A stretch of 48,632 nucleotides of DNA from an uncultured Alphaproteobacteria bacterium (GTDB lineage: Bacteria; Pseudomonadota; Alphaproteobacteria; HIMB59; GCA-002718135): NCBI GenBank assembly GCA_902553945.1, contig CACDMT010000005.1, positions 1-48,632 of the forward strand. Direction: 5' to 3'. Shown here piece by piece: positions 1-48,632 of this stretch. Positions within the stretch are counted from its first letter, which is position 1. Every line of letters begins with the position of its first letter. Made by a program: the position numbers and the translations under genes. Below the pieces are notes generated by a model. It saw only the letters and a list, made by a program, of their open reading frames with translations. It was not told where the DNA came from and searched no databases.

Positions 1-85
1 AATGACAATGCCAGGCTTACCAAGTGTTCCTGCGGCAAATTCGATTAAACTAAATACTAAAGGAGAAATTGAAGGTCTTTTTTAA
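1..85 (+). CDS. fhs: Formate-tetrahydrofolate ligase, C-terminal end (partial)
   Basis: Only the last 28 residues lie in the window, read from base 2 to the TAA at 83-85. They begin MTMPGLPSVPAANSI and end GEIEGLF, which is the characteristic C-terminus of formate-tetrahydrofolate ligase (TMPGLP..PAA...I...G.I.GLF). The enzyme joins formate to tetrahydrofolate using ATP, or runs in reverse to release formate and ATP. It sits 20 bases upstream of soxB on the same strand, so it probably belongs to the same operon and handles the one-carbon units released by sarcosine oxidase. The call rests on a short but distinctive tail. Confidence 0.8.
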   Translation, partial: MTMPGLPSVPAANSIKLNTKGEIEGLF

Positions 86-105
86 AACTGCTATATATAA
101 ATTAA

Positions 106-1365
106 ATGGCGCACAAAAATAGATATTCATTCTTTTCAATTGCTAAAAATGCGCTTACGCATCATGAAAATTGGCAAAAAACATGGAGAAGTCCAGAGCC
201 AAAAAAAAATTATGATGCAATAATAGTTGGTGGCGGAGGACATGGTTTAACAACAGCTTACTACCTAGCAAAAAATCATGGAATTAAAAACATAGCAGTT
301 ATTGAAAAAGGATGGATAGGCGGTGGCAATACAGGAAGAAATACTACTATTATAAGATCAAATTATTTATGGGATCAAAGTGCAGCATTATATGAGCATG
401 CCTTAAAACTTTGGGAAGGTATGTCACAGGAGTTAAATTATAATGTAATGTTTTCTCAAAGAGGGGTTTTGAACGTTGCTCACAATTTACATGATGTAAG
501 AGAACTTAAAAGACGATGGCATGCTAATAGACTAAATGATATCGATTGCGAATGGCTTGATACAAAAAAAGTAAAAGAATTTTGCCCAATTATAAATACC
601 TCACCTAAAATAAGATACCCTGTACTCGGTGCAACACTTCAACGAAGAGCAGGAACAGCAAGACATGATGCAGTTGCCTGGGGCTACGCAAGGGGTGCTG
701 ATGAAATGGGTGTTGATATTATACAAAATTGTGAAGTTACTGGTATTAATATAAAAAATGGAAATATAACCGGTATTGAAACAACAAAAGGAACTATAAA
801 TTCAAATAAAGTTGGTATTGCCGCAGCAGGACATACTAGTGTAATCGCAAATATGGCAGGAATAAAACTTCCACTTGAAAGCAAACCTCTTCAAGCTCTC
901 GTTTCTGAACCTGTAAAGCCAATAATTGATACTGTAGTAATGTCTAATACTATTCACGCCTATGTATCTCAATCTGACAAAGGTGAATTAGTAATTGGCG
1001 CAGGTACAGATGGATACACATCTTACACACAACGTGGCGGTTTTAATATAGTTGAAGATACACTAATGGCAATAGTTGAATTATTTCCTATTTTTTCAAG
1101 AATGAAAATGCTTCGTCATTGGGGTGGAATTGTTGATATATGTCCTGATGCAAGTCCGATTATTAGTAAAACACATATTAACGGTTTATATTTTAATTGT
1201 GGTTGGGGTACTGGAGGATTCAAAGCAACACCAGGTTCAGGATGGGTGTTCGCCCATACGATAGCAAATGATAACGCTCATGAATTAAATGCGCCTTTTA
1301 GTATAAATAGATTTTCAAGTGGTGAACTAGTTGATGAACATGGTGCTGCTGCGGTAGCACACTAA
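106..1365 (+). CDS. soxB: Sarcosine oxidase beta subunit
   Basis: This is the catalytic subunit of heterotetrameric sarcosine oxidase, which oxidises sarcosine (N-methylglycine) to glycine and, with tetrahydrofolate, 5,10-methylene-THF. The 419 residues match the usual family length. A dinucleotide-binding glycine motif (VGGGGHG) is at residues 41-47. The segment [16 protein letters not shown] contains His187, which aligns with the histidine that covalently holds FMN in this family. A second conserved block near the C-terminus ([16 protein letters not shown]) is typical of this oxidase fold. It is followed 3 bases later by soxD and then soxA and soxG, the standard soxBDAG order. A cytoplasmic location is expected, with no signal peptide. 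Confidence 0.96.
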
Positions 1366-1368
1366 ATC

Positions 1369-1719
1369 ATGTTTTTAATTAATTGTCCTTATTGTGGTGA
1401 GAGAGATCAAGCGGAATTCTCATGTGGAGGGGAAGCGCATATAGCTAGACCAAAAAATCCACCTGACTTAACTGATGATCAATGGGCAGAATACTTATTT
1501 CTTAGAAAAAATGATAAAGGTCTGCACTATGAAAGATGGAATCATTTTTTTGGATGCAGACAATGGTTTAACATTGCAAGAAACACAGCAACTGATGAAA
1601 TTTTAGCAGTTTATAAAATGGGTGATAAACCTCCTAAATTAGATGCAAACGTACCAATCACTCCTTCAGGAGAGCCAAGTATCGGTTCTGGAAATTTGTC
1701 AACTTCAAAAAAAAAATAA
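1369..1719 (+). CDS. soxD: Sarcosine oxidase delta subunit
   Basis: This is the small zinc-binding subunit of heterotetrameric sarcosine oxidase. The N-terminal CPYCG motif supplies Cys6 and Cys9, and the segment HFFGCRQWF supplies His59 and Cys63. These four positions match the zinc ligands known for SoxD. At 116 residues it is slightly longer than usual, with a low-complexity Pro/Ser/Lys tail. It lies 3 bases after soxB and 9 bases before soxA, so co-transcription is expected. Confidence 0.95.
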   Translation: MFLINCPYCGERDQAEFSCGGEAHIARPKNPPDLTDDQWAEYLFLRKNDKGLHYERWNHFFGCRQWFNIARNTATDEILAVYKMGDKPPKLDANVPITPSGEPSIGSGNLSTSKKK

Positions 1720-1728
1720 CGGTAATTT

Positions 1729-4725
1729 ATGAGGCGCTTTCAAAATAATCAAAATATTGAAAAAAACGTAATTATAAATTTTTATTTTGATGGAAAAAAA
1801 TACCAAGGATATAAAGGGGATACTTTAGCTTCTGCTTTAGTGGCTAATAATATTCACTTAGTAGGCAGAAGTTTTAAATACCACCGTCCAAGAGGAATTG
1901 TTAGTGCTGGCAGTGAAGAACCTAATGGAATAGTTCAATTAGAAACAAATGAATATACTGAGCCTAATAGACGTGTTACAGAAATTAAACTCTATGAAGG
2001 ATTAAAAGCTTTCTCTCAAAATAATTGGCCAAATGTTAATTTTGACTTTGGTGCAATAAATGATTTACTTTCGCCATTCTTTCCAGCTGGTTTTTATTAT
2101 AAAACATTTATGTGGCCTCCAAAATTATGGAAAACATATGAATTTTTTATAAGACATGCCGCTGGTCTTGGCAAATCACCCAAAAAAGATGATCCTCACA
2201 AATACGAGCACTTTCATTATCATTGTGATTTATTAGTTGTTGGAAGTGGAGTTAGTGGTCTTTACACAGCTGAAATTGCAGCTAAAAATAATTTAAAGGT
2301 ATTGTTAATTGAGCAAGAAAATGAATTTGGAGGAGAAATTTTATCAAGTAGTGGAGACAATGTCCAAATAAATAATATTCCAATAAATGATTGGAAATAT
2401 AAAATTATAAATAATTTGAAAAGTTATTCCAATGTAAAAATTATTTCGAATACTACTTGCTTTGCTTATTTTCACTATAACTTGTTACTTGCTATTCAAG
2501 ATTTAGAACCAGAAAAAGGTCTAAGCAAAACAAATGATATTAGGCAAAGAATTTGGAAGATAAGATCTAAACAAGTTGTCTTAGCCACTGGATCTATAGA
2601 AAGACCTATAATATTTAATAATAACGATAGACCAGGTATAATGCTTGCAAATAGTGCTCGTAAATATTTAAATAATTATGGAGTTGCTGTTGGCAAAAAT
2701 TTAGTTTTCTTTACAAATAATGACAGTGCATATGAAACTGCAATTGACTACTTTAAAAAAGGTATAAACGTTCAAGCAATTGTTGATGTCAGAATCGATA
2801 CTAATGGTCATTTTCCAGATAAAGCTAAAGAACTTGGTATAACAATATTAAATGGTTATGAAATAAGCAACACATTTGGAAGATTAAGAGTTAAAGAAGT
2901 TCAGTTAAAAAGATTATCTAATAATGTTATTGATGAAAACAAATCATCTATTAATATAAAATGTGATACAATTTGTGTGTCAGGTGGTTGGACTCCAACA
3001 GTTCATTTATTTACTCAATCAAAAGGAAAATTAAAATATAGAGATTTTGATGGAAGTTTTATTCCCGAAGAATCATTTCAAAATACATTGTGTGTAGGAA
3101 GTTGTAATGGAGATTATGATCTGCATAAAATTTTAGAGTCACTTCCTTCAAAAGTAATTAGTTTTTTAAATCTTAAAAAAAATAATATTGCAGAAGAATT
3201 TAATTATAAAACTAATGAAATATTAAATGCTAAACACCAAAATATATGGATTACTTCTAAAGAAAACATTTCTAAAACAAAAATGTTTGTTGATTTTCAA
3301 AATGACGTAACTGCCAAAGATATTAAATTAGCTTTAAAAGAGGGTTTTCAATCTATTGAACATGTAAAACGTTACACAACTACAGGAATGGCAACAGATC
3401 AAGGTAAAACAAGTAATGTAAATGCTTTAGGTATTGTATCTGAATTGTCAAATACAGATATTACTGAACTTGGCACTACTACATTTCGTCTACCATATAC
3501 ACCAGTTACCTTTGGAGCACTTGCAGGAAGGCACGTGAAAGAATTTTTTGATCTAGAGAGAACAACGCCTATGCATGAATGGCATATAGCAAATGGCGCT
3601 TTGTTTGAAGATGTTGGTCAATGGAAACGTGCATGGTATTATCCAAAAGAAAAAGAAAACTTCTCTACCGCTTTAAATAGAGAAGTTAAAGCTACTAGGG
3701 ACAGTCTTGGTATTTTAGATGCATCCACTTTAGGTAAAATAGATATACAAGGAAGAGATGTAAGTGAATTTTTAAACAGAATATATACTAACGCTTGGTC
3801 AAAATTAGAAATAGGTAAATGCAGATATGGTGTAATGCTAGGTGATGACGGCATGGTTATTGATGATGGTGTTACTACAAGACTTGGTGAGTATCATTAT
3901 CTTATGTCAACAACAACTGGAAATGCTGCTTCAGTAATGTCTAAACTTGAAGATTGGTTACAAACTGAATGGCCTGAACTTGAAGTGTACTTAACATCTG
4001 TAACAGAGCAATATGGCACAATAAGTCTAAATGGTCCTAATTCAAGAAAATTAATGGAAAAATTAAATACAGAATATAATTTTTCAAAAGAAAATTTTCC
4101 TCATATGAATTTTAAAAATATCAATTTATGTGGTGTTGAGTGTAGGGTTATGAGAATTAGTTTTACTGGAGAGTTATGTTATGAAATAAATGTACCATCT
4201 GGATATGCTAAATATTTGTGGGATCTTTGTATAGATAAAGGCCAGGAATTTAATATTACTCCCTATGGAACAGAGGCTATGCATGTTTTGCGTGCTGAAA
4301 AAGGTTTTATTATAGTAGGCCAGGAAACTGATGGATCAGTTACACCGGTAGATTTAGATATGGATTGGATTCTTAGCAAGAAGAAATATGATTTTGTAGG
4401 AAAAAGAGCGCTAAATAGAAGTGATACCATTAAAAAAGATAGAAAACAATTAGTTGGTTTAAAAACTAGGAATCCAAAAAAAGTTTTAGAAGAAGGAGCA
4501 CAATTAGTTGAAAAAGTTACAACGCTTCCAATGAAAATGGTTGGGCATGTAACCTCAAGCTATTATTCGCCTAATTTAAATAGTTCCTTTGCTCTTGCAT
4601 TAGTAAAAGGTGGATTAGAAAAAAAAGGTAAAAAACTTTTTGCACCTATGCAAAATGAAACAATTGAAGTTGAAATTACAGACCCTGTATTTATTGATCC
4701 GGAGAATACGAGGATTGATCAATGA
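1729..4725 (+). CDS. soxA: Sarcosine oxidase alpha subunit
   Basis: This is the large subunit (998 residues, normal for the family). Domains in order: an N-terminal ferredoxin-like domain (about residues 10-95, with the conserved GRSFKYHRPRGI segment) that lacks iron-sulfur cysteines, as is usual in SoxA; a pyridine-nucleotide-disulfide-type fold starting at VVGSGVSG (about residue 170); a second conserved block with TDQGKTSNVNALGI near residue 560; and a C-terminal GcvT-like folate-binding region (about 620-998) containing FTGELCYEINVPSG. The folate domain captures the methyl-derived carbon. The end overlaps the soxG start by 4 bases (ATGA), indicating translational coupling. Confidence 0.96.
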   Translation: MRRFQNNQNIEKNVIINFYFDGKKYQGYKGDTLASALVANNIHLVGRSFKYHRPRGIVSAGSEEPNGIVQLETNEYTEPNRRVTEIKLYEGLKAFSQNNWPNVNFDFGAINDLLSPFFPAGFYYKTFMWPPKLWKTYEFFIRHAAGLGKSPKKDDPHKYEHFHYHCDLLVVGSGVSGLYTAEIAAKNNLKVLLIEQENEFGGEILSSSGDNVQINNIPINDWKYKIINNLKSYSNVKIISNTTCFAYFHYNLLLAIQDLEPEKGLSKTNDIRQRIWKIRSKQVVLATGSIERPIIFNNNDRPGIMLANSARKYLNNYGVAVGKNLVFFTNNDSAYETAIDYFKKGINVQAIVDVRIDTNGHFPDKAKELGITILNGYEISNTFGRLRVKEVQLKRLSNNVIDENKSSINIKCDTICVSGGWTPTVHLFTQSKGKLKYRDFDGSFIPEESFQNTLCVGSCNGDYDLHKILESLPSKVISFLNLKKNNIAEEFNYKTNEILNAKHQNIWITSKENISKTKMFVDFQNDVTAKDIKLALKEGFQSIEHVKRYTTTGMATDQGKTSNVNALGIVSELSNTDITELGTTTFRLPYTPVTFGALAGRHVKEFFDLERTTPMHEWHIANGALFEDVGQWKRAWYYPKEKENFSTALNREVKATRDSLGILDASTLGKIDIQGRDVSEFLNRIYTNAWSKLEIGKCRYGVMLGDDGMVIDDGVTTRLGEYHYLMSTTTGNAASVMSKLEDWLQTEWPELEVYLTSVTEQYGTISLNGPNSRKLMEKLNTEYNFSKENFPHMNFKNINLCGVECRVMRISFTGELCYEINVPSGYAKYLWDLCIDKGQEFNITPYGTEAMHVLRAEKGFIIVGQETDGSVTPVDLDMDWILSKKKYDFVGKRALNRSDTIKKDRKQLVGLKTRNPKKVLEEGAQLVEKVTTLPMKMVGHVTSSYYSPNLNSSFALALVKGGLEKKGKKLFAPMQNETIEVEITDPVFIDPENTRIDQ

Positions 4726-5297
4726 AACTAAATCCATCTAGTGTACTTAAAATTACTAACGAAAATTTTAATGGCATCTCTATTGAAGAAAGAGATCTTG
4801 TGGGTAAAATTAATCTTAGAGGGAAGAGTACTGATAAAGAATTCATGAAAAATGTTGGATCAGTCTTAAATCTTGTGTTGCCTATTGAACCTAATGTAAG
4901 AGTCTCAAACAATAATATTAATATAATTTGGCTAAGCCCAAATGAATGGTTGATTGAAACGCCTAAAGTTGAGACTCATAAAGTCTTAAAACTTTTGAAA
5001 TCAAGTCTAAATCCTCAAAAAACTGCTATTACAGATGTATCTTTTAACAGAACTGTTTTAAGATTGAAAGGTGATGATGTTTTTACTCTACTATCTAAAT
5101 ATCTAGTTATAAACTTAGAAGAGGTGTTAAAAACAAATTATAGTGTTGCACAAACAATTTTTATTAAAATACCTGTACTTCTTATTAGAAATAATGGAAA
5201 CAACGAAACTACATCGATAGATATTCAATTAAATAGATCTCATGCAAAATATGTTTATGAGTTATTAATAGATGGTTGCAAGATACTTAATATTTAG
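4722..5297 (+). CDS. soxG: Sarcosine oxidase gamma subunit
   Basis: This is the last subunit of heterotetrameric sarcosine oxidase (191 residues, normal length). SoxG proteins are poorly conserved GcvT-like fragments. Here the segment IIWLSPNEWLIETP matches the typical WLGPDEWL motif, and TAITDVSFNRTVLRLKG matches the following conserved region. The ATG overlaps the soxA stop by 4 bases. The 3' end overlaps the next gene, a secreted nuclease, by 26 bases. Confidence 0.92.
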   Translation: MKLNPSSVLKITNENFNGISIEERDLVGKINLRGKSTDKEFMKNVGSVLNLVLPIEPNVRVSNNNINIIWLSPNEWLIETPKVETHKVLKLLKSSLNPQKTAITDVSFNRTVLRLKGDDVFTLLSKYLVINLEEVLKTNYSVAQTIFIKIPVLLIRNNGNNETTSIDIQLNRSHAKYVYELLIDGCKILNI

Positions 5298-5751
5298 TTT
5301 TTTTTTTAGTATTGTATTATGTTTTAATCAAACACATGGAAAAACTATACACGGAAAGGCAAAAATTATTGATGGTGATACCATTCATATTGGTAATAAT
5401 AAAATTAGATTACATGCAATTGATGCTCCTGAGATAAATCAAAAATGTATTAAAAATAAAATTGAATGGAAATGTGGTTTGCAATCTACAAAATTCTTAA
5501 AAAAACTAATAGATGGATATAAAATTAAATGTATCACAAAAGATAAAGATAAATACAATAGATACATAGCAATTTGTTATAAAAATAATATTGATTTAAA
5601 TAGTGAGATGGTAACTAATGGATGGGCTATAGCTTATAGGTATTATTCTCTAGATTATATTACACAAGAAGAAGAAGCTAAAATAAAAAAAATTGGTATT
5701 TGGAGCGGAGAATTTGAAGAGCCTTATTTATTTAGAAAAAGAAACAAATAA
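5272..5751 (+). CDS. Secreted thermonuclease (SNase) family nuclease
   Basis: This 159-residue protein has an N-terminal hydrophobic signal (residues 5-17) and a probable cleavage site before KTIHG, followed by a staphylococcal-nuclease domain. The catalytic residues of the family are recognisable: Arg46 and Glu54 in IRLHAIDAPE, and Arg97 in KYNRYIAICY. The metal-site aspartates Asp36 and Asp51 are also present. It should cleave DNA and/or RNA in the periplasm or outside the cell, perhaps for nutrient recovery. The ATG lies inside the end of soxG with a 26-base overlap; this start is chosen because it gives a complete signal peptide. Its link to sarcosine metabolism is positional only. Confidence 0.88.
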   Translation: MVARYLIFSFFFSIVLCFNQTHGKTIHGKAKIIDGDTIHIGNNKIRLHAIDAPEINQKCIKNKIEWKCGLQSTKFLKKLIDGYKIKCITKDKDKYNRYIAICYKNNIDLNSEMVTNGWAIAYRYYSLDYITQEEEAKIKKIGIWSGEFEEPYLFRKRNK

Positions 5752-6423
5752 TTAACCATGATGCTGTTCATCTTTTAAATATAATAAATCCTCAATTTGC
5801 TTTTGCTTTTGTTCAATTATATATTTTAGTTTATTTAAAGATTCTTCTGAGTCAGTATTTTCTTGTTTAATAATTTTTATTTCATTTTTTAATATTGAGT
5901 TTTCAATACTAATTTTTTCTAACTTATCTGATGAAATTGAGTTTTCAATTTCTTTTTTTAAATTATTAATATCTTTTTTGTACTGGTTTATTTTCTTATT
6001 TAAAGCATTAATATTATTATTTAATTTTTTTACTTCTTGTGAGCTTTCTTCCATACTTAATGATGTATTATTTTCTAAATCAGAATAATTACCTATAGTT
6101 TTTTCGTATTTTGTTTTTAAAATTTTAAAAGATTCATCTAAATCATTTATCTTTTTATTTAAATCATTTATTTGATTATCTCTAAATAATATTCTTTGTT
6201 CTTTTTGATAAACTTCTAATTCTAGTTCGTTAATTTTAGATATTAAACTTGTATTATCTTCACTTTCAGTTGGTAAAATTTCATTAGGTATTTCTCTATC
6301 AAAAGTAGAAAAGTTAATTGAAGGATAATAATAAAAAAAAATAAAAGAAAATAAAATTATAGCAAATAGGAAAAACCTATTTCTTCTTCTTTGTTTTGCT
6401 TTAATTCCTACAAATCCTACCAT
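5752..6423 (-). CDS. Single-pass membrane protein with long coiled coil
   Basis: I do not recognise a named family. The 223-residue protein begins with a basic stretch (KAKQRRRNR), followed by one hydrophobic segment (about residues 17-33). The rest, about residues 55-215, is heptad-rich Glu/Lys/Asn/Leu sequence typical of a long coiled coil. The topology suggests an inner-membrane anchor with a periplasmic rod. The tail ends in acidic, His-containing DEQHHG. It starts at 6423, some 39 bases from the 3' end of the acyltransferase gene on the same strand. It ends one base after the nuclease gene on the other strand. No function can be assigned from the sequence. Confidence 0.7.
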   Translation of the reverse strand: MVGFVGIKAKQRRRNRFFLFAIILFSFIFFYYYPSINFSTFDREIPNEILPTESEDNTSLISKINELELEVYQKEQRILFRDNQINDLNKKINDLDESFKILKTKYEKTIGNYSDLENNTSLSMEESSQEVKKLNNNINALNKKINQYKKDINNLKKEIENSISSDKLEKISIENSILKNEIKIIKQENTDSEESLNKLKYIIEQKQKQIEDLLYLKDEQHHG

Positions 6424-6462
6424 TTACACCTCTATTAAACAGCATTTAAAAAAAATACATAT

Positions 6463-7296
6463 TTAATTATTATTTAGATGAGGATCTAGAGAATATGTGA
6501 CTGTTCTTAGATATTTAGTTATTTCCCTAATGTCTCCAATATTAGCAAGGTTTTTGTATGTTATCAAAGAGCCAAAATACATATATATATCATCTCCAAT
6601 TTTTCTTTTTAATTCATACATACATAATGAATACCTAAAAGTTAAACCTAATTTGTTAGCCATATGATACCATTGGCTATTCTGACCATCAAAATAAATT
6701 GGTAATACTGGACTTTTTGTTTTTAAAATTAACTTAGATACCCATTGTTTCCATTCACCATCATCCGCCTTAGTGTATTTATTTAAATTTTTTTTAGTAG
6801 CTATTCTTCCAGATGGAAAAAGAACTATAACACCTTCATTTTGTAAAACTATTTCTGCTTCTTTTCTTGTATTGATATTTGTTAATAAAGCATCTTTAGT
6901 TTCATTAAAATCAATTGGTAATATTTTATCTTTTACCGCATCAGCTTGTCTCAATACCTTATGAGTTACCATTTTATAATCTTGTCTTACTTTTGATATA
7001 ACAGAACATATTGATACACCATCTGCGACACCAAATGCATGATTTGCTATTACAATTAATTTACCTTTTTTAGGTATATAACTACCTTCTTTAAAATTTG
7101 TTTTTATAGTAAGTTTAAGCTTTGTAACTGCATCATCCCAAAAATATTCTGGTGGTCTATTTTCTGATAAATATTGATCATATAATTTTTTTAACTTTAA
7201 TTTTCCTGTAAGTAATTCTGTTATCATTATAAATAATTGCCCAAATCGACTCACCTCTGCAGTTGCAAAAGTAAAAGCTATATTATTTTTTTTCAC
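6463..7296 (-). CDS. PlsC-like glycerolipid acyltransferase
   Basis: This 277-residue protein is a probable lysophospholipid or related acyltransferase. The acceptor block is IANHAFGVADG, with His and Asp separated by five residues rather than the four of classical HX4D enzymes. Relatives with NHPFG..DG show the same spacing. The second block, VLFPSGR, corresponds to the FPEGT substrate-binding motif, with Ser-Gly-Arg replacing Glu-Gly-Thr. The start is GTG (7294-7296). It could act in membrane lipid or ornithine-lipid synthesis; the acyl acceptor cannot be read from the sequence. It is co-directional with the etf operon upstream, separated by 77 bases. Confidence 0.72.
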   Translation of the reverse strand: MKKNNIAFTFATAEVSRFGQLFIMITELLTGKLKLKKLYDQYLSENRPPEYFWDDAVTKLKLTIKTNFKEGSYIPKKGKLIVIANHAFGVADGVSICSVISKVRQDYKMVTHKVLRQADAVKDKILPIDFNETKDALLTNINTRKEAEIVLQNEGVIVLFPSGRIATKKNLNKYTKADDGEWKQWVSKLILKTKSPVLPIYFDGQNSQWYHMANKLGLTFRYSLCMYELKRKIGDDIYMYFGSLITYKNLANIGDIREITKYLRTVTYSLDPHLNNN

Positions 7297-7373
7297 AGTT
7301 TCTCTTTTTTTATTAATCTAGAAATTAAATAAAATTATTGTTTATTAAAGTCTATATGAAATTAAATTTTATT

Positions 7374-9002
7374 TTACATATTTGCATAATTAGGACCGCC
7401 GCTACCCTCTGGCGCAACCCAAGTAATATTTTGAGATGGTTCTTTAATATCGCATGTTTTACAATGGATGCAATTTTGAGCGTTTATAATAAATTTTGGT
7501 ACTTCTGGATCTGTTTTATCTACTTCATAAACTCCAGCTGGACAATATCTTTGTGAAGGTTCATCATATTCATTTAAGGTATAATTAATAGGAAGATCTT
7601 TGTCTTTAAGTTGTAAATGAACGGGTTGGTCAGCTTCATGGTTGGTGCCTGTTAAATATACAGAGCTTGTTTTATCAAAAGTATATACACCATCGTATTT
7701 TGGATATTCAATTTTTTTAGATTCTTTTGCTAGTTTTAGAGATTTATGATCAGCATGTTTATGTTTTAAAGTGAATGGCAGTTTGCCTCTAAAAATGATC
7801 TGATCTATGCCGGTAAAAATTATTGCAGGTATTAACCCCCAATTAAAGCTAGGTTTTACATTTCTCGCATTATAAAGTTCTTTGTAAAGCCAGGATTTAT
7901 TAAATCTTTTTTCATAATCTGATAGTGGAATTGAATTTATTAGATGATCAACAATAGTCTCTCCAGCAATAATACCACTCTTCATTGCAGTATGAGATCC
8001 TTTAATTTTTGGCATATTAAGCGTTCCTGCGTCACAACCAACCAATAGAGCGCCAGGTATATACATCTTTGGCAAACTTTGTAATCCACCTTCTATAAGT
8101 GCTCTCGCACCATAAGCAATTCGTTTACCATTAGTTAATATTTTTTTAATTGCTGGATGTGTTTTAAATTTTTGAAATTCATCATAGGGTGACAAATATG
8201 GATTTTTATAATCAAGACCAATAACGTAACCTATAAAAATCTGATTTTTTTCTGCATGATAACAAAAACTACCACCATAAGTGGTATTATCTAAGGGCCA
8301 ACCTGCAGTGTGCATTACTAAACCTTCTTCATGCTGTATTTCATCAATTTGCCAAATTTCTTTAAACCCAATCCCGTATTGTTGTGGAGACTTTCCTTCT
8401 GATAAGTTATATTTTTTGATTAGTTCTTTTCCAAGATGACCTCTACAACCTTCAGCAAAAACCGTAACTTTAGCGTGAATGTTAATACCTGGCTCAAAAC
8501 TATCTTTTTTATTTCCATCTTTATCTATTCCCATATCTCCAGTTTGAACACCAACGACTTTATTATCTTCTGAATATAATATTTTAGAAGCAGCAAACCC
8601 TGGAAATATTTCAACTCCTAGGTTTTCAGCTTCAGTTGCTAACCATCTACATAAATTTGCTAAGCTGATTATATAATTATTATGATTTTTTTGTACACTT
8701 GGTAAAAGCCATGTTGGCCAACTCAAAGATTTATTTTTGGATAGAAATAAAAATTTTTCTTTTGAAACTTTCGTTTTAATTGGTGAGTCTTTTTCTCTCC
8801 AATCAGGAATGAGTTCATCTAATGCTCTTGTTTCAAATACGTTACCACTTAAAATGTGTGCTCCAACTTCAGATGCTTTTTCTAAAATGCAAACATTTAT
8901 TTCGGGGCTTAATTGTTTTATTTTTATAGCTGTTGCTAAACCAGATGGTCCAGCCCCTACAACAACTACGTCATATTCCATTGACTCACGATTTACTTCC
9001 AT
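7374..9002 (-). CDS. Electron transfer flavoprotein-ubiquinone oxidoreductase
   Basis: This 542-residue enzyme passes electrons from reduced ETF to ubiquinone at the inner membrane. The N-terminal FAD motif is VVVGAGPSGLATAIKI (about residue 11). The body contains the conserved GCDAGTLNMPKIKGSHTAMKSG block. The C-terminal ferredoxin domain carries the four [4Fe-4S] cysteines, in CPAGVYEV followed by CIHCKTCDI. It ends with the family's typical WVAPEGSGGPNY tail. It is the last gene of the run dimethylglycine dehydrogenase, etfB, etfA, ETF-QO. That order points to a dedicated electron path from methylamine oxidation to the quinone pool. Confidence 0.96.
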   Translation of the reverse strand: MEVNRESMEYDVVVVGAGPSGLATAIKIKQLSPEINVCILEKASEVGAHILSGNVFETRALDELIPDWREKDSPIKTKVSKEKFLFLSKNKSLSWPTWLLPSVQKNHNNYIISLANLCRWLATEAENLGVEIFPGFAASKILYSEDNKVVGVQTGDMGIDKDGNKKDSFEPGINIHAKVTVFAEGCRGHLGKELIKKYNLSEGKSPQQYGIGFKEIWQIDEIQHEEGLVMHTAGWPLDNTTYGGSFCYHAEKNQIFIGYVIGLDYKNPYLSPYDEFQKFKTHPAIKKILTNGKRIAYGARALIEGGLQSLPKMYIPGALLVGCDAGTLNMPKIKGSHTAMKSGIIAGETIVDHLINSIPLSDYEKRFNKSWLYKELYNARNVKPSFNWGLIPAIIFTGIDQIIFRGKLPFTLKHKHADHKSLKLAKESKKIEYPKYDGVYTFDKTSSVYLTGTNHEADQPVHLQLKDKDLPINYTLNEYDEPSQRYCPAGVYEVDKTDPEVPKFIINAQNCIHCKTCDIKEPSQNITWVAPEGSGGPNYANM

Positions 9003-9025
9003 TTTTGTTATTTTAATAAATTAAT

Positions 9026-9979
9026 TTATTGTTGAATAGTATTTAATTTATCTAGTTCAGAAGACAACTGTGGCAATACTTCAAATAAATCAGCATTAAG
9101 TCCATAATCTGCCACATTAAAGATAGGTGCTTCCTCATCCTTATTTATGGCAACTATAACTTTACTCTCTTTCATTCCAGCTAAATGTTGAATTGCTCCA
9201 GATATACCAACAGCAATATATAAGTCAGGAACCACAACCTTACCAGTTTGGCCTACTTGATAATCGTTTGATACATACCCTGCATCTACTGCTGCTCTTG
9301 ACGCTCCAACTGCTGCATTTAATTTATCAGCAATTTCATTTAATAATTTAAAATTTTCTGCACTTTGTAAACCTCTGCCCCCAGATATTACTACCCTTGC
9401 AGTACTTAATTCAGGTCTTTCAGATTGCGATTCTTGTCTATCAATAAACTCCACACTATTATTTTGAATTTCAAAATCTATATTTTCTATAACTTCGCTT
9501 CCACCACTTGTTTCAACAGGATCAAAAGATGTTGGTCTCACTGTAATAATTTTTGTTTTATCATTTGATTTAACAGTAGCAATTGCATTACCTGCATAAA
9601 TAGGTCTCATAAAAGTATCAGTACTTATTATTTTTATCACATCACTAACTTGAGCAAGATCTAGTTTAACAGCTATTCTAGGAAATATATTTTTTCCAAA
9701 TGTTGTTGCTGGAGCCATAATATGAGAATACTTTTCTGCAACAGAAACAACAATCGGCTCAATATTTTCTGCAATTGGGCTTTTTAATTTTTCATCATCA
9801 ACATAAATAACTTTTGACACTTTTTCACATTTTGAAATTTTCTTTGCTAATTCTTCACATTTAAACCCTGTCAAAAGTACATCTATTTCTTGTTCAATTT
9901 GAGAAGCAGCAGATATTGTATTTAAAGTAGAAGATTTAATATCAACGTTATTATGTTCAGCTAAAACTAGTATACTCAT
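9026..9979 (-). CDS. etfA: Electron transfer flavoprotein alpha subunit
   Basis: This 317-residue protein is the FAD-binding subunit of ETF, which accepts electrons from flavin dehydrogenases. The C-terminal FAD domain is clear: [17 protein letters not shown], then [35 protein letters not shown] and [18 protein letters not shown], all in canonical order. The start overlaps the etfB stop by 4 bases. ETF-QO follows 23 bases downstream, so the electron acceptor chain is complete within one operon. Confidence 0.97.
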
Positions 9980-10725
9980 ATTACTTTTGCCTCGTGTTTT
10001 AATTTTTGTACAAGTTCAGATACATCATTTACCATAATTCCTTTTTGACGAACAGGTGGCTCTTCGACCTTTATTTGTTCAATTCTAGGATTGATATCTA
10101 ATCCAAGAGAATTAGCATCTTTAACATCTATTTGTTTTTTCTTTGCTTTCATAATATTTGGGAGTGAAGCATATCGCGGTTCATTCAAACGTAAATCACA
10201 TGAAGCAACAAAGGGAATACTGACTTTAATTCTTTCAAGTCCTTCATCAATTTCTCTGGTTACAGTAGCACTTTTATCCTCTATTTCGATTTTAGAGGCA
10301 AATGTGGCCTGAGGCCAATTAAGTAATGCTGAAGTCATTTGTCCAGTTTGATTAGAATCATCATCTATTGCCTGTTTACCCATAAGAATAATTGAAGGCT
10401 TTTCTTCCTCTGCAATTTTAGAAATAATTTTAGATATAGCTAAAGGCTCTAACTCAACATCTGATTTTACATGAATTCCTCTGTCAACACCCATAGCGAG
10501 AGCTGTGCGAATTGTTTCTTGAGTTTTATCACCACCAATTGAAAGAACAATAATTTCATCAGCTTTACCTGATTCTTTTATACGAAGTGCTTCTTCAACT
10601 GCATTTTCGTCAGGAGGATTCATAGACATTTTAACATTATCTTTTTCCACACCACTCCCATCAGGCTTGACTCTTATTTGTACATTATAATCAATGACTC
10701 TTTTTACTGTTACTAATATTTTCAT
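9976..10725 (-). CDS. etfB: Electron transfer flavoprotein beta subunit
   Basis: This 249-residue protein is the AMP-binding subunit of ETF and matches the family length. Diagnostic segments are the N-terminal [13 protein letters not shown], the [17 protein letters not shown] block, the [16 protein letters not shown] block, and the central [21 protein letters not shown] segment that docks with partner dehydrogenases. The ATG lies one base after the stop of the dimethylglycine dehydrogenase gene, so the two are probably translated in a coupled way. Confidence 0.97.
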
Positions 10726-10726
10726 A

Positions 10727-13162
10727 TTAGTTTCTCAATTTTTCATTATTTGGATCATAAGGGCTGTCCTCGATTACTGTTACTTTATGTTTCTTATCTA
10801 AAATATCCATTTCTAAATTTTGACCAACTTTTGAAAATTGTGGTTCTACCATACCAATTGCTAACGATTTTTTCACTCTAAAACCGTAGTTACCTCCTGT
10901 CGCACGACCTATTACTTTGCCATTATTATAAATAGGATTATTTCCCAATGCATCTGCATCTTCAACATCATGAACTTCTAATGTTACCATTTTATTTTTA
11001 AACCCTCTTTGCTGCCATTCTACTAGAGCATCTCTTCCTATAAAATTGCCTTTATTAAGATGTACAAATCTATCTAATCCTGACTCAAAAGCTGCATACT
11101 CAATAGACATTTCAGTGCCAACTAACTTATATGTTTTTTCGACTCTTAGACTTTCCATGGCCCTAATACCAAATGGCTTTAAACCAAAGTCTTTACCTGC
11201 CTCCATTAGTTTATCAAAAATATGATTTTGATATTCTATTGGATGATGCAATTCCCATCCAAGTTCACCAACAAAATTCATACGCATGGCAATTGAGGGG
11301 GCTAAACTAACATTAATCTTTTTTGATGAAAGCCATGGAAATTTTTCATTTGATAAATCGGTTTTAGTAATTTTAGATAAAATATCTCTTGATTTAGGAC
11401 CTGCTAAAACTAGTACTCCAATGCTATTTGTTAAATTTTCATAATTTACAGAATTATCCTTAGGCATCCATTTATGAATCCAATCATGATCCAATCTTTG
11501 AAATGCGCCTGCTGAAACTAAATAGAATGAATTTTCTTTTTCTTTTGCAATTGTAAACTCAGAGTGAACTCCTCCAGCTGTATTTAAAGCATGACATAAG
11601 TTAACTCTTCCATTTTTCTTGGGTATTTTATTTGCTACTAGATTATCTAAAAATTCCTCAGCTCCAGGACCTGATATTCTGCATTTAGCAAAAGCTGACA
11701 TATCTAGTAATCCTGCATTTTGAGCAACATTCTCACATTCATTACCTACATGTTTAAACCACTTAGATCTTCTAAAAGACCAATCGTCATGTTGTAATTC
11801 TTTAGATGGTGCAAACCAGTTTGCCCGCTCCCATCCAAATTTTTGTCCAAATACTGCTCCAAGATCCTTTAACCTATCATAACATGGAGCTTGTCTTAAT
11901 GGTCTACCTCCAGCTCTTTCTTCATCAGGATAATGAACCGTAAATACATTTGCATAAGCTTCCTCATTTTTATCAATGAGATAAGTTTCAGTAGCATAAT
12001 CACCAAATCTTCTTGGGTCTACACCCAGCATATCAATAGTTGGCTCTCCATCGATTATCCACTCAGCAATTTGCCACCCAGCTCCTCCTGCTGCAGTAAT
12101 ACCAAAGCTGTGACCTTCATTTAACCAAAAGTTTTTTAAACCCCAAGCCGGTCCAACAATAGGACTGCCATCAGGAGTATAGCAAATAGCACCATTATAT
12201 ACTTTCTTAACTCCAACCTCTCCAAATATAGGAACACGTTTAATTGCTGACTCAATGTGTGTTTCTATTCTCTCTAAATCTTCTTGAAAAAGTTCAAATT
12301 CTGATTCTTTATCTGGTCCATTTAAATAACATACTGGAGCACCTTTTTCATAAGGACCTAAGATTAAACCTCCTCTTTCTTCTCTCATATACCAAGAACT
12401 GTCTGAATCTCTAAGTACACCCATTTCTGGAAGACCTTGTTCTTTTCTTTTTATAATTTCTGGATGATCATCTGTGACTATGTATTGATGCTCCACCGGA
12501 ATCACAGGAATTTCAAGACCAACCATCTTACCAGTTTGCCTTGCAAAGTTACCAGTACATGAGACAACATGTTCGCATTCAATTGAACCTTTATCTGTTT
12601 CTACAACCCATAAATCATCTTTAGATTTAGAAATTCCTATAACACTAGTGTTTCTATAAATTTCTGCTCCATTATCTCTTGCTCCTTTAGCTAGTGCTTG
12701 CGTTAAATCAGCTGGTTGAATGTATCCATCTTCTGGATGTTGAATTGCACCAATTAAACCTTCAGTATTACATAGAGGCCATATTTCTTTTACTTGGTCT
12801 GGTGTTAAGAATTTAAAATCTACCCCTATAGTTTTGGCTACTCCAGAATATTGATAGTACTCATCCATTCTGTCTTTTGTTGTTGCAAGTCTAATATTTG
12901 AAACAACACTAAAACCAACTTTTTGACCAGTTTCTTCTTCAAGTGTTTTATAAAATTTAACAGCATATTTATGAAGTTGTCCAACTGAATAACTCATATT
13001 AAATAAAGGTAAAAGTCCGGCTGCATGCCAAGTCGAACCTGAAGTTAATTCTTTTCTCTCAACAAGTACAACATCTGACCAACCTTTCTTGGCCAAATGG
13101 TAAAGTGTACTTACTCCTACAGCACCCCCACCTATAACTACTACTTTTGACTTTGATTTCAT
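10727..13162 (-). CDS. Dimethylglycine or sarcosine dehydrogenase, FAD- and folate-dependent
   Basis: This 811-residue enzyme removes a methyl group from dimethylglycine (or sarcosine), passing electrons to ETF and the carbon to tetrahydrofolate. The N-terminal domain starts [18 protein letters not shown]. The segment [11 protein letters not shown] contains His46, aligned with the histidine that binds FAD covalently in mammalian dimethylglycine dehydrogenase. The C-terminal half (about 430-800) is a GcvT-type folate domain with [10 protein letters not shown] and the final [22 protein letters not shown] region. Genes for both ETF subunits and ETF-QO follow directly, which fits a dehydrogenase rather than an oxygen-dependent oxidase. 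Sarcosine is also served by soxBDAG, so dimethylglycine is the more economical guess. The family cannot be resolved to one substrate by eye. Confidence 0.9.
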
Positions 13163-13213
13163 TATTATTTAATACTGTACTTCATTAATCATATTAAATA
13201 GAGTGGGTCAATC

Positions 13214-13834
13214 ATGAGATACTTTAAAAGAATATTTTTAGTGGTTATTATAACTGCTGTAAGTTGTTTTTCTGTAAAAGCTGAAACTACAATTGAAGAG
13301 TTATTTTTTGATAAGTCAAAACCTTATCATCTTAAGGTCTTAGATGTTATACCAAAAAATGGGATTGTTCAAATTGGTGATAATAATGCTAAAAATACTA
13401 TCATAGAGTTTATGGACTACTTTTGTGGATATTGCAAACAAGTACATTTAGAATTATTACAGATTGCTGAGGAACGTGATGATACAAGATTAGTTTTTCT
13501 TCAACATCCAATATTGAGTGAATCCTCAAAACTATTGGCTAATATGGTTGTTGCTGCCAATATGCAGGGGAAAGGTACTGAATTTCATAATGCATTATTT
13601 AGTATTGAAGGAAATTTGAATAATGAAAAACTTCAACAAATTGTTAAAGATTTAGAAATTAATAGTGCAAAATTAAATATAGATATGAATAAAGAAGAAG
13701 TTAAAAATATAGTAAATCTCTCTTCTTTCATGGCAAATGGCTCAGGAGCACGAGGCACACCAACATTTTTTATAAATGAAGAATTTGTGGTTGGTTATAT
13801 TTCTATAGATAAAATTAGATCTTTACTAAAATAA
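13214..13834 (+). CDS. DsbA-family periplasmic thiol-disulfide protein
   Basis: The 206-residue protein has an N-terminal signal sequence (about residues 1-23, ending VKA) and a thioredoxin fold of the DsbA/Com1 type. The active site is Cys71-Gly-Tyr-Cys74 in DYFCGYCKQVH. The cis-proline loop is GTPTFFIN (about residue 181). It should catalyse disulfide formation or isomerisation in secreted proteins. It is transcribed divergently from the dimethylglycine dehydrogenase operon across a 51-base gap and ends in a strong hairpin terminator. The cysteine-rich secreted protein at 43278-44132 is one conceivable client (inference). Confidence 0.9.
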   Translation: MRYFKRIFLVVIITAVSCFSVKAETTIEELFFDKSKPYHLKVLDVIPKNGIVQIGDNNAKNTIIEFMDYFCGYCKQVHLELLQIAEERDDTRLVFLQHPILSESSKLLANMVVAANMQGKGTEFHNALFSIEGNLNNEKLQQIVKDLEINSAKLNIDMNKEEVKNIVNLSSFMANGSGARGTPTFFINEEFVVGYISIDKIRSLLK

Positions 13835-13835
13835 A

Positions 13836-13861
13836 AAAAGCTTCTTAAATAAGAAGCTTTT
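13836..13861. terminator. Bidirectional intrinsic terminator
   Basis: A perfect 11-bp stem (AAAAGCTTCTT paired with AAGAAGCTTTT) closes a four-base AAAT loop. An A-run lies on the left and T-rich sequence on the right. It sits between the converging dsbA-like gene and the DmdA-like gene and can stop transcription from both sides. Confidence 0.9.
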
Positions 13862-13875
13862 ATAAATATTATTTA

Positions 13876-15213
13876 TTATTTATTTGCGTCAGATACTTCT
13901 CTTGTATTTGCGTTATAAGATTCAGTAAATGGAATTGGAACGACTTCAGCATCAACTGGAGTACCGGGAGTATCTGAATATTGATCAGGTAAATGCACTT
14001 TATATTTTTTACCCAATGATCCGATCGGAAATCCATTTTTGCTTAAAGTTCCATCATAAGGTATATAGCCCATAGCAATATTACGACCTTGCTCTGGATG
14101 ATACCAAGGTGAAGTAATAAACCCACATGGTTCACCACCATCCTCAGACACTAACCAGAAATCTGGTGCATATTCCTCAATTGGTTTTCCACCAAGCGAT
14201 AAACCTACCAACTGTAATTTATATGGTTTTTTACCAGCTCTTAAATCATCTCTCATTTTTTCAAGAACTGCTTTACCAACATAATCAGTAGTTTTATTCC
14301 ACTCACCTTTACCAGATAAAGATACTTGATAACCTAAATTACATTGGAATGGATTATGTTGATTATCCATATCTTGTCCCCAAGACAAAATACCAGCTTG
14401 TATTCTTCTATGATGTGCAGGAGCAATTACCATTAGATTGTGTTTTTTACCTGCATCAAGGACTGCATTCCACATATCATCAGCATACTTAGTAGAGTCA
14501 TATAAATATATTTCAAAACCTGCTTCACCTGAAAATCCTGATTGAGAAATAATACAATCCCTACCTCCAACTTTTACTGCTGCAAGTCCATAAAAAGGCA
14601 TATTGTTTATGTCTACTTGATCTCCAACAAGATCAGACATTAGTGCGTGTGCTTTAGGTCCTTGAATTTGTACTGGGCTTACATCAATTTCATCAATGGT
14701 AACATTAAAACGATTATCATGATTTACACCTTGGAGATAAAGACCGATATCCGAATCTGAAAGTGAAAACCAAAACTCATCTTGTGAAATTCTTAAAAGA
14801 ATTGGATCATTTAAAACTCCTCCATACTGATTACACAAAATTACATATCTTGCTCTCATAGGTGAGATTTTAGTTGCATCTCTTGTGATAACATAGTCCA
14901 CAAAAGCCTCTGCATCAGGTCCTTTAACCTGTATTTGTCTTTCAACTGCAACGTTCCACATTGTTACATGATTTTTTATTGCCTCATACTCAACCATTGC
15001 TCCACCATCTTCAGGTTTTACATAACCTCTTGGATGGTAAATTCTATTGTAAACTGTTGCTCTCCAACATCCCGCCTCCATTGACAAATGCCAATAAGGT
15101 GATTTTCTAACTCTAGTTGAAATTAGCATTTGAACTGGTGTTGGGCCACTTTGTCTTAAATTGTAGGGAACCCTTCTGTCCGATTGATCCACTGACGTAG
15201 AATGCTTAATCAT
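13876..15213 (-). CDS. DmdA/GcvT-family folate-dependent demethylase
   Basis: This 445-residue protein belongs to the GcvT/aminomethyltransferase fold. Its segments MWNVAVERQIQVKGPDA, FWFSLSDSDIGLYLQGV, VSPVQIQGPKAHALM and QSGFSGEAGFEIYLYD resemble DMSP demethylase (DmdA) more than glycine-cleavage GcvT. DmdA moves a methyl from dimethylsulfoniopropionate to tetrahydrofolate. This protein is longer than typical DmdA (about 370 residues), with a roughly 55-residue N-terminal extension and a polar C-terminal tail. It may therefore be DmdA or a relative with another methylated substrate. The start is supported by AAGGAG at 15220-15225, six bases upstream. It is monocistronic, with its own upstream region and a terminator at its end. 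Confidence 0.75.
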   Translation of the reverse strand: MIKHSTSVDQSDRRVPYNLRQSGPTPVQMLISTRVRKSPYWHLSMEAGCWRATVYNRIYHPRGYVKPEDGGAMVEYEAIKNHVTMWNVAVERQIQVKGPDAEAFVDYVITRDATKISPMRARYVILCNQYGGVLNDPILLRISQDEFWFSLSDSDIGLYLQGVNHDNRFNVTIDEIDVSPVQIQGPKAHALMSDLVGDQVDINNMPFYGLAAVKVGGRDCIISQSGFSGEAGFEIYLYDSTKYADDMWNAVLDAGKKHNLMVIAPAHHRRIQAGILSWGQDMDNQHNPFQCNLGYQVSLSGKGEWNKTTDYVGKAVLEKMRDDLRAGKKPYKLQLVGLSLGGKPIEEYAPDFWLVSEDGGEPCGFITSPWYHPEQGRNIAMGYIPYDGTLSKNGFPIGSLGKKYKVHLPDQYSDTPGTPVDAEVVPIPFTESYNANTREVSDANK

Positions 15214-15219
15214 TAATAA

Positions 15220-15225
15220 CTCCTT
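15220..15225 (-). promoter_or_regulatory. Strong ribosome binding site for the DmdA-like gene
   Basis: On the minus strand AAGGAG lies six bases before the ATG at 15211-15213. It is one of the few consensus Shine-Dalgarno sequences in this AT-rich window. It fixes the start codon and suggests the gene is highly translated. Confidence 0.75.
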
Positions 15226-15364
15226 AAATTAAATATCTATTTTGCGTATCTAAACTTTTTTTACTGTGCAATAACAAAATATAGGCCAATGCAAAAAACT
15301 GGGGAGCTTATTTAAACCTTAATTTGACCCTACTTATAACAAAATATGAATATATTCAATTTTC

Positions 15365-16243
15365 ATGTCTATAAAAATAATTTCATTTTATATTTTATCT
15401 CTTCTTATATTAACTTCATGTTCTTCAAGTTATAATGAGTTAAAAAAAACAGATAATATTACACCTTCAAATTTTCAAGAGTATTTATATATTGAATATA
15501 AGAATAGAGCTATTTTTGAAGCAGAAGAGATGCATGATTGGAACTCTGCAAAGCTATATTCAGAAAAAGCACTTAGAAGCTTGAAAAGTGATTTAATTTA
15601 TCCAGAAAAAAATAGTAATTGGAAAATATCTTTAAATAAGATTAATGAAATAAAAGTTGCACATACTAATTTGTTGTCAATTTATAATGAAGCAAAAATA
15701 ATTGATCCTAAAAATTTAGCTATAGCTATTTCTTCCCTTGATTGCTGGTCTGAACAACAAGAAGAAAATTGGCAAACATGGGATATAATTAATTGCAAAG
15801 AAAGTTTTATAAATTCAATGCACAATATATATAAAAAAATATCAAATAAAAAAATAAACAATAATAAAATATCAAAAGACAACGCTACAGTAGTAACAAA
15901 AAATAAAAAAAATGAATTAAAACATATAATTTACTTTGATTTTGATGACAGTGAACTATCTTTATTAAGTTTGAAAAAAATCGACAATTTTTTACAAAAA
16001 TATGGTGAAGAAATTAAAGAATTTTTATTGGTTGGTCATGCTGATACAAAGGGTTCAGATAAATATAACTTAAATTTATCTTATAAAAGAGCAGAGGTAG
16101 TTAAAAAAATTTTATTATCAAAAGGAATAAGTATTGAGAAAATTAAGATTGTTGGAAAAGGTGAAAAATCACTTGCTGTTAAAACTCCTAATAATACAAA
16201 ACATCCAGCAAATAGAAGGGTAGAATTAAAAAAAGTAAATTAA
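15365..16243 (+). CDS. OmpA-family lipoprotein
   Basis: The 292-residue protein has a lipoprotein signal with lipobox LTSC (Cys near residue 19), a helical, partly Lys/Asn-rich middle part, and a C-terminal OmpA-like peptidoglycan-binding domain from about residue 185. That domain starts IIYFDFDDSELS and contains LLVGHADTKGSDKYNLNLSYKRAE and HPANRRVEL, the hallmark motifs. It probably sits in the outer membrane and clamps it to peptidoglycan, as Pal-like proteins do. The N-terminal domain is not recognised. No tol genes are adjacent, so it is unlikely to be Pal itself. Confidence 0.88.
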   Translation: MSIKIISFYILSLLILTSCSSSYNELKKTDNITPSNFQEYLYIEYKNRAIFEAEEMHDWNSAKLYSEKALRSLKSDLIYPEKNSNWKISLNKINEIKVAHTNLLSIYNEAKIIDPKNLAIAISSLDCWSEQQEENWQTWDIINCKESFINSMHNIYKKISNKKINNNKISKDNATVVTKNKKNELKHIIYFDFDDSELSLLSLKKIDNFLQKYGEEIKEFLLVGHADTKGSDKYNLNLSYKRAEVVKKILLSKGISIEKIKIVGKGEKSLAVKTPNNTKHPANRRVELKKVN

Positions 16244-16283
16244 CTTTTTTTTATATATTTTTTTGATATAGGGAGTTTAAATA

Positions 16284-16676
16284 ATGTACTCACGCACAAC
16301 CAAAAAAATAAATATAACTGTTAAGCCGTATTATCTTGAGGAGCAATCAGAGCCTGAAGATCAGCACTTTGTATGGGCCTACCAAGTAACAATTGATAAT
16401 CAAGGTAAAGAAAAGGTTCAATTAGTAAATAGATATTGGAAAATAGTTGATGCAAATGGTACTCTTCAAGAGGTTAGAGGAAAAGGAGTAGTGGGTGAAC
16501 AACCAGTTTTAAACCCTGGTGAAAAATTTGAGTATACTAGCGGTACACCATTATCAACATCATCTGGTTTTATGGAAGGTTATTATGAAATGCAAAACTC
16601 AAATGGAGATAAATTTGACGTTCAAATACCTCAATTTTCACTAGATAATCCTTTTGAATTAAATCAGTTAAATTAG
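16284..16676 (+). CDS. apaG: ApaG domain protein
   Basis: This 130-residue protein matches ApaG in length and sequence. It has an N-terminal VKPYYLEEQSEPEDQHFVWAY segment, QLVNRYWKIVDANG, the conserved VRGKGVVGEQPVLNPGEKFEYTSG block, and a GFMEGYYEM segment. ApaG is a small fibronectin-III-like beta-sandwich protein linked to Co2+ resistance and Mg2+ efflux phenotypes; its biochemical role is unsettled. trkH follows nine bases downstream on the same strand. Confidence 0.96.
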   Translation: MYSRTTKKINITVKPYYLEEQSEPEDQHFVWAYQVTIDNQGKEKVQLVNRYWKIVDANGTLQEVRGKGVVGEQPVLNPGEKFEYTSGTPLSTSSGFMEGYYEMQNSNGDKFDVQIPQFSLDNPFELNQLN

Positions 16677-16685
16677 TTCATAAGA

Positions 16686-18134
16686 ATGCGCGACTTTAGG
16701 TCAATAATTAATATTTTGGGTATACTTCTTTGTATAGAATCTGCTGCAATGATAATTCCAATGTTTTACGATTTATATTATGGAAATAATGATTGGATTC
16801 ATTTTTTTTATTCAAGTTTGATTACTTTTATTATTGGATCAGTTTTGTTTATATCATTTAGAAAAAAAAATATTAAATTAGGTATAAGACAGGCTTTTGT
16901 TTTAACAATATCATCATGGATGATTATATCAATTTTTGGAGCTATTCCTTTTGTTTACTCTTCTTCATCTTTATCATATACCGATGCTTTCTTTGAATCG
17001 GTGAGTGGAATTACCACTACAGGTGCAACGGTAATTTCTAATTTAAATTCTTTAACCGAAGGTATATTAATTTGGAGATCACTATTGCAGTGGTTTGGAG
17101 GTATTGGAATAATTGTATTAGCAATGGCCATCTTACCAACTTTACAAATTGGAGGCATGCAGCTCTTACATATGGAACATGATGATCCATATGAGAAAAC
17201 TATTCCTAAAGTAAATAGATTTGTTTTAGAATTATTTATCTTATACATAATTTTATCAATCATTTGTGGAATATTATATTTTTTTAGCGGAATGTCAGTT
17301 TTCGACTCTGTAATTCATGCAATGACTACAATATCTACAGGTGGTTTTTCAAATTATGACCAGTCTTTTGCCAATTTTAATTCTTACAAGATTGAAATTG
17401 TTGCAGTTATTTTTATGATTATTGGAAGCTTGCCTTTTGTTTTATATCTTCAGTTTTTACATAATCAAAAAAAATTTTTTATTAAAGACGATCAAGTAAA
17501 ATTATTTTTTATTATTATTACTGCAGTGATAGTAGTTACTACTTTATGGATAAGAGAAACTAAATCACTAGATTTAATTTTATCTTTTAGGATATCGCTT
17601 TTTAATATTACTTCAATATTAACTGGTACAGGTTATTCTAGTAGTAATTTTTCAAATTGGGGAAGTTATGGTTTAGTTATAATGATGATAATTATGTTTA
17701 TTGGTGGATGTGCTGGATCAACAACAGGTGGTATAAAAATTTTTAGATTACAAATTTTATTTAGAGGAGCGATTGCTCAAATAAAAAAATTAACTCAACC
17801 ACATGCTGTTTTTGTTATGCGCTTTAATGGTAATACAGTAAATGAAAATACTTATAACTCTGTTATGGGTTTTTTCTTTATGTATATTTTTTTGTTTATT
17901 ACCTCTGCAATAAGTCTAAGTTTTTTTAATATGGATTTTATAACTGCTTTTTCAGCTTCAGCTTCAGCTATTTCTAATGTTGGTCCAGGTCTTGGAGAAA
18001 TTATTGGACCAGCAAGTAATTATTTTTCTCTTAATGATGGGGCTAAATGGATACTTTCTATTACTATGATTATAGGTAGACTGGAAATATTTACTGTTTT
18101 AGTATTACTTTCTATTAATTTCTGGAAAAATTAA
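16686..18134 (+). CDS. trkH: Trk-type K+ transporter membrane subunit
   Basis: This 482-residue, highly hydrophobic protein is the pore subunit of a TrkH/KtrB potassium uptake system. The four selectivity-filter loops of the superfamily can be read in order: TTTGATVIS (about residue 112), TTISTGGFSN (about 213), LTGTGYSSS (about 312) and ISNVGPGLGE (about 424). The GGCAGSTTGGIKIFR segment is also typical. The regulatory NAD-binding partner (TrkA/KtrA) is not in this window. The last four bases overlap the convergent lipoprotein gene. Confidence 0.95.
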   Translation: MRDFRSIINILGILLCIESAAMIIPMFYDLYYGNNDWIHFFYSSLITFIIGSVLFISFRKKNIKLGIRQAFVLTISSWMIISIFGAIPFVYSSSSLSYTDAFFESVSGITTTGATVISNLNSLTEGILIWRSLLQWFGGIGIIVLAMAILPTLQIGGMQLLHMEHDDPYEKTIPKVNRFVLELFILYIILSIICGILYFFSGMSVFDSVIHAMTTISTGGFSNYDQSFANFNSYKIEIVAVIFMIIGSLPFVLYLQFLHNQKKFFIKDDQVKLFFIIITAVIVVTTLWIRETKSLDLILSFRISLFNITSILTGTGYSSSNFSNWGSYGLVIMMIIMFIGGCAGSTTGGIKIFRLQILFRGAIAQIKKLTQPHAVFVMRFNGNTVNENTYNSVMGFFFMYIFLFITSAISLSFFNMDFITAFSASASAISNVGPGLGEIIGPASNYFSLNDGAKWILSITMIIGRLEIFTVLVLLSINFWKN

Positions 18135-18706
18135 TTTACCAAATATGCACTCATATATTTTTTTAACATTATTTGACTTTCATTTGTAAAATCAATCAAA
18201 GAATTTAATACGAGTTCATTAATTATATTATCTACATCATTTAATGAAATATATTTTTGTGAAGTTGTAGATCTATAACTTTCAACTGTAGTATTTGCAA
18301 TTAAATAACCATTATCATCATAAAGCTCATATTCAACTAAAATAGATACTTCGTATAAAAAAATATTTTTCTCTTCATATTTTTTTGCATCATCATTTAA
18401 TATATTTTTCTTTGTTATTGATGCATCTAAAATATTTATTATAAATTTATTTGCATTGCCAAAATTAGATACATTATTTTCAATCCAGCTTTGTAATTTA
18501 TTAATAGGTGGATTGGTTATTTGATCTTCAATATTTTCTTCAGAAAAAATTGGTTCATAAATTAATTTTGTTTCAACATTTTTAGCATTTATTGAAAATG
18601 TATATAAATTTGAATTATTAAAAACTGTAGTTTGAATAGTTTCAATTGGTTGACATGAAAAAAGAAATAAAATTGAAATTAAAAATATCTTATTTTTTAA
18701 GTACAT
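18131..18706 (-). CDS. Conserved alphaproteobacterial lipoprotein of unknown function
   Basis: The 191-residue protein has a lipoprotein signal ending LFSC (Cys at about residue 18). From memory, the order NVE...P...L..W...., then FIINILDASI, then YEVSILVEYELYD, then Arg/Ser/Thr-rich and Leu-rich ends, follows an uncharacterised alphaproteobacterial envelope protein pattern. No enzymatic motif is visible. The gene begins inside the 3' end of argF (17-base overlap), so it is probably co-transcribed with argDF. It ends with a 4-base convergent overlap with trkH. Confidence 0.72.
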   Translation of the reverse strand: MYLKNKIFLISILFLFSCQPIETIQTTVFNNSNLYTFSINAKNVETKLIYEPIFSEENIEDQITNPPINKLQSWIENNVSNFGNANKFIINILDASITKKNILNDDAKKYEEKNIFLYEVSILVEYELYDDNGYLIANTTVESYRSTTSQKYISLNDVDNIINELVLNSLIDFTNESQIMLKKYMSAYLVN

Positions 18707-19589
18707 ATATCAATATAGCTTGTTGTATAAACATTCTGTTTTGAGCTTGCTGTAAAACAACAGAATTCTTGCCATCTAAGACTTCAGAAGTTACTTCCTG
18801 TCCTCTTTTTGCAGGTAAACAATGCATAAAAATTACATCTTTAGATGCTGTATTTATTATTTTTTTATTAACTGTAAAATTTTTAAAATATTTAATTTTG
18901 TTTTTATTTTTTTCTCCCATTGAAAGCCATACATCTGTCATTATACATTTAGAATTTCTTGAACCCAATAATGGATCAGATAAAAATTTTAAATTTTTGT
19001 TACTATAATATTTTATTTTTTGTTTATTAAAATTAAGTATTTTATTAGGAATAACAACATTTAGTTTAAATAAATAAATTTTTTGAAGATGTAATAGAGA
19101 CATCAATACATTATTAAAATCACCTATCCAGGTAATTTGTAAATTATTATAATTTTTAAATTTTTCTTGAATTGTTAAGAAATCTCCAAGTATTTGACAT
19201 GGATGACTTTGTTCAGTGAGACCATTTATAACTGGAATTACATTTTGTTTACTTATTTTTATAATTTTTTTATGATTATTATTTCTAATCATAATACAAT
19301 CAATAAATTGGGCCAATACATTTAAAACATCTTGGTTTGTTTCTCTCTTATTATCAAATCCTATATCTTTACTATTAAGTTCTAAAACTTTACCTCCTAA
19401 TTTTTGCATTCCTACATTAAAACTCAATCTAGTTCTTAAAGATTGTTTTTCAAAAATCATACCGAGTGTCTTATCTTTACAAAAAGAAGAGTATTTTTTT
19501 GGATTTTTTTTAATTTTTTTGGCAAGTGAAATTATTTCATTTAATTGTTTTTTACTAAAATCACTTATATCAATAAAATTTTTAACCAT
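18690..19589 (-). CDS. argF: Ornithine carbamoyltransferase
   Basis: This 299-residue enzyme makes citrulline from ornithine and carbamoyl phosphate in arginine synthesis. The carbamoyl-phosphate site is SLRTRLSF (a variant of STRTR). The HPCQILGD motif, the DVWLSMGE ornithine-side loop and the HCLPAKRGQEV block are all present and identify the ornithine rather than the aspartate enzyme. The start overlaps the argD stop by one base (TAATG). Confidence 0.96.
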   Translation of the reverse strand: MVKNFIDISDFSKKQLNEIISLAKKIKKNPKKYSSFCKDKTLGMIFEKQSLRTRLSFNVGMQKLGGKVLELNSKDIGFDNKRETNQDVLNVLAQFIDCIMIRNNNHKKIIKISKQNVIPVINGLTEQSHPCQILGDFLTIQEKFKNYNNLQITWIGDFNNVLMSLLHLQKIYLFKLNVVIPNKILNFNKQKIKYYSNKNLKFLSDPLLGSRNSKCIMTDVWLSMGEKNKNKIKYFKNFTVNKKIINTASKDVIFMHCLPAKRGQEVTSEVLDGKNSVVLQQAQNRMFIQQAILIYVLKK

Positions 19590-20761
19590 TACATTTCCTT
19601 TAATACCTTTTTAATTATTAAAATTGATTTATCAATTTCTTTATACGACACTGTTAATGGTGGCGCTAATCTAACAACATTATCTGAAGCAGGAACATTT
19701 AATAATTTATATTTTTTTAATTTTTCTGAGAATTCTAAATTACTAGTATGAGTTTTAATACCCAATAACAAACCTGCTCCTCTTATCTGATCTATGGAAC
19801 TGAATTGTTTTTCTAATTCTTTTAAATTTTTCCAGAAATATCTTGCTATTTTATCAACTCTGTTTAAAAAATTTCTATTTGAAATTATTTTTAATACCTC
19901 TAAACCAACACTCATGGCAAGTGGATTACCTCCATAAGTAGATCCATGACTTCCTTTGGTCATAGATATACACGATTTATTTGTAGATAAACAAGCGCCT
20001 AAAGGAAAACCTGAGCCAATTCCTTTTGCAACAGCCATAATGTCAGGCTTTATTTTTGCCCATTCATGAGAAAATAATTTACCTGATCTTCCAAAACCAC
20101 ATTGAACTTCATCAAAAAAAAGCAAAATACCTTTTTGATCACAAATGTTTCTCATAAATTTTAAAAATTTTAAATCTGCTGGTTTTATACCACCTTCACC
20201 CTGTATGGGTTCTATAATTATTCCAGCTGTTTTCTTATCAATAGCAGCTTTTAGTTTTTTTATATTATTAAACTCAACTTGTTTAAAACCTGGAAGAAGA
20301 GGTTCAAAGCCTTTTGAGTATTTTTTATTTTTTTGTGCTGACAATGCTCCAAATGTTCTTCCATGAAAAGCTCCATCAAATGATATAATCTGAGATCTGC
20401 CTGTTTTATGATAATTATGGTACCCTCTAATAATTTTTATACCACATTCGATTGACTCTGTTCCAGAGTTTGTAAAAAATACTTTTTCTGCAAAAGTTTT
20501 TTTACATAATAATTTAGCAAATTCTTCTTGTTTTTTAATTAAATATAAATTTGAGACATGCCATAATTTTTTTGATTGTTCTGCTAAAGCCTTAACTAGC
20601 TTTGGATGACAATGACCTAAAGAATTAACAGCGATACCACTTGAAAAATCTAAATATTTTTCATTTTTTTTTGTATATAAATAACTACCTTTGCCTTTAA
20701 CGAATTCTAATGTTTTTTCTCCATATGTAGGCATAACATTACTTTTAAATTTAGTTTTCAT
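19589..20761 (-). CDS. argD: Acetylornithine aminotransferase
   Basis: This 390-residue, PLP-dependent class III aminotransferase converts N-acetylglutamate semialdehyde to N-acetylornithine; enzymes of this type often also act on succinyldiaminopimelate. Diagnostic blocks are FTNSGTESIECGIKI, SFDGAFHGRTFGALSAQ, IIEPIQGEGGI, LLFFDEVQCGFGRSG, AVAKGIGSGFPLGAC (PLP lysine) and GSHGSTYGGNPLA. It is coupled to argF by a one-base overlap and lies 2 bases after the ABC-2 permease gene, forming one minus-strand run. Confidence 0.96.
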   Translation of the reverse strand: MKTKFKSNVMPTYGEKTLEFVKGKGSYLYTKKNEKYLDFSSGIAVNSLGHCHPKLVKALAEQSKKLWHVSNLYLIKKQEEFAKLLCKKTFAEKVFFTNSGTESIECGIKIIRGYHNYHKTGRSQIISFDGAFHGRTFGALSAQKNKKYSKGFEPLLPGFKQVEFNNIKKLKAAIDKKTAGIIIEPIQGEGGIKPADLKFLKFMRNICDQKGILLFFDEVQCGFGRSGKLFSHEWAKIKPDIMAVAKGIGSGFPLGACLSTNKSCISMTKGSHGSTYGGNPLAMSVGLEVLKIISNRNFLNRVDKIARYFWKNLKELEKQFSSIDQIRGAGLLLGIKTHTSNLEFSEKLKKYKLLNVPASDNVVRLAPPLTVSYKEIDKSILIIKKVLKEM

Positions 20762-20763
20762 AA

Positions 20764-21534
20764 TTAAAATTTTATTTTATACCCATTTCGAAACAATAAA
20801 TAACAAAAGATGACTAAAAAAGAATTTATTAAAATTAATATCAAAGCTCCATTAAATAAAGAGCTATCTGAAATACCTGTAAATGCATATCTAAAACCAT
20901 CTATGTTATAAAAAAAAGGATTAAAAGATGAGATATTTTGCCAAAAATCTGGTAATCTTGAGATTGAGTAAAAAGTTCCAGAGAGAAAAGTAAGAGGAAG
21001 AACAATAAAGTTTGTTATTCCTTGTTGTTGATCCCATTTGTCAGCCCAAATACCTACAATTGTACCGAGTGCCCCCATCATAGTACAGCCCATTAATGCA
21101 TAAAAAATTAATGCAATAAATGAGTAAACTTCTAAAGGGACAAAAAATATAACACCAAGAAAAGTAACTATCCCACATATAATACCTCTAACAATAGAAC
21201 CAATGATGTATCCTAGGGCTAGCTCTAAATTATTAAGAGGAGCCATCATAATATCAATAATGTTTCCTTGAAATTTAGCTTGTCCAATACTTGATGCAGA
21301 GTTAGCAAATGAATTTTGCAACATTGTCATCATAATTAGACCTGGTGCTATAAAATAAGGTAGTTCAATACCATTTATTGTATTAATAGACCTGCCAAGT
21401 GCTAAAGAAAAAACTGCTAAAAATAATAAAGAGCTAATTGCTGGCCCTATTATAGTTTGTATACCCACTTTCAAAAATCTGTAAATTTCTTTTTTTATTA
21501 AGGTAAAAAAACAAAGATAATTATAATTATTCAT
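20764..21534 (-). CDS. ABC-2 type transporter permease
   Basis: This 256-residue membrane protein has about six hydrophobic helices and the conserved ABC-2 region GTFYSISRLPDFWQNISSFNPFFYNIDGFRYAFTG in the C-terminal third (only partly diagnostic of substrate). It resembles the export permeases used for drugs, polysaccharide or lipids. No ATP-binding partner is adjacent, so the ATPase must be encoded elsewhere. It heads the run with argD and argF, which is probably an effect of gene packing rather than shared function. Confidence 0.88.
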   Translation of the reverse strand: MNNYNYLCFFTLIKKEIYRFLKVGIQTIIGPAISSLLFLAVFSLALGRSINTINGIELPYFIAPGLIMMTMLQNSFANSASSIGQAKFQGNIIDIMMAPLNNLELALGYIIGSIVRGIICGIVTFLGVIFFVPLEVYSFIALIFYALMGCTMMGALGTIVGIWADKWDQQQGITNFIVLPLTFLSGTFYSISRLPDFWQNISSFNPFFYNIDGFRYAFTGISDSSLFNGALILILINSFLVIFCYLLFRNGYKIKF

Positions 21535-21583
21535 ATAAAATATTTTCTTTTAAATTATTTATAAAATTTGTATATTAATTTAG

Positions 21584-22054
21584 GTGAACGAAAAATATTT
21601 ACTCAAATATGCTATAGATTACTTAAGTAAATATGATTCATCAAAAAATAATTTAATTAATATTCTTAAGAGAAAAATTTACAAATTTAAAATTTGTAAA
21701 GAAGATAAGAATAAACTACTATTTCACATAAATAATATAATAGATAGATTAGAAAAAGATAAGTTATTAGATGATAGTAACTTCACATATGCAAAAATCA
21801 GGTATCTAGCAAATAATGGCAAGTCTAAAAAATATATTAAGAACTATTTATTTTCAAAAGGTATAAATAAATATGATATAGATGAAAATCTTAATAATTT
21901 TAAAGAAAATTTTTCTAACTGGGAGATAGAGTCTGCTTTGATATTTGCAAGAAAGAAAAAATTATTAGATTCTGATGAAGTTATTGAAAAAAAATTAAAT
22001 AAAATGTCAAGAGCTGGATTTACATATGATATTTGCAAAAAAATATTAAATTAA
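21584..22054 (+). CDS. recX: Regulatory protein RecX
   Basis: This 156-residue helical protein matches RecX, a modulator of RecA filaments. It has the tandem three-helix pattern, with IDRLEKDKLLDDSNFTYAKIRYLANNGKSKKYIKNYLFSKGI as the most typical region, and a C-terminal repeat ending MSRAGFTYDICKKIL. The start is GTG at 21584-21586. recA is not in the window. It ends 4 bases into the convergent AI-2E transporter gene. Confidence 0.85.
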   Translation: MNEKYLLKYAIDYLSKYDSSKNNLINILKRKIYKFKICKEDKNKLLFHINNIIDRLEKDKLLDDSNFTYAKIRYLANNGKSKKYIKNYLFSKGINKYDIDENLNNFKENFSNWEIESALIFARKKKLLDSDEVIEKKLNKMSRAGFTYDICKKILN

Positions 22055-23055
22055 TTTTGCCTTATATGGATTTTTCCCTCTAACAATCTGGCAATCTGTT
22101 TTGTAGTTTTAAACCTTTCAAAGGTAATTTTAATTATTGCAGTTAAAGGAGCTGCTAGCAACACTCCAATAAATCCCCAAATCATTCCCCAAAATATTAA
22201 CGACAAAATAATTGTTATTGGATGTAAGCCAAAACTATCACCAAAAATTTTAGGTTCTATGAAATTTCCAACGATTTGATGAACTATAGTAGGTAATAAA
22301 ATTATTAATATTACTAAAGTTGGATCATTATATTGTAAGAATGCAATTGGTAATGGTAATATAACAGCAATTATTGAGCCAATAACAGGTATAAAATTTA
22401 AAATAAATGTTAAAGATCCAAAGATAATTGCCAATTCCAATCCAAGAAACCAATAAATTAGACCGGCTGAAATACCAGTAAATGCTGATGTTATAAATTT
22501 TGTAAAAATATATTTTTTAACAAGTCCAATTATATCGTTCCACTCATCAGAGGTATTTGCCGAAGATTTACCTAATAATAAAAAAAGTGTTATTATTACT
22601 ACAAGTAAAAATTTAGATATAAAATTTGCACTATTACTTAAAATAGCTGTTGCCCAATTGGCAATTGGTAAGTCAAGTATAGAATTTCTTATAATTTCTC
22701 TATCAATATTTATTTCAAATTGTTGAAGAGTGATCAGTATAGCCTCTATTAATATTAGTACCTTTTCATTATAATCATCTGCTGACTCTAAAAAAGTTGC
22801 CACTGAAGATACAATAAATGGCACAATTATTGAAAATAATAAGACTATAAGACAGATGCTTACAAAAACTGCAATGAATCTATGAACTCTAAGATTTTGA
22901 GTTTGAAAGTCTATTATTGGATCAATTAATATTCTCAGAAGAAGTGCAATTACAAAAGGTACCATTATTGGTTGAGTAAAATTTAAAATAAAAGCTACTG
23001 CTATACTTGCTAGTATAAAAAGTGATCCGGCTACTACTTTATTATCTTCATTCAT
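22051..23055 (-). CDS. AI-2E family transporter (PerM-like)
   Basis: This 334-residue protein has about eight predicted membrane segments. It shows the family's typical C-terminal region, with PVIGSIIAVILPLPIAFLQ, HQIVGNFIEPKIFGDSFGLHPITIILSL and WGFIGVLLAAPLTAIIKI. Members export small molecules such as AI-2 or act as Na+/H+ antiporters; the substrate cannot be inferred. It is 8 bases downstream of the MscS-type channel gene and probably co-transcribed with it. Confidence 0.92.
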   Translation of the reverse strand: MNEDNKVVAGSLFILASIAVAFILNFTQPIMVPFVIALLLRILIDPIIDFQTQNLRVHRFIAVFVSICLIVLLFSIIVPFIVSSVATFLESADDYNEKVLILIEAILITLQQFEINIDREIIRNSILDLPIANWATAILSNSANFISKFLLVVIITLFLLLGKSSANTSDEWNDIIGLVKKYIFTKFITSAFTGISAGLIYWFLGLELAIIFGSLTFILNFIPVIGSIIAVILPLPIAFLQYNDPTLVILIILLPTIVHQIVGNFIEPKIFGDSFGLHPITIILSLIFWGMIWGFIGVLLAAPLTAIIKITFERFKTTKQIARLLEGKIHIRQN

Positions 23056-23063
23056 TATTTATT

Positions 23064-24191
23064 TTAAGTTTTGGGATTAAAAATTTCAGGTTTATCAATG
23101 GGCATACTTTCTAAATATAGAGATTGACTTGGGAAAGCAAATGCAGCTGAATTATTTTCAACAATTTCAATTATTTTAACAGCTAGACTCTCTTTAACTT
23201 TTAAAAATTCTCCCCAATCATTGGTTTCTGTAAAAGCTTGAACTAACATATCAATAGAGCTATCTGAAAAACTATCAATTCTAACATAAAAACTCGCATT
23301 TTTATTTTTTGCAAACTTTTCATCTTTTTCAATCAATATATTTATCTCATCTCTTATTTTTCTTAACTGATCTATTGTGGTTTTATATTCTAAACCTATT
23401 AACCAACGAATTCTTCTGTGATGTCTTCTTGTATAATTTATTACAGATTGTTCAGCAAATTTATAATTTGGTACCATCACAGGTGTTGAGTCAAACCTTC
23501 TTATAAGTGTTGATCTAAATCCAATTTGCTCAACCACTCCTTCAACTTCTCCAGAAACTAATATAACATCATCTACAGTAAATCTTTTTTCCATCAAAAT
23601 CATTATACCGCTTATTAAGTTTTTAAATAAATCTTGAGCACCCAAAGCTACAGCAACACCAAATAAACCCAAGCCAGCTATTACAGGTCCAACTCTTATT
23701 CCCCATAATTCAAGAATTGCTACTGTACCAAGAACTATAACTAATATTTTTAGCCCTTTAAGGGTCCAATTTACTAAAGGTTTAGATATTTTAGACTCAA
23801 AATTTTTTATAACAAAAGAAAACGGAATTATTAACTGATGCAATAACCAAAATATAAAAATTGTAATTAATGATCTGTTCAATAGATCAAGAAAATTTTG
23901 ATTTTTATCGGATAAATCTAAATATGTTGAAGCAATAAAAAAACCTATTACAACAGGAAAAAATTTTAAAGGGCCATCAAGTACTTCAATTACCGCATCA
24001 TCTATTTTTGTAGTAGTTTTAGAAACTAGTTTTGATAAGCGGTTTAAAATAAATCTAGCAATAAGCCTTCTTAATAAGTAAAATAATAAAAATATTACTG
24101 AACTTATTATTATATCAGTCGCATTTATACCAAATACACCATTATTCCATACATCTAAAAAAAGGGTATTAAAACTATTGAATGTTTCCAT
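23064..24191 (-). CDS. MscS-family mechanosensitive channel
   Basis: This 375-residue protein has several N-terminal membrane helices followed by the MscS pore helix and beta domain. The pore-lining segment VIAGLGLFGVAVALGAQDLFKNLISG (residues about 172-197) and the following FTVDDVILVSGEVEGVVEQIGFRSTLIRRFD are diagnostic. It should open on hypo-osmotic shock to release solutes, a fitting partner for an organism that handles osmolytes. It is divergent from the glutathione peroxidase gene with only 25 bases between starts. Confidence 0.94.
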   Translation of the reverse strand: METFNSFNTLFLDVWNNGVFGINATDIIISSVIFLLFYLLRRLIARFILNRLSKLVSKTTTKIDDAVIEVLDGPLKFFPVVIGFFIASTYLDLSDKNQNFLDLLNRSLITIFIFWLLHQLIIPFSFVIKNFESKISKPLVNWTLKGLKILVIVLGTVAILELWGIRVGPVIAGLGLFGVAVALGAQDLFKNLISGIMILMEKRFTVDDVILVSGEVEGVVEQIGFRSTLIRRFDSTPVMVPNYKFAEQSVINYTRRHHRRIRWLIGLEYKTTIDQLRKIRDEINILIEKDEKFAKNKNASFYVRIDSFSDSSIDMLVQAFTETNDWGEFLKVKESLAVKIIEIVENNSAAFAFPSQSLYLESMPIDKPEIFNPKT

Positions 24192-24216
24192 AAGCTATAT
24201 ATTTAAATATAATAAC

Positions 24217-24753
24217 ATGAAATTTAGTATTTTACTTGTTTTTTTAACTTTGGTTTTAATTAACAATATGTCCATAGCAAATAACTATAATAATATTTAT
24301 GATTTCTCATTTGAAGACATTGATGGAAACTCTGTTAATCTTCAAAAATTTAATGGAAAACCTTTACTAATAGTCAACACAGCATCAAGATGTGGTTTTA
24401 CACCTCAATATGCTAATCTTCAAAACTTATTTTTAGAATATAAAGATACTGATTTAACAATTATTGCCACAACAAGTAATTCTTTTGCTCAAGAATATAA
24501 TGATGCTGAAGATATAAAAAAAATATGTCTAGTTAACTATGGTGTTGGATTTGTCACTTCTTCACCTATGAATGTTAAAGGTGATGAGGCTCATCCTATA
24601 TACAGTTGGATTAAAAATGAATATGATAAAGCACCTAAATGGAATTTTTTTAAATTCCTTTTTAATAGAAATGGTCAATTAGTTGAAACTTGGTCATCTA
24701 TGACGAAACCAGATAGTTCAAAAATTACAGATAAGATAGATTCATTAATTTAA
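24217..24753 (+). CDS. Glutathione peroxidase family protein, exported
   Basis: This is a thiol peroxidase that reduces hydroperoxides using glutathione or thioredoxin. I start it at the ATG at 24217 (178 residues) because this gives a clean signal peptide (residues 1-21). An in-frame TTG at 24178 would place 13 extra residues before it and overlap mscS. The peroxidatic cysteine is Cys59 in NTASRCGFTPQY. The WNFFKFLFNRNG block with the catalytic Trp is present. The family's NQF motif reads NSF, so the usual Gln is replaced by Ser. The gene ends at a bidirectional terminator. Confidence 0.88.
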   Translation: MKFSILLVFLTLVLINNMSIANNYNNIYDFSFEDIDGNSVNLQKFNGKPLLIVNTASRCGFTPQYANLQNLFLEYKDTDLTIIATTSNSFAQEYNDAEDIKKICLVNYGVGFVTSSPMNVKGDEAHPIYSWIKNEYDKAPKWNFFKFLFNRNGQLVETWSSMTKPDSSKITDKIDSLI

Positions 24754-24757
24754 AAAA

Positions 24758-24780
24758 AAGGGCAATTTAAAATTGCCCTT
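24758..24780. terminator. Bidirectional terminator between gpx-like gene and groEL
   Basis: A 10-bp perfect stem (AAGGGCAATT with AATTGCCCTT) has a three-base loop and follows a run of A residues. It serves as an intrinsic terminator for the convergent groEL transcript (T-run on the minus strand) and plausibly for the peroxidase gene. Confidence 0.85.
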
Positions 24781-24800
24781 AAATAATTAATTGAAAAAAA

Positions 24801-26483
<1,683 letters not shown>

Positions 26484-26491
26484 TTATTTAA

Positions 26492-26794
26492 TTATTTTTT
26501 TTTTCCTGAAGTGATTATTCCCATAACATCAGATTCTTTCATTATTAGGTATTCCTCACCATTCATTTTAACTTCTGTACCTGACCATTTTCCAAAGAGA
26601 ATTTTATCTCCTTTTTTAACGTCTAAAGGTATTAATTTACCAGTTTCATCTCTTGATCCAGATCCAATCTCTAATACTTTACCTTCCATTGGCTTTTCTT
26701 GAGCTGTATCTGGAATAATGATTCCACCTGCAGTTTTTTGATCAGAGTCTACTCTTTGAACTAAGACTCTATCGTGTAAAGGTCTGAATTTCAT
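26492..26794 (-). CDS. groES: Co-chaperonin GroES
   Basis: This 100-residue protein caps GroEL. It shows [34 protein letters not shown] (with the mobile loop), then [29 protein letters not shown], the standard signature. The ATG is preceded by GAGGAA at 26797-26802. A CIRCE operator lies 41 bases upstream of the start, so repression by HrcA and heat-shock induction are expected. Confidence 0.99.
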
Positions 26795-26835
26795 ATTTCC
26801 TCGTATTTAAGTAATTGAAAAATAACATTTATATT

Positions 26836-26862
26836 TTAGCACTCTCACTATAAGAGTGCTAA
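26836..26862 (-). promoter_or_regulatory. CIRCE operator (HrcA binding site)
   Basis: The sequence reads TTAGCACTC-N9-GAGTGCTAA, a perfect match in both nine-base arms to the CIRCE consensus. It lies in the divergent region between groES and the S49 peptidase gene, 41 bases from the groES start. It implies that an hrcA repressor gene exists elsewhere in the genome. It could also influence the divergent peptidase gene. Confidence 0.97.
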
Positions 26863-26953
26863 CCATTTAATCATTAATATCTATGATTCAAGAGGAAAAT
26901 GGAGAAAATTTAATTTTTTTGAAAAAATTAATTTATAGTAATAAATATTTAAG

Positions 26954-27958
26954 ATGATTTTTATTAATGTTTTATTGAAAACACTTGGTTTTTTAATGGG
27001 ATTAGCGATTTTCCTGGTAATTTTATCAATATTTATTGCTTCAATTAATAATTATTCAAATAATAATAATTTTAGAGAAATTTCGGGAGATACAAATTCA
27101 ATGAATATAATTTCTGTAATTAATCTAAATGGTATTATTTTGAATAATCAAGAAGATATATTTTATTACCCGAGGGTAATTTCTGCACACAAAGTATCTA
27201 AATTATTAGATGAATTAAAAGAAGTTAAGCCAAAAGTTTTATTAATAAATATTAACTCTCCAGGAGGTACTGTTTCAGCGTCATTCGATTTGTACAAAAA
27301 AATTAAAAAGTTCAAAAAAGATTATAATGTTAAGGTATATTTTTTTACAAATCAAATCATGACTTCAGGAGCTTATTTAATGGCTAATTCTGGAGATAAA
27401 ATAATTGCTAATTATGGATCTTTAATTGGAAGTATTGGAGTTAGTGGCCCAGACTGGATATATTATGACAAACCTAAAACAATTAGCTCAGGTATTTTTG
27501 GTCAAACTATTGAAACTGAGAATGGAATAGAAATATTTAGTCAAAATGCAGGTAAGTCAAAAGATTTGTATAATCGATTCAGAAAACCAACAAAAAAAGA
27601 AATAAATCATTTAAAAAAAATTGTTGATAATATTTACAATGATTTTGCTAATATTGTTGTTCAAAACAGAAAAATAGAAGATTATGAACTAAAAAATAAT
27701 ATTGGAGCTTTAATTTATAATAGTAAATTAGCAAAAGAAAATTTTTTAATTGATAATGTTATGAATTATGAAGATTTAATTCAATTTATAATTAAAGATT
27801 TAAAATTAAAAGATTTTAGAATTATTGAAAATATTAAAATAAATAATAACTTAGAAAAATATCTCTTATCATTTAAAAAGAATGATATCTCTATTTTTTG
27901 CTCAGAAATAAAAACTAATTTTCTTTCAATGAGCCCTTTGAATTCTCTAAATTGCTAA
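26954..27958 (+). CDS. S49 family signal peptide peptidase (SppA/SohB-like)
   Basis: The 334-residue protein is anchored by an N-terminal membrane helix (about residues 8-30) and carries one S49 peptidase domain. The oxyanion region is INSPGGTV (about 101-107), the catalytic serine is Ser138 in QIMTSGAYLMA, and the following IGSIGV is typical. The catalytic lysine is probably in NAGKSKD (Lys201 or Lys203). The single-domain form is like short bacterial SppA or SohB. It degrades cleaved signal peptides or membrane fragments. It is divergent from groESL, so CIRCE lies in its upstream region. Confidence 0.88.
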   Translation: MIFINVLLKTLGFLMGLAIFLVILSIFIASINNYSNNNNFREISGDTNSMNIISVINLNGIILNNQEDIFYYPRVISAHKVSKLLDELKEVKPKVLLININSPGGTVSASFDLYKKIKKFKKDYNVKVYFFTNQIMTSGAYLMANSGDKIIANYGSLIGSIGVSGPDWIYYDKPKTISSGIFGQTIETENGIEIFSQNAGKSKDLYNRFRKPTKKEINHLKKIVDNIYNDFANIVVQNRKIEDYELKNNIGALIYNSKLAKENFLIDNVMNYEDLIQFIIKDLKLKDFRIIENIKINNNLEKYLLSFKKNDISIFCSEIKTNFLSMSPLNSLNC

Positions 27959-27959
27959 A

Positions 27960-28985
27960 CTAACTAAAATCCTTGAAATCTTTAACTTTTACAATTAAGT
28001 TTTTATAATAGTTACTATTATCTAAAAATTTTTTATTAATATATTTTTCGGCTAATTTTGAGTGATTGGACACATCAATTGAATCTACTTTGATTTGTTT
28101 AAATTTTAAATTATTAATATTTGCTAATTTTTTATATCTATCAATTAAATTATTACTTGTATAATCATCAAAATGTGGGCTTATCTCAATTATCTCAGTT
28201 TCTGGCTTACAAAAAATAATATTTGTTAAACTTGAACCATGTGTAGATATTATTTTTTTTGCCTGTGAAAATATTTTAATTTGTTCATCAATTTCATATA
28301 ATCTTGGATTAATAACTTTATATCCGTTAGATTTTAAAATAGTAATTAAATCAAATTCATTTACTATTTTTCTATAATGTGAATCCTCCCTTGTAACATA
28401 AATTTTCTCATCTCCAATTTCATTAGTTGGTAATAAAAATTTCTTCAATATTTCTATTGATGAGTTCAAGTTTAGAAATTGAGGGATTTGCGAATTACTA
28501 TAACTATAAAAATCATCATCTAGATATACAAACTTAAATTTTATTTTTCTTAGAAGATTTATCCTCTCTATAAATTGTCTAAACTTATTTGATAAGTTTC
28601 TGTGAATTGCAATTTTAATGTCATTATTTGTATTAAAAAATAATCTAGGTAAAAAATGTAGCATATTTGAGTAAAAATTGTCAGCAGCATTTGATCCAAG
28701 TAAAAAAATATTTTCAAAATTTTTCAAATTATTTCTTTTGTTTATAAAATTCTCAAAGAAATTTTTTGAATAAAAATGTTGATATGATTGACTGCTATCT
28801 CTTGTAAAAAGTTCATCAAAAGTTTGAAAATTTTCTGATATTGGAAAATAATTAAACGAGTCAGCATAAAAGTTGCCATTAAGTATATTGCATTTTATTT
28901 TTAAATCTTTAAATTCAGCACTTAAAAAATTTTCTTTAATTTCTTTATTTTCTTTAATTGTCTGAATATTTATGTTCTTAATCAT
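27960..28985 (-). CDS. Glycosyltransferase family 61 protein
   Basis: This 341-residue protein resembles the GT61/DUF563 family. The clearest segment is AKKIISTHGSSLTNIIFCKPETEIIEISP (C-terminal third), where H-G-S-x-L-x-N and the following acidic motif are characteristic, preceded by KIYVTREDSHYRKIVNEFDL. It probably adds a sugar to a surface polysaccharide or lipid. It is AT-rich like its surroundings and convergent with the S49 peptidase gene (one-base gap). Together with the FkbM methyltransferase nearby it suggests a small glycan-modification locus beside tRNA genes. Confidence 0.8.
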   Translation of the reverse strand: MIKNINIQTIKENKEIKENFLSAEFKDLKIKCNILNGNFYADSFNYFPISENFQTFDELFTRDSSQSYQHFYSKNFFENFINKRNNLKNFENIFLLGSNAADNFYSNMLHFLPRLFFNTNNDIKIAIHRNLSNKFRQFIERINLLRKIKFKFVYLDDDFYSYSNSQIPQFLNLNSSIEILKKFLLPTNEIGDEKIYVTREDSHYRKIVNEFDLITILKSNGYKVINPRLYEIDEQIKIFSQAKKIISTHGSSLTNIIFCKPETEIIEISPHFDDYTSNNLIDRYKKLANINNLKFKQIKVDSIDVSNHSKLAEKYINKKFLDNSNYYKNLIVKVKDFKDFS

Positions 28986-29088
28986 AGACTTAATTACTTA
29001 TTTATTTATCAAAGTATTAATTTGCAATAAAAAAACTTACTGATTTTAGAATACTATTAATCAATTTTTACATAATTTTAAATAATCA

Positions 29089-29165
29089 TGGCGCGCCCGA
29101 GAAGAGTCGAACTCCTAACCTTATGATCCGTAGTCATACGCTCTATCCAATTGAGCTACGGGCGC
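29089..29165 (-). tRNA. tRNA-Arg (anticodon ACG)
   Basis: The 77-base cloverleaf has acceptor stem GCGCCCG/CGGGCGC, D-arm sequence AGCTCAATTGGATAGAGC, anticodon loop CTACGGA between ATGA and TCAT, and T-arm GTTCGACTC. The 3' CCA is encoded (TGG at 29089-29091 on the plus strand). The ACG anticodon is converted to ICG by the tRNA-specific adenosine deaminase TadA and reads CGU, CGC and CGA. Confidence 0.97.
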
Positions 29166-29229
29166 ATTAATTATTCTTATACACATTAAATTTAAACTAT
29201 GCTACCCTGTGATAACTGTATAAATAATT

Positions 29230-29796
29230 ATGAAAATAATATTTATTTTTTTTGTATTTTTTTCCCTAAACAAAAGCTTAGCTTCTAACATTGGAAAAGA
29301 AACAGGCCTTGAGATACCTAGATATGTTTCAATAAAATCTGACAATGCGAATATAAGAGTTGGCCCTAGCAGAAATTATCCAATTAATATCAAATATATA
29401 ATAAAAAATTTACCAATTAAAATAATAGATGAATACAATGATTGGAGAAAAGTTGAAGATTTTGAAAATAATTTAGGGTGGATTCATAAAAGTTTAATTA
29501 AGGGAGAGAGGCATGGAATTATTAAATCAAATGAAACCGAATCTATTATAATTTATAATTCATCTGATGGAATTCCAATTGGTGAAATAAATAGAGGTAA
29601 TATTGTTAAGCTAAAAAATTGCAAGATAGATTGGTGTTATATAATTTTTGAAAGATATAAAGGATGGATTAAAAAAAAATATATATGGGGAACTAAAAGT
29701 GATGAAGTTTATAATATTGGATTTTTTCAACCATTCATTGATTATTTTTGGAAATCAATAAATTTTATGAACTATTTAATCTTAAAATATAAATAA
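29230..29796 (+). CDS. Secreted bacterial SH3-domain protein
   Basis: The 188-residue protein has a signal peptide (about residues 1-18) and two SH3-like modules. The first contains VSIKSDNANIRVGPSRNYPI and WRKVEDFENNLGWIHKSLI, a very typical SH3_3/SH3b pattern. The second covers about residues 105-150 and ends GWIKKKYIWG. Such proteins are thought to bind cell-wall peptides in the periplasm. The short tail (after about 160) is hydrophobic and aromatic. Confidence 0.87.
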   Translation: MKIIFIFFVFFSLNKSLASNIGKETGLEIPRYVSIKSDNANIRVGPSRNYPINIKYIIKNLPIKIIDEYNDWRKVEDFENNLGWIHKSLIKGERHGIIKSNETESIIIYNSSDGIPIGEINRGNIVKLKNCKIDWCYIIFERYKGWIKKKYIWGTKSDEVYNIGFFQPFIDYFWKSINFMNYLILKYK

Positions 29797-29824
29797 ATAT
29801 AAATTGATGTATGTAAAATAAAAT

Positions 29825-29850
29825 TGGGTGGGTGATAGGATTACGAACCA
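29825..29850 (-). pseudogene. tRNA-like 3'-end relic (candidate)
   Basis: Read on the minus strand, this 26-base stretch has a GGTTCG...AATCC T-loop pattern followed by CTATCACCCACCCA, resembling a tRNA T-arm plus the 3' acceptor strand and CCA. One extra base interrupts the T-loop. No 5' half can be found to the right: there is no matching acceptor strand and the FkbM gene begins at 29862. It is best seen as a decayed tRNA fragment or an attachment-site remnant, but chance resemblance is possible. Confidence 0.35.
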
Positions 29851-29861
29851 ATGTAATTTAA

Positions 29862-30836
29862 TTAAAAAAAGGTATCACTTATATTATCGTATGACTTCTC
29901 TTGAATCTTTTCTTTTGAACAAATAATCATATAATATTTTTTATTTTCTAAATTATCAATTCTTTTTAATTTATAGACTCTTTTAGATAATCCAAATAAT
30001 AACGTACTTATAAAATACATTAAATAATTAATAAAACCTAGTCCTCTTATCCATAATTTTTTATTTAAGTATTCTGGCGAAGGATCATAAAAAAAATTAT
30101 ATGACTTTCTCTTTAGAAATTCTATAACTTTAGACTTCCTTTTATTATCCTCTAAATAAGTATCTTTAATATGACACTCAAAAATAATAATTGGAGAGAA
30201 TTTATTAATCGTTTGTTCTAATCCTTCAAGAGCGTTAAGCTCATATCCTTCAATGTCTAGTTTGATTAATTCTATCTTGTTTATAGATTGTTGATCTATT
30301 ATTTTATCTAATTTTTTTAAACTAACTTTTCTGGTATTTTCAATATTTTTTGTATCATTAACAACTCTGTCACCACCAAGATTTGTTTTTTGAATGGAAA
30401 GTAGATTTTTTTCTTCATCTTTATTTGAAGCTCCAAAATTAAAAGTTACAACTTTGTTTATAGAATTTTTTTTAACATTAAACTTTAAGAGACTGTAGGT
30501 GTCTTCATTTGGTTCAAATGAAAAAGTGTATTTGAAATACTTTGAAAAAAATACAGAATGATTCCCTATAGCGGCACCGATATCAAGACAAGATGCATCC
30601 TTAAAATTTTTAATTTTAAGAATTCTCTCCTCTAATACTTTTAATTGATTTAATTCAGTTATTCCATGTAAAGATATAAATAAACTATTTCTATCAAATA
30701 CATAACAAGCCATATTTGGATAATGATTAACGAGTTTATCATGTCGTTTTACTAAATATTTCCAAATTAAAGATAAGAAGTATTGCTCTAGTAAATATTT
30801 TACAGATCCTATTCTATGTGAAATTATTTTTTTCAT
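29862..30836 (-). CDS. FkbM family methyltransferase
   Basis: This 324-residue protein has a SAM-dependent methyltransferase core. Motif I is ASCLDIGAAIGNHSVFFSKYF (about residues 78-98), with FSFEPNEDTYSLLKFNVKKN following. The FkbM signature IELIKLDIEGYELNALEGLEQTI is near residues 180-202. FkbM enzymes O-methylate sugars or polyketides; beside a GT61 glycosyltransferase, a surface glycan is a reasonable substrate (inference). A hydrophobic segment (about residues 270-288) in the C-terminal part is unusual. Confidence 0.86.
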   Translation of the reverse strand: MKKIISHRIGSVKYLLEQYFLSLIWKYLVKRHDKLVNHYPNMACYVFDRNSLFISLHGITELNQLKVLEERILKIKNFKDASCLDIGAAIGNHSVFFSKYFKYTFSFEPNEDTYSLLKFNVKKNSINKVVTFNFGASNKDEEKNLLSIQKTNLGGDRVVNDTKNIENTRKVSLKKLDKIIDQQSINKIELIKLDIEGYELNALEGLEQTINKFSPIIIFECHIKDTYLEDNKRKSKVIEFLKRKSYNFFYDPSPEYLNKKLWIRGLGFINYLMYFISTLLFGLSKRVYKLKRIDNLENKKYYMIICSKEKIQEKSYDNISDTFF

Positions 30837-30860
30837 TTAAATAAATTACTTTCAATTTAT

Positions 30861-30935
30861 TGGCTGGGGCGGTAGGATTCGAACCTACGAATGCCGACTC
30901 CAAAAACCGGTGCCTTACCACTTGGCGACGCCCCA
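30861..30935 (-). tRNA. tRNA-Gln (anticodon TTG)
   Basis: The 75-base cloverleaf has acceptor TGGGGCG/CGCCCCA, D-arm GCCAAGTGGTAAGGC, an anticodon loop with TTG between CCGGT and GTCGG, and T-arm GTAGGTTCGAATCCTAC. The 3' CCA is encoded. The opening U-A pair and the TTG anticodon identify tRNA-Gln, reading CAA and CAG. Confidence 0.96.
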
Positions 30936-31121
30936 AAAAATGAGTACTCTCTAGTATTTAGCATAAAATATGTCAAACTCTTCAAGTACGAAAATACCAT
31001 AATATTAGAGTAAATTGCAGAAAAAGTGTAATCTAATGTCTTAAAGTAGATTAAAAACAAATCAGGGCTTTATATTAGATTTGTTTAAACTATTTATACT
31101 TGTACTATATAAAATCTATTA
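30936..31121. other. 186-base intergenic region with two tandem inverted repeats
   Basis: No ORF is supported here. A perfect 7-bp inverted repeat (TAATCTA 31029-31035 with TAGATTA 31047-31053) is followed directly by a perfect 9-bp one (AAACAAATC 31055-31063 with GATTTGTTT 31078-31086). The second has a 14-base loop that contains AGGGC. They lie between the divergent tRNA-Gln and the DUF4396 gene (ATG at 31122). They are not followed by a T-tract on the plus strand. They could be an mRNA leader structure or operators; nothing matches a riboswitch I know. Confidence 0.4.
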
Positions 31122-31580
31122 ATGCTTATTAACGAAACAATTAAAAAATCATCACCTCATTTTCATTGGAAATGTAAACATACATGGCAAAGAAGTGCTA
31201 AAAATACTTTATGGTGTTTACTTGGATGTTCGATTGGTGATTTTGGAACAATTTTATACTTTCAATTAAATTCTATTAGTTGGCCTACCCTTTCAATAAT
31301 GATTTTAGCAATTATTAATGGCTTAATTACAAGTATTATTTTAGAAACAATAATTTTATCTCGACAAATGGCAATAAAAATAGCTTTTAAAACAGCATTA
31401 ACGATGAGTTTTATTTCTATGCTTGCAATGGAAATAGCGATGAATTCCCTTGATTGGTTTATATTAGGAGAGGCAAAGTTAGTTTTGTGGATAGTTCCCT
31501 TAATGCTTTTAGTAGGATTTTTAACTCCTTGGCCTTACAACTATTATAGGCTTAAAAAATATAATATTGCTTGTCATTAA
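31122..31580 (+). CDS. DUF4396-type small membrane protein
   Basis: The 152-residue protein has four hydrophobic segments (about 33-50, 56-82, 93-110 and 120-140). It shows the pattern WQRSAKNTLWCLLGCSIGDFGTI followed by LVGFLTPWPYNYYRLKKY, which I recognise as the DUF4396 family (from memory, without a search). The N-terminal HFHWKCKHTW is His/Cys-rich and could bind a metal. Function unknown. Confidence 0.72.
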   Translation: MLINETIKKSSPHFHWKCKHTWQRSAKNTLWCLLGCSIGDFGTILYFQLNSISWPTLSIMILAIINGLITSIILETIILSRQMAIKIAFKTALTMSFISMLAMEIAMNSLDWFILGEAKLVLWIVPLMLLVGFLTPWPYNYYRLKKYNIACH

Positions 31581-31640
31581 ATTTAATATTTTAAAACTAA
31601 ATACTATTGAAATTTAATTACACAAACATACCTAGTAGAA

Positions 31641-32108
31641 ATGATTAGAATATTACTTACAATTTTATTTTTAAGTTCAGCATCATTTGCAGCTGGTACT
31701 AGTTATGATGATAATAATTCATCCGTTTCTGCAAGTGAACAAGTTACTAAATTATATAATAAGGCTTATGAATTAGTCTATGACAAGAAATTTGATAAAT
31801 CTATAAAACTCCTTGAAAAGATTGCTAAGAGAAAAGATCTTGGTGAAAAGAAAGCCGATGTTTATAATTTATTAGGTTTTAGTTATAGAAAACATAGTGA
31901 ACCTGATTTGGATAAAGCACTAGAGTCATATAAAATAGCTCTTGAAATTAATCCCAAGCATTTAGGTGCTCATGAATATTTAGGAGAGCTTTATATAACA
32001 CTTGGAAATATGAACAAAGCAAATGAGATGCTCAACAGTTTGGAAAAAATTTCTGGAACAAGCTCAATGGAATACATTAAGCTTAAAAAAGCTATTGATA
32101 ATGCATAA
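31641..32108 (+). CDS. Exported TPR protein
   Basis: The 155-residue protein has a signal peptide (residues 1-18, ending SFAA) and about three tetratricopeptide repeats. The clearest are AYELVYDKKFDKSIKLLEKI, VYNLLGFSYRKHSEPDLDKALESYKIALEINPKHLGAHEYLGEL and the final helix pair. It probably acts as a periplasmic scaffold for protein contacts. A terminator-like hairpin follows the stop. Confidence 0.82.
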   Translation: MIRILLTILFLSSASFAAGTSYDDNNSSVSASEQVTKLYNKAYELVYDKKFDKSIKLLEKIAKRKDLGEKKADVYNLLGFSYRKHSEPDLDKALESYKIALEINPKHLGAHEYLGELYITLGNMNKANEMLNSLEKISGTSSMEYIKLKKAIDNA

Positions 32109-32115
32109 ATAACTT

Positions 32116-32142
32116 AAATTGCTCTTTTTTAAAGGGCAATTT
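32116..32142 (+). terminator. Intrinsic terminator after the TPR gene
   Basis: A 12-base stem (AAATTGCTCTTT with AAAGGGCAATTT, one G-T pair) closes a TTT loop and is followed by T-rich sequence. It ends 8 bases before the next ATG, so the DUF4149 gene may be reached by read-through or by its own promoter inside the region. Confidence 0.75.
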
Positions 32143-32150
32143 TTATAACT

Positions 32151-32576
32151 ATGACAACTTATATTTTAAATTTTTTAATATCTCTGTTAATTGGTTCGAT
32201 GATTTTTTTTACAGCAGTAATTTCTCCATCTGTATTTGCAACTTTAAGTAGTAATGCGAGTAGTAAATTTTTAAGATTAGTATTTCCTAGAATGTTTCTG
32301 TTTGGAATAATAATTACAAGTTTGTGTTTTTTATTATCTATTTTACAAAATAATAATTTAGTAGCTATTTTATTGATAATAATTGCTCTAAGTTTTTTTC
32401 TTAATAGAAATTACCTAACACCAAAGATAAATAAATATAGAGATGAGGAACTTGAGGGTAATCAGCAAGCGGCAACTTTATTTAAAAGAATGCACTTACT
32501 ATCTGTATTATTATTTATCATAAATTTTGTTTTATTAATTTCTATAATGGTAATAAATTACTACAATTACAATTAA
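32151..32576 (+). CDS. DUF4149 (TMEM205-like) membrane protein
   Basis: The 141-residue protein has four hydrophobic helices. The opening helix followed by GSMIFFTAVISPSVFATL, FLRLVFPRMFLFGI and a central LNRNYLTPKINKYRDEE loop, then FKRMHLLSVLLFIINF, is the DUF4149 pattern. The cellular role is unknown. It converges with ispE, with a 4-base overlap. Confidence 0.8.
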   Translation: MTTYILNFLISLLIGSMIFFTAVISPSVFATLSSNASSKFLRLVFPRMFLFGIIITSLCFLLSILQNNNLVAILLIIIALSFFLNRNYLTPKINKYRDEELEGNQQAATLFKRMHLLSVLLFIINFVLLISIMVINYYNYN

Positions 32577-33403
32577 TTTATAACATTGTTTTGCACAACA
32601 CTTGTCCATAAGGATGGATAATCCTTCACAAATTGATCTTGTGCTAATTTAGCCTCTTCTTTTTTTTCAAAAACACTAAAGACACATGATCCACTTCCTG
32701 TTAAGCGTGAAAAAATAACACTCTCCAACGTATTTAAATAATTTATTAAGGCAGAAAATTCTGGTTCATTTTTTCTCAGAATTTTTTCAAAATCATTCCC
32801 TGAATCTTGATCATTAATTTCTTCTAAATCAAAGTCAGAATTAAAATCAAAATCAGACTCTTTAAATGAGGTGTACATACTTTTTGTAGAACAATTAAAT
32901 AAGGGTTGAACTATTAAAAAATGATATTTTGGAAAAATAATATTAGCAATTAAATCACCTTTACCTCGAATTAAACAATCTTTTTGATGTAAAAAAAGAG
33001 GAATATCTGAACCCAGATCAACATAATCAAATATATTTTTCTTTTCTATGAGTTCTAAATTTTCTAATATTTTTATTATTGTTGCCGCATTAGATGAGGC
33101 TGAACCTAAACCCGCTTGATAGGGAAAATTTTTTGAAATAGAAAACAATAATTTAGGTGGTTCTTTTTTTAAAAATTTAAAAAGTTTTTTTATAATACAA
33201 TCATCAAATATATTATTTTTTGGAGCAAAAGCGCCCGAGTAAATTACTTCAAATGAATTATGTGGTGTTACTGTAATTTCATCATAAAGATCAATAAATG
33301 TAATGCCCGATCTTATATTATGAAATCCATCCTCACGTTTTTTAATTATTTTTAGAAATAAATTGATCTTTGCAGGTGATTTTTCAATTATTTTATCCAG
33401 CAT
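32573..33403 (-). CDS. ispE: 4-diphosphocytidyl-2-C-methyl-D-erythritol kinase
   Basis: This 276-residue GHMP kinase phosphorylates CDP-methylerythritol in the MEP route to isoprenoids. It shows KSPAKINLFLKIIKKREDGFHNI, the ATP-binding loop FPYQAGLGSASSNAATII, the YVDLGSDIPLFL segment and the C-terminal SRLTGSGSCVFSVF. The ATP loop reads GLGSASSNAA instead of the common GLGGGSSDAA. It starts within the end of the upstream TPR gene (11-base overlap), a pairing seen in other alphaproteobacteria. Confidence 0.95.
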   Translation of the reverse strand: MLDKIIEKSPAKINLFLKIIKKREDGFHNIRSGITFIDLYDEITVTPHNSFEVIYSGAFAPKNNIFDDCIIKKLFKFLKKEPPKLLFSISKNFPYQAGLGSASSNAATIIKILENLELIEKKNIFDYVDLGSDIPLFLHQKDCLIRGKGDLIANIIFPKYHFLIVQPLFNCSTKSMYTSFKESDFDFNSDFDLEEINDQDSGNDFEKILRKNEPEFSALINYLNTLESVIFSRLTGSGSCVFSVFEKKEEAKLAQDQFVKDYPSLWTSVVQNNVIN

Positions 33404-34703
33404 TTATTTTATTTAATTTATTTTGAATTTTTTCTTCAATTTCATCCTCAGGTTCAGCTAATTCGAGAGCTTGTTGCCAAAAATGAATTGCTTCTCTCTT
33501 TCTATTCATAGCATAATAGATATCACCAAGATGGTCTAGGGATATTGCTTCTCCAGGCGCTATATCAATAACTTTTTCCATAAGATTAGCTGCTTCATTT
33601 AATTTATTCTTTTTAAAATATGCCCATGCTAAACTATCAATAATATAAAAACTTTCAGGATTAGCTTCATATGCGGTCTTTAACATTTCTAATGACTGAT
33701 CAAGTCGTATTTCTCTTTCTACCCAACCATAAGCTAAATAATTTAATACATTAGCTGAGTCAGGTTTAATATCTAGTGATGTAAGAAAGTTTTTTTCTGC
33801 TCTATCCCAATCACCTAATCTTTCAAAACAAATTCCTTTCATATAAAAAATATTCCAAAGGTCATCTTTATTTTGCATTATAAGCTCATCATAAATTGCG
33901 ATGGCTAGTGCATATTTTTTATTAACACGATAAAAGTCAGCAAGAATTTTTTTTAAGTAATAATAATTATTATTATTCTTTACAATATTTTTTATATTTT
34001 TTTCTGCTTCTTCATAGGGTGAATAATTAGAATAATTAGCAGCTAAACTTATTTGAGCATCAATGTAATATGAACTATTTGGTTTGATCATTTTAAATAT
34101 ATCCCTTGCAATTTTTATCTTTTCTACATTTTGAAATAATTCACCTTTTATTAATATTGCTTTGTCATTATTTTTATCAATTATTTTTGCAAGAGAAGTA
34201 TAAAATAAAAGAAAATTATAATTCAATGATTTTTGATCAGTATTTGAAAATGATGAGACAACTATATCAATAAGTGTTTTACTTATTGAGGTTTTGTCTT
34301 TCAATTCTGAATTATTAAAAAAAATAAAATCAATTAATCCATTTTTATTTTCAAATTTACTATTTAAATGTTCTATCTTATTATAATTTTTATTTAAAAC
34401 TAGATAAGTTAACTTTACAATGTATGCTTCTTGGTTTTCATTATCATTTAGTAATATTTCATTAGCAATTTTATTTGCAAGATTTAGGTCCTCTGTAATT
34501 ATAGCAGCTATAACTTTATTTAATAAATCTGTATTTGAAAATACTATCTCCTCCATACTAAAATCAAATAAAGTTGAAGAATAGTCATAATTTTTAAAAG
34601 CAGATTGTGAAATAAGAAAAGAAGAACTGCTAAAAGCCCATAAAGGAATACAAAAAAAACAAACAAAAGTTAAAAATAAAAGTTTTTTAATCAAAATAAT
34701 CAT
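33393..34703 (-). CDS. Exported tetratricopeptide-repeat protein
   Basis: The 436-residue protein has a signal sequence (about residues 1-24) and TPR motifs concentrated in the C-terminal half. Examples are FYMKGICFERLGDWDRAEKNFLTSLDIKPDSANVLNYLAYGWVE and DHLGDIYYAMNRKREAIHFWQQALE. It looks like the conserved alphaproteobacterial TPR protein encoded before ispE. The role is probably envelope protein assembly or scaffolding; no catalytic motif is seen. Confidence 0.85.
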   Translation of the reverse strand: MIILIKKLLFLTFVCFFCIPLWAFSSSSFLISQSAFKNYDYSSTLFDFSMEEIVFSNTDLLNKVIAAIITEDLNLANKIANEILLNDNENQEAYIVKLTYLVLNKNYNKIEHLNSKFENKNGLIDFIFFNNSELKDKTSISKTLIDIVVSSFSNTDQKSLNYNFLLFYTSLAKIIDKNNDKAILIKGELFQNVEKIKIARDIFKMIKPNSSYYIDAQISLAANYSNYSPYEEAEKNIKNIVKNNNNYYYLKKILADFYRVNKKYALAIAIYDELIMQNKDDLWNIFYMKGICFERLGDWDRAEKNFLTSLDIKPDSANVLNYLAYGWVEREIRLDQSLEMLKTAYEANPESFYIIDSLAWAYFKKNKLNEAANLMEKVIDIAPGEAISLDHLGDIYYAMNRKREAIHFWQQALELAEPEDEIEEKIQNKLNKINAG

Positions 34704-34746
34704 TTAAAAAAATATGTAGAATAGAAGTAAATAGTTTAATTATTAT

Positions 34747-35457
34747 ATGAATCAATCAAATAAGAAAAATAAAGAATTTATTAAAAATGTAGGAGTTAAT
34801 TATTTTCTCCAAGAATCCCCAAAAAATTGGTTTGAAAAAAACACAAATTTTGAACAAGAAGAGACAAATTTAGCTAATATTAATAAGTTAAATAAAATTA
34901 AAAATATAATTGAAAATATAAGAAAATATCCATCTGAATTAAAAAAATCTGCAAATAATCTAGTGGTATTTGATGGTAGTCTTAATGCAAAAGTAATTTT
35001 TGTTGGTGAAGCTCCAGGAAAAGAGGAAGATGAACAAGGATTACCATTTGTAGGAAGAGCGGGACAGCTATTAAATAAAATGTTAAAAGCTATAAATTTG
35101 AAAAGAGAAGAAGTGTATATTACAAATGTTGTAAATTGGCGTCCACCAAATAATAGAACACCAACTGATAGAGAAATATTAGAATTTTTACCCTTTCTTC
35201 AACAACAAATTGATACTATTAACCCCAATTATATATTCTTATTAGGAAACGTTGCTACAAAAGCTATATTATCTTCACCACTGTCATTGGCAAAATTAAG
35301 GGGTAAATGGCATGAATATGAGTCATTAAAATTAAACAAAAAAATTTATACAATTGCTTCATACCATCCAGCATTTTTGTTACGATCTCCTCAACATAAA
35401 AAAGCATCATGGGAAGATTTACAAATGTTGCAAAAAAAATTAAAAAATGAAGAATAA
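34747..35457 (+). CDS. Uracil-DNA glycosylase, family 4-like, without iron-sulfur cysteines
   Basis: This 236-residue enzyme removes uracil from DNA. Motif A is [22 protein letters not shown], followed by [16 protein letters not shown], a central [12 protein letters not shown] and the C-terminal [22 protein letters not shown]. The fold matches family 4, but the protein has no cysteine at all. Canonical family 4 enzymes bind a [4Fe-4S] cluster through four cysteines; here positions such as the Cys before RPP are Trp. Similar cluster-less relatives occur in other alphaproteobacteria, as I recall from Bradyrhizobium. The N-terminal 60 residues are polar and likely flexible. It overlaps the next gene by 11 bases. 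Confidence 0.88.
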
Positions 35458-37195
35458 TTTATTAATTTATATTTTTGTAATTTTAATTAATTGTTTTTTT
35501 TTTATACCTGATGTTTATGCATATCAAATTGATATATCAAATAAATATAGTGAAATATTTTCATCTAAAGTTTTAAGTGAAAATGATGTTGAAAATTATC
35601 AACAAGCATATTTATTTCAAGATCAATGTAAATGGAAAAGTGCTAATAGATTTATTTTAAAAATCAAAAATAAAGCTTTACTTGGTCATATATACGCACA
35701 AAAATTCTTACATCCTAATTGTTATAAATCAAAATATTTAGAGTTATATTATTGGTTAAAAAAATATAATGATCACCCTCAAGCAAAAAAAATATACAGA
35801 CTAGCAATTAAAAGAATGCCAGCAGGATATAAAAGTCCAACTAAACCATCGCCTCCATTAGGAATTAAAGGAGAAACTGCTAATTCAATTAAAAAAAATA
35901 AATATAAAAGCTCTAAAAAACTCTCCAGTAGTCAAAGAAGTGAAAAAAAGAAGTTAATTAATGGAATAAAATCTAGAGTAATCAGAGGTTGGCCTAGTGG
36001 AGCTGTTAAATTACTAAATCAAAGAGATGTAAATCTTTTACTAGATCAAGTAGAGATTGATCAACAAAAAGAATTGATAGCAAAAGGATATTTTCTTGCA
36101 AATAAAAATGAACTAGCAATAAAATATGCCTCCGAGGCTCTAATAAATTCTGCGCAATACGTTCCTTATGCTGCTTGGACTGCTGGTTTATGCTCATGGC
36201 GTTTACAAAAATATGAAGAAGCAGCAAATTATTTTTCACTTTTTTCTATAAGTCTTAAAGACGATACATGGCACCAAACTTCTGGGAGTTTTTGGACTGC
36301 TAGAGCATATGCAAAATTAGGAAGATATGATGATATTAACTTTTGGTTAAAGAGAGCATCTAAAAATCCTAATAGTTTTTATGGTATGCTAGCTCTTGAA
36401 ATATTAGGTGTTAATAAAAAAATTGATTGGGTAAAACAAAAAAATCTAAATAAAGATAATAGTAAGTTATTAAATCTTCCAGCAGGTAAACGCTTACAAC
36501 AACTTATCCAAGTGGGCTTTGCTAATGAATTAGAAAAAGAAATTGTATATCTTAATTCAATTCTCAATAAAGAAATTGCAGAGGAATCAATGACTATAGC
36601 TGAAAATTTTGATTTAGCTTATACACAATTAAAAGTTGTTAATAAACTTCAACAACTCGGGATGAATGTTCCAATACATCTTTATTATCCAACAAGTGTT
36701 TGGAAACCACGAGATGGTTTTAAAATAGAAAAAGAATTATTACATGCATTTATGCACCAAGAATCGATGTTTAATACAAAAGCAAAAAGTAAAGATGGTG
36801 CAATTGGATTGATGCAAGTACTTCCATCAACAGCTAAATTTATTACTAAAAGTAAAGATGTAAAAAGAAATAATAGTAATATTTTAAAAAATCCTGAAAT
36901 TAACTTAGAGGTTGGACAAGAATATATTACATATCTTCTTGATCTCGAAGTAGTTTCAAGAAATTTAATTTTTTTAGCTGCTGCATATAATGGTGGGCCA
37001 GGAAATTTACAAAAATGGAAGAAAGAAACAAATTATTTAGGAGATTCACTTTTTTTTATGGAGAGTATCCCTTCCAGAGAAACAAGATGGTTTATAGAAA
37101 AAATTTTAACGAAATACTGGATTTATCAAAACAAGAATAAAAAAGAAATGCGTTCACTTAAAATGCTAGCTAATGGTAGTGATCCACTTTATTAA
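35447..37195 (+). CDS. Soluble lytic murein transglycosylase
   Basis: The 582-residue periplasmic enzyme cleaves peptidoglycan glycan strands to 1,6-anhydro-MurNAc ends. It has a signal peptide (about 1-25), a long helical Slt70-like superhelix (about 30-410) and a C-terminal SLT domain. The catalytic glutamate is in LHAFMHQESMFNTKAKS, followed by GAIGLMQVLPSTAKFI and LAAAYNGGPGNLQKW, all diagnostic. It overlaps the glycosylase gene by 11 bases, and moaB follows 6 bases later; this order recurs in alphaproteobacteria. Confidence 0.94.
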   Translation: MKNNLLIYIFVILINCFFFIPDVYAYQIDISNKYSEIFSSKVLSENDVENYQQAYLFQDQCKWKSANRFILKIKNKALLGHIYAQKFLHPNCYKSKYLELYYWLKKYNDHPQAKKIYRLAIKRMPAGYKSPTKPSPPLGIKGETANSIKKNKYKSSKKLSSSQRSEKKKLINGIKSRVIRGWPSGAVKLLNQRDVNLLLDQVEIDQQKELIAKGYFLANKNELAIKYASEALINSAQYVPYAAWTAGLCSWRLQKYEEAANYFSLFSISLKDDTWHQTSGSFWTARAYAKLGRYDDINFWLKRASKNPNSFYGMLALEILGVNKKIDWVKQKNLNKDNSKLLNLPAGKRLQQLIQVGFANELEKEIVYLNSILNKEIAEESMTIAENFDLAYTQLKVVNKLQQLGMNVPIHLYYPTSVWKPRDGFKIEKELLHAFMHQESMFNTKAKSKDGAIGLMQVLPSTAKFITKSKDVKRNNSNILKNPEINLEVGQEYITYLLDLEVVSRNLIFLAAAYNGGPGNLQKWKKETNYLGDSLFFMESIPSRETRWFIEKILTKYWIYQNKNKKEMRSLKMLANGSDPLY

Positions 37196-37201
37196 TAAAT
37201 T

Positions 37202-37729
37202 ATGAATATTGATACTTCTATAAATTTTATTTCAATAAATATTGTTGTTATTACAATTTCTGACTCACGTACAAAAAATAATGATACTTCAGGTGAAACT
37301 CTAGAGAAACGTATTATTGATGCTGGTCATAATATGATTGAAAGAATAATTATTCCTGATGATGTTGAAAAAATAAAAGAAACTTTAATGATGTTTTCTA
37401 AAAAAAAAGAAATAGATTGTATAATTACTACAGGTGGAACGGGTTTAACAGGAAGAGATACGACACCAGAAGCAGTTAAAGCAATTTCTAACAAAAATAT
37501 TGATGGATTTGGAGAATTATTTAGACAAGTAAGTTTTAATAAAATTGGTACGTCAGCAATTCAATCAAGAGCGGTTGCTGCTTTAATTAATACTACATAT
37601 GTTTTTTGCTTACCAGGTTCTACAGGTGCTTGCAAAGATGGCTGGGATGAAATTCTAAAATATCAATTAGATATTAGGCACAAACCATGTAATTTTGTCG
37701 AAATCATGCCTCGTTTAAATGAAAAATAG
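37202..37729 (+). CDS. moaB: Molybdenum cofactor biosynthesis protein MoaB
   Basis: This 175-residue MoaB/Mog-type protein binds or adenylates molybdopterin. It shows VVITISDSRTKNNDTSGETLEKRI, then IITTGGTGLTGRDTTPEAVK and CLPGSTGACKDGWDEILKYQLD, the complete family pattern. No other moa or moe genes are in the window. It overlaps rnhB by one base (TAG/GTG). Confidence 0.94.
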   Translation: MNIDTSINFISINIVVITISDSRTKNNDTSGETLEKRIIDAGHNMIERIIIPDDVEKIKETLMMFSKKKEIDCIITTGGTGLTGRDTTPEAVKAISNKNIDGFGELFRQVSFNKIGTSAIQSRAVAALINTTYVFCLPGSTGACKDGWDEILKYQLDIRHKPCNFVEIMPRLNEK

Positions 37730-38361
37730 TGACTAATTTTTCAATAGAAAAATCTTTTGAAGGTCCTGTTATTGGATTAGATGAGGTTGGAAGAGGTCCT
37801 TTAGCTGGGCCTGTTGTAAGTTGTGGTTGCTTATTTTATAATTATGAAAATTTAGATACTGATATTGAAATAAAAGACTCAAAGAAACATACAGCTAAGC
37901 AAAGATTAAAATTATTTAAGTTTTTTAAAAAATTACAAAGAGAAAAAATAATTAAATTTCATCTAGGTTTTGCTAGTGTACAAGAAATAGATGAATTAAA
38001 TATTTTAGAGGCGACTAAATTATCAATGAAGAGAGTGATTGACAAATTTAAAAACAAGAATTTAAATATTATAATTGATGGTAATTTTTCACTTAAATAT
38101 GAAAATATAAATGAAAAATCAGTTATTGGAGGCGATAAGTTGTCTTTATCGATTGCTGTTGCATCTATAATAGCAAAAGTTCATCGTGATAGACTAATGT
38201 GTTTATATAATAACAAATTCAATATGTATGGATGGAATAAAAACTCTGGATACGGTACTAAAAAACATATCGATGCAATTTACAAAAATGGCATTACTAT
38301 TCAGCATCGAAAATCATTTGAACCAATAAAATCATTATTAATAAATAATATCAGAAATTAA
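37729..38361 (+). CDS. rnhB: Ribonuclease HII
   Basis: This 210-residue enzyme cuts RNA in RNA-DNA hybrids and removes misincorporated ribonucleotides. The GTG start (37729) is followed by GPVIGLDEVGRGPLAGPVV, which holds the catalytic Asp-Glu pair. Further blocks are DSKKHTAKQR, IIIDGNFSL, SIAVASIIAKVHRDRLM and YGTKKHIDAIYKNGITIQHRKSFEP, all typical. In many alphaproteobacteria rnhB lies next to ccrM; here a divergent secreted protein gene is inserted between them. Confidence 0.96.
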   Translation: MTNFSIEKSFEGPVIGLDEVGRGPLAGPVVSCGCLFYNYENLDTDIEIKDSKKHTAKQRLKLFKFFKKLQREKIIKFHLGFASVQEIDELNILEATKLSMKRVIDKFKNKNLNIIIDGNFSLKYENINEKSVIGGDKLSLSIAVASIIAKVHRDRLMCLYNNKFNMYGWNKNSGYGTKKHIDAIYKNGITIQHRKSFEPIKSLLINNIRN

Positions 38362-38473
38362 TATATTAAAAGATGCAATTTTTGCATACTAAATATCATT
38401 ATATTATGCTTTATAATAATATATAAAATATTAAATAAATATACTTCATCATCCTCCCATTTGATGATTTTAA

Positions 38474-38493
38474 GGGGAGTCTTTTGACTCCCC
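38474..38493. terminator. Bidirectional terminator hairpin carrying paired GANTC sites
   Basis: A perfect 8-bp stem GGGGAGTC/GACTCCCC closes a TTTT loop, three bases past the stop of the minus-strand zincin-like gene and downstream of rnhB. T-runs after the stem are weak on both strands, but a second small hairpin (TCATCA/TGATGA then TTTT, 38446-38470) precedes it for the rnhB side. Each arm contains a GANTC site (GAGTC and GACTC). Confidence 0.65.
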
Positions 38494-38496
38494 AAT

Positions 38497-39426
38497 CTAA
38501 TAAGTTTCTAGTATATTTATATCTGAATCGAATAAATAATAACCTTCGTTATCCCTATCCATATCTCTTGTTTTACAACTTGGACCAAATCTGGTTTTCC
38601 AATGATATTTACCACTTTTCTTTAACTTCTGAAGAACTTTTAAAAATTGTTTATTATCATATTTACCTAATTTAAAAAGACAGTTTAAATCATAAGGATC
38701 GTAAGGCTCATCACTTGTAGGTGTTAAATAAACTGAATCTTTAAGTTGTGGACATTTTTCATAATTATGGGCGTAAATTTTGCCAAGAGATCTTCCAGAA
38801 TTTAACATTAGTCTTGCTTCTTTATTTTTGTAATGGCTATTTTTAATTCCCTTTATACAATTGTAGCCCATTCCCTGAGTATGAAGAAGCTCATGCATTC
38901 CAATTAGTATTTTTCTCTCATCATTTTGTGAGACAGAAGAATTTCTAAGATATAACGAGCCAAATCCTACGCCGGCCTCACCTCCATCTACACTATTTAT
39001 ATCTGCAAAATTAAAGTAAATTTTTTTATTATTGCGCATGTTCTTTTCAAAAAACAAATATGGTGTAATGTCGTTGTTTGCCCATTTATGTAGATCTTTA
39101 TATTTTTTATCCATTCTAATAAAAGTAATATCTAGTTTGCCATCAGACCTATAATCAAACTTATATTTTCTTGCTATCCCATCACCTTTTTTATGTTTTT
39201 GAGTTGCTAATTCCATAGCTTTATTCATTTCTGTTATTATGCTTTCCATTTTACCATTTATATCCCATTCACGATCTTCACTATCTTCAGCTAATAAATA
39301 ATTAAAATGAATTTGATAATCATCATTTATATCAGGTTGATCTTCAAAAAACCTTCCTGGTCTTTCATCATTAGCAAAAGTGTGAGAAAAAAATAAAACT
39401 ATGTATAAAAAAATTAAATATTTCAT
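38497..39426 (-). CDS. Secreted zincin-like protein of unknown family
   Basis: I do not recognise a named family. The 309-residue protein has a clear signal peptide (residues 1-18, ending HTFA). Residues 178-188 read HELLHTQGMGY: a zinc-protease HExxH motif followed by the metzincin glycine, with Tyr where metzincins have the third His. The preceding segment GGEAGVGFGSLYLRNSS resembles the edge-strand region before metzincin active sites. The C-terminal part is charged, with cysteines at CIKGI, CPQLK, CLFKL and CKTRD that could form disulfides. A periplasmic or secreted metalloprotease is plausible. It is monocistronic between rnhB and ccrM. Confidence 0.7.
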   Translation of the reverse strand: MKYLIFLYIVLFFSHTFANDERPGRFFEDQPDINDDYQIHFNYLLAEDSEDREWDINGKMESIITEMNKAMELATQKHKKGDGIARKYKFDYRSDGKLDITFIRMDKKYKDLHKWANNDITPYLFFEKNMRNNKKIYFNFADINSVDGGEAGVGFGSLYLRNSSVSQNDERKILIGMHELLHTQGMGYNCIKGIKNSHYKNKEARLMLNSGRSLGKIYAHNYEKCPQLKDSVYLTPTSDEPYDPYDLNCLFKLGKYDNKQFLKVLQKLKKSGKYHWKTRFGPSCKTRDMDRDNEGYYLFDSDINILETY

Positions 39427-39492
39427 AATAGTAATATAATATATAAAAAAAAATTTTATAAATTTTTATTTTACTACTTATCCCAATGAAAA

Positions 39493-39614
39493 GATTCCTA
39501 TTGTTGATAAGTTGATTGACCTGATTCAATAACTCCTTAAAGATTCTTATTAAATGAAAAAAAATAATATCTATTTAGGTGACTCTATTGAGGAAATGAA
39601 AAAAATAAAGAATC
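39493..39614 (+). promoter_or_regulatory. Cluster of five GANTC methylation sites at the ccrM promoter and start
   Basis: GATTC occurs at 39493-39497, 39523-39527 and 39542-39546 upstream of the ccrM ATG (39554). GACTC at 39581-39585 and GAATC at 39610-39614 lie just inside the gene. GANTC is the target of CcrM-type enzymes, so the gene's own promoter region can be methylated by its product. In Caulobacter the ccrM promoter region likewise contains GANTC sites that affect its timing. Confidence 0.7.
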
Positions 39615-40624
39615 ATTCAATTGATTTTATTTTTGCTGATCCTCCTTATAACCTTCAATTAAAAGATACCTTGTATCGTCCTGATCAATCAACAGTTGAA
39701 GCTGTAACCCAAGCTTGGGATAAATTTAGTACTTATGAAGAATATGATAATTTTACAAATGCTTGGCTTAATGAGTGTAAAAGAATATTAAAAAAAGGTG
39801 GTTCGTTATGGGTAATAGGAAGTTATCATAATATTCTTCGTGTAGGATCATTAATACAAAACAAAGGTTTATGGATTTTAAATGATATTATTTGGCACAA
39901 AACGAATCCAATGCCAAACTTTCGAGGAACACGTTTTACTAATGCGCATGAAACACTACTTTGGTGTACAACATCTCGAGATGCAAAATACACATTTAAT
40001 TATCAAAATTTAAAAGAGTTAAATGAAGGAAAACAAATGCGTAGTGATTGGTATATACCAATTTGCTCTGGAAAAGAAAGATTAAGAAAAGAAAATAATC
40101 AACGATCACATCCTACCCAAAAACCAGAAGCTTTACTATATCGAATTCTTTTAGCTTCAACAAATAAAGGTGATCTAGTAATGGATCCTTTTTCAGGTTC
40201 TGGCACAACAGCTGTTGTAGCCAAAAAATTACAACGTAACTTTATTGGTATAGAAAAAGATAAAGATTACGTAGAACTTTCTAAAAAAAGATTAAAAGCA
40301 ACAAAGGTATTAAATGAAGATGTTGTTACAATTACTAAAAGTAGACGTGATTTACCTAAAGTACCATTTGGTGAATTAGTCGAACAGGGTATTATTCCAC
40401 CAGGTGCCGTCCTAACAGATAAAAAAGAACGTTTTAAAGCAACAGTAAGTATTGATGGATCATTAAAAATAAAAAATTTATCAGGATCAATACATCAAAT
40501 GGGAGCAAAAATGCAAGGCCTGCCAAGTTGCAATGGATGGGATTTTTGGCATGTTAAAGATAAATCAAAGTCAATTCTTCTTGATGAAATACGATCAAAT
40601 TACCGAAAAAATAAACTTAATTAG
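39554..40624 (+). CDS. ccrM: CcrM-type DNA adenine-N6 methyltransferase (GANTC)
   Basis: This 356-residue cell-cycle DNA methyltransferase adds a methyl to adenine in GANTC. The arrangement is beta-class: catalytic motif DPPYNLQL (residues 29-36) comes before the SAM-binding motif DPFSGSGTTAVVAKKL (about residue 212). LWGTTS-like and QRSHPTQKPEALLYRILLAST segments match CcrM. A C-terminal RAMA-type domain (about 270-356, with GSIHQMGAKMQGLPSCNGWDFWH) is present, as in true CcrM. No restriction partner is encoded nearby, so this is a solitary regulatory enzyme. Confidence 0.95.
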   Translation: MKKNNIYLGDSIEEMKKIKNHSIDFIFADPPYNLQLKDTLYRPDQSTVEAVTQAWDKFSTYEEYDNFTNAWLNECKRILKKGGSLWVIGSYHNILRVGSLIQNKGLWILNDIIWHKTNPMPNFRGTRFTNAHETLLWCTTSRDAKYTFNYQNLKELNEGKQMRSDWYIPICSGKERLRKENNQRSHPTQKPEALLYRILLASTNKGDLVMDPFSGSGTTAVVAKKLQRNFIGIEKDKDYVELSKKRLKATKVLNEDVVTITKSRRDLPKVPFGELVEQGIIPPGAVLTDKKERFKATVSIDGSLKIKNLSGSIHQMGAKMQGLPSCNGWDFWHVKDKSKSILLDEIRSNYRKNKLN

Positions 40625-40651
40625 TATTTTTTTAAATTTTATAAGTATTTG

Positions 40652-41965
40652 TTATGTCACACGTTGATAAATTCTTGGCATGTAGATCAATAAAGTTAGT
40701 GCTCTGGCAATAAAGAAAATGCATAGGGATATCCATAATCCTGTATTTCCAAAACTTGCTATCAAGAAAAAGGAGCTCATAATATAAATAGAAACAGACA
40801 TGATCATGGCATTGCGAAGCTCTGTTGTTTGCGAAGCACCCACAAAGATACCATCAAATTGAAAACAAAAAGAAGCCGCAAAAGGAATGATAATAACCCA
40901 ATATGAGTAGGAAAAACTGATCTCTCTTATATCAGGTAAATCTGTCATTGTTATAATATAATAATTTTTGCTCAAGAAAAAGAATACACATATTAACAAG
41001 CCAGTAGCACTACTTAAGATAAAAGAATTTTTTATAACATCATTTAATAATTTTCGGTTTTTTGATCCAATAGAGTATCCAACAATCCCTTCTGTTGAAA
41101 AAGCATAAGCATCAAGAACATAGGCAGATAACATTATAAAATTAAGTAGAATTGTATTTGCCGCAACAGTTTCCTCACTGATGGAGTTACCAAGATAGGT
41201 AAAATAAAGAAAAGAAAATGAAAGGAGAAGAGATCTAATAAATATATTTATATTAATATTAAAAATATTTTTAACTTTATTTACATTAAAAATTTTAACG
41301 ATACTAAACTCAAGTTTTGTATATTTATTTAATGCAAAAAATGTATAAAATAAAAAAATAATAGTCGTCAGTGTTGAGGCAACTAGAGTACCTAGAGCAA
41401 CTCCTAAAACATTTAGATTAAAATATAAAACAAAAACTAAACTAAAAATTATATTTGCAATAGAATAAAAACCTACAATAATGCTCGATATTTTTGTTTT
41501 TTGTAATCCAATAAACAAACCGGTAATAACAAAAATAGTGAGTTCACCAAATGTAGAATAAATACGAAAATAAAAATAATCTTTAAAATATTTTTTTGTT
41601 TCAGATGATAATTCAAAAACAGATAAGGAAAACTGAAGGATATAACCTTGTAAAATAATTAACAGAAAAGAAATAATAATTACGAACACAATATTTCGTA
41701 AAAAAATATTTATAATCTCCTCATAGTCATTTGATCCATCTGCTTGCGCCACCATTCCAACTGTTCCAGATCGCAAAAACCCAAAACTTCCAAACAGAAT
41801 CGAAAAAACACTAGCCGCAATACTTGTTGCAACCAGATAACTAGAATTATCAAGGTTTCCCATTAAGCCGGTATCAACAATAGCCACTAAAGGAATAGCT
41901 AAGTTCGCAAAGAAAATAGGGATGGATAATTTAAAAATATTTTGGATGGACGATTTTGAAGACAT
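40652..41965 (-). CDS. MATE family efflux transporter (DinF-like)
   Basis: This 437-residue protein has about twelve hydrophobic segments. The N-terminal region SIPIFFANLAIPLVAIVDTGLMGNLDN with FGFLRSGTVGMVAQA is typical of DinF-type MATE antiporters; the repeated half begins near residue 230. It should export organic cations or drugs in exchange for H+ or Na+. It converges on ccrM with a 27-base gap. Confidence 0.92.
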   Translation of the reverse strand: MSSKSSIQNIFKLSIPIFFANLAIPLVAIVDTGLMGNLDNSSYLVATSIAASVFSILFGSFGFLRSGTVGMVAQADGSNDYEEIINIFLRNIVFVIIISFLLIILQGYILQFSLSVFELSSETKKYFKDYFYFRIYSTFGELTIFVITGLFIGLQKTKISSIIVGFYSIANIIFSLVFVLYFNLNVLGVALGTLVASTLTTIIFLFYTFFALNKYTKLEFSIVKIFNVNKVKNIFNININIFIRSLLLSFSFLYFTYLGNSISEETVAANTILLNFIMLSAYVLDAYAFSTEGIVGYSIGSKNRKLLNDVIKNSFILSSATGLLICVFFFLSKNYYIITMTDLPDIREISFSYSYWVIIIPFAASFCFQFDGIFVGASQTTELRNAMIMSVSIYIMSSFFLIASFGNTGLWISLCIFFIARALTLLIYMPRIYQRVT

Positions 41966-42088
41966 TTTAAATGGTGTTAAATTTTTTATTATTAAAATTT
42001 GATAATATAGTATTTAGCAAAAGACTTAAGTATCAAATTATTCACTATCTTTATTTCATAAATATTATAAAGCTCCAAATACTTAAAA

Positions 42089-42568
42089 ATGCAAATTGGC
42101 AAATACAAATACGAGTTTGATTTCTTTAGTTGGATCAAAAAAACTGAACTAGTAGAACTAGATAGTATTAATCCAACTGATGATCCTGTACGTCCAGAAC
42201 TAAATAGTGAGTTTCGTACATCTAAGGGAAGAAAAATATTTGGTCTAAAATATAAAGATAATATTGAAGGTGTTGTTTGTTTTGCTTTTACAAACGAAAT
42301 ACCTGCTACCATTAAAGAAATGGATCTTATGAGTACGGATGAAGATAAAGCATCTATTCCCGTTGCTTATACTCTATGGTCTTTTAAAAAAGGAGCCGGT
42401 AAAAAAATAATGAAAGAATTACAAAAATATTTTAAATCAAAAGAACAATTTGAGAGTATTATTACTATTTCACCACTAACTCCAGTTGCTACTCATTATC
42501 ATATTCGTAATGGAGCGAGATTAATAAAAATTAATCCAACAACTCAAAATTTTGAATATAAAATATAG
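42089..42568 (+). CDS. GNAT-like small protein
   Basis: The 159-residue protein looks like a divergent GNAT acetyltransferase. AYTLWSFKKGAGKKIMKELQKYF would be the acetyl-CoA loop and helix (motif A, with Gly-Ala-Gly), and ISPLTPVATHYHIRNGARLIKIN the later strand and helix. The substrate is unknown. It has no signal peptide and is flanked by a convergent secreted-protein operon on its right and by a divergent MATE gene on its left. Assignment is by motif only. Confidence 0.6.
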   Translation: MQIGKYKYEFDFFSWIKKTELVELDSINPTDDPVRPELNSEFRTSKGRKIFGLKYKDNIEGVVCFAFTNEIPATIKEMDLMSTDEDKASIPVAYTLWSFKKGAGKKIMKELQKYFKSKEQFESIITISPLTPVATHYHIRNGARLIKINPTTQNFEYKI

Positions 42569-42597
42569 GTTTAATCCTCGAATTATTATTTAGAAGA

Positions 42598-43290
42598 TTA
42601 ATTAACTAATTCAATAAACAAACCGTCAAGAAATTTACCTTTTTGTATTTTTCCATCTTTAAAAGTAATAGTGCCAATACCATCTGGTAAACCGTTTTTC
42701 CATTCTCCTGTATAAATGGAGCCATCACTTTTTAAATGCAAAGAACCAATACCGTGCCTTTTACCATCTTTCCAATTTCCATTATAAGAATCTCCACTTT
42801 CATAAATTATTTTACCGAAGCCTTCAAAGTTTCCATTCTTAAAATTTCCCTCATAAATATTATTATTAATATCAATATATTTTCCTTTTCCATTAAATAC
42901 ACCGTCAATAAAATAGCCCTCGTAGTAATTACCATTTTTAAAATTTTTTTTACCAAAGCCTTCTATTTTTCCTAAAACAAAGTTCCCAATATACTCGTCA
43001 CCATTAACCCAAGTTAATTTTCCTTTTCCATGTAATCTATCATTTTTAAATTCACCTACATAATCGTTAAATAAATTTTTATTAAGCCAAATAAATGTAC
43101 CCTTGCCATTTATTCTCCCATTATTAAACTCTCCCTCATATGTAAATTCTTCACCTATTTTGATAGCACCTGAACAAATATTTTGAGATATGACTTTGTT
43201 ATTTTCTATTTTGCAACTAGTAAAATTTTCTTTTCCAAAAACAGGAAAAGATATAAGTAAAATAAATATATAAAAATTTAATCTGATAAT
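42598..43290 (-). CDS. Secreted MORN-repeat protein without a standard start codon
   Basis: An open frame runs from an in-frame TGA at 43324-43326 to the TAA at 42598-42600 and contains no ATG, GTG or usable TTG near its start. It encodes a hydrophobic signal (RLNFYIFILLISFPVFG) and then seven MORN repeats plus a partial one. In the numbering from 43290, Y-x-G-x-F/W motifs occur at residues 51, 77, 100, 123, 146, 169 and 193, a period close to 23. Each has the following G-x-G. Translation probably starts at ATT 43288-43290 or ATC 43285-43287, about 11-14 bases after AGGA, overlapping the stop of the upstream gene. That gives about 230 residues. MORN repeats bind lipids or proteins; an envelope role is likely. 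A substitution or sequencing error at the start codon is the alternative. Confidence 0.8.
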   Translation of the reverse strand: MIRLNFYIFILLISFPVFGKENFTSCKIENNKVISQNICSGAIKIGEEFTYEGEFNNGRINGKGTFIWLNKNLFNDYVGEFKNDRLHGKGKLTWVNGDEYIGNFVLGKIEGFGKKNFKNGNYYEGYFIDGVFNGKGKYIDINNNIYEGNFKNGNFEGFGKIIYESGDSYNGNWKDGKRHGIGSLHLKSDGSIYTGEWKNGLPDGIGTITFKDGKIQKGKFLDGLFIELVN

Positions 43291-44132
43291 GTTGCTGTAA
43301 ATCCTACTTTCCCAACACTCATTTCACAAACCTCGGAACCCGATGCACCTAACCATTCAGCTCCCATACCCTCACTAGTATCAAAAGATAGAGTTGCTTT
43401 AGGAGTTACGACTCCAATTGTATATGCAGCGGTAAAAGGATATATAATTTGCATCGTATCAGCTGATGCAGTATCATCCCAAGTAGCAGATTGAGTATTT
43501 GAATCAGCACAAATATTAGCTTCATTAGTATGTGTACCTGCTATAGTTCCTACACACCAAGAGGTTGCTCCAGTTGGTCTTCCTGCATGTGTATAAAAAC
43601 TCCACCAGTAAGTATTTGAACCTGCTCCATCAATATAGGCGCCATTATCTCCTCTTGCATCATACAGCCAAATTACTGTTTCTTCCAGGGTACCTGAAGG
43701 AATTGTAATTGTATCTCCTGATACAGATGCATTTGTAACAGAGCTACCATTAGCAGTCTTAGTAGCAGTTGCATCATTTGTGCCTCCTGTATAACAATCA
43801 GTGGTACCGTCTTTATCTAAAACAACTCCAGCTAAAGTAAAAGCCCTATTTAGTTTTACTCTCAAGTGAGTATAAGTTGTACCCATTGGTAATCCATCTA
43901 GAGGACACCAAGAAGCAACATCTGAACCGGCAGTAACCGCTGCAATATCAACTGTTTTTGATGTATCACAAACTTTTGTATATGTTGCACATTTAGAATC
44001 TTCACAAAAGTGCACTTCTTCCATTGTAACTTTATAAACACTAGCTCTACCATTATCTGCTGCAATCAATGATCCTGAATAAAAAATTACTACTAATAAA
44101 AAGCTTATAATTATTTTAAAATATTTAATCAT
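43278..44132 (-). CDS. Secreted eight-cysteine protein of unknown function
   Basis: I do not recognise a named family. The 284-residue protein has a signal peptide (about residues 1-24, ending LIAA). The mature part is rich in Ala, Gly, Thr and Ser and poor in Lys, Asn and Ile, unlike its neighbours, and its DNA is visibly richer in GC. Eight cysteines (in FCEDSKC, KVC, WCPLDG, DCYTGG, WCVG, ICAD and VCEM) could form four disulfides. Tyr/Thr/Val-rich strands suggest a beta-fold; ASVYKVTMEEVHFCED recalls secreted marine bacterial proteins. It starts 2 bases after the stop of the inverse-autotransporter barrel gene and overlaps the MORN gene. Confidence 0.75.
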   Translation of the reverse strand: MIKYFKIIISFLLVVIFYSGSLIAADNGRASVYKVTMEEVHFCEDSKCATYTKVCDTSKTVDIAAVTAGSDVASWCPLDGLPMGTTYTHLRVKLNRAFTLAGVVLDKDGTTDCYTGGTNDATATKTANGSSVTNASVSGDTITIPSGTLEETVIWLYDARGDNGAYIDGAGSNTYWWSFYTHAGRPTGATSWCVGTIAGTHTNEANICADSNTQSATWDDTASADTMQIIYPFTAAYTIGVVTPKATLSFDTSEGMGAEWLGASGSEVCEMSVGKVGFTATLSD

Positions 44133-44134
44133 AA

Positions 44135-45022
44135 TTATTCTGATGTCCTTGCTATTACAATGCCCGTACCTTCTGACTCAATTATTTGTTTATTTGTTCT
44201 TCGAACAATTGATAATAATTCTAAACTCATATCTCCTTTAACAAATGCTGTATCACTAATAAAATCAGTAGAAGCTGTAGGAGTTTCTCTTGCTGGATAA
44301 ATAAACATTATTTTTGCAAAATTACTTGAACCATCAATATTATTATCATCATAGCCTAGTTCAGCAATAAGATTTGGCGTAAGTGTCATTTCTAAACTAT
44401 ACTTTTCACCTTTTGAGTCTTTAGAATTTTTTATTGCATCCCACTCATAAGATTTAGCAATAATATTTGCCCATGGAATGTATGGTACTTGTCCAATTGC
44501 ACTGACTTCAATTCCATCTAAAGTTCTTTCAGTATAACTTCCAACAGTTTTACCACCACTAATTCCAGAATAATAATTTCCTATTAATTCAAATGCTGAT
44601 GTACGAAGCTCAAAACCAACACTAGCTCTTGAATTACCTTCTTCATCATAATCAAAAAAAACATTTGCTCCTGTTAAAGTATTTTTATTGTCAGATAGTT
44701 TACGATAACCAATACCTGAATTAATACTCAACCTATTATCACCACGAATTTTTGTATCATTTAATTGTAATTGAACAAATACTGAATCTACGCCAGGATG
44801 GTGAGAAATGGGTCTCACTGTAACAATAGAAAATTCAGGTTTGTAATCTTCACCAGCTATGATTTGTACCTGTGTATCTCCTTCACCGTCTAGTACATTT
44901 TCAACTGCAGAAGATAGACCGCCGGTAAATTTATCAATTATACTTTTTTTAACTATCTCTTCATCACCAGCATATGCGCTGAAAGATAGAATTAATATGA
45001 TTAAAAATTTCAGAAAATGCAT
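44135..45022 (-). CDS. Stand-alone inverse autotransporter (intimin/invasin-type) beta-barrel
   Basis: The 295-residue protein has a signal peptide (about residues 1-18, ending AYA). It then has a short helix-like linker (DKFTGGLSSAVENVLDGEGDTQVQI), matching the region before the barrel in intimin and invasin. Next comes an outer-membrane barrel containing LSINSGIGYRKLSDNKNTLTGANVFFDYDEEGNSRASVGFELRTSAFEL. The FFDYD segment, the GxGYR and the LDGIEVSAIGQVPYIPWANI block are the usual family landmarks. The chain ends right after the final strand (LLSIVRRTNKQI), so there is no Ig-like passenger. It is the first gene of a three-gene set with a secreted protein and a MORN protein. Confidence 0.82.
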   Translation of the reverse strand: MHFLKFLIILILSFSAYAGDEEIVKKSIIDKFTGGLSSAVENVLDGEGDTQVQIIAGEDYKPEFSIVTVRPISHHPGVDSVFVQLQLNDTKIRGDNRLSINSGIGYRKLSDNKNTLTGANVFFDYDEEGNSRASVGFELRTSAFELIGNYYSGISGGKTVGSYTERTLDGIEVSAIGQVPYIPWANIIAKSYEWDAIKNSKDSKGEKYSLEMTLTPNLIAELGYDDNNIDGSSNFAKIMFIYPARETPTASTDFISDTAFVKGDMSLELLSIVRRTNKQIIESEGTGIVIARTSE

Positions 45023-45160
45023 AATGTTTTTATACTCAAAAATGACAAAAAGTTAAGGAATTATTTCTTCCAATCATCGTTTTTTTTTAAAAATAATCTT
45101 GTTATTTAAATATTTAAACTAATTACTTAACAAATCGCTTATAAATAAATAAAATTGGAA
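45023..45160. promoter_or_regulatory. Divergent promoter region between barrel operon and guaB
   Basis: This 138-base non-coding stretch must hold promoters for both guaB and the beta-barrel operon. A 14-base palindrome, TTTAAATATTTAAA, is at 45105-45118; in such AT-rich DNA it may be accidental. I could not place -35/-10 boxes with confidence. Confidence 0.4.
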
Positions 45161-46267
45161 ATGGCTTACCAAATAAACACTAACTATTCTTTAACTTTTG
45201 ACGACGTTCTTCTTTCACCTTCCTATTCTGAAATTAAACCTAAACATGTTGATACTTCTATTGCTATTGGAAAAGTAAAATTACATATCCCAATACTCTC
45301 AGCTGCAATGGATACAGTAACGGAGAATAAGATGGCTATCAATCTAGGACTAAATGGAGGTCTTGGTGTTATTCACCGCAATATGCCAATTGATAAGCAA
45401 TCAAGTGAAGTTAAAAAAGTTCATAGTTTTAAAGTAAACCAAAAAAATTTTGAAAATGCTGTAATTAACTCTAAAAAACAAATTGCTGTTGGAGCGGCGA
45501 TTGGCGTAGAAAATAATGCTTATCTAAGACTTTTAGAGTTATTAAAAGTCTGTGTTGATATTGTTTTTGTTGATGTTGCACATGCACATACAAAAACTAC
45601 ATTAAAATTTATTGAAAAGGCAAAAAAAGTGTTAAAAAAAACACCGCTTATAGTTGGCAATATTGCAACTAAGAAAGCAGCTTCAGATTTAATTAGTGCT
45701 GGTGTTGATGCTATTAAGGTGGGAATTGGACCAGGCTCTATTTGTACAACAAGAGTTGTAACAGGTGTTGGTATACCTCAACTATCTGCTGTAATGGATA
45801 CATTCCAAGTCGCAAAAAAATTTAAAATCCCTGTGATAGCTGATGGTGGTATTAAGACTTCAGGTGATATTGCAAAAGCTATAGCTGGTGGTGCAAGTGC
45901 ATGTATGATAGGTTCTTTATTTGCTGGCACTGAAGAGTCACCAGGGAAATTATTAACGATCAAAGGTAAAAAATATAAATCATATCGAGGTATGGGATCT
46001 GTTGGAGCAATGCAAAAAGGATCTTTTGATAGATACTCTCAAGAAGAAACAAAAAATGCTAAAAAGTTAGTAGCTGAGGGAGTCGAAGGTATGGTTCCAT
46101 ATAAAGGAAAGGTAGAAGATGTAGCTTATCAACTTGTTGGAGGTTTAAAATCTTCTATGGGATATACAGGACATAATACAATCAAAAGAATGCAAGGCAA
46201 TTGTAAATTTGTCTTTATCTCAAAAGCAGGTGCTCGTGAGAGTAATGTTCACGATGTCATTATGTAA
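45161..46267 (+). CDS. guaB: IMP dehydrogenase lacking CBS domains
   Basis: This enzyme makes XMP from IMP with NAD+, the committing step to GMP. I start at the ATG 45161 (368 residues); an in-frame TTG two codons upstream is less likely. Catalytic parts are intact: SAAMDTVTE, the loop [18 protein letters not shown] with the catalytic Cys, [34 protein letters not shown] (Arg-Tyr dyad) and the flap [12 protein letters not shown]. The usual length is about 490. The two CBS domains normally inserted after the HRNM..QSSEV region are replaced by a short linker (about residues 88-105). The AMDTVTE and flap sequences favour GuaB over the similar-sized GMP reductase. Confidence 0.92.
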
Positions 46268-46309
46268 TAATGTATCGAATCATCTTTGAATTGATAGAAT
46301 AAAATAAAA

Positions 46310-46801
46310 ATGAAATCAAAATCAACAAAACATAAGGTATCAATCGTGATGGGTAGTAAATCAGACTATACTACTATGAAAAATTGTGAAAAAATTTTAA
46401 AATTACTTAAAATTAATTTTGAAACAAAAATTGTTTCTGCACACCGGACACCAGAGAGAATGTTTAAGTTTGCTAAAGCTGCTGAAGAAAATAATATTTC
46501 TATTATTATTGCTGGTGCTGGAGGCTCTGCACATTTACCAGGAATGATTGCATCTTTGACAACCATACCAGTTATAGGGGTGCCAGTAGAGAGTCGTAAA
46601 TTAAAAGGTTTGGATAGTTTATTATCAATAGTACAAATGCCTAAAGGGATTCCTGTTGGAAGTGTGGCAATTGGTGAAGATGGAGCAACAAATGCAGGAT
46701 TATATGCAGCTTCCATTATTGCTCTTTCTAATGGAGAAATTAAGAAAAATTTAAAAAAATATAGAAGTAAACAATCAAAAACTGTTAAACAAAATCCATA
46801 A
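46310..46801 (+). CDS. purE: N5-carboxyaminoimidazole ribonucleotide mutase
   Basis: This 163-residue class I PurE converts N5-CAIR to CAIR in purine synthesis. It shows VSIVMGSKSDYTTM, then VSAHRTPERMFKFA, IIAGAGGSAHLPGMIASLT, PVIGVPVESRKLKGLDSLLSIVQMPKGIPVGSVAIG and the GATNAGLYAA end, all standard. It pairs with purK, which starts 3 bases after its stop. Confidence 0.97.
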   Translation: MKSKSTKHKVSIVMGSKSDYTTMKNCEKILKLLKINFETKIVSAHRTPERMFKFAKAAEENNISIIIAGAGGSAHLPGMIASLTTIPVIGVPVESRKLKGLDSLLSIVQMPKGIPVGSVAIGEDGATNAGLYAASIIALSNGEIKKNLKKYRSKQSKTVKQNP

Positions 46802-46804
46802 GTT

Positions 46805-47848
46805 ATGAATAAAACCACACTTGGAATTATTGGTGGTGGACAATTAGGGAGTTTCTTAGCAGATGCAGCAAAAAAAATTGATGTAAAAACAGTTATTTTA
46901 AGTGATGATCCTGATGCACCTGGAAAACACTTCTCTACAAAATTTATCTATGGTGAATATGATGATAAAGTAACTATCAATAATTTTATTAACGAAGTTG
47001 ATCTTGTAACATATGAATTTGAAAATATTCCATTTACAATATTAAAAAAAATTAATGAAAAGAAAGAAGTTTTACCAAAACCAGAAATAAATAAACTTAT
47101 TCAACATCGAAAAACAGAAAAAAATTTTCTTAATGAAAATAATATAATAACAACAAAATATGTAACTATTAAAAATGAAAAGGATTTAAATGATAATACT
47201 AACTTACTACCGGGACTACTAAAAACTACGACATTAGGATATGACGGTAAAGGTCAGTATAAATTAGAGAGTTTGGAAGATTTAAATAGTGAGATTGATT
47301 TTTCAAAAGAATATATATTAGAAAAACTGATTAATATCAAAAAGGAAATTTCTGTTGTTGTTACTCGGTATGAAAAAAATAATTATGAGATCTATGAACC
47401 AATAGAAAATGTTCATGAAGATCAAATTCTAAAATATTCAGTAATACCAAGTAACATTTCTGAAGACATATTAAAAAAAACTATGAAGTGGGCAAAAAAA
47501 GTCGCAGAAAAGTTAGATTATATAGGAACATTATGTGTAGAATTTTTTATTGATGAAGATGACAATTTATATGCAAATGAAGTTGCTCCCCGAGTACACA
47601 ATTCTGGACATCTTACAATGAACTCACACAACATCAGTCAATTTGAAAATCATGTACGAGCAGTATGTGGATTAGAAAGAATTGAAACAAAAAAAATATA
47701 TAACGCAAAAATGATTAATTTAATTGGTGATGATATTACGCTTTATCGAAATAAAACATTTAATGATAATGAATTTTTTTATGACTATTTAAAAAAAGAA
47801 ATTAAAAATAAAAGAAAAATGGGTCATATAACTATTATTGAAAAATAA
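46805..47848 (+). CDS. purK: N5-carboxyaminoimidazole ribonucleotide synthetase
   Basis: This 347-residue ATP-grasp enzyme carboxylates AIR with bicarbonate and feeds PurE. It begins TLGIIGGGQLGSFLADAA and contains VTYEFENIPF, LLKTTTLGYDGKGQYKL (ATP-binding loop), YILEKLINIKKEISVVVTR, and CVEFFIDEDDNLYANEVAPRVHNSGHLTMN with the metal-binding acidic residues and His. It converges with purC with a one-base gap. Confidence 0.96.
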   Translation: MNKTTLGIIGGGQLGSFLADAAKKIDVKTVILSDDPDAPGKHFSTKFIYGEYDDKVTINNFINEVDLVTYEFENIPFTILKKINEKKEVLPKPEINKLIQHRKTEKNFLNENNIITTKYVTIKNEKDLNDNTNLLPGLLKTTTLGYDGKGQYKLESLEDLNSEIDFSKEYILEKLINIKKEISVVVTRYEKNNYEIYEPIENVHEDQILKYSVIPSNISEDILKKTMKWAKKVAEKLDYIGTLCVEFFIDEDDNLYANEVAPRVHNSGHLTMNSHNISQFENHVRAVCGLERIETKKIYNAKMINLIGDDITLYRNKTFNDNEFFYDYLKKEIKNKRKMGHITIIEK

Positions 47849-47849
47849 T

Positions 47850-48632
47850 TTACGAACTCACATTAAATTGATCAGTTAACTGGGTTACAAGTTGATATTT
47901 GTTAGCAACATTAACCAACTCCTCTCCCTCACGAAAAGATTGTTTATCTAATTGTTTATTTGGATTACCACCAGGCCATATCCGCCAACTATCATTATCA
48001 ACTACATCAGATAAAACTAGAGAATTATCTAATACTTTAAAACCAAGCTCAAACTTAATATCTACTAAATGTATAGGGCCATCAATTGTCTTAATATTTT
48101 TCCATTTTTCTTCAATAAACTTGAAGCTTGGAAGAATAATTTCATTTAATGCTATTTCAAGTTTTTCATCAGATAATAATTTTTTTGTTTTCATCAAACT
48201 ATTTCCAGTAATAGGTTTTTTGGCTGAAAATAATTCCCACTCCTCTCCTGTTTTCACAAAAGGATCAGTAAATACACCCTCTTCCCATTTGCCATCTTTT
48301 AAAAATTGTCTTCTAGCTTCACCTTCTTCCATTTGAACAGGTTCTGCAACATGCGGAGGCATTACAACAGCTTCTTTGTGAAATATTTCCCAAACTAAAT
48401 TTTTAAATTGATGAGGATTGACAACATCTTTAAAAAATTTTTTATTTCTACTTAAGTAACTTCCCCAAGCATAACGTCTAACTACAAATTCTAAAGGAAG
48501 CATATTACAGTTATAACTTAAAAGACTATTCGGAGAATCTTGCTCAATAAATGATGTTGCAATACCTGCATGAGATAGCATAATAAATACATTACTTGTT
48601 TGTTTTGTCTTTTGAATGCCAATATCTTTAAT
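47850..48632 (-). CDS. purC: SAICAR synthetase (5' end beyond the window)
   Basis: This enzyme joins CAIR and aspartate to form SAICAR. The frame is open up to the window edge: 17 codons upstream of the first internal ATG (48579-48581) read IKDIGIQKTKQTSNVFI and belong to the protein. The gene is therefore truncated by the window, not intact from that ATG. Conserved segments are CNMLPLEFVVRRYAWGSYLSRN, DPFVKTGEEWELFSAKKP, HLVDIKFELGF and LVLSDVVDNDSWRIWPGG. The sequence looks closer to the long PAICS-like group than to the short E. coli form. Confidence 0.93.
   Translation of the reverse strand: MKDIGIQKTKQTSNVFIMLSHAGIATSFIEQDSPNSLLSYNCNMLPLEFVVRRYAWGSYLSRNKKFFKDVVNPHQFKNLVWEIFHKEAVVMPPHVAEPVQMEEGEARRQFLKDGKWEEGVFTDPFVKTGEEWELFSAKKPITGNSLMKTKKLLSDEKLEIALNEIILPSFKFIEEKWKNIKTIDGPIHLVDIKFELGFKVLDNSLVLSDVVDNDSWRIWPGGNPNKQLDKQSFREGEELVNVANKYQLVTQLTDQFNVSS

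Follow-up and report, generated by a model that had tools for sequence, protein, structure and literature searches.

Initiation at AUU, AUC, and AUA codons is reported to occur in bacteria, where IF3 discriminates against it (PMC4611024), and in E. coli ATT has been put at about 0.3% of ATG (PMC10666635, citing Hecht et al., 2017). Natural cases include infC, whose start codon is ATT in E. coli and ATC in Streptomyces (PMC5472188), and pcnB of E. coli, for which an AUU start is cited in PMC5601948, a paper that also presents conserved ATT codons as possible starts of ainS. The sigR gene of Streptomyces has GTC in 32 of 34 species and GTT in 2 (PMC5472188), while ribosome profiling in S. aureus has located conserved AUU and AUA starts, the former in cvfC1 and the latter in ccpN and infC (PMC13009471). 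Very few non-canonical starts are described as having been characterised experimentally (PMC5472188).

The locus considered here lies in a 48,632-nt stretch of DNA from an uncultured alphaproteobacterium, referred to below as the window. It is quite probably a functional gene for a secreted MORN-repeat protein, the third of a presumed operon, whose translation would start at an ATT or ATC codon located within the tail of the gene upstream. In this it would resemble infC and pcnB, with their natural AUU or AUC starts; however, infC is autoregulated by IF3, whereas the MORN gene has no link to translation factors. It would share with sigR a conserved non-canonical start misplaced by annotation (PMC5472188), but the GTC of sigR is accompanied by an extensive RBS and is reported as experimentally shown, whereas the MORN start is a sequence-based candidate; furthermore, sigR is the upstream member of its pair, and the MORN gene the downstream, overlapping one. 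Conserved AUU and AUA starts, like the MORN candidates, are also found in cvfC1 and ccpN (PMC13009471), where they come with an extended Shine-Dalgarno (SD) sequence and profiling data, in contrast to the modest SD of the MORN gene, which is known from sequence comparison. Finally, the genes with non-canonical starts compared here are regulators, factors, and enzymes, while the MORN product looks like a secreted protein. No earlier report of this gene was found in the open-licence literature.

The MORN-repeat frame and its protein

The frame and the elements of its product are as follows.

42598 to 43290, minus strand: gene for the MORN-repeat protein, with 230 codons and a TAA for a start at ATT
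43324 to 43326, minus strand: TGA bounding the MORN frame upstream, identical in all three species
43234 to 43290, minus strand: apparent signal peptide IIRLNFYIFILLISFPVFG, recognised by eye, with likely cleavage before KEN
42601 to 43140, minus strand: MORN repeats, seven of them complete and the eighth partial, from Pfam, the structural model, and the repeat starts

As the preliminary description had claimed, a gene of 241 codons without a stop occupies this stretch: on the minus strand, the frame is open from 42601 to 43323, between the TGA at 43324–43326 and the TAA at 42598–42600, and beginning at the ATT at 43290 it comprises 230 codons and a stop. The claimed lack of an ATG, GTG, or TTG at the front was likewise found, the first canonical start, CTG included in the search, being a TTG at codon 194. 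Consistently, the list of ORFs with ATG, GTG, or TTG starts contains no minus-strand ORF of at least 50 aa within the MORN frame of the window.

The protein matches the Pfam MORN family (PF02493) with an E-value of 1.9e-40 and 134.7 bits, against a gathering cut-off of 22.5, and a search of NCBIfam returned no family. Repeats start at residues 51, 77, 100, 123, 146, 169, and 193, and an incomplete eighth repeat begins at 216; the successive spacings are 26, 23, 23, 23, 23, 24, and 23, so that the seven regular 23-residue repeats first described are nearly exact, with spacings of 23 to 26 and the partial repeat in addition. Five AlphaFold models were built from the three orthologues introduced below, with mean pLDDT ranging from 83 down to 33; the best (83) has an N-terminal helix followed by a MORN beta sheet. 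The best structural match found by Foldseek for this model is the MORN1 protein 6t4d (E 4.7e-18), and comparison with the MORN1 structures 6t4d, 6t6q, and 6t68 gives TM-scores, normalised by query, of 0.70–0.77 at 31–35% identity. By sequence, the top match is FAP266 of 7sqc, with MORN1 proteins among the best behind it. Together, the several PF02493 repeats and the MORN beta fold identify the window gene as one for a MORN-repeat protein. The eukaryotic MORN1 proteins (6t4d, 6t6q, 6t68) thus share the fold of the window protein, but they come from apicomplexans and trypanosomes, whereas the window protein is bacterial and carries a signal-peptide-like leader; as modelled, the fold gives no function for it.

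Read by eye, the leader follows the same pattern in the three species, with an arginine, a hydrophobic core, and an end in V-F-G, V-C-G, or V-Y-A, and the protein is apparently secreted, to the periplasm or the surface. Methionine is absent from the MORN frame of the window (0 of 230 residues) and of the two orthologues. At the 2.1% methionine of 16 window proteins, the chance of 0 in 230 is about 0.008; however, methionine is likewise scarce in 21 other MORN repeats, taken from 13 loci (7 of 483 residues), and its absence here was dropped as a meaningful signal.

Orthologues and selection on the frame

Two orthologues, from two species besides that of the window, were found in AG-893-F05 (genome G028, locus L086) and AG-333-D23 (G106, L085), both 88–89% identical to the window gene. 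A protein search of 101 genomes gave 13 with a match to the MORN protein, of which one besides the window's own is full length (G028); G106 was added when 102 genomes of the genus were searched at the DNA level. A scan of genome contigs yielded 18 MORN loci, namely AG-893-F05, AG-333-D23, and 16 distant ones (28–43% identical), while a search with the N-terminal part in 162 genomes matched 11, corresponding to the three known copies and 8 weak partial matches. No relative was found in the viral contigs searched. In two loci (L017 and L096), longer MORN proteins were observed in which the repeats are followed by a domain that contains an HExxH stretch (MFHELTHASLDF and MFHELVHASLDW, respectively), which we take to be perhaps a metallopeptidase.

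All three species have 241 open codons, and their MORN alignment contains no gap, stop, or frameshift. Differences between the three pairs fall at third codon positions in 47 of 73, 38 of 61, and 58 of 91 cases. Nei-Gojobori dN/dS, calculated for the three species pairs with our own script, is 0.139, 0.189, and 0.159 over the whole frame and 0.128, 0.131, and 0.124 once the first 21 codons are excluded, as compared to 1.1–2.4 in the other two frames. The preliminary description had proposed that a low dN/dS would support a live gene, and values of 0.12–0.13 outside the leader were indeed obtained. This comparison shows selection that keeps the frame protein-coding in the three species.

For the 21-codon leader alone there is no clear purifying selection, with dN/dS values of 0.515, undefined (no synonymous changes), and 2.33 that are drawn from few changes. 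Within the leader, codons identical in all three species number 11 among the first 12 and 3 among the following 13 (Fisher p 0.001, in a post hoc comparison); the p value from permuting all codons is 0.015. The conservation of the first four leader codons is confounded by the upstream gene, whose coding sequence includes them. The most conserved 48 nt of the 843-nt alignment, with 2 variable columns, span the ATT/ATC junction.

The junction with the upstream gene

The MORN frame overlaps the end of a gene that follows, in turn, an autotransporter gene, and the relevant elements are listed here from the start of the presumed operon.

44135 to 45022, minus strand: inverse autotransporter beta-domain gene, first of the presumed operon (Pfam IAT_beta, E 2.5e-28)
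43278 to 44132, minus strand: gene for a secreted-looking, fast-evolving protein of 284 aa without a Pfam or NCBIfam match
43302 to 43307, minus strand: Shine-Dalgarno-like GTAGGA, within the upstream coding sequence
43288 to 43290, minus strand: candidate start ATT, 13-nt overlap with the upstream gene, identical in the three species
43285 to 43287, minus strand: candidate start ATC, 10-nt overlap with the upstream gene, identical in the three species
43278 to 43280, minus strand: TAA stop of the upstream gene, 11 relatives ending at the equivalent place

At the junction, the three species read ACA TTA TCA GAT TAA in the upstream frame, which is ATT ATC AGA TTA in the MORN frame. The ATT and ATC proposed as starts do overlap the upstream gene; they were thought to lie on its stop codon, but are instead within its last codons, by 13 and 10 nt. 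Within the open frame, the candidate codons common to all three species are ATT 11, ATC 12, ATA 18, and ATT 20, and ATA codons 38 and 44, located past the leader, are also shared. AG-333-D23 has no ATG, GTG, TTG, or CTG ahead of codon 191, and the only early canonical start of AG-893-F05 is a TTG at codon 25. This TTG was rejected as the true start, being present only in AG-893-F05 and inside the leader, where starting from it would leave little of the signal peptide. The alignment thus shows no canonical start common to the three species, and translation most likely begins at ATT or ATC. Aligning homologues at the start, as had been recommended, gave ATT and ATC in all three species, with no ATG, frameshift, or stop in the two orthologues, and the suggested non-canonical initiation is supported in that both orthologues keep the two codons and have no ATG or GTG at the front.

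A GTAGG(A/G) motif sits 11 nt before the ATT in the three species. With an anti-SD sequence that was assumed, its duplex energies in the three species are -4.7, -5.6, and -7.9 kcal/mol; under the same assumption, 9 of 38 window genes, a hand-picked part of the window's ORF list rather than every gene of the window, pair more strongly than -4.7, which would rank the MORN motif about tenth. Being in coding sequence, the motif could be accidental. The ATT is nearer to the usual SD spacing than the ATC, which would give a shorter, M-R-L leader, and the two are inseparable by substitutions because only three sequences are available. The mRNA near the start is less structured than 60–82% of windows in the region, and thus not unusually open.

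In five relatives of the operon (L037, L040, L041, L042, and L044), the stop of the autotransporter gene (TGA) and the ATG of the following gene share nucleotides as ATGA, a spacing classic for coupled genes, which fits coupled translation in the operon. For the MORN gene, the distance from stop to start is -13 (ATT) or -10 (ATC), which is overlapping, yet off the preferred -4, -1, and -8. Termination-reinitiation is indicated by a window of -8 to +6 according to PMC10666635, and the 13- or 10-nt overlap falls outside it, so that reinitiation would be inefficient; coupling is also reported to drop faster with larger overlaps (PMC12548453). Reinitiation at the MORN start is nonetheless plausible, and the start is probably coupled to termination at the TAA (43278–43280).

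Alternative readings of the junction

Rather unlikely, on our assessment, is a variant in which the ribosome restarts by position and not by codon identity, so that AUU, AUC, or even the UUA at the stop would be accepted. It is conceivable because inactivating the ribosome recycling factor is reported to make translation begin at non-canonical codons located after stops (PMC2268962). However, the same source describes a role for IF3 in normal reinitiation, which is lowered by excess IF3, and this role speaks against a restart by position.

An improbable alternative to the ATT or ATC at the front is a start at ATA 18, at ATT 20, or at the UUA overlapping the stop (TTAA). These codons are common to all three species, and only the UUA would give a spacing of -4 to the upstream stop, the commonest one of coupled genes (PMC12548453); on the other hand, starts at 18 or 20 would leave the leader without its arginine and with a shorter hydrophobic core, and a natural UUA start was not encountered in the parts of the literature on non-canonical starts that were consulted.

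Ribosomal frameshifting by -1 close to the end of the upstream gene, which would fuse the MORN repeats to the 284-aa protein and make a separate start unneeded, has a low probability as well. The MORN frame is indeed -1 relative to the upstream frame, and both are open over about 45 nt, from the TGA (43324–43326) to the TAA, in the three species. However, the overlap contains neither an in-frame slippery X XXY YYZ heptamer nor the weaker tetranucleotide with three identical bases in any of the three species, and a fusion would place the signal-peptide-like stretch in the middle of a protein. The position of the upstream stop also argues against such a fusion: the C-terminal pair of the upstream protein is SD in the window and SD, TD, TE, SE, or IE in 11 of 11 relatives (those compared among 16 loci with a relative of the upstream gene), placing the stop, on this comparison, where it usually stands.

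That the gene decayed only recently, or that its true start was lost through an assembly error, is suggested at first sight by a frame front without ATG, GTG, or TTG in the window but is scarcely credible, since the same junction is found in three species with no disabling change and under strong purifying selection; sequencing error and pseudogene status were rejected on these grounds and on the low dN/dS, and the start-codon substitution raised earlier, with ATG read as ATT or ATC, is very unlikely as three assemblies agree.

Start codons elsewhere in the clade

A clade-wide habit of missing canonical starts was also considered and rejected. Control frames were non-overlapping, had at least 100 codons and a codon-usage score above 0.12, and were flagged when no ATG, GTG, or TTG was present in their first 40 codons or first quarter. 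Only 1 of 188 coding-like frames was flagged: the MORN frame itself, among 38 in the window, against none of 150 from 200 kb of G028, whose own MORN copy escapes the flag because of its TTG at codon 25. The infC gene was matched in 4 of 5 genomes, with none in G000, and the G028 copy (L118), cut at its 5' end, was left out. In the three genomes of the genus that were compared (L116, L117, and L119), a TTG at the front is common to all three, and in two of them it is immediately preceded by an ATC or ATT; as read from these copies, infC is evidence neither for nor against non-canonical starts in this clade.

Origin of the MORN gene

The site is closed on its other side by a convergent gene.

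42089 to 42568, plus strand: convergent conserved gene of 159 aa closing the site, from locus comparison

The upstream 284-aa protein was matched in 18 of 101 genomes, which comprise the window's own, G028, and 16 distant ones (27–36% identical to the window protein), G106 having come through the DNA search. In all 16 distant loci, an inverse-autotransporter match precedes the relative of the upstream gene, and in none of them was a MORN match at E 1e-3 found within about 1.1–1.5 kb downstream of it. Instead, the convergent 159-aa gene (87–96% identical) comes directly after the relative of the upstream gene in 12 of the 16; among the remaining loci, a methylase gene is next in 3, and L030 has neither. 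The MORN gene was thus probably gained here, as an addition in one small group, gain appearing more economical than repeated loss. The same arrangement, with a stand-alone inverse-autotransporter beta-domain gene followed by a very fast-evolving secreted-looking gene, is observed in the window (43278–45022) and in L030–L045, beside the conserved convergent neighbour in 12 of these 16 loci, and on this comparison the site beside the convergent neighbour is a variable surface-protein locus.

Proposed expression and implications

On the preferred reading, that of a start at the ATT or ATC, the MORN gene would have been inserted between the stop of the upstream gene and the convergent gene. Its own start would have been lost or never present, and the last codons of the neighbour (ATT ATC AGA) borrowed in its place. 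Ribosomes terminating at the TAA, or recruited by the modest SD-like GTAGGA, would reach the ATT or ATC, and a start with formyl-Met would yield a protein beginning with M-I-R-L at the former or M-R-L at the latter. Low expression is expected from the roughly 0.3% efficiency of ATT relative to ATG combined with inefficient reinitiation. By analogy with known AUU and AUC starts, IF3 would damp it further, as both its discrimination against such codons and the effect of its excess on reinitiation would act on the MORN gene. The likely benefit would be a surface protein kept at a low dose, in small proportion to its operon partner.

Gene finders that use only the usual starts would miss or shorten the MORN gene. 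Judged from in-frame ORFs with ATG, GTG, or TTG only, the earlier claim that such programs would miss it fits the window and AG-333-D23, where the longest such ORF is about 50 aa, but not AG-893-F05, which has a 216-aa ORF beginning with TTG. A practical search is thereby suggested, for open and selected frames without ATG, GTG, or TTG in several species together.

Comparative evidence from the three species supports a conserved non-canonical start in these uncultured Alphaproteobacteria. Were a restart by position to be true, a newly acquired gene could be expressed at once from the tail of its neighbour, without a start codon of its own. More generally, the empty sites of relatives suggest a possible origin for such a start, in which a gene gained beside a stop codon borrows the tail of its neighbour.
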